Origin: Acidimicrobiales bacterium
Lineage (GTDB): Bacteria; Actinomycetota; Acidimicrobiia; Acidimicrobiales; VFJN01
Assembly: GCA_030681555.1 (NCBI GenBank)
Contig: JAUXRW010000139.1
Span: forward strand, 1-49,294
Direction: 5' to 3'
Length of the DNA stretch: 49,294 nucleotides
Below, piece by piece: positions 1 through 49,294 of this stretch. The stretch's first letter is position 1. Each line of letters begins with the position of its first letter. The notes beneath the pieces were generated by a model that saw nothing but the letters and a program-made list of their open reading frames with translations, was not told the origin of the DNA and did no database searches. The translations under genes were made by a program, and so were the position numbers.

Positions 1-387
1 CGGCGCGTCGAGGTGGAACCGCTCGCGCATCCGGACGGCCCGGATGCGCAGCTCCGGCGGCAGCGCCGCATCGACCTTCAGCTGAGCGGCCGCCAGCACC
101 GTGCCGAGGCCGAGCTCGGACGCCGCGCCCGGCAGCCCCGACAGGGCGAGTGCCTCCGCTTCGGCGGCCGTCAGCCCCGTGAGGCGCGTGCGGTAGCCGT
201 CGACCAGCCGGACCCCGCCGCCGGGGCCGGGCTCCGCATAGATCGGCACGCCGGCGCCGCTCAAGGCCTCGATGTCGCGGTAGATCGTGCGCACCGACAC
301 CTCGAGCTCGCCGGCCAGCCGGGCCGCCGTCATCTTCCCCGTGGTCTGGAGGAGGAGCAGGAGCTGCACCAGACGACTCGCTCGCAT
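1..387 (-). CDS. HTH/WYL-domain (YafY-like) transcriptional regulator, partial (runs off window start)
   Basis: Reverse translation from CAT at 385-387: [80 protein letters not shown], typical HTH_11 followed by start of WYL region; no stop before window edge. Confidence 0.9.
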
Positions 388-409
388 GACCTCACGCTAC
401 GCCGTGACA

Positions 410-426
410 CTGACATAGACTGTCAG
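410..426. promoter_or_regulatory. Perfect palindromic operator CTGACA-TAGAC-TGTCAG between divergent regulator and PPOX gene
   Basis: Inverted repeat with 6-bp perfect arms, lying over the predicted -35 regions of both divergent promoters. Confidence 0.75.
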
Positions 427-449
427 GGAAGGGTCCGTACGGTCGACGC

Positions 450-968
450 ATGCCGACCTTCTCCGACCTCGCCTCCGCTGCTCCCAAGATCGCCGAGCGC
501 ATCCAGGCCCGCATCGACGCCACAGGGCTCTGCTTCCTCGGCACCACACGGTCCGACGGCTGGCCCCGGGTCAGCGGTCTCGAGCTGTTCGTCCACGACG
601 GGCGCGTCTACGCCGGGAGCATGCCGAACGCCGTGAAGATGCAGGACCTGCGCCGCGACCCGCGCTGCTGCATCATCACGCCCCTCGCCGACAAGGACGA
701 CATGCGCGGCGAAGGGAAGCTCTTCTGCCGGGCGCGCGAGGTCACGGAGGAGGCGGAGTGGGAGCTCATCCGGGCGTCCTTCCTGGCGCTCCGCGGGTTC
801 GACATGGGCGAGATCGGGGGCAGCCACCTCTTCGAGCTGGAGGTGGACGGGGCCGCCTGGCAGCGGGTGGAGAACGGCGACCAGTTCCGCACGAGCTCCT
901 GGTCGGCTGCTGGCGGGGTTCGGGAACGGGCGCGCGTCGGTGCGCTGGGGGAGTCGGTCGACGTGTAG
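450..968 (+). CDS. Pyridoxamine 5'-phosphate oxidase (PPOX) family protein
   Basis: GLCFLGTTRSDGWPRVSGLELFVHDGRVYAGSMPNAVKMQDLRRDPRCCI split-barrel flavin-binding fold signature; divergent from the WYL regulator. Confidence 0.85.
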   Translation: MPTFSDLASAAPKIAERIQARIDATGLCFLGTTRSDGWPRVSGLELFVHDGRVYAGSMPNAVKMQDLRRDPRCCIITPLADKDDMRGEGKLFCRAREVTEEAEWELIRASFLALRGFDMGEIGGSHLFELEVDGAAWQRVENGDQFRTSSWSAAGGVRERARVGALGESVDV

Positions 969-983
969 CGGTACGGTCCCGGG

Positions 984-1523
984 ATGCGGGTCATCGCCGG
1001 GACCGCTCGCGGCCGTCGGCTCGTGGCCCCGCCCGGGCCCACCACCCGGCCGACCACCGACCGGGTTCGGGAGGCCACGTTCAACGCGCTGGGCAGCCTG
1101 GGAGCGGTGACCGACGGAACCGTCCTCGACCTGTTCGCGGGGAGCGGTGCGATGGGGATCGAGGCGCTGTCGCGGGGCGCCGCCCACGCGACCTTCGTGG
1201 ACCCCGACCGGGCCGCTCGCGCCGCGGTCGAGGCCAACCTGGCGGCATGCGGGATGGCCGGGTCGGCCACGGTCGTCGGCGACACCGCCGACCGCTTCCT
1301 CGTCGAGGCCCACCGGCAGGAGCTCGTCTTCGACCTTGCGTTTCTCGACCCGCCCTACGGCTTCGACGGCTGGTCGGGCCTCCTGCCCGCCCTCCCCGCC
1401 GCCATCGTCGTGGTCGAATCGGGACGGCCCCTCGACGTCCCCGAGGGCTGGGAGGAGCGCCGCGCCAAGCGCTACGGCCGCACGCACGTCGCGATCCTCG
1501 AGCGTTCCGACGCGATCGGCTGA
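984..1523 (+). CDS. rsmD: 16S rRNA (guanine966-N2)-methyltransferase RsmD
   Basis: MRVIAGTARGRRL N-terminus, DLFAGSGAMGIEALSRGA, FLDPPYG motif; followed by coaD. Confidence 0.95.
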   Translation: MRVIAGTARGRRLVAPPGPTTRPTTDRVREATFNALGSLGAVTDGTVLDLFAGSGAMGIEALSRGAAHATFVDPDRAARAAVEANLAACGMAGSATVVGDTADRFLVEAHRQELVFDLAFLDPPYGFDGWSGLLPALPAAIVVVESGRPLDVPEGWEERRAKRYGRTHVAILERSDAIG

Positions 1524-1569
1524 CCGGGGCGAATGTGAGGCCTCGCGTGGCCAGCGGTAGCGTGACGCC

Positions 1570-2049
1570 GTGACCAGGGTCCTCTACCCGGGGTCGTTCG
1601 ATCCCCTGCACAAGGGCCACCTCGAGATCATCGAGGTGGCGGCGCGCCTCTTCGACGACGTCGTCGTGGCGGCCGTCCGCAACCCCCAGAAGGGGCAGGC
1701 CCTGTTCGATCTGGACGAGCGACAGGACACCATCCGCGAGTCGGTGGCCCACCTGGCCAACGTGTCGGTCACGCAGTTCTCCAGCCTCGTCGTCGACCTG
1801 GCCAAGGAGCTCGACGCCAACTTCATCGTGAAGGGGCTCCGCGTCGTGTCCGACTTCGAGTCCGAGCTGATGATGGCGCAGATGAACCATGCTGTGTCCG
1901 GCGTCGACACGCTGTTCATCCCCTGCGGGTCCTCGCACGCGTTCCTGGCGTCCAAGCTGATCCGTGAGATAGCCCGGTTCGGTGGGGACGTGTCCTCCAT
2001 GGTCCCGGAGCCGGTGTCGCGCCGTCTGATCGAGAGGTATGGGAGCTGA
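1570..2049 (+). CDS. coaD: Phosphopantetheine adenylyltransferase
   Basis: MTRVLYPGSFDPLHKGHLEII; YPGSFDPxxxGH nucleotidyltransferase motif. Confidence 0.97.
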   Translation: MTRVLYPGSFDPLHKGHLEIIEVAARLFDDVVVAAVRNPQKGQALFDLDERQDTIRESVAHLANVSVTQFSSLVVDLAKELDANFIVKGLRVVSDFESELMMAQMNHAVSGVDTLFIPCGSSHAFLASKLIREIARFGGDVSSMVPEPVSRRLIERYGS

Positions 2050-2050
2050 C

Positions 2051-2671
2051 ATGGTCGACCACGACGATCGCCAGTACGACGAGTACCCCGGGCACGAGGA
2101 GCCGCCGGCCACCCTCGACCGCCCCCGGATGCCGGGGTCCGACGTCGAGCACATGCTCCGCCGCCTGCACGACCTCGTGTCGTCGGCCCGGCCCATGCCG
2201 CTGTCCACCTCGGTGATGATCAACCGCGACGAGGTGCTCGACCTCCTCGACGAAGCGGTCGACCGCCTCCCCGAGGAGCTCCGGGCCGCCCGCTGGCTGC
2301 TCAAGGAGCGCGACGAGTACCTCGCCAAGGTGCGGCGCGAGGGCGACGAGATCCTCGACCAGGCCCGCGCGCGGGCCGAGCGCATGGTCCAGCGCACCGA
2401 GGTCGTGAAGGCCAGCGAGGCGCGCGCCCGCAAGATCGTCGACCTCGCCGACACCGAAGCCCGCCGCCTGAAGAACGAGTGCGAGGACTTCTGCGACCAG
2501 CGCCTCGCCAGCTTCGAGATCGTCCTCGAGCGCACGCTCAAGATGGTCGGCGCCGGCCGGGCCAAGCTGCAGGGAGCGCTCGGCACGGGCGAGGTGCCCG
2601 TGATCGGCGGCGACGCGCCCGCCGAGCACGACCCCGATTCCCCGGCGGTGTACGACCAGGACCTCGGGTAG
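2051..2671 (+). CDS. Coiled-coil protein (DivIVA/ATP-synthase-subunit-b-like), conserved downstream of coaD in actinobacteria
   Basis: Heptad-rich DEILDQARARAERMVQRTEVVKASEARARKIVDLADTEARRLKNECEDF; start could also be 2039. Confidence 0.7.
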   Translation: MVDHDDRQYDEYPGHEEPPATLDRPRMPGSDVEHMLRRLHDLVSSARPMPLSTSVMINRDEVLDLLDEAVDRLPEELRAARWLLKERDEYLAKVRREGDEILDQARARAERMVQRTEVVKASEARARKIVDLADTEARRLKNECEDFCDQRLASFEIVLERTLKMVGAGRAKLQGALGTGEVPVIGGDAPAEHDPDSPAVYDQDLG

Positions 2672-2678
2672 CCCGGCC

Positions 2679-3212
2679 GTGCCTCGCTCACCCCTCCTCA
2701 TCGGGGTGACCGAGCTGCGGCGCCGACCCGGCACCCAGCGCGAGGTCACCATCGATGCCGAGGTGCCCGGCCTCTCCATCACCACGGCACGGGTGCCCGC
2801 CGGCGAGCCCGTGCAGCTCGACCTCGTCCTCGAGGCCATCGACGGCGCCATCACCGCCACCGGGCGCGTCACCGCACCCTGGTCGGCCGAGTGCCGGCGG
2901 TGCCTCGACGACGTGCGCGGCGTCGCCTCCGTCGACATCCGCGAGGTGTTCGAGACCCACCCCGTCGCCGGCGAGACGTACCCCATCGACGGCGACGACA
3001 TCGACCTCGAACCTGTCGTCCGCGACACCGTCCTCCTCCACCTCCCCCTCGCCCCGCTCTGCCGCCCCGACTGCCTGGGCCCCGCCCCCGACGAGTTCCC
3101 GGCTGTCGTCGAAGGTGCCGCCACGGACCCCGACGAGCCGCCGGACGCCGACGGCCCACCCCGCGACCCCCGCTGGGCCGCCCTCGACGAGCTGCGCCTC
3201 GACCCCGACTGA
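2679..3212 (+). CDS. YceD/DUF177 family protein
   Basis: CRRCLDDVRG...DLEPVVRDTVLLHLPLAPLCRPDCLG motif, directly upstream of rpmF. Confidence 0.9.
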   Translation: MPRSPLLIGVTELRRRPGTQREVTIDAEVPGLSITTARVPAGEPVQLDLVLEAIDGAITATGRVTAPWSAECRRCLDDVRGVASVDIREVFETHPVAGETYPIDGDDIDLEPVVRDTVLLHLPLAPLCRPDCLGPAPDEFPAVVEGAATDPDEPPDADGPPRDPRWAALDELRLDPD

Positions 3213-3318
3213 CAGCCGCCGTGGTTCGACGGCGTCGCGGAGCTCCCGCTACCATCTCCCGGCTGCGCCGACGTCCGTCCGGCGCACTCCGCACGCCCTC
3301 CCGAGGACCACATCCGCC

Positions 3319-3498
3319 ATGGCCGTCCCGAAGAAGAAGACCTCCAAGGCCAAGAGCCGCAGTCGCCGGGCCAGCGCCTGGACGCTGGAGCGGCCCTCGC
3401 GGAGCCTCTGCTCCCGCTGCGGTGCCACCAAGGTGCCCCACGTGGTCTGCGGCAACTGCGGCTGGTACGCCGGCCGCCAGGCCATCGACGTCGACTGA
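3319..3498 (+). CDS. rpmF: 50S ribosomal protein L32 (Zn-ribbon type)
   Basis: MAVPKKKTSKAKSRSRRASAWTLERPSRSLCSRCGATKVPHVVCGNCGWYAGRQAIDVD. Confidence 0.97.
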   Translation: MAVPKKKTSKAKSRSRRASAWTLERPSRSLCSRCGATKVPHVVCGNCGWYAGRQAIDVD

Positions 3499-3534
3499 GC
3501 TGCTTGCTCGCTCCGGGCGTCGCTGCGCTCCTGC
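3496..3534. repeat. 39-bp intergenic repeat copy 1 (overlaps rpmF stop codon)
   Basis: tgagctgcttgctcgctccgggcgtcgctgcgctcctgc, identical to 3586-3624. Confidence 0.85.
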
Positions 3535-3585
3535 CTCCGCTCGTGCCGGCTGCCGGGCGGCGGAGCCACCCGGCCCGGCCTCGGT

Positions 3586-3624
3586 TGAGCTGCTTGCTCG
3601 CTCCGGGCGTCGCTGCGCTCCTGC
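3586..3624. repeat. 39-bp intergenic repeat copy 2
   Basis: Identical to 3496-3534, offset 90 bp. Confidence 0.85.
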
Positions 3625-3667
3625 TGGACGCCGAGACAACCGAGCGTCCCCTGGCTAGGGGCGTTTG

Positions 3668-4666
3668 ATGGGCATGTTGCCGGTGGCGGTGGATGGGATG
3701 GGCGGGGACAGGGCGCCCTCGGAGATCGTCGATGGCGCGCGGCGGGCCGTCGCCGAGCTCGGGGTCCCCGTGGTGCTCGTGGGACAGCCGGAGGTGCTCG
3801 AGCCGCTGGCCGGCGACCTCCCGATCATCCCGGCGTCCGAGGTCATCGCCATGGACGCCGACCCCGGGTCGAGCGTCCGCCGCATGAAGGACTCCTCCCT
3901 TGTGCGCGCCGCCGAGGCGGTCCGCGACGGCAAGGCCTCGGCCATGATCTCGGCCGGCAACACCGGCGCCACCATGGCGTCGGCCCTGCTCCGCATGGGC
4001 CGGATCAAGGGCGTCTCCCGACCGGCCATCGCCACGCCGATCCCCGTCCCGGGCCACCGGCCCACCGTCCTCCTCGACGCCGGCGCCAACGCCGAGTGCA
4101 GCGCCGAGCTGCTCGTCCAGTTCGCCCAGATGGGCACCGTCTTCGCTCGCGAGCGTTACGGCGTCGCCGAGCCCCGGGTCGGCCTCCTGTCGATCGGGGA
4201 GGAGCCCACCAAGGGCACGTCGCTCGTCAAGGAGACGCACCAGCTGCTCTCGGCGTCGAGCACCCTCGTGGCTGCCGGCGGACGGTTCGTCGGGAACGTC
4301 GAAGGCCGCGACGTCATGACGCCCGACGTCGACGTCGTCGTCACCGACGGGTTCACCGGCAACATCGTGCTCAAGACGCTCGAAGGCGGCATGCGGGCCC
4401 TGGTCGGCGCCATCCTCGAGGCCTTCGCCGCCAGCGCCGAGGCGAAGGCGGCCAGCGACGTGCTCCTCCCGGGCCTGCTGCCGCTCTACGCCACCCTCGA
4501 CCCCGACAACACCGGCGGGGCGATGCTCCTCGGCGTCGACGGGCTGTGCCTCATCTCCCACGGCTCCTCGTCCGCCACGGCCGTCGTCAACGCCGTGCGG
4601 GTGGCCCGGGAGCTGCACGACTCAGGCATCGTCGAGCACCTCCGCCTGGCCGTCGCCCCTACCTGA
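3668..4666 (+). CDS. plsX: Phosphate acyltransferase PlsX
   Basis: MLPVAVDGMGGDRAPSEIVDGA, ISAGNTGATMASAL, DGFTGNIVLKTLEG. Confidence 0.96.
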   Translation: MGMLPVAVDGMGGDRAPSEIVDGARRAVAELGVPVVLVGQPEVLEPLAGDLPIIPASEVIAMDADPGSSVRRMKDSSLVRAAEAVRDGKASAMISAGNTGATMASALLRMGRIKGVSRPAIATPIPVPGHRPTVLLDAGANAECSAELLVQFAQMGTVFARERYGVAEPRVGLLSIGEEPTKGTSLVKETHQLLSASSTLVAAGGRFVGNVEGRDVMTPDVDVVVTDGFTGNIVLKTLEGGMRALVGAILEAFAASAEAKAASDVLLPGLLPLYATLDPDNTGGAMLLGVDGLCLISHGSSSATAVVNAVRVARELHDSGIVEHLRLAVAPT

Positions 4667-4783
4667 GGCCGCGCCAGCCCCGGGAACCCGGGCCTCTGGC
4701 CCGCTCGTCGGGCACAAGCGCACAAAGTCGGCGGACCGATATGCTCGGCCCGCCAAACGCCCCCGCGAGCAGGAGCAGCACCC

Positions 4784-5071
4784 GTGCCCGCAGAAACCCA
4801 CGTCGAACGAGGACCCATGGATCGCCAGCAGGTCTTCGAGCTGATCCGCGACCGGCTCGCGGACATCCTCGAGGTCGAACCGTCCACCATCACCGAGGGC
4901 GCCAGCTTCAACGACGACCTCGAGGCCGACTCGCTCGCGCTGATCGAGCTCGTCGAGGCGCTCGAGGAGGAGCTCAGCGAGCGCTCCGTCGGCTTTCGCA
5001 TCGACGACGAGGACCTCGAGGACCTGAAGACGGTGCGGGACGCCGTCGACTACGTCGTCGGCCGGCTGTAA
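4784..5071 (+). CDS. acpP: Acyl carrier protein
   Basis: DDLEADSLALIELVEALEEEL phosphopantetheine serine motif; plsX-acpP-rnc order. Confidence 0.93.
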   Translation: MPAETHVERGPMDRQQVFELIRDRLADILEVEPSTITEGASFNDDLEADSLALIELVEALEEELSERSVGFRIDDEDLEDLKTVRDAVDYVVGRL

Positions 5072-5077
5072 GGCGGC

Positions 5078-5809
5078 ACGATCGCTCTCCCGGTACCCGG
5101 TCTGGCAGACCTGGTCGAGCGCCTCGGCCTCGACCTCGCTCCCGACCTCCTGGCGCCGGCCCTCGTGCACCGCTCCTGGTGCGCGGAGAACCCCGGGCAC
5201 CCCTCGAACGAGCGGCTCGAGTTCCTCGGCGATGCGGTGCTCGGCGCCGTCGTCACCGACCACGTGTACCGGACCCATGCCGACCTCGACGAGGGCGACC
5301 TCACCGAGATCCGCAAGACGGTCGTGAACTCCGTGGCGCTGGCCGGCGTCGCCGTCGAGCTCGATCTCGGCCCGCACCTGCTCCTCGGCAAGGGCGAGCT
5401 CCTCTCGGGCGGACGCGAGAAGCCCTCGATCCTCGCCGACGCGGTGGAGGCCCTCATCGGAACGGTCTACCTGAACGAGGGTCTCGAAGGCGCGCAGGAC
5501 CTCGTGCTGCGCATCCTCGGTCCTCGGCTCGCCACCGCGCAGGCCGACGGTGCCGATCACAAGAGCCGCCTGCAGGAGCTGGCTGCCCGCCGCTTCGGCG
5601 CCCCGCCGCGCTACGCAGTGGAAGCCACCGGACCCGACCACGCGCGCACCTTCTACGTCACCGTCACCATCGCCGAGACGGAGTTCGGCCACGGCGAGGG
5701 CCGATCGAAGAAGCAGGCGGAGCAGGCGGCTGCTCGTGCCGCCGTCGACGCCCTGGCGGGCGGCACCGCGACCCACCCCGGACCACTGAGGGAGAGCAAC
5801 CATGGCTGA
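5078..5809 (+). CDS. rnc: Ribonuclease III (start codon apparently ACG at 5078; first canonical in-frame start is GTG 5165, inside the conserved domain)
   Basis: HRSWCAENPGHPSNERLEFLGDAVLGAVVTDHVY signature, DAVEALIGTVYLNEG, C-terminal dsRBD. Confidence 0.9.
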   Translation, partial: TIALPVPGLADLVERLGLDLAPDLLAPALVHRSWCAENPGHPSNERLEFLGDAVLGAVVTDHVYRTHADLDEGDLTEIRKTVVNSVALAGVAVELDLGPHLLLGKGELLSGGREKPSILADAVEALIGTVYLNEGLEGAQDLVLRILGPRLATAQADGADHKSRLQELAARRFGAPPRYAVEATGPDHARTFYVTVTIAETEFGHGEGRSKKQAEQAAARAAVDALAGGTATHPGPLRESNHG

Positions 5810-6638
5810 GCTACCCGAGCTCGAGACCCTCCGGCGCGAGCTGGAGAAGGAGGCCGTGGGCAAGCGCTTCAAGGCGCCGGAGGTCACGGGCACGAAGGTC
5901 GTCCGCCACAACGGCTCCAAGAAGGTGTTCCAGAGCCGCCTCGAGGGCGCCAAGGTGAAGTCGGTCGACCGCAAGGGCCGCCACCTCGTCACCAACCTCG
6001 ACAACGGCGAGCTCCTCGTCATCGAACTCGGCGCGGCCGGCCGCCTCGAGAAGGTGGCGCCGAAGTCGACGCCTCCGAAGGGGACCGCCGTCGTCTTCAG
6101 CTTCACCCAGGGAGGCCAGATCCGACTCGTCGACGCCACCGGCGGCGCCGAGGCCTTCGTCGTGGCCCACGACGCCCTCACCGCCGAGGTCCCGGTCATC
6201 GCCGCCGGAGGGCTCGACCCCGTCGCCGACGCCGTGTCGTGGACCTCCTTCGCCCGGGTGCTGCTGGCCCGGTCGGCCAAGCTCAAGACCGTCCTCATGG
6301 ACCCTGAGGTCGTCGCCGGGATCGGCCCGATCTACAGCGACGAGATCCTCTGGGAGGCGGGTTTGCGCCACGACCGCACCTCGGACTCGCTGTCCTCGCA
6401 GGAGATCCGCCGCCTCTTCCGCGCCCTCGTCGAGACGCTCCACGAGGCCGTGAAGCACCGCGGCACCACGGTCGACGACCACCCGTTCGTCGATCTCTAC
6501 GGCAAGCCCGGCGGCTACCAGGACGAGCTCAAGGTCTACGCCCGCGAGGGCGAACCCTGCCGTCGCTGCCGGGCGCCGATCGTCAAGGTCCGCTTCTCCA
6601 ACAAGCCGCTGTACTTCTGCGAGGCCTGCCAGGTGTGA
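5802..6638 (+). CDS. Fpg/Nei (MutM-like) family protein with substituted catalytic N-terminus
   Basis: MAELPELETLRRELEKEAVGK (canonical MPELPEVE), H2TH-like region GIGPIYSDEILWEAGL, Cys4 Zn finger CRRC...CEAC. Confidence 0.9.
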   Translation: MAELPELETLRRELEKEAVGKRFKAPEVTGTKVVRHNGSKKVFQSRLEGAKVKSVDRKGRHLVTNLDNGELLVIELGAAGRLEKVAPKSTPPKGTAVVFSFTQGGQIRLVDATGGAEAFVVAHDALTAEVPVIAAGGLDPVADAVSWTSFARVLLARSAKLKTVLMDPEVVAGIGPIYSDEILWEAGLRHDRTSDSLSSQEIRRLFRALVETLHEAVKHRGTTVDDHPFVDLYGKPGGYQDELKVYAREGEPCRRCRAPIVKVRFSNKPLYFCEACQV

Positions 6639-6656
6639 GCCGTGGCTGTCTGGCTG

Positions 6657-6686
6657 CTCCGGGCGTCGCTGCGCTCCTGCCTCCGC
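6657..6686. repeat. Third copy of intergenic repeat core
   Basis: ctccgggcgtcgctgcgctcctgcctccgc identical to 3511-3540; a degenerate copy ggcgtcgctgcgctccc follows at 6761-6777. Confidence 0.8.
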
Positions 6687-6825
6687 AGCTGCGGCTCGGG
6701 GCGGCGAAGCCACCCTGTCGCCGCCTCCGTGCCTGTGCCGGCCCGCAACTGGCGCGCCGAGGCGTCGCTGCGCTCCCGCGGCAGGTGCCTCGACGGCCGG
6801 GGAGCGGCCACTACTGTCGCCGGGA

Positions 6826-9800
6826 GTGTTCCTCAAGACCCTCACGTTGAAGGGCTTCAAGTCCTTCGCCGACACGACCGCCCTCGAGCTCGAACCCGGG
6901 GTCACCGTCGTGGTGGGGCCGAACGGAAGCGGGAAGTCCAACGTCGTTGACGCCATCGGGTGGGTGCTGGGCGCACAGGCGCCGTCGGCGGTGCGCTCGC
7001 AGAAGATGGACGACGTCATCTTCGCCGGCACCGCCAAGCGCCCGGCGCTCGGGCGGGCCGAGGTCGGGCTGACCATCGACAACTCGGCTGGCCTGCTGCC
7101 CATCGAGTTCACCGAGGTGACCCTCACCCGCACACTGTTCCGCTCCGGGGACAGCGAATACGCCATCAACGGTGTGCCCTGCCGTCTCCTCGACGTGCAG
7201 GAGCTGCTCTCCGACACCGGCGTCGGCCGGCAGCAGCACGTGATCGTCAGCCAGGGCCAGATCGACGCGGTGCTCAATGCCCGCCCCGAGGACCGTCGGC
7301 TGATCATCGAAGAGGCCGCCGGCATCCTCAAGTTCCGCAAGCGCAAGGAGAAGGCCGAACGCCGCCTCGCGGCGACGGAGGGGAACCTCACGCGCCTCGG
7401 TGATCTGCTGCGCGAGGTCCGGCGCCAGCTGCGCCCGCTCGAGCGCCAGGCGGACGCCGCCCGGCGCCACGGGTCGCTCATCGCAGAGCTGCGGGGCCTG
7501 CACCTGTTCCTCGCCGGGCGCGAGCTGACCACCCTGCGCCGGCGACTCGCGGACGGCGGGGCGGCACGAGCCGAGCTGGCCAACGAGGAGGCGCTCGTCC
7601 GCCGCACGCTGGCCACCTTGGATGCGTCGGTGATGGCCGCCGAGTCGGAGCTCGGGCACCTTGGGGGCGACAACCTCGGGGACGCCCTCGTCCGCTACGA
7701 GTCGCTGCGCGAGCGGGCCCGCGGGCTGGCGGCCGTCCTGACGGAACGACGTCGTGGCCTCGATCGCGAGCGCGGCGCCTTCGTCGACCAGGCCGTAATC
7801 GCCACCCTCGAGGCCGAAGCGGCCCGGCTCGGCGCCGAGCTGGCCGAGGTGGAGGCGGAGGCGGAGGGCCTCGCTCCCCAGGCGGAGGAGCTGGAACGGG
7901 CCGAAGCGGCCCTCGCCGCTGCCCGCCGCACGCACGACCGTGAGTGGGCTGACGGCGTGCCCGCGCCCACGGGCCGGGCCGCTGAGGCGCGGGGCGAGCT
8001 GGCCGCCCTCCGAGCCGGCCAGGAGCGCGGCGAGGCGGAGCTCACCCGGGCGCAGGCCCGCTTGGGCGTGCTGGGGGAGAAGCTGAGGCGCCTGGCGGTC
8101 GAGGCCGAGCGCCTCCGCGCCGAGGCGACTCAGGCGGAGGAGGCGGAGGCCCCGCTGGTCGCCCGCCTCGCCGACGCCGAGGCGAAGCGGAGCGCGGCGG
8201 AGGCGCAGGTGGGCGATGCCGACGCCGCGCTGCGAGCGGCGGATGGTGAGCGCCATGCCTGGACCGCCCGCGCCGAGGCCCTCGCACTGGCGCTCGATGA
8301 CGCTCGTTCCCGCGCCGGCGCCGAACGTCTGGCATCGGTGAGCGGGGTGGTCGGCACGCTGCTCGACCTGGTCGACATCGACGCCGGCTGGGACGCCGCC
8401 GTCGAGGCGGCGGCCGGCGAAGCTCTCGCAGCAGTGGTCGTCGACGGCGTCGACGCCGCCCGCCGCGCGCTGGCGACGCTGCTCGACGCCGGCGGCGGAG
8501 GCGAGCCGGCAGCTGGTGCCGTGCTCGCCCTCGGCGCGGTCCGCCCCGGGGGGACGGCGCCCGCCTTGGGCACACCGGTGCGCACGCACGTCCGGGCCGC
8601 CCGCCCCGACGTGGAGGCGCTCCTGGACGCGCTGCTCGGCCAGGCCGTGTGCGTGGACGGCGGCTGGTCCGCCGCCGTCGACATCGCGCTGGCCCACCCG
8701 GAGGTCGTGGTCGTCACCCGGGACGGCAGCCGCTTCGGCGTGACCGGCTGGAGGGTCGGCACCGCCTCGACGGGCGCGACCGGCGCCGCGCTGGAGGAGG
8801 CGAGGGGCCGCGCCGCTGAGGCGAGCGCGGCGGCCACCCACGCCGAAGCCAGCCTGCACGGCGCGCGCTCGCTGCTCGACGAGGCCCGCCAGCTCGAGGC
8901 CGCCCTCGCCCGCCAGCTCGACGAGCACGACGGTCGCCTCACCGCCGCCACAGAAGGGTTGCAGCGCGTGGAGGCCGACCGGCGCGATGCCGCCACCGAG
9001 GAGGAGGCGCTGCGCAGCCACGCCTCGGAGCTGTCCGACCGCACGAGCCGCGAGGAGGCGCGCGTGGCGGAGCTCGAGGCCTCGCTGCCGCTGCTGGAGG
9101 CGGAGGAGGCCGTCGCCGCGGAGCGGGCGCAGGCCATGGCGGCGGCCAAGGCCGACCTCGAGCAGGCGGCCGCCGAGACCGGGAGCCTGCGCGGCGACCT
9201 CGAGGTGCGCTCGGCCGGCCTCGACGACCGCCGCCAGTTCCTTCGTCGGCGCCTCGCTGAGGTGGAGGCCCGGCTGGAGGGCTCGATGGAGGCCCGGCGC
9301 GAGGCCGAGGTGCGGCGTGCCGACCTCGACGCGCGGCAGACCGCGCTCGACCGCTTGGCGGCGTTGGTGGGCTCGCGCCTCGCCGGAGTGGAGGACGAGC
9401 TCGAGGGGCTGCGCGAACGCCGCCGGCGCCAGACGGAGACGCAGCGCGCCGCCGCCACCCGCCTCGACGGCCTCCGGCACGAGCGGGCCGACGCCGAGCG
9501 CCGGCTCGAGGAGACCCGCGAACGGGCTCGGCGGGCCGAGCTCGAGGAGGCCGAGATCACGCTCCGCCTCGAGGCAGCCGTGGAAGCCGTCCGCCGAGAC
9601 CTCGACGCCGAGCCGGATGCCGCAATGGCCGCGACCCCGCCGGAGCTGCCCGAGGGCGCCACCCCGACGGCACGGGCTCGCGAACTGGAGCGCGAGCTCC
9701 GCCTGATGGGGCCGATCAACCCGCTGGCCCTCGACGAGTTCGACGCGCTGCAGGAGCGCCACGAGTTCCTGCAGGGCCAGCTCGACGACGTGAAGGCCTC

Positions 9801-10311
9801 CCGCCGAGATCTCGCCAAGGTCATCAAGGCCATCGACGGCGAGATCGTCGACGTCTTCGCGGGGGCCTATGCCGACGTCTCCCAGAACTTCGAGCAGCTG
9901 TTCCAGACGTTGTTCCCGGGCGGCACCGGCCGGCTGCGCCTCACCGCCCCGGACGACCTGCTGGAGACCGGCATCGAGGTCGAGGCGAAGCCGTCGGGCA
10001 AGAACGTCCGCAAGCTTTCGCTCCTGTCCGGCGGCGAGCGCTCGCTCACCGCCCTGGCGTTCCTCTTCGCGGTCTTCCGCAGCCGGCCCTCGCCCTTCTA
10101 CGTGATGGACGAGGTCGAGGCGGCCCTCGACGACGTCAACCTCCACCGCTTCCTCGACCTCGTCCGCGAGTTCCGCCAGGAAGCGCAGCTGATCATCGTC
10201 AGCCACCAGAAGCGCACGATGGAGGCCGCGGACATCCTCTACGGCGTCACGATGCAGCCTGGTGGCAGCAGCACGGTGATCAGCGAGCGAGTCACAGCCG
10301 GCACCGCCTAG
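6826..10311 (+). CDS. smc: Chromosome segregation protein SMC
   Basis: FLKTLTLKGFKSFADTT, GPNGSGKSNVVDAI Walker A, long coiled coils and hinge, LSGGERSLTALAFLFAVF / YVMDEVEAALDDVN. Confidence 0.98.
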   Translation: MFLKTLTLKGFKSFADTTALELEPGVTVVVGPNGSGKSNVVDAIGWVLGAQAPSAVRSQKMDDVIFAGTAKRPALGRAEVGLTIDNSAGLLPIEFTEVTLTRTLFRSGDSEYAINGVPCRLLDVQELLSDTGVGRQQHVIVSQGQIDAVLNARPEDRRLIIEEAAGILKFRKRKEKAERRLAATEGNLTRLGDLLREVRRQLRPLERQADAARRHGSLIAELRGLHLFLAGRELTTLRRRLADGGAARAELANEEALVRRTLATLDASVMAAESELGHLGGDNLGDALVRYESLRERARGLAAVLTERRRGLDRERGAFVDQAVIATLEAEAARLGAELAEVEAEAEGLAPQAEELERAEAALAAARRTHDREWADGVPAPTGRAAEARGELAALRAGQERGEAELTRAQARLGVLGEKLRRLAVEAERLRAEATQAEEAEAPLVARLADAEAKRSAAEAQVGDADAALRAADGERHAWTARAEALALALDDARSRAGAERLASVSGVVGTLLDLVDIDAGWDAAVEAAAGEALAAVVVDGVDAARRALATLLDAGGGGEPAAGAVLALGAVRPGGTAPALGTPVRTHVRAARPDVEALLDALLGQAVCVDGGWSAAVDIALAHPEVVVVTRDGSRFGVTGWRVGTASTGATGAALEEARGRAAEASAAATHAEASLHGARSLLDEARQLEAALARQLDEHDGRLTAATEGLQRVEADRRDAATEEEALRSHASELSDRTSREEARVAELEASLPLLEAEEAVAAERAQAMAAAKADLEQAAAETGSLRGDLEVRSAGLDDRRQFLRRRLAEVEARLEGSMEARREAEVRRADLDARQTALDRLAALVGSRLAGVEDELEGLRERRRRQTETQRAAATRLDGLRHERADAERRLEETRERARRAELEEAEITLRLEAAVEAVRRDLDAEPDAAMAATPPELPEGATPTARARELERELRLMGPINPLALDEFDALQERHEFLQGQLDDVKASRRDLAKVIKAIDGEIVDVFAGAYADVSQNFEQLFQTLFPGGTGRLRLTAPDDLLETGIEVEAKPSGKNVRKLSLLSGGERSLTALAFLFAVFRSRPSPFYVMDEVEAALDDVNLHRFLDLVREFRQEAQLIIVSHQKRTMEAADILYGVTMQPGGSSTVISERVTAGTA

Positions 10312-10465
10312 CTCGGAAGGCTCGGGGGCGTCCCCACGGGGAGGTGCCGCCGGCGACGCAGCCTTTCGGTGTCTTTCGATCCCGATCCCGCTGTCGCTTC
10401 CACCACCGGCACCGCCGATGGAGACGACGAGCGCAAGCGGGCCCCCTAGCACTCCGGCTCTCGAC

Positions 10466-10876
10466 CTAGCACTCCGTCTCGAGGTGGCGTTCGAGGCGGC
10501 CGGCGGCGCCGGTGTACGCAACCTGCTGCTCCCGGTAGGCCCGGCTGTCGACGACGCTCCCGTCGTAGGCCGCGCCGGCCATCAGCGAGTCGAGCTCGGC
10601 GGCCGCCTCCGCGTAATCGCGCGCCGCCGGCCGGGCTTCGGCCGGGGCGACCTCGAGGAGATCGCCGGCGCGAGACACGAGGGCGGTGAAGGCCTGCTGG
10701 ATCTCGGCCGGCGTAGCTCGATTGCCGAACGCCCCGAAGGGGTCGTTGCGGGCCAGCCGGTCGAGTCGGCCGCAGAACTCGGTGGCCTCGCCGTCACCGC
10801 TCGAGGCCGAGTCGTCCTCGGAGCACGCACCCACGGCGAGCGCCAGGACGAGGAGGGGAGGCCACGGCCGACGCAC
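10466..10876 (-). CDS. Putative lipoprotein
   Basis: MRRPWPPLLVLALAVGACSEDD with lipobox; GTG start preceded by TAGGTT-N6. Confidence 0.75.
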   Translation of the reverse strand: MRRPWPPLLVLALAVGACSEDDSASSGDGEATEFCGRLDRLARNDPFGAFGNRATPAEIQQAFTALVSRAGDLLEVAPAEARPAARDYAEAAAELDSLMAGAAYDGSVVDSRAYREQQVAYTGAAGRLERHLETEC

Positions 10877-10918
10877 GGGGCGAACCTATCCAGCCCACCC
10901 TCTACGCTGCGACGCGCC

Positions 10919-12094
10919 ATGGAGATCCTCGTCGTCGTCGCCCTGCTCGTCCTCGTCGTCGGTGGAGGCGCTGCGTTCGTCGGCCTCCGTCGCAGCCGCA
11001 GCATCACGGTCGAGCCGCCGCCGCTGCCCAAGGCGCCCCCGGTCATCACCCCCACGCCGGAGGCGCCGCCCCGGGAGCGGGTGCCCGAGCCGGCGCCGGT
11101 CCCAGAACCCGAGCCGGTCCCAGAACCCGAGCCCGTCCCAGAACCGGAACCGGAGCCCGTCCCAGAACCGGAACCGGAGCCCGTCCGGCCGAAGGCCACC
11201 TTCCGGGAGCGACTCGGGCGGGCTCGCGGCGCGATGTCGGGCTACATGGGCTCGATCCTGTCGCGGACCACGATCGATGCGTCCACCTGGGACGACCTCG
11301 AGGAGGCCCTTATCCGTGCCGACGTGGGCATCGGCGTCACCACCGACATCCTGGATCGCCTGCGCGCCACCGTCTCGTCCCGGACCATCACCGATCCTGC
11401 CGTCCTCCTGGAGGCGCTCAAGGATCAACTGAAGGACGACCTGCGGTCCGGCGACCGTGCGCTGCGCTTCGAGCCGGGCGCGCCGAACGTGTGGCTGTTC
11501 GTCGGCGTGAACGGTGTCGGCAAGACGACCACGATCGGCAAGGTCGGCAAGCGCCAGGCCGACGAGGGGCGCACGGTCGTGATGGCCGCCGGCGACACCT
11601 TCCGCGCCGCTGCCGCCGAGCAGCTCGAGACCTGGGCCGAGCGGGTCGGTGCGGAGCTCGTCCGCGGCGCCGAGGGCGGCGACCCCAGCTCCATCATCTT
11701 CGATGCCGTGCAGCGGGCGGCCGCCCGGGGCAAGGACCTCGTCCTCGCCGACACCGCCGGGCGCCTCCACACGAAGGTCAACCTCATGGAGGAGCTCAGC
11801 AAGGTGCGGCGAGTGGCGGACCGCGATCCCGGGAAGGTGACCGAGGTGCTCCTCGTCCTCGATGCCACCACGGGCCAGAACGGTCTCGTGCAGGCCCAGC
11901 AGTTCACGGAGGCCGTCGACCTCACCGGGGTCGTCCTCACGAAGCTCGACGGCTCTGCGAAGGGCGGCATCGCCCTCGCCATCCAGTCCACACTGGGGAT
12001 CCCGATCAAGCTCGTCGGCCTCGGCGAGCAGGCCGAGGACCTCATCGACTTCGACCCCGACGCCTTCATCGACGCCCTGTTCGACGCCGCCTGA
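10919..12094 (+). CDS. ftsY: Signal recognition particle receptor FtsY
   Basis: N-terminal TM + Pro/Glu/Val linker; GVNGVGKTTTIGKVGKRQ, DTAGRLHTKVNLMEEL, VLTKLDGSAKGGIAL. Confidence 0.96.
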   Translation: MEILVVVALLVLVVGGGAAFVGLRRSRSITVEPPPLPKAPPVITPTPEAPPRERVPEPAPVPEPEPVPEPEPVPEPEPEPVPEPEPEPVRPKATFRERLGRARGAMSGYMGSILSRTTIDASTWDDLEEALIRADVGIGVTTDILDRLRATVSSRTITDPAVLLEALKDQLKDDLRSGDRALRFEPGAPNVWLFVGVNGVGKTTTIGKVGKRQADEGRTVVMAAGDTFRAAAAEQLETWAERVGAELVRGAEGGDPSSIIFDAVQRAAARGKDLVLADTAGRLHTKVNLMEELSKVRRVADRDPGKVTEVLLVLDATTGQNGLVQAQQFTEAVDLTGVVLTKLDGSAKGGIALAIQSTLGIPIKLVGLGEQAEDLIDFDPDAFIDALFDAA

Positions 12095-12136
12095 CCCGAC
12101 CCGGCCGCTGCGCCCCGTCGCCACGAAAGGAACGCC

Positions 12137-12610
12137 ATGTTCACCTTGATCCGTCTCCTCTTCCTCCCCGTGCGGGTGGGCGTCGGCACCGCCAAGCTGG
12201 GGGCCAAGACCGGCTACCGCACCGGTCGGCTCCTCGGCTACAGGCGCATCTTCGTCTTCGGCGCGGGCATCGGCGTCGGCCTGCTGGTCGCCCCGGTCAC
12301 CGGCGAGCAGGCCCGCACGAAGTTGCGCGAGCTGCTCGACCAGCGGGCCGGTGGCGGTGCCGCCGCCCCTGGTGACCTCGCCGAGCGCGTCCGGTTCGAG
12401 CTCTCCCACTCGCCCCGCACGTGGCACCTGCCGCAGCCGGTGGTCGAGGTCGTCGGCCACACGGCGGTGCTCCGGGGCGAGGTGCCCCACGACGTCGGTC
12501 GGGACGACCTCGAGCGCACCGCCGCCTCCGTCGCCGGCGTGACCGCCGTCGACAACCAGGTCGTCGTCGCGAACGGATCCGGGAGCACGGGAACCGGCGA
12601 CGTGGGCTGA
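12137..12610 (+). CDS. BON-domain protein with YtxH-like N-terminal segment
   Basis: GIGVGLLVAPVTGEQARTKLRELL then VVEVVGHTAVLRGEV...ASVAGVTAVDNQVVV BON pattern. Confidence 0.7.
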   Translation: MFTLIRLLFLPVRVGVGTAKLGAKTGYRTGRLLGYRRIFVFGAGIGVGLLVAPVTGEQARTKLRELLDQRAGGGAAAPGDLAERVRFELSHSPRTWHLPQPVVEVVGHTAVLRGEVPHDVGRDDLERTAASVAGVTAVDNQVVVANGSGSTGTGDVG

Positions 12611-12674
12611 GTCGTCCAACCTGCGAGCCCCGCACTCGCGGCGGCTGAGGTCGATCCAGGCGAGGAGCGGACAC

Positions 12675-14372
12675 ATGGCCGAGGACGCAGCCCAGGCGAG
12701 CGGGGGCACGGACGACGCCGTCGACCTCGCCCCCCGTCCCACGCCGCGCCGCCGTCGGGCCCTCTGGGGAGCGCTGGCCGTGCTCGCCGTCGCAGCGGGG
12801 GCCCTCGTCGTCAGCACGACGGGTGACGACGCGCGGGCGAAGCTGCCGGTGGTCCTGGGCCCGGCCGGCGGCGCGCGCGCCGAGGGCGACAGCGCGATGG
12901 CGAGCGACATGTCGATGGCGGTCTGGGTCACCTACGTCGCCGGCGACGACCTGCCTGCCCTGGGCGGCGAGGGCTCCGCCTACCGGCTGGACGGTTCGGT
13001 GGACGAGGACGACGTGACGGCCCTGACCCGGGCCCTGGGTCTCGAGGGCGAACCAACACGAGGCGACGGCAGCTGGCGGCTCGAGACGAACGAGGGCACC
13101 GTCGAGGTCTACGAGGCCGGCGGAGGGTCGTGGTGGTACGGCCCCACCTTCGACGACGACATCGGGAACAGCAGCTCCGGCGGCGGCTCGACGGGCTCTG
13201 CGGGCTCGGCCGAGGCGTGCACGGCGCCTGACGACCCGAAGGCCGACCTCGAGGCCCGTGAGCGCTGCGCCGCCGCAGGTGAGGTCCCGCCCACCGACGT
13301 CAGCGTCACCACGATGGTGGCGCCGCTCCCGCCCGACACGCCCGTCGGCGACTGCCCGCAGGACGCGATGTGCGCCGAGCCGGTGATCGAGCCGGAGCCA
13401 CTCGTGCCGCCGGCCGACCTGCCGCCGCAGGAGGAGGCTCGCCAGATCGCGATGGACCTGCTCACCGCCACCGGCATGGACGTCACCGATGCGAAGGTCA
13501 CGGTCGACGGCCCGTACGACGCCTGGTACGTCATGGTCGAACCCCGCCTCGACGGTCTCCCCGTCGCCGGGCTCGCCGCATCCGTGGCCGTCGGGTCGAA
13601 CGGTGAGATCGCCAACGCCTCCGGCTTCCTGGCCGAGCCCGATGACCTCGGTGACTACCCGGTCCTGGACACGAGGGCGGCCATCGAGCGCCTGAACTCG
13701 GAGATGGGCGGCTTCGGGTACGGCTGGGGGAGGGCGATCCCCGCGGACGCCGCCGCAACCGCCGCCGAGAGCGGCACCTCCGCCGGGAGCGGCACCTCCG
13801 CCGGCGGCGACGATCCGGTCGCTTCCGAGGACCCCACGACGACGACGAGCGTCCACTGCCAGCCCGTCGACATCGGGGACGGCAAGGCGACGGAGCCCTG
13901 CACGTCGGTCCCCGCGCACGAGTGCCCCACCGTGCCCACCGAGGACGCCGCCGTCGACACGGAGCCCGCGGGGACGGGCACGTGCTCGTACCCCGCCCCG
14001 GAGCCGGTGAAGATCGTGCTGCACGAGGCGGAGCGGAGCCTCATGCTGCTCCCCGCGTCCGACGAGAGCGGCGAGGCGTACCTCGTGCCGGCCTACCGGT
14101 TCAGCGGGGACGACGGCGCCGTGGTCGACGGTGTCGCGGTTGACGACGACTCGCTGGCCCCGCCCCCGACGGCCCCGGACGCGGGGGAGCCCGAGCCCGG
14201 TCGCGACCTCGGCGGCCGGGTCGAGCCCGGCACCGGCTCCAGCCCGGACACCACCGACACCGCCCCCGCCGGCGAGCCCGGGTGCCTGCCCGTCGAGCCG
14301 GGCCCGGACGGGGCGGTGCCCGACATCTGCATCATGCCGACCACCGTGCCGGTGGAGGAGCCCCAGCCCTAG
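12675..14372 (+). CDS. Single-pass membrane-anchored/secreted hypothetical protein, Pro/Asp/Thr-rich
   Basis: RRRRALWGALAVLAVAAGALVVSTTG TM segment, large extracytoplasmic region with several Cys; no family recognised. Confidence 0.7.
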   Translation: MAEDAAQASGGTDDAVDLAPRPTPRRRRALWGALAVLAVAAGALVVSTTGDDARAKLPVVLGPAGGARAEGDSAMASDMSMAVWVTYVAGDDLPALGGEGSAYRLDGSVDEDDVTALTRALGLEGEPTRGDGSWRLETNEGTVEVYEAGGGSWWYGPTFDDDIGNSSSGGGSTGSAGSAEACTAPDDPKADLEARERCAAAGEVPPTDVSVTTMVAPLPPDTPVGDCPQDAMCAEPVIEPEPLVPPADLPPQEEARQIAMDLLTATGMDVTDAKVTVDGPYDAWYVMVEPRLDGLPVAGLAASVAVGSNGEIANASGFLAEPDDLGDYPVLDTRAAIERLNSEMGGFGYGWGRAIPADAAATAAESGTSAGSGTSAGGDDPVASEDPTTTTSVHCQPVDIGDGKATEPCTSVPAHECPTVPTEDAAVDTEPAGTGTCSYPAPEPVKIVLHEAERSLMLLPASDESGEAYLVPAYRFSGDDGAVVDGVAVDDDSLAPPPTAPDAGEPEPGRDLGGRVEPGTGSSPDTTDTAPAGEPGCLPVEPGPDGAVPDICIMPTTVPVEEPQP

Positions 14373-14392
14373 GTAGCTAGCATCGGGGCCTC

Positions 14393-15811
<1,419 letters not shown>

Positions 15812-15882
15812 CGGGGGTCCGCGGACCACCATGGTCCGCCGCACTCGTGCGGTCTCGCTCGCTGACCGAAGGAAGAAACCTC

Positions 15883-16179
15883 GTGGCCGTCAAGCTCCGC
15901 CTCATGCGGATGGGCAAGAAGAAGCAGCCGACCTACCGCGTCGTCGCTGCGGATGCGCGGTCGCCGCGCAACGGCCGGTTCATCGAGATCATCGGCACCT
16001 ACGACCCGCGGCAGGAGCCGTCCGTCGTGAAGATCGACACCGAGAAGGCAGCGGACTGGATCCGCAAGGGTGCCCAGCCCACGGAGACGGTCGCCCGCCT
16101 GATCAAGGTCGCCGAGGCGCAGCCGGCAGCCGAGGCCGAGGCTCCGGCTGAGGCCGGCACCGCCGACGCCGCTTCATGA
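15883..16179 (+). CDS. rpsP: 30S ribosomal protein S16
   Basis: [43 protein letters not shown]. Confidence 0.97.
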
Positions 16180-16535
16180 GCGACATCCGGGACGACCTGG
16201 CCGACGACGACGGGCCCGACGGCAACCGCATCGACGACACCGACCTCGACGACACCGACCTCGACGACAGCAGGGATGACGGCGGTACCACGTTGGCCGC
16301 CACCGCCACGTCGGTCCTCGACCTTCTCGTCACGTCGCTCGTCGACGACCCCGACGCCGTGCGCATCGACCCGATCCAGCAGCGCGACCGCGTGCGGCTC
16401 GAGGTCCGGGTCGGCCCGGACGACATGGGCCGCGTGATCGGCAAGCGGGGTCGCGTGGCTAACGCGATCCGCACCGTCGTCCGCGCCGCTGCCGTCCGTG
16501 ACGGCGTCGACGTCGACATCGAGTTCGAGGATTAG
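16176..16535 (+). CDS. khpA: KH-domain RNA-binding protein with acidic N-terminal extension (KhpA-like)
   Basis: [25 protein letters not shown] GxxG KH loop; rpsP-KH-rimM order; ATGA overlap with rpsP. Confidence 0.9.
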
Positions 16536-16549
16536 CCCACCGCGCTCCG

Positions 16550-17023
16550 GTGACGACCCGTCTGGAGGTAGGCCGCATCACCAAGCCGCACGGGGTGCGG
16601 GGTGACGTGCTCGTGCTGCTCACCACCGAGCGCACGTCGCGGCTCGATCCGGGGTCGGTGCTCTTCACGGACCGAGGGCCCCTGCGGGTCGTGTCGTCGT
16701 CGAAGCACCAGGACCGCTGGATCGTGCACTTCGACGAGATCTCCGGGCGTGACGAAGCGGAGGCGTGGCGCGGCGTGGTCCTCGAGGCCACCAGCATCGA
16801 CGACCCCGGCGACGAGGACGTCCTGTGGGTCCACGAGCTCATCGGCTCGACGGTGCAGCTGGTCGACGGCACCGAGGTGGGCACCGTCATCGAGGTGCAG
16901 GGCAACCCGGCCAGCGACCTGCTCGTGCTCGACGACGGCGCCCTCGTGCCCGTCGTGTTCGTCACCGACCGGGCCGAGGGCCGCGTGACGATCGACCCGC
17001 CCGACGGCCTCTTCGACCTGTAG
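16550..17023 (+). CDS. rimM: Ribosome maturation factor RimM
   Basis: LEVGRITKPHGVRGDVLV ... DGALVPVVFVTD. Confidence 0.94.
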   Translation: MTTRLEVGRITKPHGVRGDVLVLLTTERTSRLDPGSVLFTDRGPLRVVSSSKHQDRWIVHFDEISGRDEAEAWRGVVLEATSIDDPGDEDVLWVHELIGSTVQLVDGTEVGTVIEVQGNPASDLLVLDDGALVPVVFVTDRAEGRVTIDPPDGLFDL

Positions 17024-17027
17024 CGCC

Positions 17028-17747
17028 GTGCGCATCGACGTCTTCACGATCTTCCCGGACATGGTCTCCGGGTTCGTGGACCAGGCCCTGCTCGGCCGCG
17101 CCCGGGCCGCTGGCACCCTCGACCTCCGCGTGCACGACATCCGGGACAGCGCCACCGGGGTGCACCGGGCCGTCGACGACGCGCCGTTCGGTGGCGGAGC
17201 CGGCATGGTGATGATGCCGGAGCCGCTGTTCGCCGTGGTCGAGGCCGTGCAGCCGCCCCGCCCGCTGCTGTACCTGAGCCCCGCCGGCCGTCGCTTCGAC
17301 CAGTCGGTGGCCCGCGAGCTGGCCGCCACCTCCGGGTTCAGCCTCCTGTGCGGGCGCTACGAAGGCGTGGACGAAAGGGTGCGGGAACACCTGGTAGACG
17401 GCGAGCTCTCGCTGGGCGACGTCGTGCTCGGCGGCGGCGAGGTGGCGGCCATGGCGGTCATCGAGGCCGTGGGGCGGCTCGTGCCCGGCGTCATGGGCAA
17501 CGACACGTCCGCCGACGACGAGTCCTTCGCCGACGGGCTCCTCGAGTACCCCCACTACACCCGCCCGGCCGACTTCCGTGGTTGGCCGGTCCCCGACGTG
17601 CTGCGCTCCGGCGACCACGCCCGGGTGGAGCGGTGGCGCAGGGCCCAGGCGCTGGCCCGCACCGTGCGGCTGCGGCCCGACCTGATCGAGGCCCGCGGTG
17701 GGCTCACGGAGGCCGATCGGCAGCTGCTCGCCGAGTTCGCCCTGTAG
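17028..17747 (+). CDS. trmD: tRNA (guanine37-N1)-methyltransferase TrmD
   Basis: MRIDVFTIFPDM, GGGAGMVMMPEPLF, LLCGRYEGVDERV. Confidence 0.97.
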   Translation: MRIDVFTIFPDMVSGFVDQALLGRARAAGTLDLRVHDIRDSATGVHRAVDDAPFGGGAGMVMMPEPLFAVVEAVQPPRPLLYLSPAGRRFDQSVARELAATSGFSLLCGRYEGVDERVREHLVDGELSLGDVVLGGGEVAAMAVIEAVGRLVPGVMGNDTSADDESFADGLLEYPHYTRPADFRGWPVPDVLRSGDHARVERWRRAQALARTVRLRPDLIEARGGLTEADRQLLAEFAL

Positions 17748-17816
17748 CGGGGCCGCTGCCTATCCTTGCCGTTCCCCCAGAGATGTGCTGAGCCGCAGCA
17801 CCACGGAGCGATCGCC

Positions 17817-18164
17817 ATGCAGCCCACCGACATCGTCGACCAGCAGAGCCTGCGGACCGACATCCCCGACTTCGGTCCGGGAGACACCCTCAAGGTGCAC
17901 GTGCGCGTCGTCGAGGGCACCAAGGAGCGCCTCCAGGTGTTCCAGGGTGCCGTCGTCGGTCGCAAAGGCGATGGTCTGCGCGAGACGTTCACCGTCCGCA
18001 AGGTCTCCTACGGCGTCGGCGTCGAGCGCACCTTCCCGGTGCACACCCCCACGGTCGCCAAGATCGAGGTCGTCACCCGCGGCGACGTCCGCCGCGCCAA
18101 GCTGTACTACCTCCGCGATCGGGTCGGTAAGGCCGCCAAGATCAAGGAGAAGCGCGAGCGCTAG
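17817..18164 (+). CDS. rplS: 50S ribosomal protein L19
   Basis: [31 protein letters not shown]...[19 protein letters not shown]. Confidence 0.97.
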
Positions 18165-18173
18165 CCGCTCGTC

Positions 18174-18803
18174 GTGCCGCAGCAGGAGGAGCAGAAGACA
18201 GCCGAGCGGCGCGGGTGGCATCTGCCGGCCGTCGTCGAGCTGCCGTTGCTGCTGCTCGTGGCGCTGGTCGTCACGTTGCTGGTGAAGGCGTTCTTCGCCC
18301 AGGCGTTCTACATCCCGAGCGCGTCGATGGAGCCGCAGCTGCGGGAGGGCGATCGGGTGGTGGTGTCCCGCACCGCCTACCGGCTGCACGACCCGCATCG
18401 GGGCGACGTCGTCGTGTTCCCGGATCCCGGCGCGCCCGAGGAGACCGACGGCTTCGTCGAGGGCCTGGTGGACGACGTCCTGGGTGCGGTGGCGCTCGGG
18501 AGCCACGACGACAGCGAGCTCATCAAGCGCGTCGTGGGCCTGCCGGGCGAGGTCATCCAAGGCCGGGACGGGCGGGTGCTGATCGACGGGCGGCGGGTGT
18601 TCGAGCCGTACCTGGAGCCGGACATGCTGACGTCGGACTTCGGGCCGGCGACGGTGCCGGAGGGCCACGTGTTCGTCCTCGGCGACAACCGGACGAACTC
18701 CCACGACAGCCGGTTCGCGGACGTCGGACCGATCGAGATCGACTCGCTCGTGGGCCGCGCCGTGGCCCGGGTGTGGCCGCCGGGGCGGACTGCGTTCCTC
18801 TGA
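18174..18803 (+). CDS. lepB: Signal peptidase I
   Basis: FYIPSASMEPQLREGDRVVVSR, IKRVVGLPGE, VLGDNRTNSHDSR. Confidence 0.95.
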   Translation: MPQQEEQKTAERRGWHLPAVVELPLLLLVALVVTLLVKAFFAQAFYIPSASMEPQLREGDRVVVSRTAYRLHDPHRGDVVVFPDPGAPEETDGFVEGLVDDVLGAVALGSHDDSELIKRVVGLPGEVIQGRDGRVLIDGRRVFEPYLEPDMLTSDFGPATVPEGHVFVLGDNRTNSHDSRFADVGPIEIDSLVGRAVARVWPPGRTAFL

Positions 18804-18826
18804 GCACCGGGGGTAGCCTCGGTGCC

Positions 18827-19120
18827 ATGTCGACCGAAGACCTCGAGCGGTATGAGGCCGAGATCGAACTCCAGCTCTACAAGGAGTACAAGGACGTCGC
18901 CCCGATGTTCTCCTTCGTGGTCGAGACGGAGCGCCGCTTCTACCTCGCCAACGAGGTCAAGAAGATCGTGCACGACGCCGACGGACGCACCTACGTCGAG
19001 CTCCGGATGCGAGACGCCTGGGTGTGGGACATGTACCGCACCACGCGCTTCGTGGCGGCGGTGAACATCGTGACGTTCAAGGACGTCAACATCGAGGAGC
19101 TCCCCAAGAAGGAGCTGTGA
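18827..19120 (+). CDS. DUF2469 family protein
   Basis: MSTEDLERYEAEIELQLYKEYKDVAPMFSFVVETERRFYLANEV; conserved actinobacterial neighbour of yraN. Confidence 0.93.
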   Translation: MSTEDLERYEAEIELQLYKEYKDVAPMFSFVVETERRFYLANEVKKIVHDADGRTYVELRMRDAWVWDMYRTTRFVAAVNIVTFKDVNIEELPKKEL

Positions 19121-19686
19121 TGGCGGACGGGCGGCGAGCGCTCGGCGCTGCCGGTGAGGCCCGGGCGGCCGCCTGGTACGAAGCCCACGGCTACGTGGTC
19201 GTCGCCCGGAACTGGCGGTGCCGGGAGGGCGAGATCGACCTCGTCGTACGGCGTCGCCGCCAGCTGGTGTTCGTCGAGGTGAAGACGCGCCGAACCGACC
19301 GGTTCGGCGTGCCGGCCGAGGCGGTGACCCCGACGAAGCAACGTCGCCTGCGCGCCCTCGCCCATCACTACCTCGAGGCCACGGGGGCCCGGCCGTCCGG
19401 GCTGCGCTTCGACGTCGTGTCGATCCTCGCCGGGCGGCTCGAGGTCATCGAGGGGGCGTTCTTAGCGACCGATCCCGCCGCAGCGGCGGCCGGATCAGCC
19501 CAGGAACGCCCACAGGACGAGCGCCAGGCAGGCCACCAGCGCGGCCACGACCATGAAGACGTCGGCGGGGGACTTCCGGTGGGGGCGGTACGGGTTCAGG
19601 CCCATCTCCCCAGCATCGCGCTCCCCGGTGCGCCGCCGGACATCAGCCCTTTCCGCCTGTCACATCCCGGGCCTACCCTGCGGTGA
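19120..19686 (+). CDS. YraN family (UPF0102) endonuclease-like protein with unusual C-terminal extension
   Basis: LGAAGEARAAAWYEAHGYVVVARNWRCREGEIDLVVRRRRQLVFVEVKTRR; ATGA overlap with preceding gene. Confidence 0.9.
   Translation: MADGRRALGAAGEARAAAWYEAHGYVVVARNWRCREGEIDLVVRRRRQLVFVEVKTRRTDRFGVPAEAVTPTKQRRLRALAHHYLEATGARPSGLRFDVVSILAGRLEVIEGAFLATDPAAAAAGSAQERPQDERQAGHQRGHDHEDVGGGLPVGAVRVQAHLPSIALPGAPPDISPFRLSHPGPTLR
19495..19605 (-). CDS. Small single-TM protein (36 aa), antisense to yraN 3' end
   Basis: MGLNPYRPHRKSPADVFMVVAALVACLALVLWAFLG*; preceded by GATGCT-N6-ATG; too short for the supplied ORF track. Confidence 0.65.
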   Translation of the reverse strand: MGLNPYRPHRKSPADVFMVVAALVACLALVLWAFLG

Positions 19687-19764
19687 GCGCCTCGACGGCC
19701 GGCGCCGCCCACGGCCCTCCTCCCTGATCCGCACCCTCGTGGTGCCCAGCACGAGGAGCGCCCG

Positions 19765-21291
19765 TTGCTCGGTCTCGTCCCCTCCGCATCCCTGTTCGGC
19801 ATCGACGGGCATGCCGTCACCGTCGAGGTGCACATCAGCAGCGGCCTGCCGTCGTTCACCGTCGTCGGCTCGCCCGACGCATCGTGCCGCGAGGCCCGCG
19901 ACCGCGTCCGTGCCGCGCTGCTCTCGAGCGGCTGCGAGTGGCCCCTGCAGCGGGTGACGGTGAACCTCGCCCCGCCCACGGTCCGCAAGGTCGGGCCCGG
20001 GCTCGACCTCGCGATCGCCGTGGCGATGCTCGTGGCCTCCGGACAGATCACCCAGCAGGCCGTGGGCGACCGCTCGTTCCTGGGCGAGCTCGGGCTCGAC
20101 GGCGCCGTGCGGCCGGTGGCGGGCACCTTGTGCCTCACCGACGCGCTGGGCACGGGGGCGCTCGTGCTTCCGGTGCCCAGCGCCGTGGAGGCGGGGCTCG
20201 TCGGCGACCGGATCCTGCACCCGGTTCGGAACCTCGCGGAGGTGGTCGCGTGCCTGGAAGGCGCCGACCCCTGGCCGGTACCGAGCCCGATCGAGGTCGC
20301 CCCGCCCCCGCCTCCCACCGATGACCTGGCCGACGTGCGTGGCCAGCCCGTCGCGCGGTTCGCCCTGGAGGTGGCCGCGGCGGGCGGCCACCACCTCCTC
20401 CTGCTCGGGCCTCCGGGGGCGGGCAAGACGATGTTGGCGGCCCGGCTCCCCGGCGTGCTGCCGCCGCTCAGCGACGGGGAGGCGCTGCAGACCACGCGTG
20501 TGCACTCCGCCGCCGGCCTGGCCCTTCCGACGGGCGGGCTCATCCGCATCCCGCCGTTCCGAGCGCCCCACCACGGCGCCTCGGCGGTGGCGCTCGTCGG
20601 CGGGGGGACCGCGCTGCTCCGCCCCGGCGAGATCAGCGCCGCCCACAACGGCGTGCTCTTCCTCGACGAGCTGGCCGAGTTCCCGCCGCGGGTCCTCGAC
20701 GCCCTCCGCCAACCGCTCGAGGAAGGGGCGGTCCGTGTGGCTCGCGCCGTGGCGTCGGTGAGCCTCCCTGCCCGGTTCCTGCTGGTCGCGGCCATGAACC
20801 CGTGCCCCTGCGGCTACGGCAGCCGGCCGGGCGGCTGCCGCTGCACCGACTCCGCCCGGGCGCGTTACGCGCGGCGGTTGTCGGGTCCGCTCCTCGACCG
20901 CTTCGACCTCCGCGTGGAGGTCACCCGCCCCTCGGTGGAGGATCTGCTCGGGCACCAGCCCGGCGAGTCCTCGGCCTCGGTGGCGAGGCGCGTGGCGGAG
21001 GTGCGCGACCTCGCCGTGCGGCGCGGCGTGCGCAGCAACAGCGAGCTGCCCGCACGGCGGCTCGACGAGGTGGCCCCGCTGTCGCACGACGCCACCCGCC
21101 TCCTCACCGACGTCCTGAGGTCCGGCCGGCTCTCGGCCCGCGGCCTGCACCGGGTGCGTCGGGTGGCCCGCACCATCGCCGACCTGAGCGGGGCGCCGCA
21201 CGAGATCGGCGCGGCCCACGTGGCCACGGCCCTCGGGCTCCGTGTCGACCCGGCGCTCGACCAGCCGGCGCCGGTGGAGCTGGCCGGATGA
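19765..21291 (+). CDS. comM: YifB/ComM family Mg-chelatase-like AAA ATPase
   Basis: LGLVPSASLFGIDGHAVTVEVHISSGLPSFTVVG, GPPGAGKTMLAARLPG, NPCPCGYG. Confidence 0.95.
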   Translation: MLGLVPSASLFGIDGHAVTVEVHISSGLPSFTVVGSPDASCREARDRVRAALLSSGCEWPLQRVTVNLAPPTVRKVGPGLDLAIAVAMLVASGQITQQAVGDRSFLGELGLDGAVRPVAGTLCLTDALGTGALVLPVPSAVEAGLVGDRILHPVRNLAEVVACLEGADPWPVPSPIEVAPPPPPTDDLADVRGQPVARFALEVAAAGGHHLLLLGPPGAGKTMLAARLPGVLPPLSDGEALQTTRVHSAAGLALPTGGLIRIPPFRAPHHGASAVALVGGGTALLRPGEISAAHNGVLFLDELAEFPPRVLDALRQPLEEGAVRVARAVASVSLPARFLLVAAMNPCPCGYGSRPGGCRCTDSARARYARRLSGPLLDRFDLRVEVTRPSVEDLLGHQPGESSASVARRVAEVRDLAVRRGVRSNSELPARRLDEVAPLSHDATRLLTDVLRSGRLSARGLHRVRRVARTIADLSGAPHEIGAAHVATALGLRVDPALDQPAPVELAG

Positions 21292-22385
21292 CAGCGACGA
21301 TGTCGGCGGCGGGTAGCGCAGCACTGCTCGCCGGCCTCCCGGGTATCGGCCCGAATCGGCTGGCGGAGCTCCTCGCCGACGACGACCCCGAGGCCGTGTG
21401 GCAGCTGGTCGTAGCCGGGAGGGTGGACGATCCACACGCCGAGGCGTGGGCCGCCGTGGCGCGCGCGGCCGACCCCGCCGCCGAGGCGGCGCGCTACGCC
21501 GAGGCAGAGGTGCGGGTCCTCACGCGGGCCGACGCGGCCTACCCGGCCGTGCTGGCCGCCGACCTGGCGCCGCCCGGGGTCCTGTTCGCTCGCGGCGAGC
21601 TGTCCGCGCTGGAGACGCCCCGGGTGGCCATCGTCGGCACTCGCCGGTGCACGGGCACCGGGGCGGGGTTCGCTCGCGAGCTCGGCCGCGAGCTGGCGAC
21701 CGCCGGCGTCGGGGTCGTGTCGGGGCTCGCCCTCGGCATCGACGGCGCCGCCCACCGCGGGGTGCTCGACGCCGCAGGTGTGTCCTGGGCCGCACCGATC
21801 GGCGTGGTCGGGTGCGGCCTCGACGTTCCCTACCCGGCCCGACACCGGCCGCTGTGGGACGCGGTGGGGGAGCGGGGGGTGCTCCTGAGCGAGGCGCCAC
21901 TCGGCGCACGGCCCGCGCCCTGGCGCTTCCCCGCCCGCAACCGGATCATCGCCGCGCTGGCCGATCTGGTGGTCGTGGTGGAGTCGCACGCGGCCGGGGG
22001 CTCCCTGCTCACGGTCACGGAGGCCATCGGCCGCGGCATCGAGGTGCTCGCGGTGCCCGGTTCGGTCCGCAACCCGGCGGCGGCGGGCACCAACCAGCTC
22101 CTCGCCGAGGGGTGTCATCCGGTGACCGCCGCCGACGACATCCTCGTCGCCCTCGGGATGGTGCCCGGTGGGCGCCGGTCCGCGGCGGAGCGGCGTCCGG
22201 CCCCCGACGACGACGGACGAAGGGTCCTCGAGGCCTTCGACTGGGAGCCGGCCACCCTCGAGCAGCTGGTCCTGCGCACGGGGCTGGCTCTCGGCGTCCT
22301 CGCCCTCTCGGTCCAGCAGCTCCTCGACGCCGGCTGGATCATGGCCCAAGGGTCCTGGTACGAGCGGGTGCCTTCGGTACCGTGA
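21288..22385 (+). CDS. dprA: DNA-processing protein DprA
   Basis: VAIVGTRRCTGTGAGFARELGRELATAGVGVVSGLALGIDGAAHRG, FPARNRIIAALAD. Confidence 0.95.
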   Translation: MTATMSAAGSAALLAGLPGIGPNRLAELLADDDPEAVWQLVVAGRVDDPHAEAWAAVARAADPAAEAARYAEAEVRVLTRADAAYPAVLAADLAPPGVLFARGELSALETPRVAIVGTRRCTGTGAGFARELGRELATAGVGVVSGLALGIDGAAHRGVLDAAGVSWAAPIGVVGCGLDVPYPARHRPLWDAVGERGVLLSEAPLGARPAPWRFPARNRIIAALADLVVVVESHAAGGSLLTVTEAIGRGIEVLAVPGSVRNPAAAGTNQLLAEGCHPVTAADDILVALGMVPGGRRSAAERRPAPDDDGRRVLEAFDWEPATLEQLVLRTGLALGVLALSVQQLLDAGWIMAQGSWYERVPSVP

Positions 22386-22390
22386 CGGCC

Positions 22391-23269
22391 ATGGCCTGGC
22401 ACGAGCGCGACTTCCTGGCCTCACTCACCTCGGTGGCGCCCCGCACCATCACCGCGTACCGCAGCGACCTGTCGGCGTTCACGGAGTGGGCCCGGCGCGG
22501 GGACGTGCACGGTCCCGAAGACGTCGATCGCACGATGCTGCGGCGCTACGTCGCCCACCTCGCCACGCGCCACTACGCGCGCCGATCGGTCGCCCGCAAG
22601 GTGTCCACGCTCCGGCGCTACTTCGCGTGGGCCACCCGCACGGGCCTCGTGCCGGCGGATCCGTCGCTCCGCCTCTCCGCACCCAGCGGCGAGGGGCGGC
22701 TGCCCAGGGTGCTCCACCAGGACGAGGTCAACGGCCTGCTCGACGTCGCACCGGCCGCCACCGGGCCGGGGCCGCCGGCCGTCCGGGCCCGTGACGACGC
22801 CGTGCTCGAGGTGCTCTACGGCAGTGGGCTGCGCGTCGGCGAGCTCTGCAGCCTCGACGTCGACAGCCTCGACCTCGCCCGCGGGCGCGCCACCGTGTGG
22901 GGCAAGGGCTCGAAGCAGCGGGTGGTGCCGTTGAGCGAGCCGTCCGTCGCCGCCCTGCGGTCCTGGGCTGCGGCGCGCCAGCAGCTCCTCACCGCCGACA
23001 CCCCGGCCGGTGCGCTGTTCGTGAACCGACGGGGCCGTCGGCTCACGCCGCGTGACGTCGCGCGGATCCTCGACCGGCGCGCGGCCAGCCCCACCCACCC
23101 CCACGCGCTCCGCCACACCTTCGCCACGCACCTCCTCGACGGCGGCGCCGATCTACGGGCGGTCCAGGAGCTCCTCGGCCACGCCGACCTCGCCACCACG
23201 CAGCGCTACACCCACGTCAGCCGCGAACGGCTGCGTCGCGTCTACGACGCCACCCATCCCCGGGCCTAG
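22391..23269 (+). CDS. xerC: Tyrosine recombinase XerC/XerD family
   Basis: LYGSGLRVGELCSLDVDSLDL, HPHALRHTFATHLLDGGADLRAVQELLGHADLATTQRYTH. Confidence 0.92.
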   Translation: MAWHERDFLASLTSVAPRTITAYRSDLSAFTEWARRGDVHGPEDVDRTMLRRYVAHLATRHYARRSVARKVSTLRRYFAWATRTGLVPADPSLRLSAPSGEGRLPRVLHQDEVNGLLDVAPAATGPGPPAVRARDDAVLEVLYGSGLRVGELCSLDVDSLDLARGRATVWGKGSKQRVVPLSEPSVAALRSWAAARQQLLTADTPAGALFVNRRGRRLTPRDVARILDRRAASPTHPHALRHTFATHLLDGGADLRAVQELLGHADLATTQRYTHVSRERLRRVYDATHPRA

Positions 23270-23365
23270 CCCCGCCTCGCGGCCCTCGACGGCCGCCCCC
23301 GCCCAGGTTCCCCCGCTGATCCACCGCGCTGCGGCTCGCCGCGGCGCGTCACGAGGGAGGGGCAG

Positions 23366-25072
23366 ATGCCTCACCGCGCCGTGCGGTCCGCGGTCGTCGC
23401 CGTCGTCCTGGGGCTGCTCGTCGGCCTCCTTGCGCCCACGCCGACGGGCGCCGCTCCACCGCCGTACCTCCCGCCCGTCGAGGCCGCGGTGGTCGACGGG
23501 TTCCGCCCGCCGACCACGCCGTACGGACCGGGCAACCGCGGGCTGGAGTACGCCACGGCGCCCGGCACCGACGTTCGGGCGGCGGCGGACGGCCGGGTGA
23601 CGTTCGCCGGCAACGTCGCCGGGACGCGCCATGTCACGCTCCTCCACGCCGACGGGCTCCGCACCACCTACTCCTTCCTGGCGGAGATAGCGGTCGTCAC
23701 CGGCCAGGAGGTGCACCAGGGCGACGTGGTGGGGCGCACGGCCGGGCGGCTGCACTTCAGCGCTCGCGCCGGCGACAGTTACCTCGACCCGGCGGCGCTG
23801 TTCGGCGGCGGCCCCCCGAAGGTGCGCCTCGTCCCCTTCGACGAGCCGCCGGGGGCGGGTCCGTCCGGAGAGCGGAGCGCCATCCGACAGCTGCTCGGGG
23901 GCACCGTCGGCCTCGGCGCGGCGCTCGGCAGTGCGGTGGGTGGTGCCGTGGAGGGTGCGGTGGACGCCGGGACGGCGCTGGCCGGGTCGGCCGTCGACCA
24001 GACCGCAGCCTGGCTCGGGTCGAAGGCCCAGCTGCTGCGGACGATCGCGCACTACGCGCAGCGCTTCGCGCCGGTGCTCGCCACCATCGACCGCGTCCGC
24101 ACCGCCATCGACATCGTTCGCACGGCGTGGCAGGTGGCGCACCGGCAGTGCACCGACCCCGACGTGGTGGCGGAGCCCCCTGTCGAGCGGCGGGTGGCGC
24201 TGCTCGTGGCCGGGTTGGGGTCCACGAGCGAGGGCGCGGCCGTCGACGACGTCGACGTCGGCGCCTTGGGCTACGAGCCGGCCGACGTGCTGCGCTTCAG
24301 CTACGCCGGTGGGCGCACGGCGACAGCCGCCAGCGGCGAGCTGTCCCGGATCCCGTCCACCACCTACGACGCGGCCACGTCCCAGGGCGACCTCCGCGAG
24401 TCGGGCCGCCGGCTGGCCGACCTGGTCGAGGACGTGGCCGCCCGCGCCGAGGGCGCACCGATCGACCTCGTGGCCCACTCTCAGGGCGGCATCGTCGTCC
24501 GCCTCGCCCTGCTCGAGCTCGAGGCGCGCCACGGGGCCTCGTGGCTCGACCGGGTGGGGCTCGTGGCGACTCTCGGCACGCCCCATGGGGGCGCCGACGC
24601 GGCCACGGCGCTCCACGCCCTCTCGAAAACGCTGCCCGGCCGAATGACGCTCGACGTCGTCGACGACAGCGGTCTGCTGGCGATCTCGGCGAAGGCACCC
24701 AGTGCGGCCCAGCTGGGGGAGACCTCGGACGTCATCGAGCAGCTGGCGGATCGCCCCCTGCCGGTCGGGGTCGATGCGATCTCGATCGCCGCTCGCGGTG
24801 ACCTCATCGTGCCCGTCCCCCGCACCGAGCTCGATGGGGCCCCGCAGGTGGTCGTGCCGCTCCTCGGACCCACCGCCCACGACCGGCTGCCGGGCAGTCC
24901 CGAGGCGCAGCAGGAGCTGGCCTTCGCGCTGGCCGGGCGGCCGCCGCGCTGCCGGTCCTTCGGCGATGCCCTCAGCGATCAGCTCGTCGGCGAGGGCATC
25001 AGCCTCGGCGAGGACGCCGCCGGGGCGTTCGCCTGGGGGCTCACGGCCCGGCCTGCGTTGGCCCCCCGGTGA
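23366..25072 (+). CDS. Secreted fusion: degenerate M23/LytM-like domain + PGAP1-like alpha/beta hydrolase (lipase/esterase)
   Basis: Signal peptide; NRGLEYATAPGTDVRAAADGRVTFAG...GDVVGRTAGRLHFSAR (LytM-like); IDLVAHSQGGIVVRLAL (GxSxG-like nucleophile) ... VGLVATLGTPHGGADAA. Confidence 0.85.
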   Translation: MPHRAVRSAVVAVVLGLLVGLLAPTPTGAAPPPYLPPVEAAVVDGFRPPTTPYGPGNRGLEYATAPGTDVRAAADGRVTFAGNVAGTRHVTLLHADGLRTTYSFLAEIAVVTGQEVHQGDVVGRTAGRLHFSARAGDSYLDPAALFGGGPPKVRLVPFDEPPGAGPSGERSAIRQLLGGTVGLGAALGSAVGGAVEGAVDAGTALAGSAVDQTAAWLGSKAQLLRTIAHYAQRFAPVLATIDRVRTAIDIVRTAWQVAHRQCTDPDVVAEPPVERRVALLVAGLGSTSEGAAVDDVDVGALGYEPADVLRFSYAGGRTATAASGELSRIPSTTYDAATSQGDLRESGRRLADLVEDVAARAEGAPIDLVAHSQGGIVVRLALLELEARHGASWLDRVGLVATLGTPHGGADAATALHALSKTLPGRMTLDVVDDSGLLAISAKAPSAAQLGETSDVIEQLADRPLPVGVDAISIAARGDLIVPVPRTELDGAPQVVVPLLGPTAHDRLPGSPEAQQELAFALAGRPPRCRSFGDALSDQLVGEGISLGEDAAGAFAWGLTARPALAPR

Positions 25073-25234
25073 GGCCACCGCTAGCATCGCCCGTCGGCCT
25101 GGCAACCGCCTGGCTGATCCACACACACTGCACCCGGGCCATCCCGCGGTCGCCACCTCCGGTCCGCCGGTGGAGGCGCCAGGCCCGGCGTCGGCACCCA
25201 TCGCCGGCACAGCAACCGAGGGAAGGAGCCCATC

Positions 25235-26251
25235 GTGGCCGTCGTCACCATGAAGCAGCTACTGGAGGCAGGTGTCCACTTCGGGCACCAGACCCGGCGG
25301 TGGAACCCGAAGATGAAGCGGTTCATCTTCGGTGAGCGCAACGGCATCTACATCATCGACCTGCAGCAGACGCTGGGTCGGATCGAGACCGCCTACACCT
25401 TCGTCCGCGACCTCGTCGCCGACGGCGGCACTATCCTCTTCATCGGCACCAAGAAGCAGGCCCAGGACCCGATCCAGTCCTACGCCGAGAAGGTTGGCAT
25501 GCCGTACATCAACCAGCGCTGGCTGGGCGGCATGCTCACGAACTTCGAGACCATCGGGAAGCGCGTCTCCAAGATGCAGGAGTACCGGCGCATGCGGGCG
25601 TCCGGCGAGTTCGACGCGATGCCCAAGAAGGAGGCCCTGCTCCTCAGCCGTGAGCTCGAGAAGCTCGAGCGCAACCTGGGCGGCATCGCCCAGATGGAGC
25701 GCCTGCCCGACGCCGTGTTCATCCTCGATACGAAGAAGGAGCACATCGGCGTCACCGAGGCCAACAAGCTCGGTATCCCGATCATCGCCGTGGTCGACAC
25801 CAACTGCGACCCCGACGTGATCCAGTTCGTCATCCCCGGCAACGACGACGCCATCCGCTCGGGCAACCTGATGTGCCGGGTGATCGCCGACGCCGTCGAG
25901 GAGGGGCGCTTCATCGCCTCACGCAAGGGCACCGGCACCGCGCCGCCCCAGGAGCGCACCGAGGACGAGGAGGCACGGGTTGCCGCCGACCAGGCCGAGG
26001 CCCGCCGCCAGGCGCTGCTCGCCCAGCAGGAGCGCGAGGCCCGCATCGCCGCCGGCCAGGCCCCCGCCGGGGGGCCGAACCGCCCGATCCCGCCGCCCCC
26101 CGCCGTGGCCGAGGCCCCTGCCTCCGCGGCCCTCACCGGCGAAGCCGAGGCCGCTGTCCCGGAGGTTGCTGTCCCGGAGGTTGCTGTCCCGGAGGCCGCT
26201 GTCCCGGAGGCCGCTGCCGCGGAGGCTCCCGAGGCGCCGGCCGAGGGCTGA
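25235..26251 (+). CDS. rpsB: 30S ribosomal protein S2 with long Ala/Pro/Val/Glu C-terminal tail
   Basis: [54 protein letters not shown]. Confidence 0.98.
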
Positions 26252-26308
26252 CGCCCACCTCCCCCCGCACGACCAGCCTGCGCCGCAGGAGAGGAGCAAC
26301 CCCCCACG

Positions 26309-27100
26309 ATGTCGATCTCAGCCAAGGACGTGCAGTCCCTCCGCCAGGCCACGGGCGCCGGGATGATGGACGCCAAGCGCGCCCTCGAGGAGACCGGCGG
26401 CGACTTCGACGCCGCGGCCAAGGCGCTTCGGGAGAAGGGGCTGGCCAAGTCCGTCGACCGCTCCGACCGGGAGAACACCCAGGGTGCCGTAGCCGTCGGT
26501 TCGGCCGACGGCGTCGCCGCCATCGTCGAGCTCAAGTGCGAGACCGACTTCGTGGCGAAGTCCGACGGCTTCCTCGAGGTTCTCGACGAGCTGTTCGCGG
26601 CCGTCCTCGCCGACGGCGAGGACGCGATCGACGCCCGCCGCGAGCAGGTCGACGACCTGAAGGTGACTCTCAAGGAGAACATCGACGTCGGTCGGGTGAT
26701 CCGCATCGAGGTAGGCCCGGCGCAGGTCGCCGACACCTACCTGCACAAGCAGGAGGGCCGGGGTGTGAACGCAGTGGTGGTCGTGCTCGACGGCGGCGAC
26801 GCGGCGCTGGCCCACGAGATCGCGGTGCACGCCGCATTCGCCAAGCCCCGGTACCTGACCCGCGAGGACGTCGACCCGGCGGCGGCGGCCGAGGAGCGGT
26901 CGACGCTCGAGGCCATCACCCGGGCCGAGGGCAAGCCCGAGCAGGCCATCGAGAAGATCGTCGATGGGCGGCTCAACGCCTGGTACAAGGACCAGGTGCT
27001 CCTGGAGCAGCCGTTCGTGCGAGACGACAAGCGGTCCATCAGCCAGCTGCTCGGGGGCGCCACCATCGCCCGCTTCGCCCAGGTGTACATCGGCTCTTGA
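26309..27100 (+). CDS. tsf: Elongation factor Ts
   Basis: SISAKDVQSLRQATGAGMMDAKRALEETGGDFDAA; ELKCETDFVAKSDGF. Confidence 0.98.
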   Translation: MSISAKDVQSLRQATGAGMMDAKRALEETGGDFDAAAKALREKGLAKSVDRSDRENTQGAVAVGSADGVAAIVELKCETDFVAKSDGFLEVLDELFAAVLADGEDAIDARREQVDDLKVTLKENIDVGRVIRIEVGPAQVADTYLHKQEGRGVNAVVVVLDGGDAALAHEIAVHAAFAKPRYLTREDVDPAAAAEERSTLEAITRAEGKPEQAIEKIVDGRLNAWYKDQVLLEQPFVRDDKRSISQLLGGATIARFAQVYIGS

Positions 27101-27813
27101 GCAGCCCTCGGTACGCCCGGATCCTGCTGAAGCTGTCCGGCGAGGCGTTCGCCGGCAAGGACAACCCCATCGACGGCCGGGTGGCCGAGTTCGTGGCTGG
27201 CGAGATCGCGGAGGCCCGCGCACTCGGCGTGGACGTGGCCGTGGTGGTAGGCGGCGGAAACATCTGGCGGGGCATGACGGGCGCCGGGTCCGGCATGGAC
27301 CGCGCCCAGGCGGACTACATGGGCATGCTGGCCACGGTCATCAACGCCCTGGCCCTGCAGGACACGCTGGAGCGCCTCGGTCAGCCCACGCGCGTGCAGT
27401 CGGCCATCCACATGGCGCAGGTCGCCGAGCCATACATCCGGCGCAAGGCCATCCGCCACCTCGAGAAGGGCCGCGTCGTGATCTTCGCAGGCGGCACCGG
27501 CAACCCGTTCTTCACCACCGACACAGCGGCGGCACTGCGAGCCGTCGAGCTGGAGGCCGACGCGATGCTGCGCGGCACCCACTCCGGCGTCGACGGGCTG
27601 TACACCGACGACCCCCGCACGAACCCCGAGGCCACCCTCATCGACGAGGTCACCTATCTCGACGTCCTCAACCGGGGCCTGAAGGCGATGGACTCCACCG
27701 CGATCACCCTCTGCATGGACAACCAGCTCCCGATCGTGATGTTCGACCTCCTCGGGAAGGGCAACGTCAAAGCCATCCTCGAGGGGAAGTCCATCGGTAC
27801 TGTGGTCCGATGA
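27097..27813 (+). CDS. pyrH: UMP kinase
   Basis: RILLKLSGEAFAG, VAVVVGGGNIWRG, VIFAGGTGNPFFTTDTAAALRA; TTG start overlapping tsf stop (TTGA). Confidence 0.96.
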   Translation: MSSPRYARILLKLSGEAFAGKDNPIDGRVAEFVAGEIAEARALGVDVAVVVGGGNIWRGMTGAGSGMDRAQADYMGMLATVINALALQDTLERLGQPTRVQSAIHMAQVAEPYIRRKAIRHLEKGRVVIFAGGTGNPFFTTDTAAALRAVELEADAMLRGTHSGVDGLYTDDPRTNPEATLIDEVTYLDVLNRGLKAMDSTAITLCMDNQLPIVMFDLLGKGNVKAILEGKSIGTVVR

Positions 27814-27834
27814 CCGCTGGGGGTTGTGCCGCCG

Positions 27835-28398
27835 ATGTCCACTGAGCTGATCAAGCTCGTGCTGGACGACTCGGCCGAGAAGATGCACAAGGCGGTTGAG
27901 CACGCCCGGGCGGAGTTCTCGAGCATCCGCACAGGCCGGGCGGCCCCCGCCCTGGTCGAGAAGCTCGTCGTGGAGTACTACGGGAGCGAGGTGCCGCTCC
28001 AGCAGCTGGCTGGCTTCCAGGTGCCCGAGGCTCGCATGCTGATCATCAACCCGTACGACAAGGGCTCGCTCGGCGCCATCGAGAAGGCGCTGCAGCACTC
28101 CGACCTCGGCCTCAACCCGAGCAACGACGGCCAGGTGATCCGCCTCACCTTCCCGCACCTCACCGCCGAGCGCCGCAAGGAGCTGGTCAAGGTGGTGAAG
28201 GCCATGGCCGAGGACGGCCGCGTGGCCATCCGCAACATCCGCCGGGCGGCCCGCCACGAGCTCGACCAGTTCGCCGGCGACACGCCCGAGGACGACATCA
28301 GTCGCGCTGAGAAGGAGCTCGACAAGCTCACCCACGCCCAGGAGGCAGAGATCGTGAAGGCGCTCGAGCAGAAGGAACTGGAGCTGCTCGAGGTCTGA
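27835..28398 (+). CDS. frr: Ribosome recycling factor
   Basis: KMHKAVEHARAEFSSIRTGRAAPALVEKLVVEYYGSEVPLQQLA. Confidence 0.98.
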   Translation: MSTELIKLVLDDSAEKMHKAVEHARAEFSSIRTGRAAPALVEKLVVEYYGSEVPLQQLAGFQVPEARMLIINPYDKGSLGAIEKALQHSDLGLNPSNDGQVIRLTFPHLTAERRKELVKVVKAMAEDGRVAIRNIRRAARHELDQFAGDTPEDDISRAEKELDKLTHAQEAEIVKALEQKELELLEV

Positions 28399-28454
28399 CC
28401 CGTCGGCCCGGGCCCCGGGCCCAGGGGCGAACAGCCGAAGCCAAGGAGGGTCCT

Positions 28455-30023
28455 GTGGACCACGAACGCCGATTCGACCGAGGAGACAAGCGCACCAACC
28501 CGCCGAGCGAGGGCGTGCGCATTATCGGCGCCGAGGAGGCCGCCGAGGCCCTCGAGCGGGGCGACGTCGCCCAGCGCCGGGGGGACGACCAGCCCCGCTA
28601 CGGCGACCGCCCGGCGCCGCCTGCCAGCGACGGGCCCCGGCCCGTGTTGCGCTTCCCCCTCGGGTCATCCTCCGACCCCACGGACATCGCGCGGCCCCCG
28701 GTCGCAGAGCCGATCTCCGAGCCCGTCGAGCTGCCCCACTGGACGCAGCCGCCCACCGGCCAGGTGCCGCAGATCCTCCCCGATCCACCGGCCGCCCAGG
28801 GCGACGACCTGGAAGACTGGGCCAGCTTCGCCACCTCCGCCCCACGCTGGCGTGACGATGCCGGGCGGGAGACGTCCGGCGGAGGTTTCGACGAGGCCGG
28901 CTGGGGCGACGAGGGCGGTTCGCGCCTCGGCGCCCTCGACGACCGCGAGCGGCCCACGCACGACGACTTCTTCTCCTTCGCCGACATCGACGAGCGACCG
29001 TCGCGATCGGTGTTCGCCGACATCGAGGAGGATCCGGCGCCGGTCGCGCCGCCGCCCATCGACGACGAGTGGGACGACCAGCCCGGCTTCCTCGAGGAGC
29101 CCGAGCCCTACGACGACCCGCCGACGCGTCGCGTGGCCACGGGCCAGCGCATCGGCCGGGCGTCCACCGGTTCCCACCGCGCCACCCGGTCGGGAGGCGG
29201 GGCCGGCGGCGACCGCGACCTCGGCCAGGCGGCGATCGTCGGCGTGGCCTTCCTCGCCGTCGCCGCGATCCTCTTCAGGGTCGGTCCGAACGCGGCGATG
29301 CTCCTCGTGACCGCCGTCATCGGCCTCGCGGCCGCCGAGCTGTTCACGATCCTCCGCCAGGCCGGCTACCACCCGATCACCCTCGCGGGCATCACCGGCA
29401 GCGTCGGGTTGGTGCTCGGCGCCTACAACTGGGGCTACGAGGCCGTGCCCACCGTGCTGTTCCTCACGACGGCCGTCTGCCTGCTGACCTACCTCGTGGG
29501 AGCGGCCACGGAGACCCCGGTGATGAGCATCGGCGTCACGTTGCTGGGCGTGCTCTGGGTGGGCCTCTTCGGTTCGTTCGCAGGCCTGATGCTCAGCCTG
29601 CAGGACCCCGGCCTCGGGATCCTGATGGCCGCCATCCTCGGGACGGTCGGCTACGACGTCGGCGGCCTCTTCATCGGGAAGAACGCCGGCCGCCAACCGC
29701 TCTCGGCGGTGAGCCCCAACAAGACGGTGGAGGGGCTGGTCGGAGGCGGTGTCGTCGCCGTGCTGGTCGTCGTCATCGTCAGCTCGGTCGTCGGTCTCGG
29801 CCCCATCGACTCGGTGCCCGAGGGCTTGCTCGTCGGGCTCGCCATCGCCGTCGCCGCCCCGCTGGGCGACCTCTGCCAGTCATTGGTGAAGCGGGACCTC
29901 GGTGTGAAGGACATGGGCTCGGTCCTCCCCGGCCACGGTGGCCTCATGGACCGCTTCGACGGGCTGCTGTTCGTGCTGCCCACGGTGTGGCTGCTGGCCG
30001 TCTACCGCGACTTCTTCGTCTGA
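28455..30023 (+). CDS. cdsA: Phosphatidate cytidylyltransferase with ~240-aa disordered acidic N-terminal extension
   Basis: C-terminal GYDVGGLFIGKNAGRQPLSAVSPNKTVEGLVGG...SLVKRDLGVKDMGSVLPGHGGLMDRFDGLLFVLP. Confidence 0.95.
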   Translation: MDHERRFDRGDKRTNPPSEGVRIIGAEEAAEALERGDVAQRRGDDQPRYGDRPAPPASDGPRPVLRFPLGSSSDPTDIARPPVAEPISEPVELPHWTQPPTGQVPQILPDPPAAQGDDLEDWASFATSAPRWRDDAGRETSGGGFDEAGWGDEGGSRLGALDDRERPTHDDFFSFADIDERPSRSVFADIEEDPAPVAPPPIDDEWDDQPGFLEEPEPYDDPPTRRVATGQRIGRASTGSHRATRSGGGAGGDRDLGQAAIVGVAFLAVAAILFRVGPNAAMLLVTAVIGLAAAELFTILRQAGYHPITLAGITGSVGLVLGAYNWGYEAVPTVLFLTTAVCLLTYLVGAATETPVMSIGVTLLGVLWVGLFGSFAGLMLSLQDPGLGILMAAILGTVGYDVGGLFIGKNAGRQPLSAVSPNKTVEGLVGGGVVAVLVVVIVSSVVGLGPIDSVPEGLLVGLAIAVAAPLGDLCQSLVKRDLGVKDMGSVLPGHGGLMDRFDGLLFVLPTVWLLAVYRDFFV

Positions 30024-30052
30024 CCGTTTCGTCCGGCCAATAGGCTGCGGTG

Positions 30053-31231
30053 GTGAGCGTCACCACCGTCTCGATCGCAGGATCGACGGGGTCGATCGGT
30101 ACTCAGACGCTCGAGGTGGTGGCGGCGGAGCCGGAGCGGTTCGAGGTCGCCGCCCTCGGCGCCGGCTCGTCGGTCGAGGCGCTCGCCGCCCAAGCCTGGC
30201 AGTGGTCGCCGAAGGTGGTGGCCATCGCCGACGCGTCCCTGGCCGGCGCCCTGGCGGCAGCGGTGCCGCCCGGCACCGAGGTGGTGGCCGGACCCGACGC
30301 CCTCGCCTCGATTGCGCCCGTCGCCGACGTGTGCGTGAACGGCGTGGTCGGGTTCGCCGGGCTGGGGGTCACGCTCGCCACCCTGGAAGCGGGGCGTCGG
30401 CTGGCGCTGGCCAACAAGGAGTCGCTCATCGCGGGTGGTCCGGTGGTGCGCCAGGTGCGCGACCGTCCCGGTGCGGGCGACCTCGTCCCCGTCGACAGCG
30501 AGCACTGCGCCGTCCACCAGTGCCTCCGGGCCCAGCACCCCGACGCCCGGGCCGGCGAGTGGGTGTCCCGGATCGTGCTCACCGCCTCGGGTGGCCCGTT
30601 CCGCGAGCGCAGCCGGAGCGATCTCCAGGCGGTGACGGTAGAGGAGGCTCTGGACCACCCCACCTGGTCCATGGGCCCGAAGATCACGGTCGACTCCTCG
30701 ACCCTGATGAACAAGGGCCTCGAGGTGATCGAGGCCCATGAGCTGTTCGGGGTCGGCTACGACCAGATCGAGGTCGTCGTGCACCCGCAGTCGATCGTGC
30801 ACTCGATGGTCGAGCTCACCGACGGCGCCACCATCGCCCAGCTGTCAACCCCTGACATGCGCCTGCCGATCGCCTACGCGCTGGCCTACCCGGAGCGGAT
30901 CGGCACGCCGTTCGGGGCGATCGACTGGGCCCGGCTGGGGCGCCTGGACTTCGAGCCGCCCGATCTGGAGGCGTTCCCCTGCCTCGGCCTGGCCTACGCC
31001 GCCGGGCGGTCCGGCGGGCTCGCCCCTGCCTGGCTGAACGCGGCCAACGAGGTCGCCGTCGCCGCGTTCCTGGCGGGCCGGATCCGCTGGGTCGCCATCC
31101 CCGACGTACTGGAAGCCACCCTGGCCCGGCATGATGGGGGGACAGCCACGAGCGTCGACGAGGTGATCGACGCCGACCGCCGGGCCCGCGAGGTCGCCCA
31201 GGCGCTCATCGACGAGAGGTTCAGCGATTGA
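30053..31231 (+). CDS. dxr: 1-deoxy-D-xylulose 5-phosphate reductoisomerase
   Basis: SIAGSTGSIGTQTLEVV, LANKESLIAGG, VDSEHCAVHQCL, TLMNKGLEVIEAHELF; GTG at 30050 or 30053. Confidence 0.97.
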   Translation: MSVTTVSIAGSTGSIGTQTLEVVAAEPERFEVAALGAGSSVEALAAQAWQWSPKVVAIADASLAGALAAAVPPGTEVVAGPDALASIAPVADVCVNGVVGFAGLGVTLATLEAGRRLALANKESLIAGGPVVRQVRDRPGAGDLVPVDSEHCAVHQCLRAQHPDARAGEWVSRIVLTASGGPFRERSRSDLQAVTVEEALDHPTWSMGPKITVDSSTLMNKGLEVIEAHELFGVGYDQIEVVVHPQSIVHSMVELTDGATIAQLSTPDMRLPIAYALAYPERIGTPFGAIDWARLGRLDFEPPDLEAFPCLGLAYAAGRSGGLAPAWLNAANEVAVAAFLAGRIRWVAIPDVLEATLARHDGGTATSVDEVIDADRRAREVAQALIDERFSD

Positions 31232-32583
31232 CCGACACCCCCGTGATCGACGAACCGGCGCCCCCTGCGACCCGGTCCTCGGAGCCGCGCGGCGAGATCG
31301 CGGGGGAGTCCTGGCGGGTCGTGCTCTTGGCCCTGGCCACCGTGGCGCTCGGCGTGTTCGCCGGCCGGGGGTGGCTGTTCATCATCGCCGCCCTCACCGT
31401 CATGATCTTCCTCCACGAGCTCGGCCACTTCCTCACGGCCAAGTGGTCGGGGATGAAGGTGACGGAGTTCTTCCTCTTCTTCGGCCCGAAGCTCTGGTCG
31501 TTCCGGCGGGGCGAGACGGAGTACGGCATCAAGCTGATCCCGATCGGCGCCTACGTGCGGATCATCGGGATGAACAACCTCGACGAGACGCCCCCCGAGG
31601 ACGAGCCCCGCACCTATCGCCAGCAGTCCTTCCCGAAGCGGATGCTCGTGATCACCGCGGGCTCGATGATGCACTTCGTCCAGGCGCTCGTGCTCTTCTT
31701 CCTGGTCTTCTCGGTCGTGGGCGTGCCGGGCGAGTCGCGGCTGGCCGAGCGGTTCGGCGGCCGGGAGCTCGACCCGAGCGAGTGGATCGTGGGCACTGTC
31801 GGCAAGGGCACCGCCGCCGACCGCGCCGGCATCCAGCCCGGTGACGACATCGTCAGCCTCAACGGCGAACGCCTCGGCGACATCCTCGACATCGGTCCGA
31901 TCATCGAGGACCGCGCCGGAGATCGCCTCCCCCTGGTGGTCGACCGGGACGGCGAGCGGCTCGAGCTCACCGCCACCATCGGCTCCCGTGTCGACGAGGA
32001 CGGTCGCACCGCCGGTTTCCTGGGCGTCAGCGAGGGCTACCCGAAGCTGCCGTCGGTCACCACCGACCCGCTCACCGGATCCGTCGAGGCGGTCAAGCAC
32101 ACCGGCGACGTGATGTGGCAGACGCTGCGGGGCCTCGGGTCGTTCGTCACGGGCGGCCTGGGCAGCTTCGCCGACAACGTCGCCGACGGCACCTCGGCCG
32201 AGGGTCCCGCCATCTCGGGTGGGTCCAGCGAGGGCAACGGCGGTCGCAGCATCACCCGGGGCGACGAGGACCGCCTCATGTCGATGGTCGGCGTCGCCCG
32301 CTGGGGCGCGTCGGCGAGCGAGGACGGCGTGGCCGACTTCCTCCTGCTGCTGGCCCTGATCAACGTGTCGATCGGCATGCTCAACCTGCTGCCGCTCCTG
32401 CCCCTCGACGGGGGCCACGCCGCCGTGGCGATCTACGAGCGCATCCGCTCCACCCGCGGTCGCCGGCACATGGCCGACGTCTCCCGGCTCCTACCCTTCA
32501 CCTACGCGGTCATGCTGCTCGGCTTCATGATCATGGTGTCCGCCGTGTACCTCGACATCGTCGACCCCATCGGGCTCGGGTGA
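31228..32583 (+). CDS. Site-2 protease (RseP/Rip1-like membrane metalloprotease, PDZ)
   Basis: FLHELGHFLTAKWSGMKVTEFFLFFGPKLWSF (HExxH), PDZ GTAADRAGIQPGDDIVSLNGE, NLLPLLPLDGGH. Confidence 0.95.
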   Translation: MTDTPVIDEPAPPATRSSEPRGEIAGESWRVVLLALATVALGVFAGRGWLFIIAALTVMIFLHELGHFLTAKWSGMKVTEFFLFFGPKLWSFRRGETEYGIKLIPIGAYVRIIGMNNLDETPPEDEPRTYRQQSFPKRMLVITAGSMMHFVQALVLFFLVFSVVGVPGESRLAERFGGRELDPSEWIVGTVGKGTAADRAGIQPGDDIVSLNGERLGDILDIGPIIEDRAGDRLPLVVDRDGERLELTATIGSRVDEDGRTAGFLGVSEGYPKLPSVTTDPLTGSVEAVKHTGDVMWQTLRGLGSFVTGGLGSFADNVADGTSAEGPAISGGSSEGNGGRSITRGDEDRLMSMVGVARWGASASEDGVADFLLLLALINVSIGMLNLLPLLPLDGGHAAVAIYERIRSTRGRRHMADVSRLLPFTYAVMLLGFMIMVSAVYLDIVDPIGLG

Positions 32584-32602
32584 CCTCGGCCGAGGTGCGC
32601 TG

Positions 32603-33841
32603 ATGGAGCTCGGGGAGTCCTCCTTGCCCCGCCGGGTCACCCGGCAGGTCATGGTGGGCTCCGTGCCCGTGGGCGGCGGGGCGCCGATCACGGTCCAGTC
32701 GATGACCATCACCAAGACGGCCGACGTGGAGGGCACGCTGCAGCAGATCTACGCGCTCGCCGCCGCGGGGGCCGACATCGTCCGGTGCACCTGCAACGAG
32801 ATCGAGGCGGCAGAGGGGCTGGCCCGCATCGTGCCCCGGTCGCCCGTACCGATCGTCGCCGACATCCACCACCAGTACCGGATGGCCCTGGCCGCCCTTG
32901 AGGCCGGGGTGCACTGCCTCCGCCTCAACCCCGGCAACATCCGCAAGCCCGACCACATCAAGGCCGTGGCCCAGGAGTGCAAGGACCGCGGCATCCCGAT
33001 CCGCATCGGCGTGAACGGCGGCAGCCTCGATCCGGCCCTCTACGCGAAGTACGGCGGCAAGGTGACGCCGGAGGCGATGGTCGAGTCGGCCGAGATGGAG
33101 CTGGCCCACTTCCACGAGGTCGACTTCGACGACGTGAAGATCTCCGTGAAGGCGTCGTCCGTGCCGCTCATGATCGAGGCGTACCGGCTGCTCGCCGACA
33201 CGGTCGACCACCCCCTCCACCTCGGCGTGACGGAGGCCGGGCCGCCCCCCGCCGGGCTGCTCAAGGCGACCGCGGGGATGGCCACCCTGCTGGCCGAGGG
33301 CATCGGCGACACGATCCGCTACAGCCTCACCGCCGACCCTGTGGAGGAAGCCCGGGCCGGTCGACAGCTGCTCGAGATCCTGGGCCTGCGCGAGCGGAAG
33401 AACATCGACCTCATCGCCTGCCCCTCGTGCGGACGGGCCGAGATCGACGTCATCGGCGTGGCCAAGCAGGCCATGGAGGCGTTCGGCGATCGCGAGATCC
33501 CCCTGCAGGTCGCGGTCATGGGCTGCGTGGTGAACGGCCCCGGGGAGGCGCGCGACGCCGACATCGGCATCGCCGCAGGGAACAAGCGCGGGCACCTCTT
33601 CGTGAAGGGCCGCAACGTGGCCGTCGTACCGGAAGACGCGATGGTGTCGACCCTCGTCGAGTGGGCCGAGTTCATCCACGAGCACGGCGTCGACGCCGCC
33701 ATCGCCCGGGTCGACACGGCCAAGGCGGCGCGCGAGGCCGAGAAGGACCGTGCCCTCCTGCTCGCCGAGAAGGGCGACGACGTCAACCACAGCGAGCAGC
33801 GCGTCGAGCTGATCCACAAGCGGGGCGACGACCCCAGGTAG
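32603..33841 (+). CDS. ispG: (E)-4-hydroxy-3-methylbut-2-enyl-diphosphate synthase
   Basis: APITVQSMTITKTADVEGTLQQIYALAAAGADIVRC; CPSCGRAEID; VMGCVVNGPGEARDADIGIA. Confidence 0.97.
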   Translation: MELGESSLPRRVTRQVMVGSVPVGGGAPITVQSMTITKTADVEGTLQQIYALAAAGADIVRCTCNEIEAAEGLARIVPRSPVPIVADIHHQYRMALAALEAGVHCLRLNPGNIRKPDHIKAVAQECKDRGIPIRIGVNGGSLDPALYAKYGGKVTPEAMVESAEMELAHFHEVDFDDVKISVKASSVPLMIEAYRLLADTVDHPLHLGVTEAGPPPAGLLKATAGMATLLAEGIGDTIRYSLTADPVEEARAGRQLLEILGLRERKNIDLIACPSCGRAEIDVIGVAKQAMEAFGDREIPLQVAVMGCVVNGPGEARDADIGIAAGNKRGHLFVKGRNVAVVPEDAMVSTLVEWAEFIHEHGVDAAIARVDTAKAAREAEKDRALLLAEKGDDVNHSEQRVELIHKRGDDPR

Positions 33842-33856
33842 CCGTCCGCCGACGGC
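33841..33856. terminator. Short hairpin between convergent ispG and ABC operon (possible terminator, no U-tract)
   Basis: GCCGTC-cgcc-GACGGC perfect 6-bp stem in the 23-bp convergent gap. Confidence 0.4.
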
Positions 33857-33864
33857 GTGCCGAG

Positions 33865-34650
33865 CTAGGCCGCGGGCTCGAGCTCGTTCATGAGGATGTC
33901 GAGCAGCCGCTGCTGGACCTGGCGGAAGTGGGGATCGTCGATGATCGACACGCGGTCGCGCGGGCGGGGCAGCTCGACAGGGATCACGTCGATGACGGAG
34001 GGTCCTGGCGCGTTGCCCATCACCACGATCCGGTCGGAGAGCAGGATCGCCTCGTCGATGCCGTGGGTCACCATCACCACGATCTCGGTGTCCGACTCGC
34101 TCTGCCAGAGGTCGATGAGCTGGCTCTGGAGCCGGGCCCGGGTGAGCGCGTCGAGCGCTCCGAACGGCTCGTCGAGCAGGAGGGCCCGTGGCTCCACGGC
34201 GAAGGCGCGAGCTACGGCGGTGCGCTGCTGCATGCCGCCGGACACCTGGGCCGGGCGCTTGTCCTTGTGCTCCCACAGGCCCACGGCGGTCAGGTAGCGC
34301 TCGGAGGCGGCGTCGGCCCTGCCGTTGCCCCAGTCGGGACGAGCGGCCCGCACCGCGTAGCGCACGTTGTCCACGAGGCTGAGCCGGGGGAGGAGGGAGT
34401 ACTGCTGGAACACCATCGCCCGGTCGGGCCCGGGCTCGGTGACGACCTTGCCGTCCAATGACACCGAGCCCTGGTCGATCGGCAGCAGCCCGCCGATCGC
34501 CTTGAGCAGCGTGGACTTGCCGCAGCCCGAGTGGCCGATGAGGGCAACGAGCTCGCCTGGCTGCACGTGCATGTCCACGCCGCGCAGCACGGTCTGAGGG
34601 TGGGTCCCGTGGGCGAACGTCTTCCAGATGTCCTCGACGGTCAACGCCAT
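33865..34650 (-). CDS. Nitrate/sulfonate/bicarbonate-type ABC transporter ATP-binding protein
   Basis: LIGHSGCGKSTLLKAIGGL, QVSGGMQQRTAVARAFAVEPRALLLDEPFGALDALTR. Confidence 0.93.
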   Translation of the reverse strand: MALTVEDIWKTFAHGTHPQTVLRGVDMHVQPGELVALIGHSGCGKSTLLKAIGGLLPIDQGSVSLDGKVVTEPGPDRAMVFQQYSLLPRLSLVDNVRYAVRAARPDWGNGRADAASERYLTAVGLWEHKDKRPAQVSGGMQQRTAVARAFAVEPRALLLDEPFGALDALTRARLQSQLIDLWQSESDTEIVVMVTHGIDEAILLSDRIVVMGNAPGPSVIDVIPVELPRPRDRVSIIDDPHFRQVQQRLLDILMNELEPAA

Positions 34651-34699
34651 GTGCAGTCCTTCCTCGGCACGCGTGCGGTCGTGCCGGTCGCCGGGGCGG

Positions 34700-35596
34700 T
34701 CACGGCGCGGGCTCCTCGATCGCCACCGCGCGTCCGAGGCGCAGGAAGATCAGGTCGAGGAGATAGCCCGTGACCCCGATCAGGACGATGGCGGCGATCA
34801 TCGCGGTCAGGTTGAGCGCGTTGTACTGCTCCCACACGTAGGAGCCGATCCCGGTGCCACCCCCGGCGGCGAGCATCTCGACGGCGACGATGACCATCCA
34901 CGCGATGCCCATCGAGACGCGCATGCCGGTGACGATGGCCGGCAGGGTGTTGGGCACGAGCACATGGCGCAGGTACGGCACCTTGCCGAACCTGAAGACG
35001 CGGGCCACGGCTCGCTGGTCGGAGGGCACGGCCGCTGCGCCGGCCGCCGTGTTCAGCACGGTCGGCCACAGGGAGGTCACGAAGATCACCCAGATGGCGG
35101 CTTGGCTGGCGTCGCGGACGATGACCAACAGGATGGGGAACCACGCCAACGGCGACACCGGCCGGAGCACCTGGATCAGGGGGTTGAAGGCCTGCCAGGC
35201 CCGCCTGCTCGCCCCGATGGCGAACCCGAGCGGGATCCCCACCATCATCGCCAGGCCGAACCCGTAGAACACCCGCTGCAGGGAGGTGTACATCCGCAGC
35301 CCGATGCCCTTGTCGTTCGGGCCCCGGTTGTAGAAGGGCTCGCTGAGCATGTCCCGCAGCTTCGTGGACGTCTCGACGGGGTCCGGCAGCTGCGGGACCC
35401 GCGACGCACCGAGCTGCCAGAGCACGATGAACGCGACGAAGCCGAGGAGCCCCCACGCCAGGTTGGCGCCGAACGTCTTGATCCGCGACGGCACGGCGGG
35501 CCCCGGCGGCGTGGCCGCGCCGGCCGGCACGTCCAGATCGGCCGCCTCGAGCAGCCTGAGGGCCACCGTCGGAGGATCGGCAACGCGGTGGTTCAT
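34700..35596 (-). CDS. NrtB/SsuC-type ABC transporter permease
   Basis: LGFVAFIVLWQLGASRVPQLPDP...[21 protein letters not shown]...VTGMRVSMGIAWMVIVAVEMLAAGGGTGIGSYVWE. Confidence 0.92.
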   Translation of the reverse strand: MNHRVADPPTVALRLLEAADLDVPAGAATPPGPAVPSRIKTFGANLAWGLLGFVAFIVLWQLGASRVPQLPDPVETSTKLRDMLSEPFYNRGPNDKGIGLRMYTSLQRVFYGFGLAMMVGIPLGFAIGASRRAWQAFNPLIQVLRPVSPLAWFPILLVIVRDASQAAIWVIFVTSLWPTVLNTAAGAAAVPSDQRAVARVFRFGKVPYLRHVLVPNTLPAIVTGMRVSMGIAWMVIVAVEMLAAGGGTGIGSYVWEQYNALNLTAMIAAIVLIGVTGYLLDLIFLRLGRAVAIEEPAP

Positions 35597-36858
35597 GTGC
35601 GGGATGCCTCCTCGTCGGGATGGGCAGGATCGAAGGTGACGCCGTCGAGCTCGATGTCGAACGGCTGCATGTCGTCGTCCGGGATGTCGATGCCCTCGGT
35701 CGCGGCGACCTCGGCGTAGAGGTCGGACAGGATCAGCTCGTCGGCCAGCTCCTGGTACGGCGGCGCCTCCTTGAGGTAGCCGAACCGCTGGTACTGGGCG
35801 AGGGCCCAGAAGTAGTGCGACTTGCGGGGGAGGTTCACGAGGCCGTCGCGGAAGAACGTCATCTGCTGGCCCTTGAAGTCCTTCTCCCCGAGGTCGGCGC
35901 CGAGGTCGTAGACACCACCCAGGCGCCCGGCGATCTCCGCGGCCGGGGCGTTGATGTAGTGCTCTTGCCCGACGATCTCGGCCGCCCCGGCCCGGTTGTC
36001 GAAGTCGTCGAGCCACCTGCTCGCCCTGAGGATCGCGGCCATGCAGTCCTTCACGACGTCGGGCCGCTCCTCCTTGAACTTGCGGGTGACGAGGAACGCC
36101 TTCTCCGGGTGGTGCTCCCAGAGGTCCTGCGTGGCCAAGTGGGTGAAGCCGATGTCCTGCCGCACGGCGACGGCACCCCACGGCTCGCCCACGCAGTAGC
36201 CCTGCACGTTGCCGACGCTCATGTTCTGCACCATTTGCGGCGGCGGCACCGCCTCGATGCCCACCGAGTCGAACGGGATGCCCGCCGCGAGCAGCCAGTA
36301 GCGCAACCAGAGGTCGTGGGTGCCACCCGGGAAGGTCATGGCCAGGTTGGTGGATCCGCCGGCGGCCTTGATGGCCTCACCGGCCTGCTCGGGGTCGCCG
36401 TAGCCGGCGTCGGCCAGGCTGTTGGCGAGGGTGATGGCCTGGCCGTTGTTGTTGAGCATCATCGCCACGAAGATGTCCCGGCGGCCGTCGCCACCGATGC
36501 CCGTGGCCACCGACAGCGGCAGCGTGTACAGGCCGTGGCAGCCGTCGATCTGGTCGGTCAGGAGGTTGTCGCGTGTGGCCGGCCACGACGCCTGCTTCTC
36601 GATCGTGACGTCGAGGCCCCGCTCCTCGAAGTAACCGAGCTCCTTCGCCATCAGGATCGACGAGCAGTCCGTGAGGGCGATGAACCCGAGCTTCACCGCC
36701 CGGTTGGTGCTCTTGGCGCCGGACCCGGAGGTGGCGGCGGTCGCCCCGGTGAGGTCGCCCGTGGACTCCCCGTCGTCGTCACCGCAGCCGACACCGATGC
36801 CGAGGCCGACCCCGGCGCCCGCCACCGCCATGCCGCGAAGGAACGCTCGTCTGTCCAT
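35593..36858 (-). CDS. NrtA/CmpA-type ABC substrate-binding protein, Tat lipoprotein signal
   Basis: MDRRAFLRGMAVAGAGVGLGIGVGCGDDD; VKLGFIALTDCSSILMAKELGYFEERGLDVTIEKQASWPATRDNLLTDQIDGCHGLYTLPLS. Confidence 0.92.
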   Translation of the reverse strand: MDRRAFLRGMAVAGAGVGLGIGVGCGDDDGESTGDLTGATAATSGSGAKSTNRAVKLGFIALTDCSSILMAKELGYFEERGLDVTIEKQASWPATRDNLLTDQIDGCHGLYTLPLSVATGIGGDGRRDIFVAMMLNNNGQAITLANSLADAGYGDPEQAGEAIKAAGGSTNLAMTFPGGTHDLWLRYWLLAAGIPFDSVGIEAVPPPQMVQNMSVGNVQGYCVGEPWGAVAVRQDIGFTHLATQDLWEHHPEKAFLVTRKFKEERPDVVKDCMAAILRASRWLDDFDNRAGAAEIVGQEHYINAPAAEIAGRLGGVYDLGADLGEKDFKGQQMTFFRDGLVNLPRKSHYFWALAQYQRFGYLKEAPPYQELADELILSDLYAEVAATEGIDIPDDDMQPFDIELDGVTFDPAHPDEEASRT

Positions 36859-36892
36859 GCCGATGAACCTACGAAGGGCTTGGTGCCGCGGT

Positions 36893-36908
36893 GTTTCTCA
36901 CTCGTGAC
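36893..36908 (-). promoter_or_regulatory. GlnR-box-like site (GTCAC-n6-GAAAC on - strand) upstream of ABC operon
   Basis: Minus strand reads GTCAC GAGTGA GAAAC; about 42 bp upstream of predicted leaderless start. Confidence 0.5.
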
Positions 36909-36948
36909 CAGTGGGGGTCGCGGACCGCACCGCCGCCGACGAGCGCGT

Positions 36949-36975
36949 GTGAGTGAGCGGAAACACCGTTGTCAC
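36949..36975 (+). promoter_or_regulatory. Second GlnR-box-like site (GTGAG-n6-GAAAC-n6-GTCAC)
   Basis: GTGAG tgagcg GAAAC accgtt GTCAC; inverted relative to 36893-36908. Confidence 0.45.
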
Positions 36976-37020
36976 ATTGGGTGGCGAGCGTCGAACGGAC
37001 ACGCCGTAGCATCACCCGAC

Positions 37021-38433
37021 ATGGCCAAGCCTCCGATCCTCACCCCCCAGGCCGAGGACTTCCCCCGCTGGTACCAGGACGTCGTGGCCAAGGCCGAGCT
37101 GGCCGACAACGGCCCCGCGCGCGGCACCATGATCATCCGGCCCTACGGGTACTCCCTGTGGGAGCGGATGCAGGCCGAGGTCGACGCCCGCATCAAGCTG
37201 GCCGGCGCCGAGAACGCCTACTTCCCCCTGTTCATCCCGCAGAGCTACCTGGCCCGCGAGGCCGACCACGTCGAGGGCTTCAGTCCCGAGCTGGCCGTCG
37301 TCACGCACGCCGGCGGCAAGGAGCTGGAGGAGCCCCTGGTCGTGCGGCCGACCAGCGAGACCGTGATCGGCGAGTACATGGGCAAGTGGGTCCAGAGCTA
37401 CCGCGATCTGCCGCTGCTCCTCAACCAATGGGCCAACGTCGTCAGGTGGGAGCTCCGTCCCCGCCTCTTCCTGCGCACTACCGAGTTCCTCTGGCAGGAG
37501 GGCCACACCGCGCACGCCACCGCGGAGGAAGGCGCGGCCTACACCGAGCGCATCCTGCGCGACGTCTACACGGACTTCATGGTCGAGGTGCTGGCCATCC
37601 CCGTGCTCGGGGGCCGCAAGACGGCGGCGGAGCGCTTCCCCGGTGCGCGCAACACACTCACGGTCGAGGCGATGACCGGTGATGGCAAGGCGTTGCAGAT
37701 GGGGACGAGCCACGACCTCGGCCAGAACTTCGCCACGGCCTTCGACATCACGTACCTCGACGACCAGGGCGCCAGCCAGCTGTGCTGGACCACGTCATGG
37801 GGTGTCACCACACGCATGGTCGGCGGGCTGGTGATGGTGCACGGCGACGACGCTGGGCTCGTGGTCCCGCCGCGGCTCGCCTCGATCCAGGTGGTGGTGC
37901 TGGTGGTGCGCGACGAAGGGGGCGCCGGGGACGCCGCCGACCACCTCGTCGCCGAGCTGCAGGGCGCCGGCGTCCGCGTGCGCCTCGACGGGGCGGTCGC
38001 CACGAGCTTCGGGCGCCGGGCCACCGACTGGGAGCTGAAGGGCGTCCCCGTTCGGGTCGAGGTGGGGCCGCGCGACCTGGCGGAGGGCAACGTCACGCTG
38101 GTCCGGCGCGACACCGGCGAGAAGGTCCAGGCGACGGTGGGCGAGGTGGCGGCCCGGATCCCGGTCCTGCTGGAGGAGGTGCAGGCGTCGATGCTCGCGG
38201 CCGCTACGGCCAGCCGGGACGCGCGGACGGCGCAGGTGACCTCCATCGAGGACGCTGTCGAGGCCGCCCGCACGGGGTTCGCCAAGGTGCCGTGGGAGGT
38301 CGTGAAGGGCGACGGCGAGCAGCGGTTGGCCCAGGAGTCGGTCACGGTGCGGTGCCTGCAACGGCCCGACGGCTCGCTCCCCCACAGCGAGGACGAGCCG
38401 GACCTGGTCGCCTACGTGGCCCGGAGCTACTGA
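37021..38433 (+). CDS. proS: Prolyl-tRNA synthetase, short archaeal/eukaryotic-like form
   Basis: FPRWYQDVVAKAELADNGPARGTMIIRPYGYSLWERMQAEVDARIKLAGAENAYFPLFIPQSYL; VVRPTSETVIGEYM; LRTTEFLWQEGHTAHA. Confidence 0.95.
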   Translation: MAKPPILTPQAEDFPRWYQDVVAKAELADNGPARGTMIIRPYGYSLWERMQAEVDARIKLAGAENAYFPLFIPQSYLAREADHVEGFSPELAVVTHAGGKELEEPLVVRPTSETVIGEYMGKWVQSYRDLPLLLNQWANVVRWELRPRLFLRTTEFLWQEGHTAHATAEEGAAYTERILRDVYTDFMVEVLAIPVLGGRKTAAERFPGARNTLTVEAMTGDGKALQMGTSHDLGQNFATAFDITYLDDQGASQLCWTTSWGVTTRMVGGLVMVHGDDAGLVVPPRLASIQVVVLVVRDEGGAGDAADHLVAELQGAGVRVRLDGAVATSFGRRATDWELKGVPVRVEVGPRDLAEGNVTLVRRDTGEKVQATVGEVAARIPVLLEEVQASMLAAATASRDARTAQVTSIEDAVEAARTGFAKVPWEVVKGDGEQRLAQESVTVRCLQRPDGSLPHSEDEPDLVAYVARSY

Positions 38434-38504
38434 GGCGCTGGATCGGCGTTTTCCCAGGTCGACTGGTATGCTTCCGACCCTGTTCGATCGTTTCGCGGTA
38501 CTGG

Positions 38505-38532
38505 AACGGCGTGGGCCTCGGCCCACGCCGTT
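38505..38532 (+). promoter_or_regulatory. rimP-leader hairpin
   Basis: AACGGCGTGGGC-ctcg-GCCCACGCCGTT, perfect 12-bp stem, 4-nt loop, 42 nt before rimP start; no following T-run. Confidence 0.75.
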
Positions 38533-38574
38533 GCTCTGTCAGACCAAAGCCCCAGCGCAGAGGAGGTGTCGTCG

Positions 38575-39054
38575 ATGGCCACTGCCGACCGTGTGCAGAT
38601 CCTCGTCGAGCCGATCCTGGAGGCCGAGGGCCTCGAGCTGTACGACCTCGAGCTCGACGGTGGGGTTCTGCGGGTGCTGGTCGACCGCGAAGGTGGTGCC
38701 GACATCGGCTCCATCTCGAAGGTCGCCCGGGCCCTGTCTCGGGCTCTCGACGAGCACGACCCGATCGACGGCCGGTACACGCTCGAGGTGAGCACGCCGG
38801 GGCTCGAGCGGCCCCTGCGCACCCCGGGCCACTTCGCGCAGGCCATCGGTACCGCCGTGAAGGTGAAGACCAAGCCCGGCGTCGAGGGTGACCGACGGTC
38901 CGAGGGCACCATCGCGGCTGCCGACGCCGATGGCGTGACGGTGCGGGATGACGCCGGCGTGGCGCGCACCTTCCGCTACGAGGACATCGAGCGGGCCCGG
39001 ACGGTGTTCGTCTGGGGTCCCGCCAACGACGAGAGGAAGGCGAAGGTCCGATGA
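38575..39054 (+). CDS. rimP: Ribosome maturation factor RimP
   Basis: VEPILEAEGLELYDLELDGGVLRVLVDREGG...YTLEVSTPGLERPLRTPGHF; SD aggagg 8 nt before ATG. Confidence 0.95.
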   Translation: MATADRVQILVEPILEAEGLELYDLELDGGVLRVLVDREGGADIGSISKVARALSRALDEHDPIDGRYTLEVSTPGLERPLRTPGHFAQAIGTAVKVKTKPGVEGDRRSEGTIAAADADGVTVRDDAGVARTFRYEDIERARTVFVWGPANDERKAKVR

Positions 39055-40346
39055 CGAACCTCGACATGGGCGAGGCCCTCGCGGCGCTCGCGCAGGACAA
39101 GGGGATCTCGGTCGACACGCTGCTCGGCGCACTGGCCGACGCCCTCGAGTCCGCCTACAAGCGCATGCCGGGTGCGCACGAGTACGCCTGGGTCACCATC
39201 GACCCCGACAGCTTCGACATCCGCGTGTTCGCACAGGAGATCGACGAGGACGGCGAGCCGTACGGCCCCGAGATCGACGCCACACCCGACGACTTCGGCC
39301 GCATCGCGGCCATGACGGCCCGCCAGGTGATGACCCAGCGGATCCGTGAGGCCGAGCGCGAGCTGAAGTACGAGGAGTACGCCGGCCGCGAGGGCGACAT
39401 CGTCACGGGCATCATCCAGCAGACCGACAGCCGCTACACGCTGCTCGACCTCGGTCGGGTGGAGGCACTCCTGCCCCAGGCCGAGCAGGTGCCCTACGAG
39501 CGCCCATCGCCCAACACGCGCCTCAAGGCGTACATCGTCGAGGTACGGCGCACGTCGAAGGGCCCGCAGATCGTCGTCTCCCGCACGCACCCGGGCCTCA
39601 TCCTCGAGCTCTTCAAGCTCGAGGTGCCCGAGATAGCGGACGGCGTCGTCGAGCTGAGAGCCTGCGCCCGCGAGCCCGGCCACCGCACGAAGATCGCCGT
39701 GTGGTCGAACGACTCCAACGTCGACCCGGTCGGCGCCTGCGTCGGCGCTCGTGGTGCGCGCGTGCGGCAGGTCGTCAACGAGCTCAACGGCGAGAAGATC
39801 GACATCGTCCCGTTCTCCGAGGATCCCTACGATTTCGTGATGAAGGCCCTCTCGCCCGCCCGGGTGAAGGAGGTGCGCATCGACGTCGAGACCGGTACGG
39901 CCACCGTCATCGTCCCCGATTTCCAGCTGTCTCTGGCCATCGGCAAGGAGGGGCAGAACGCCCGCCTCGCCGCGCGCCTCACCGGCTGGCGCGTCGATAT
40001 CAAGAGCGAGACGCAACTGGCCGACGAGGAGGCGTACCAGGGCGAGGAGTGGGCCCAGGGCGAGTGGGTGATCGACCCCGAGAGCGGCGAGCAGGTGTGG
40101 GTGCCCGCCGAGGGTGGCCCGGCCTTATCGGCCGAGCAGTGGGCCACCGTGGGTGGCCCGGACTCGGACGCCGACGCCGAACGCGGTGAGGGCGATGCTG
40201 CGCCCGCGGCCACGGAGCTGTCCCACGACGCGCCTGAGGACGCGCCTGAGGACGCGCCTGAGGACGCGCCTGAGGACGCGCCTGAGGACGCGCCTGAGGA
40301 CGCGCCTGAGGACGCGCCTGAGACAGCGCAGCCGGCAGGGGAGTAG
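39051..40346 (+). CDS. nusA: Transcription termination/antitermination protein NusA
   Basis: S1 domain, KH domains DPVGACVGARGARVRQVVNELNGEKIDIV, LAIGKEGQNARLAARLTGWRVDIKSE; (DAPE)8 tail. Confidence 0.98.
   Translation: MTNLDMGEALAALAQDKGISVDTLLGALADALESAYKRMPGAHEYAWVTIDPDSFDIRVFAQEIDEDGEPYGPEIDATPDDFGRIAAMTARQVMTQRIREAERELKYEEYAGREGDIVTGIIQQTDSRYTLLDLGRVEALLPQAEQVPYERPSPNTRLKAYIVEVRRTSKGPQIVVSRTHPGLILELFKLEVPEIADGVVELRACAREPGHRTKIAVWSNDSNVDPVGACVGARGARVRQVVNELNGEKIDIVPFSEDPYDFVMKALSPARVKEVRIDVETGTATVIVPDFQLSLAIGKEGQNARLAARLTGWRVDIKSETQLADEEAYQGEEWAQGEWVIDPESGEQVWVPAEGGPALSAEQWATVGGPDSDADAERGEGDAAPAATELSHDAPEDAPEDAPEDAPEDAPEDAPEDAPEDAPETAQPAGE
40227..40322 (+). repeat. Perfect tandem repeat, 8 x 12 bp (GACGCGCCTGAG) encoding (DAPE)8 at NusA C-terminus
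   Basis: Eight identical 12-bp units counted directly. Confidence 0.97.
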
Positions 40347-40350
40347 CCCC

Positions 40351-40596
40351 CTGCCCGTCCGCACGTGCGTCGGGTGCCGGACGCCGGCCCCCGCCCCGGA
40401 GCTCGTCCGGGTGGTGCGCCGGCCCGACGGATCGCTGCAGGTCGGGCGTACACTGCCCGGGCGGGGGGCGTGGCTGCACGCCGAGTCCCCTCAGTGCCTC
40501 CACGACGCAGCCCGTCGCAACGCCTTCACCCGGGCGCTGCGGGCGCCGGTGCCGCCTGACGCGGTGCGCGCGCTCGAGTCGCAGCTCGGTGGCTGA
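40351..40596 (+). CDS. YlxR family RNA-binding protein (apparent CTG start)
   Basis: PVRTCVGCRTPAPAPELVRVVRRPDGSLQVGRTLPGRGAWLH; between nusA and infB; no ATG/GTG/TTG near the conserved start. Confidence 0.85.
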   Translation: MPVRTCVGCRTPAPAPELVRVVRRPDGSLQVGRTLPGRGAWLHAESPQCLHDAARRNAFTRALRAPVPPDAVRALESQLGG

Positions 40597-40711
40597 GCGC
40601 CGGACCGCGCCACACCGTTCGAATCGTGCGATCCCCCGGGTTCGTGCGAGGATGGACGGCCCCGATCAACCCCCCTGATAGACGACCAACGCAAAGGCTG
40701 GACCAGGACAC

Positions 40712-43552
<2,841 letters not shown>

Positions 43553-43578
43553 AGGCTCGATCGTCCGATCGGAGCAAC

Positions 43579-43968
43579 ATGACGAAGCGCGCTCGCAAGC
43601 AGAGCACCGGCCGAGGCACCGCCCGGGACTATCCGCGCACGGCCCGGCTCAACCGGCTCTTCCAGGAGATCCTCGCCGAGGAGCTGGAGAGGGTCGACGA
43701 CGAGCGCCTGGAGCTCGTGACCGTGATGGCGGTCGACTGCGAGCCCGACCTCGGTCGGGCGACCGTCTACTACGAGAGCCTCGGCGGGGCGGACGACGAC
43801 GAGGACGTGCTGGCTGCGCTCGGTGACCTGCGCCATCGGTTGCAGTCGGCGATCGCGCGCCAGGCGCGCGTCAAGCGCACCCCGGAGCTGGTGTTCCGGC
43901 CGGACGACGTCGTGCGCGGCGCGGCCCGGCTCGAAGAGGTCCTGCGCGACATCCACGACGCCGACTGA
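43579..43968 (+). CDS. rbfA: Ribosome-binding factor A
   Basis: RTARLNRLFQEILAEELERVDDERLELVTVMAVDCEPDLGRATVYY; infB-rbfA-truB order. Confidence 0.93.
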   Translation: MTKRARKQSTGRGTARDYPRTARLNRLFQEILAEELERVDDERLELVTVMAVDCEPDLGRATVYYESLGGADDDEDVLAALGDLRHRLQSAIARQARVKRTPELVFRPDDVVRGAARLEEVLRDIHDAD

Positions 43969-44873
43969 TGGGTCGCCGCGGCAGCGGTGCGGGCGGCCCG
44001 GACGGGCTGGCCATCGTCGACAAGGAGCCGGGCTGGACCAGCCACGACGTGGTCGCGAAGGCCCGCGGTCTGCTCGGCACGCGCAAGGTCGGGCACTCCG
44101 GCACCCTCGACCCCGACGCGACGGGCGTGCTCCTCCTCGGGGTGGGAAAGGTGACGCGGCTGCTCCGCTACCTCAGCCTGCCGCCGAAGACCTACGAGGG
44201 CGTCGTCGTGCTCGGGACGGCCACGTCCACGCTCGATGCCTCCGGGGACGTGACGGGCACGTGGGACATGACGGGGATCGGGCGCGCAGAAGTGCAGGCG
44301 GAGGCCGATCGGCTCACGGGAGACATCCTGCAGGTACCACCCATGGTGTCGGCGGTGCAGATCGGCGGGCGCCGGCTGCACGAGCTGGCGCGCGAGGGGA
44401 TCGAGGTCGAGCGGGTCCCCCGCCCGGTCACGGTGCACACGTTCGCGGTCGGCGAGGAGCTGGCCCCGGGGGAGCTCCGCGTCGAGGTGACGTGCTCGTC
44501 GGGCACGTACGTGCGCTCGCTGGCTGCCGACCTCGGCACCGCGCTCGGGGGCGGCGCCCACCTGCGCGACCTCCGCCGAACGGCGATCGGCCCGTTCCAC
44601 GTGCGCGACGCCGTGCCAGTCGAGGCGCTCACCCCGGAGCACCTCCTCGCCCCCGTGGAGGCGCTGCGCGATCTCGCGGCCGTCACCGCCACCGACACCG
44701 TGGCGACCGCCGTGGGGCACGGCAAGGTGCTCAACCTCGAGGAGCTGGGCGCGTCGGGCCCCGGTCCGTGGCGGGTCGTCGGTCAGGACGGTGCGCTCCT
44801 CGCCGTGTACGAGGTCCACCGCGGCGACACGGCCAAGCCATCGGTTGTGCTCGCTCCGTCCGGGCCTGCGTAG
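43968..44873 (+). CDS. truB: tRNA pseudouridine(55) synthase
   Basis: GLAIVDKEPGWTSHDVVAKARGLLGTRKVGHSGTLDPDATGVLLLGVGKVTRL. Confidence 0.97.
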   Translation: MGRRGSGAGGPDGLAIVDKEPGWTSHDVVAKARGLLGTRKVGHSGTLDPDATGVLLLGVGKVTRLLRYLSLPPKTYEGVVVLGTATSTLDASGDVTGTWDMTGIGRAEVQAEADRLTGDILQVPPMVSAVQIGGRRLHELAREGIEVERVPRPVTVHTFAVGEELAPGELRVEVTCSSGTYVRSLAADLGTALGGGAHLRDLRRTAIGPFHVRDAVPVEALTPEHLLAPVEALRDLAAVTATDTVATAVGHGKVLNLEELGASGPGPWRVVGQDGALLAVYEVHRGDTAKPSVVLAPSGPA

Positions 44874-44883
44874 CCTCGCCGCC

Positions 44884-45840
44884 ATGCAGGTGGTGCGCGA
44901 CGTCGACCCCGGGCCGCGCCCCTCCGAGGGCAGCGTCGTCACGATCGGGGCCTATGACGGGGTGCACCTGGGCCACCGCACGGTGATCGCTGCGGTGCGG
45001 AAGCGGGCCGAGGCCGAGCGGCTGCGCTCAGCCGTGGTGACGTTCGACCGGCACCCTGCCGCCGTCGTCCGGCCGGCCACCGCCCCCCGGCTGCTGACCG
45101 ACCTGCACCAGAAGCTCGAGCTCCTCGACGCCACCGGCATCGACCTCTGCCTCCTGATCGCCTTCGACGAGATCCGGTCGGTGGAGCCCCCCGAGTCGTT
45201 CGTGCAGCGCGTGCTGCTCGACCGGCTCGCCGCCAAGGTCGTCATCGTGGGGGAGGACTTCCACTTCGGGCACGAGCGCCGGGGCGACGTCGCCCTCCTC
45301 ACGACGATGGGCAAGGAGCTGGGCTTCGCAGTGGAGGGACTCGAGCTGGTCGACGCCTCGGGCGCGGTGGCGGCCGGCACCGGCGATCGCGCCTCCTCCA
45401 CGGCGATCCGCCACGCGCTGGTCGAGGGCGACCTCGAGCGGGCCTCCGGCATGCTGGGTCGCCCCTACGAGGTGCGCGGGGTCGTGGCCCACGGCGACGA
45501 GCGCGGCCGCGAGCTCGGGTTCCCCACCGCCAACGTCTCGGTGCCCGGCGAGGTGCTCCTGCCCGCCGACGGCATCTACGCCGGGTGGTTCGAGCGGGCC
45601 GACGGCACGGTCCTCCCGACGGCGATCTCGCTCGGTCGGCGCCCCACCTTCTACGTCGAAGCCAACGTGAGCCTGCTCGAGGCGCACCTACTCGACTTCG
45701 AGGGCGATCTCTACGAAGAGGCGGTGCGGGTTTGCTTCGTCGCCCGTCGGCGCGGCGAGGTGCGCTTCGACTCGGTGGAGGCGCTGGTCGACGAGATCGG
45801 CCGGGACGTGGCCTGGACGCGCGACGTCCTCGGCCTCTGA
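44884..45840 (+). CDS. ribF: Bifunctional riboflavin kinase/FAD synthetase
   Basis: VVTIGAYDGVHLGHRTVI; GRPYEVRGVVAHGDERGRELGFPTANVS. Confidence 0.96.
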   Translation: MQVVRDVDPGPRPSEGSVVTIGAYDGVHLGHRTVIAAVRKRAEAERLRSAVVTFDRHPAAVVRPATAPRLLTDLHQKLELLDATGIDLCLLIAFDEIRSVEPPESFVQRVLLDRLAAKVVIVGEDFHFGHERRGDVALLTTMGKELGFAVEGLELVDASGAVAAGTGDRASSTAIRHALVEGDLERASGMLGRPYEVRGVVAHGDERGRELGFPTANVSVPGEVLLPADGIYAGWFERADGTVLPTAISLGRRPTFYVEANVSLLEAHLLDFEGDLYEEAVRVCFVARRRGEVRFDSVEALVDEIGRDVAWTRDVLGL

Positions 45841-45888
45841 GCCGTCGGGTGGTGCGGGTGGGGCGACCCCATCGGCCAGACTGGTGAC

Positions 45889-47094
45889 GTGACGATCGAC
45901 GAAGGGTGGGAGCCCATCGAGGTTCGCCCCGCCCCCGGGTCCGACGAGGTCGACCCCGTCGCGGTCGACCACCCGGCGGGCCGCTCCACGGTGCGGCACC
46001 TGGCGATGGCCACCGACCCGATCATCGGCCCAGGGCCCGACCTCGACGACATGGTGGACGTCACCCTGCCGAGGCTCGCCCGCCACGAGATCCTCCTCGC
46101 CGACGGGCACCAGGTCGGCGTCGCCGTGTGCGGCCGCGGCGTGCCGCTCGTCGTCGTCCACGGGTTCTCCGCCGAGGGCATCCTGTACGCGCAGACGCTC
46201 TCCCGTCTCGTCGACCTCGGCTTCAAGGTCATCGCCATCGACACCGCCGGGCACGGCGGCACACTCGGCCTCCCCACCGGCGCGCAGAGCATGGCCAGCT
46301 ACGCGCAGCTGCTCGGGCGCGTGCTCGACCACCTGGGGGTGCGCGAGGCCGTCCTGGCGGGTCACTCGATGGGCGGCCGCCTGGTCACCGAGTTGGCCGC
46401 CAACGAGCCCGAGCGGGCCATCGCCGTGATCCTCCTCGACGCCATCGTGGGCGACACCTGGGACCGGCTGGTCAACGTGGCCCGAATGTTCCCGCCGCTG
46501 CTGTTCGGCATCGGGGTGAGCCTCGTCGTGGACACCGCGAGCACCGTCCCGTGGTTCCGCGACCCGCGCCAGGCGGCCAAGCTCGGGCGGCTCGTCGCCC
46601 CGACGATGGCCGCGCACCTTCGGCGTCCGTGGCGGCTCATGGGCCCCGCCGCCTCCATCCTGCGCAGCCCGGGCACCAAGTGGATGCTCGACAAGCTGGG
46701 GAAGGAGCGCATCCCCGTGTTCGCCGTGCACGGCGACCGCGACTTCGCCGTGCCGCTGGCCACCTCGAAGGCCGCCGCCCGCCGGGCCCGAGGGGACCTG
46801 GTCGTGGTGCGCAAGGCCAGCCACTCCTGGCTGCTCAAGGACCCCGAGACCCTTCCGGCGATCATGCACGCCCTCATGCGGGGGCGCCTCGGCACCGCCG
46901 TGCTCAAGGCCAAGCTCGATCGCGGCGTCGATCCCGCGGGGGCCACCGACGATGAGGTGGAGGCGGCGCTCTACGCCCCCGACGCCCTCGTGCTCGAGCT
47001 CACCCCACGCCAACGGGTGCACGACACCGAGGACCTGCACCGCCCGCCCCGGTACCGGTGGCAGTTGCTCCCGGCCCGCGACCCGCGAGACTGA
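45889..47094 (+). CDS. Alpha/beta hydrolase
   Basis: [43 protein letters not shown]. Confidence 0.9.
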
Positions 47095-47276
47095 TCAGGC
47101 CGCTTCGAGGTTCGGCGGCCGCGGCTGGTACCCTTTCGGGGTCCTTGGCGGGCCCGTGCGCGCGCCGAGGTGTTCCGCTCCTCGACGCGCCAGCCGCTGT
47201 CGCCACCACGTGGCGTCTCGCAGCGCTCGACGGGCAGGGCCCCCGTCCCACCTCCCACAACGGAGCTCACCCACGC

Positions 47277-47549
47277 ATGTCAGAGCAGATCGACAAGGCC
47301 AAGCCGGGGATCATCGAGGAGCATCGCCTCCACGGCACCGACACCGGCTCCCCCGAGGTGCAGATCGCGATCCTCACCACGAGGATCAACCACCTCAACG
47401 ATCATCTCCAGAAGCACAAGAAGGACCACCACAGCCGGCGCGGCCTGCTGATGCTGGTGGGCCGGCGCCGGCGGCTCCTCGACTACGTCAAGAAGAACGA
47501 CGTCGAGCGCTACCGCACGATCATCGCCAAGATGGGTCTTCGCCGGTAG
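47277..47549 (+). CDS. rpsO: 30S ribosomal protein S15
   Basis: [58 protein letters not shown]. Confidence 0.98.
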
Positions 47550-47593
47550 GCAAGAGCACACACCACACACACTGGCGGTCGACGGGTCAGCTG

Positions 47594-47639
47594 CCAGTTG
47601 CCGATTTCCGGGGGTACACCTCCGGAGGTCGCCAACTGG
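47594..47639 (+). promoter_or_regulatory. Long hairpin in rpsO-pnp intergenic region (candidate RNase III / autoregulatory element)
   Basis: ccagttgccgatttccgggggtacacctccggaggtcgccaactgg folds end to end with one C-C mismatch and three G-U pairs. Confidence 0.75.
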
Positions 47640-47700
47640 GAACTGGCCTCGCCGCCCGATCCGGCGCCGGGACGATCCCGGGCCGGCTAAGGAGACAAAC

Positions 47701-49294
47701 ATGGCGGAAGCCATCATCGTGTCGGGGCCGATCTCCGGCACCGACAAGACCCTCTCGTTCGAGACGGGCAAGCTTGCGTTCCAGTCCCAGGGCGCTGTCG
47801 TCGCCAAGATCGCGGGCACCGAAGCCCTCGTGACGGCGAACTCCGCCAAGGGCATCCGCGAGGGCATCGACTTCTTCCCGCTCACGGTCGACGTCGAGGA
47901 GCGCATGTACGCCGCTGGCCGGATCCCGGGCAGCTTCTTCCGTCGGGAGGGCCGTCCCACCGACGCCGCCATCCTGGCGTGCCGCCTGATCGACCGTCCG
48001 CTGCGCCCGTCCTTCGCCGACGGCTTCCGCAACGAGACCCAGGTCGTCGTGACCGTCATGGGCTCTGACCGGGAGAACCCCTACGACGTCCTCGCCATCA
48101 ACGGCGCGTCGGCGGCGCTGTCGATCTCGGGCATCCCCTTCCAGGGCCCCATCGGCGCGGTGCGCATCGCCTACAGCCAGGACGGCACCTGGGTGCCGCA
48201 CCCCACGTTCGAAGAGATCGAGGGGAGCACCTTCGAGCTGATCGTCGCCGGCCGTGGCGTCGGCGATGACGTGGCCATCATGATGGTCGAGGCCGGCGGC
48301 ACCGAGGACGCGTGGGACCACTACGAGGCCGGCGCCCCGAAGGTGACCGAAGAGGTCATCGCCGACGGGCTGGAGACCTGCAAGACCTGGATCAAGGAGT
48401 CGATCGAGCTGCAGAAGCAGCTGGTCGCCCAGGTCGAGGCCACCCGCGGGATCACGCCCCTGTCCTTCAGCCCCGTCCTCGACTACCAGGACGACGTGAA
48501 GGCGAAGGTCGAGGCGGTCGTCGGTGACGCCCTCGGCGAGGCCGGCACCATCGCCGCCAAGGCCGAGCGCAACGCAGCGACGGACGCTGCGATCAGCACG
48601 GCCCTCGACCAACTCGGCGAGGAGTTCGCCGGCCGCGAGAAGGAGATCAAGGAGGCGGCCCGCAGCATCCAGAAGAGCCGCATCCGGGCCCGCACGGTCA
48701 ACGAGGGCATCCGCATCGACGGGCGCGGCCCGGCCGACCTGCGCACCGTGACCTCCGAGGTCGGCGCGCTCGCCTCGGCCCACGGCTCCGGCCTGTTCCA
48801 GCGGGGCGAGACGCAGGTCCTCAGCGTTCTCACCCTCGGCATGCCGAAGATGGACCAGCTGCTCGACAACCTCGGTGACAAGCCGCGCAAGCGCTACATG
48901 CACCACTACAACATGCCGCCCCACGCCAACGGCGAGACCGGCCGCGTGGGCAGCCCGAAGCGTCGCGAGATCGGCCATGGCCTCCTCGCCGAGCGGGCCC
49001 TCCTGCCGGTGGTCCCCTCGATCGAGGACTGGGCCTACACCCTCCGGGTGGTGTCGGAGGTGCTGAGCTCCAACGGCTCCACCTCCATGGGCTCCGTGTG
49101 CGGCTCCACCCTCGCCCTCATGGACGGCGGTGTGCCGATCAAGGCCCCCGTGGCCGGCATCGCCATGGGCCTCATCTACGACGGTGGCAAGTACACCACC
49201 CTCACCGACATCCTCGGCACCGAAGACGCCTTCGGCGACATGGACTTCAAGGTGGCCGGCACCCGCGACTTCGTCACCGCCCTGCAGCTCGACA
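47701..49294 (+). CDS. pnp: Polyribonucleotide nucleotidyltransferase, partial (runs off window end)
   Basis: [111 protein letters not shown]. Confidence 0.97.

Follow-up and report, generated by a model that had tools for sequence, protein, structure and literature searches.

MutM (Fpg) is a textbook repair enzyme. Among the described proteins closest to the locus studied here, the M. tuberculosis protein Mtb Fpg1, encoded next to rnc, retains its catalytic residues at the N-terminus and has been characterised as the major Fpg (PMC2734929); this locus is thus ancestrally one of repair. Mycobacterial Fpg2 (Rv0944) is a truncated homologue without the catalytic N-terminus that occurs with an intact Fpg alongside (PMC2734929). 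In M. smegmatis Nei2, the P2A change abolishes lyase activity while 5-OHU glycosylase activity is kept, the K51A change abolishes both activities, and NEIL3, in which Val stands where Pro is expected, is nevertheless functional (PMC11323726). Because Nei2 P2A and the Val-bearing NEIL3 are active, an alanine at residue 2 would not by itself prove that an enzyme of this fold is dead.

The stretch of DNA analysed here, referred to as the window, comprises 49,294 nucleotides from an Acidimicrobiales bacterium. On its + strand lies a gene (CDS 5802..6638) for a full-length MutM/Fpg-fold protein of 278 aa, a putative pseudoenzyme, whose translation (5802-6635) starts with MAELPELETLRREL. The gene is flanked by rnc and smc. 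The rnc (RNase III) ORF extends over 5165..5809 on the + strand, listed from a GTG with the frame open further upstream, and its TGA stop codon at 5807-5809 overlaps the start of the mutM-like gene by 8 nt. Downstream on the same strand, smc occupies 6826..10311 (+, 1161 aa). The Pfam domains PF01149, H2TH and zf-FPG_IleRS all score above cut-off in the window protein, and the NCBIfam equivalog model for fpg, TIGR00577, accepts it with 203.5 bits against a cut-off of 203.3, a margin of 0.2 bits. An AlphaFold2 model predicts a confident MutM fold (pLDDT 92.5) whose best PDB match is MutM 1r2y (E 2e-31, TM 0.92). A first-pass annotation, made from the letters of the window, had taken the gene for a MutM/Fpg homologue at the rnc-smc position with its fold intact; the ORF layout and the domain matches bear out the assignment, and the domain scores together with the predicted structure agree with the intact fold.

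Alignment of the window protein to Bst MutM and canonical relatives, with canonical residues numbered as in Bst MutM, confirms each of the substitutions that had been read by eye at P2, K60, M77, R112/F114, N174 and the zinc-finger Arg. Ala2 (codon GCT, 5805..5807, +) replaces the N-terminal catalytic Pro. Arg60 (codon CGC, 5979..5981, +), in the context DRKGRHL, replaces the phosphate-contacting Lys (K57 in E. coli Fpg, K60 in Bst MutM), which is Lys in Bst MutM, in the second Fpg of the same genome and in all canonical orthologues whose sequence extends over this position. The void-filling triad Met/Arg/Phe is absent: Ala78 (codon GCG, 6033..6035, +; LGAAG) stands in place of M77, and Thr-Gly-Gly (6138..6146, +; VDATGGAE) in place of Arg-x-Phe (R112, F114), leaving T113 and G115 at the two triad positions. 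Similarly, Pro176 (codon CCG, 6327..6329, +) replaces N174, turning GNIY into GPIY. In the zinc finger (6558..6629, +), all four Cys (253, 256, 273, 276) are kept and R264 has become Lys268 (6603-6605, +). The window protein also keeps E3, E6 and Y178 (Y176 in Bst MutM).

As such, the window protein resembles canonical Fpg/MutM (TIGR00577, 1r2y, Mtb Fpg1) in its fold, length, three domains, place after rnc, E3/E6/Y176 and Cys4 finger, but it lacks the catalytic Pro, the phosphate-gripping Lys/Asn/Arg and the void-filling Met/Arg/Phe, and is not expected to excise 8-oxoG. It shares with vertebrate NEIL3 (PMC11323726) the natural swap of the N-terminal Pro for a residue that permits Met removal; unlike that active glycosylase, it is also without the substrate-holding residues, so that Lys60, Asn174 and Arg264 do not fit the comparison. 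With mycobacterial Fpg2 (Rv0944; PMC2734929) it has in common that an actinobacterial Fpg homologue lacks the catalytic N-terminus while an intact Fpg is present alongside, whereas Rv0944 is truncated and the full-length window protein occupies the Fpg1 (rnc) position, with the active-looking Fpg elsewhere. Since Ala2 comes together with the absence of Lys60, of Asn174, of the finger Arg and of the whole void-filling triad, normal Fpg catalysis is very unlikely, and we consider it highly probable that the window protein has none.

Across the genus, of which four species were sampled, residue 2 is A, T, A and A, the window's own being Ala, so that Ala or Thr occupies this position in 4/4, and the three other species show hallmark losses identical to those of the window protein at the remaining sites. 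Two of these other sequences were found also in a separate contig collection (L008, L009). Orthologues in the same state rule out a single-strain change or error. All sampled species of the family are without the other hallmark residues, and its sister genera keep Pro2 although K60, M77, R112/F114 and N174 are already gone; in this family, therefore, Pro went after the gripping residues. The first-pass annotation had regarded the change of Pro to Ala as the key anomaly. This emphasis does not hold in view of the Pro-keeping sister genera that lack the other residues, which also rule out loss of the nucleophile as the sole anomaly, and it is the joint loss that is decisive.

The rnc-smc orthologue was taken from 195 genomes of an order sample (199 drawn, four not scorable), most of them metagenome assemblies, and scored at five substrate-contacting residues (K60, M77, R112, F114 and N174). 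Loss of these residues is bimodal: 104 orthologues had lost none or one, none had lost exactly two, and 91 had lost at least three, with 75 of the latter lacking all five. On this scoring, 104/195 rnc-smc MutM proteins are canonical and 91/195 degenerate. Degenerate members occur in 23 of the 62 families and canonical members in 40, the state being fixed within every family except f23. Pro2 survives in 14/91 degenerate orthologues and E3 in 69/91, while E3 is changed in 20/91. Both rnc and smc flank the gene on the same strand in 83 of the 91 degenerate loci, one flank having been found for the remaining copies. Degenerate and canonical copies alike have a median overlap with rnc of 8 nt, and they do not differ in their distance to smc.

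A search for a canonical mutM elsewhere in the window's own genome (G000, 3.28 Mb, 162 contigs) found one on contig C65 at 4422-5222 (L002, L232), with MPELPEVETVRR, GKY, LGMTG, RRFG, GNIY and the finger Arg all present. Its neighbours are a gene for RNase J on one side and one for FtsK on the other. The second Fpg is present in 7/7 genomes of the window's family (f1) and is preceded by the RNase J gene in all seven; when about 1.5 kb on each side was examined, no neighbour of the second Fpg was common to all families. With a criterion of E <= 1e-30 to the C65 protein, which captures one Fpg type, a second canonical Fpg is found in 82/91 degenerate genomes of the order sample vs 0/104 canonical ones (Fisher p 3e-45, a value that ignores relatedness and does not make each genome a separate piece of evidence, most degenerate rows falling in one clade). 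The full canonical set of residues is carried by 29/29 second-type sequences inspected from degenerate genomes (L232-L260, own included), and the second Fpg accompanies a degenerate copy also outside the order sample (G200, G201, G202 and G204).

Nine degenerate genomes are without the second Fpg: one from f6 (G005), three from f59, two from f55 (G055, G129), one from f18 (G017) and two from genus g72 of f23. Replacement is therefore not strict, and these exceptions rule out that degenerate copies depend strictly on the second Fpg. In the two f55 genomes the degenerate protein persists in its absence, which argues against a role as a subunit of the second Fpg. The forms from f59 (L146, L147, L157) and f6 (L106) are only partly degenerate and fall close to the base of the main clade of degenerate copies, where they are possible intermediates; those of f59 have Ala2, with Arg112 and Asn174 kept in two of three. 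Their position suggests that erosion could start before, or without, the second Fpg. Four further Fpg/Nei homologues are encoded in the window's genome (on C147, C2, C86 and C159; L003-L006), two with Nei-like starts (MPEGHT, VPEGDT), one starting MPELPEVQ and one MPEMIEVE; such other homologues are common in the surveyed genomes and may share the repair work.

With the second Fpg as root and the hallmark columns excluded, MutM trees nest the order's degenerate rows within the canonical rnc-smc clade, and the degenerate copies are shown by this placement to descend from canonical rnc-smc MutM. Most degenerate rows of the larger tree form one clade (SH-aLRT 92), while f6, the g72 pair and a lineage from outside are placed apart, which suggests four degenerations: the main clade, f6, g72 in f23 and the outside lineage. 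By an AU test, a single clade uniting all degenerate rows from the order is not rejected (p 0.27), a tree of Rnc and SMC from these loci requires six changes and is weakly supported, and since all of these are quick trees with long branches the number of origins is not fixed by them. The clearest case of separate degeneration is g72, a single genus in which both states occur: two of its loci, L350 (G194) and L358 (G075), are degenerate with no second Fpg found, and three others are canonical. Degeneration in g72 was probably a recent, separate event. The two degenerate g72 genomes are small (1.5 and 1.7 Mb). A Nitriliruptoraceae row (L038) grouped with f41 in the larger MutM tree and elsewhere in the other MutM tree, and its grouping with f41 is probably long-branch attraction.

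The window protein thus shows what marks a pseudoenzyme: catalytic residues are gone from a full-length, selected descendant of an active family. It is probably a MutM pseudoenzyme, without 8-oxoG glycosylase or AP-lyase catalysis and kept folded for a non-catalytic role, and a selected role of this kind is likely. The first-pass annotation had suggested a MutM homologue that is catalytically dead but intact in its fold, and this is well supported by the joint loss of hallmark residues, the persistence of the degenerate state in the genus and far beyond it, purifying selection, the MutM-fold model and the second Fpg.

A non-catalytic role could consist in binding damaged or bent DNA through the H2TH region and the zinc finger without cutting it, as the DNA-binding or lesion-sensing protein that the first-pass annotation had considered. 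The window protein keeps both elements, no part of the proteins in the degenerate set is better conserved than the H2TH, and with Arg60 and Lys268 still basic the groove charge of the window protein is +3, with which weak DNA binding is possible. Charge in the wider set runs against such a role. At fifteen positions picked from general knowledge of MutM-DNA contacts, the mean groove charge is +5.1 in canonical but +0.2 in degenerate copies, and the mean net charge of the whole protein is +6.8 and -1.3, respectively. Losses cluster at catalytic and DNA-contacting sites (P2, R35, K60, H74, M77, H93, R112, F114, N174, R264 and the Cys residues); K60, H74, H93 and N174 are often neutral or acidic instead, and the zinc Cys are replaced in many degenerate families. 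Taken together, DNA or lesion sensing seems an unlikely function.

Less probable again is an enzyme that still works, either as a monofunctional glycosylase or as a lyase of altered specificity, using the amine of Ala2 or Thr2 after Met removal much as NEIL3 would use that of Val. Ala and Thr as residue 2 allow removal of the initiator Met, and Glu3 and Glu6 are both kept in the window protein. NEIL3 with its Val and the 5-OHU glycosylase activity of Nei2 P2A provide precedent (PMC11323726). However, the residue corresponding to Nei2 K51, which is essential for both activities, is Arg60 in the window protein and Leu or others in most degenerate relatives, and N174, M77, R112, F114 and R264 have been lost jointly. 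In other degenerate families, residue 2 is frequently one of I, L, F, R, M, N and Y, with which the initiator Met would stay; where relatives do not have a bulky residue 2, some lack a start codon where Met1 would be, and no N-terminal amine is expected there. We consider continued catalysis quite improbable on these grounds.

A decaying remnant without any role as a protein, kept by nothing but its position in the operon, would fit the conserved overlap with rnc and the unchanged distance to smc, as well as the two small g72 genomes that carry a degenerate copy and no second Fpg. It fits the pattern of substitution poorly and is very improbable. Pairwise Nei-Gojobori dN/dS within genera, computed from finite dS only with saturated pairs left out, is 0.06-0.33 for degenerate and 0.075-0.13 for canonical copies, well below 1; judged by these ratios, selection on the degenerate copies is purifying, if somewhat relaxed. 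ORFs are full length in 23 families, and across the degenerate set 57 positions show a conservation of at least 85%. These include K24, K51, R57, R192, R203, R204, R207 and K218 (query numbering), of which K24, K51 and K218 are better conserved in degenerate than in canonical copies. A sequencing or assembly artefact can be dismissed, for although the genomes are mostly metagenome assemblies, the same state recurs with intact frames in 91 genomes of the order and, within the genus, in four separate ones.

With the window protein read as a selected MutM pseudoenzyme, 8-oxoG repair would have been handed over to the second Fpg, and the old rnc-smc protein would thereby have been released from catalysis. 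The degenerate MutM might now serve as an adaptor or structural protein, perhaps through contacts to a protein, or weak ones to nucleic acid, within the function of the operon (RNase III, SMC). Only the position of the gene points to a connection with SMC or RNase III, and the naming of any particular partner, such as SMC, is doubtful. Equally tentative is the broader proposal that rnc-smc MutM turned more than once into a dedicated non-catalytic partner in chromosome or RNA processing, working with SMC or RNase III, after or while the second Fpg took over repair; if it is true, the canonical rnc-smc MutM of other actinobacteria already has a hidden second, non-catalytic function.

In open-licence full texts, we found no report of a retained degenerate rnc-smc MutM, and nothing direct on Fpg P1G or Lys57 mutants or on Acidimicrobiia MutM. 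A catalytically erased MutM that is kept under selection across a clade at its ancestral locus amounts to a natural experiment, one that separates the catalytic job of the rnc-smc gene from any other role it may have. Since TIGR00577 still accepts the window protein, a genome of this kind is credited with an active MutM at rnc-smc, and for such proteins annotation can be wrong at scale.

The region around the gene also carries a GC-rich interspersed repeat with the core GCTCCGGGCGTCGCTGCGCTCCTGC, at window positions 3486-3534, 3576-3624 and 6632-6680 and also at 6762-6776; the first two make up the occurrence at about 3486-3624, and the others belong to the interval that separates the mutM-like gene from smc. 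The repeat is REP-like, with 13 copies in the genome at up to 2 mismatches vs 0 for a control.
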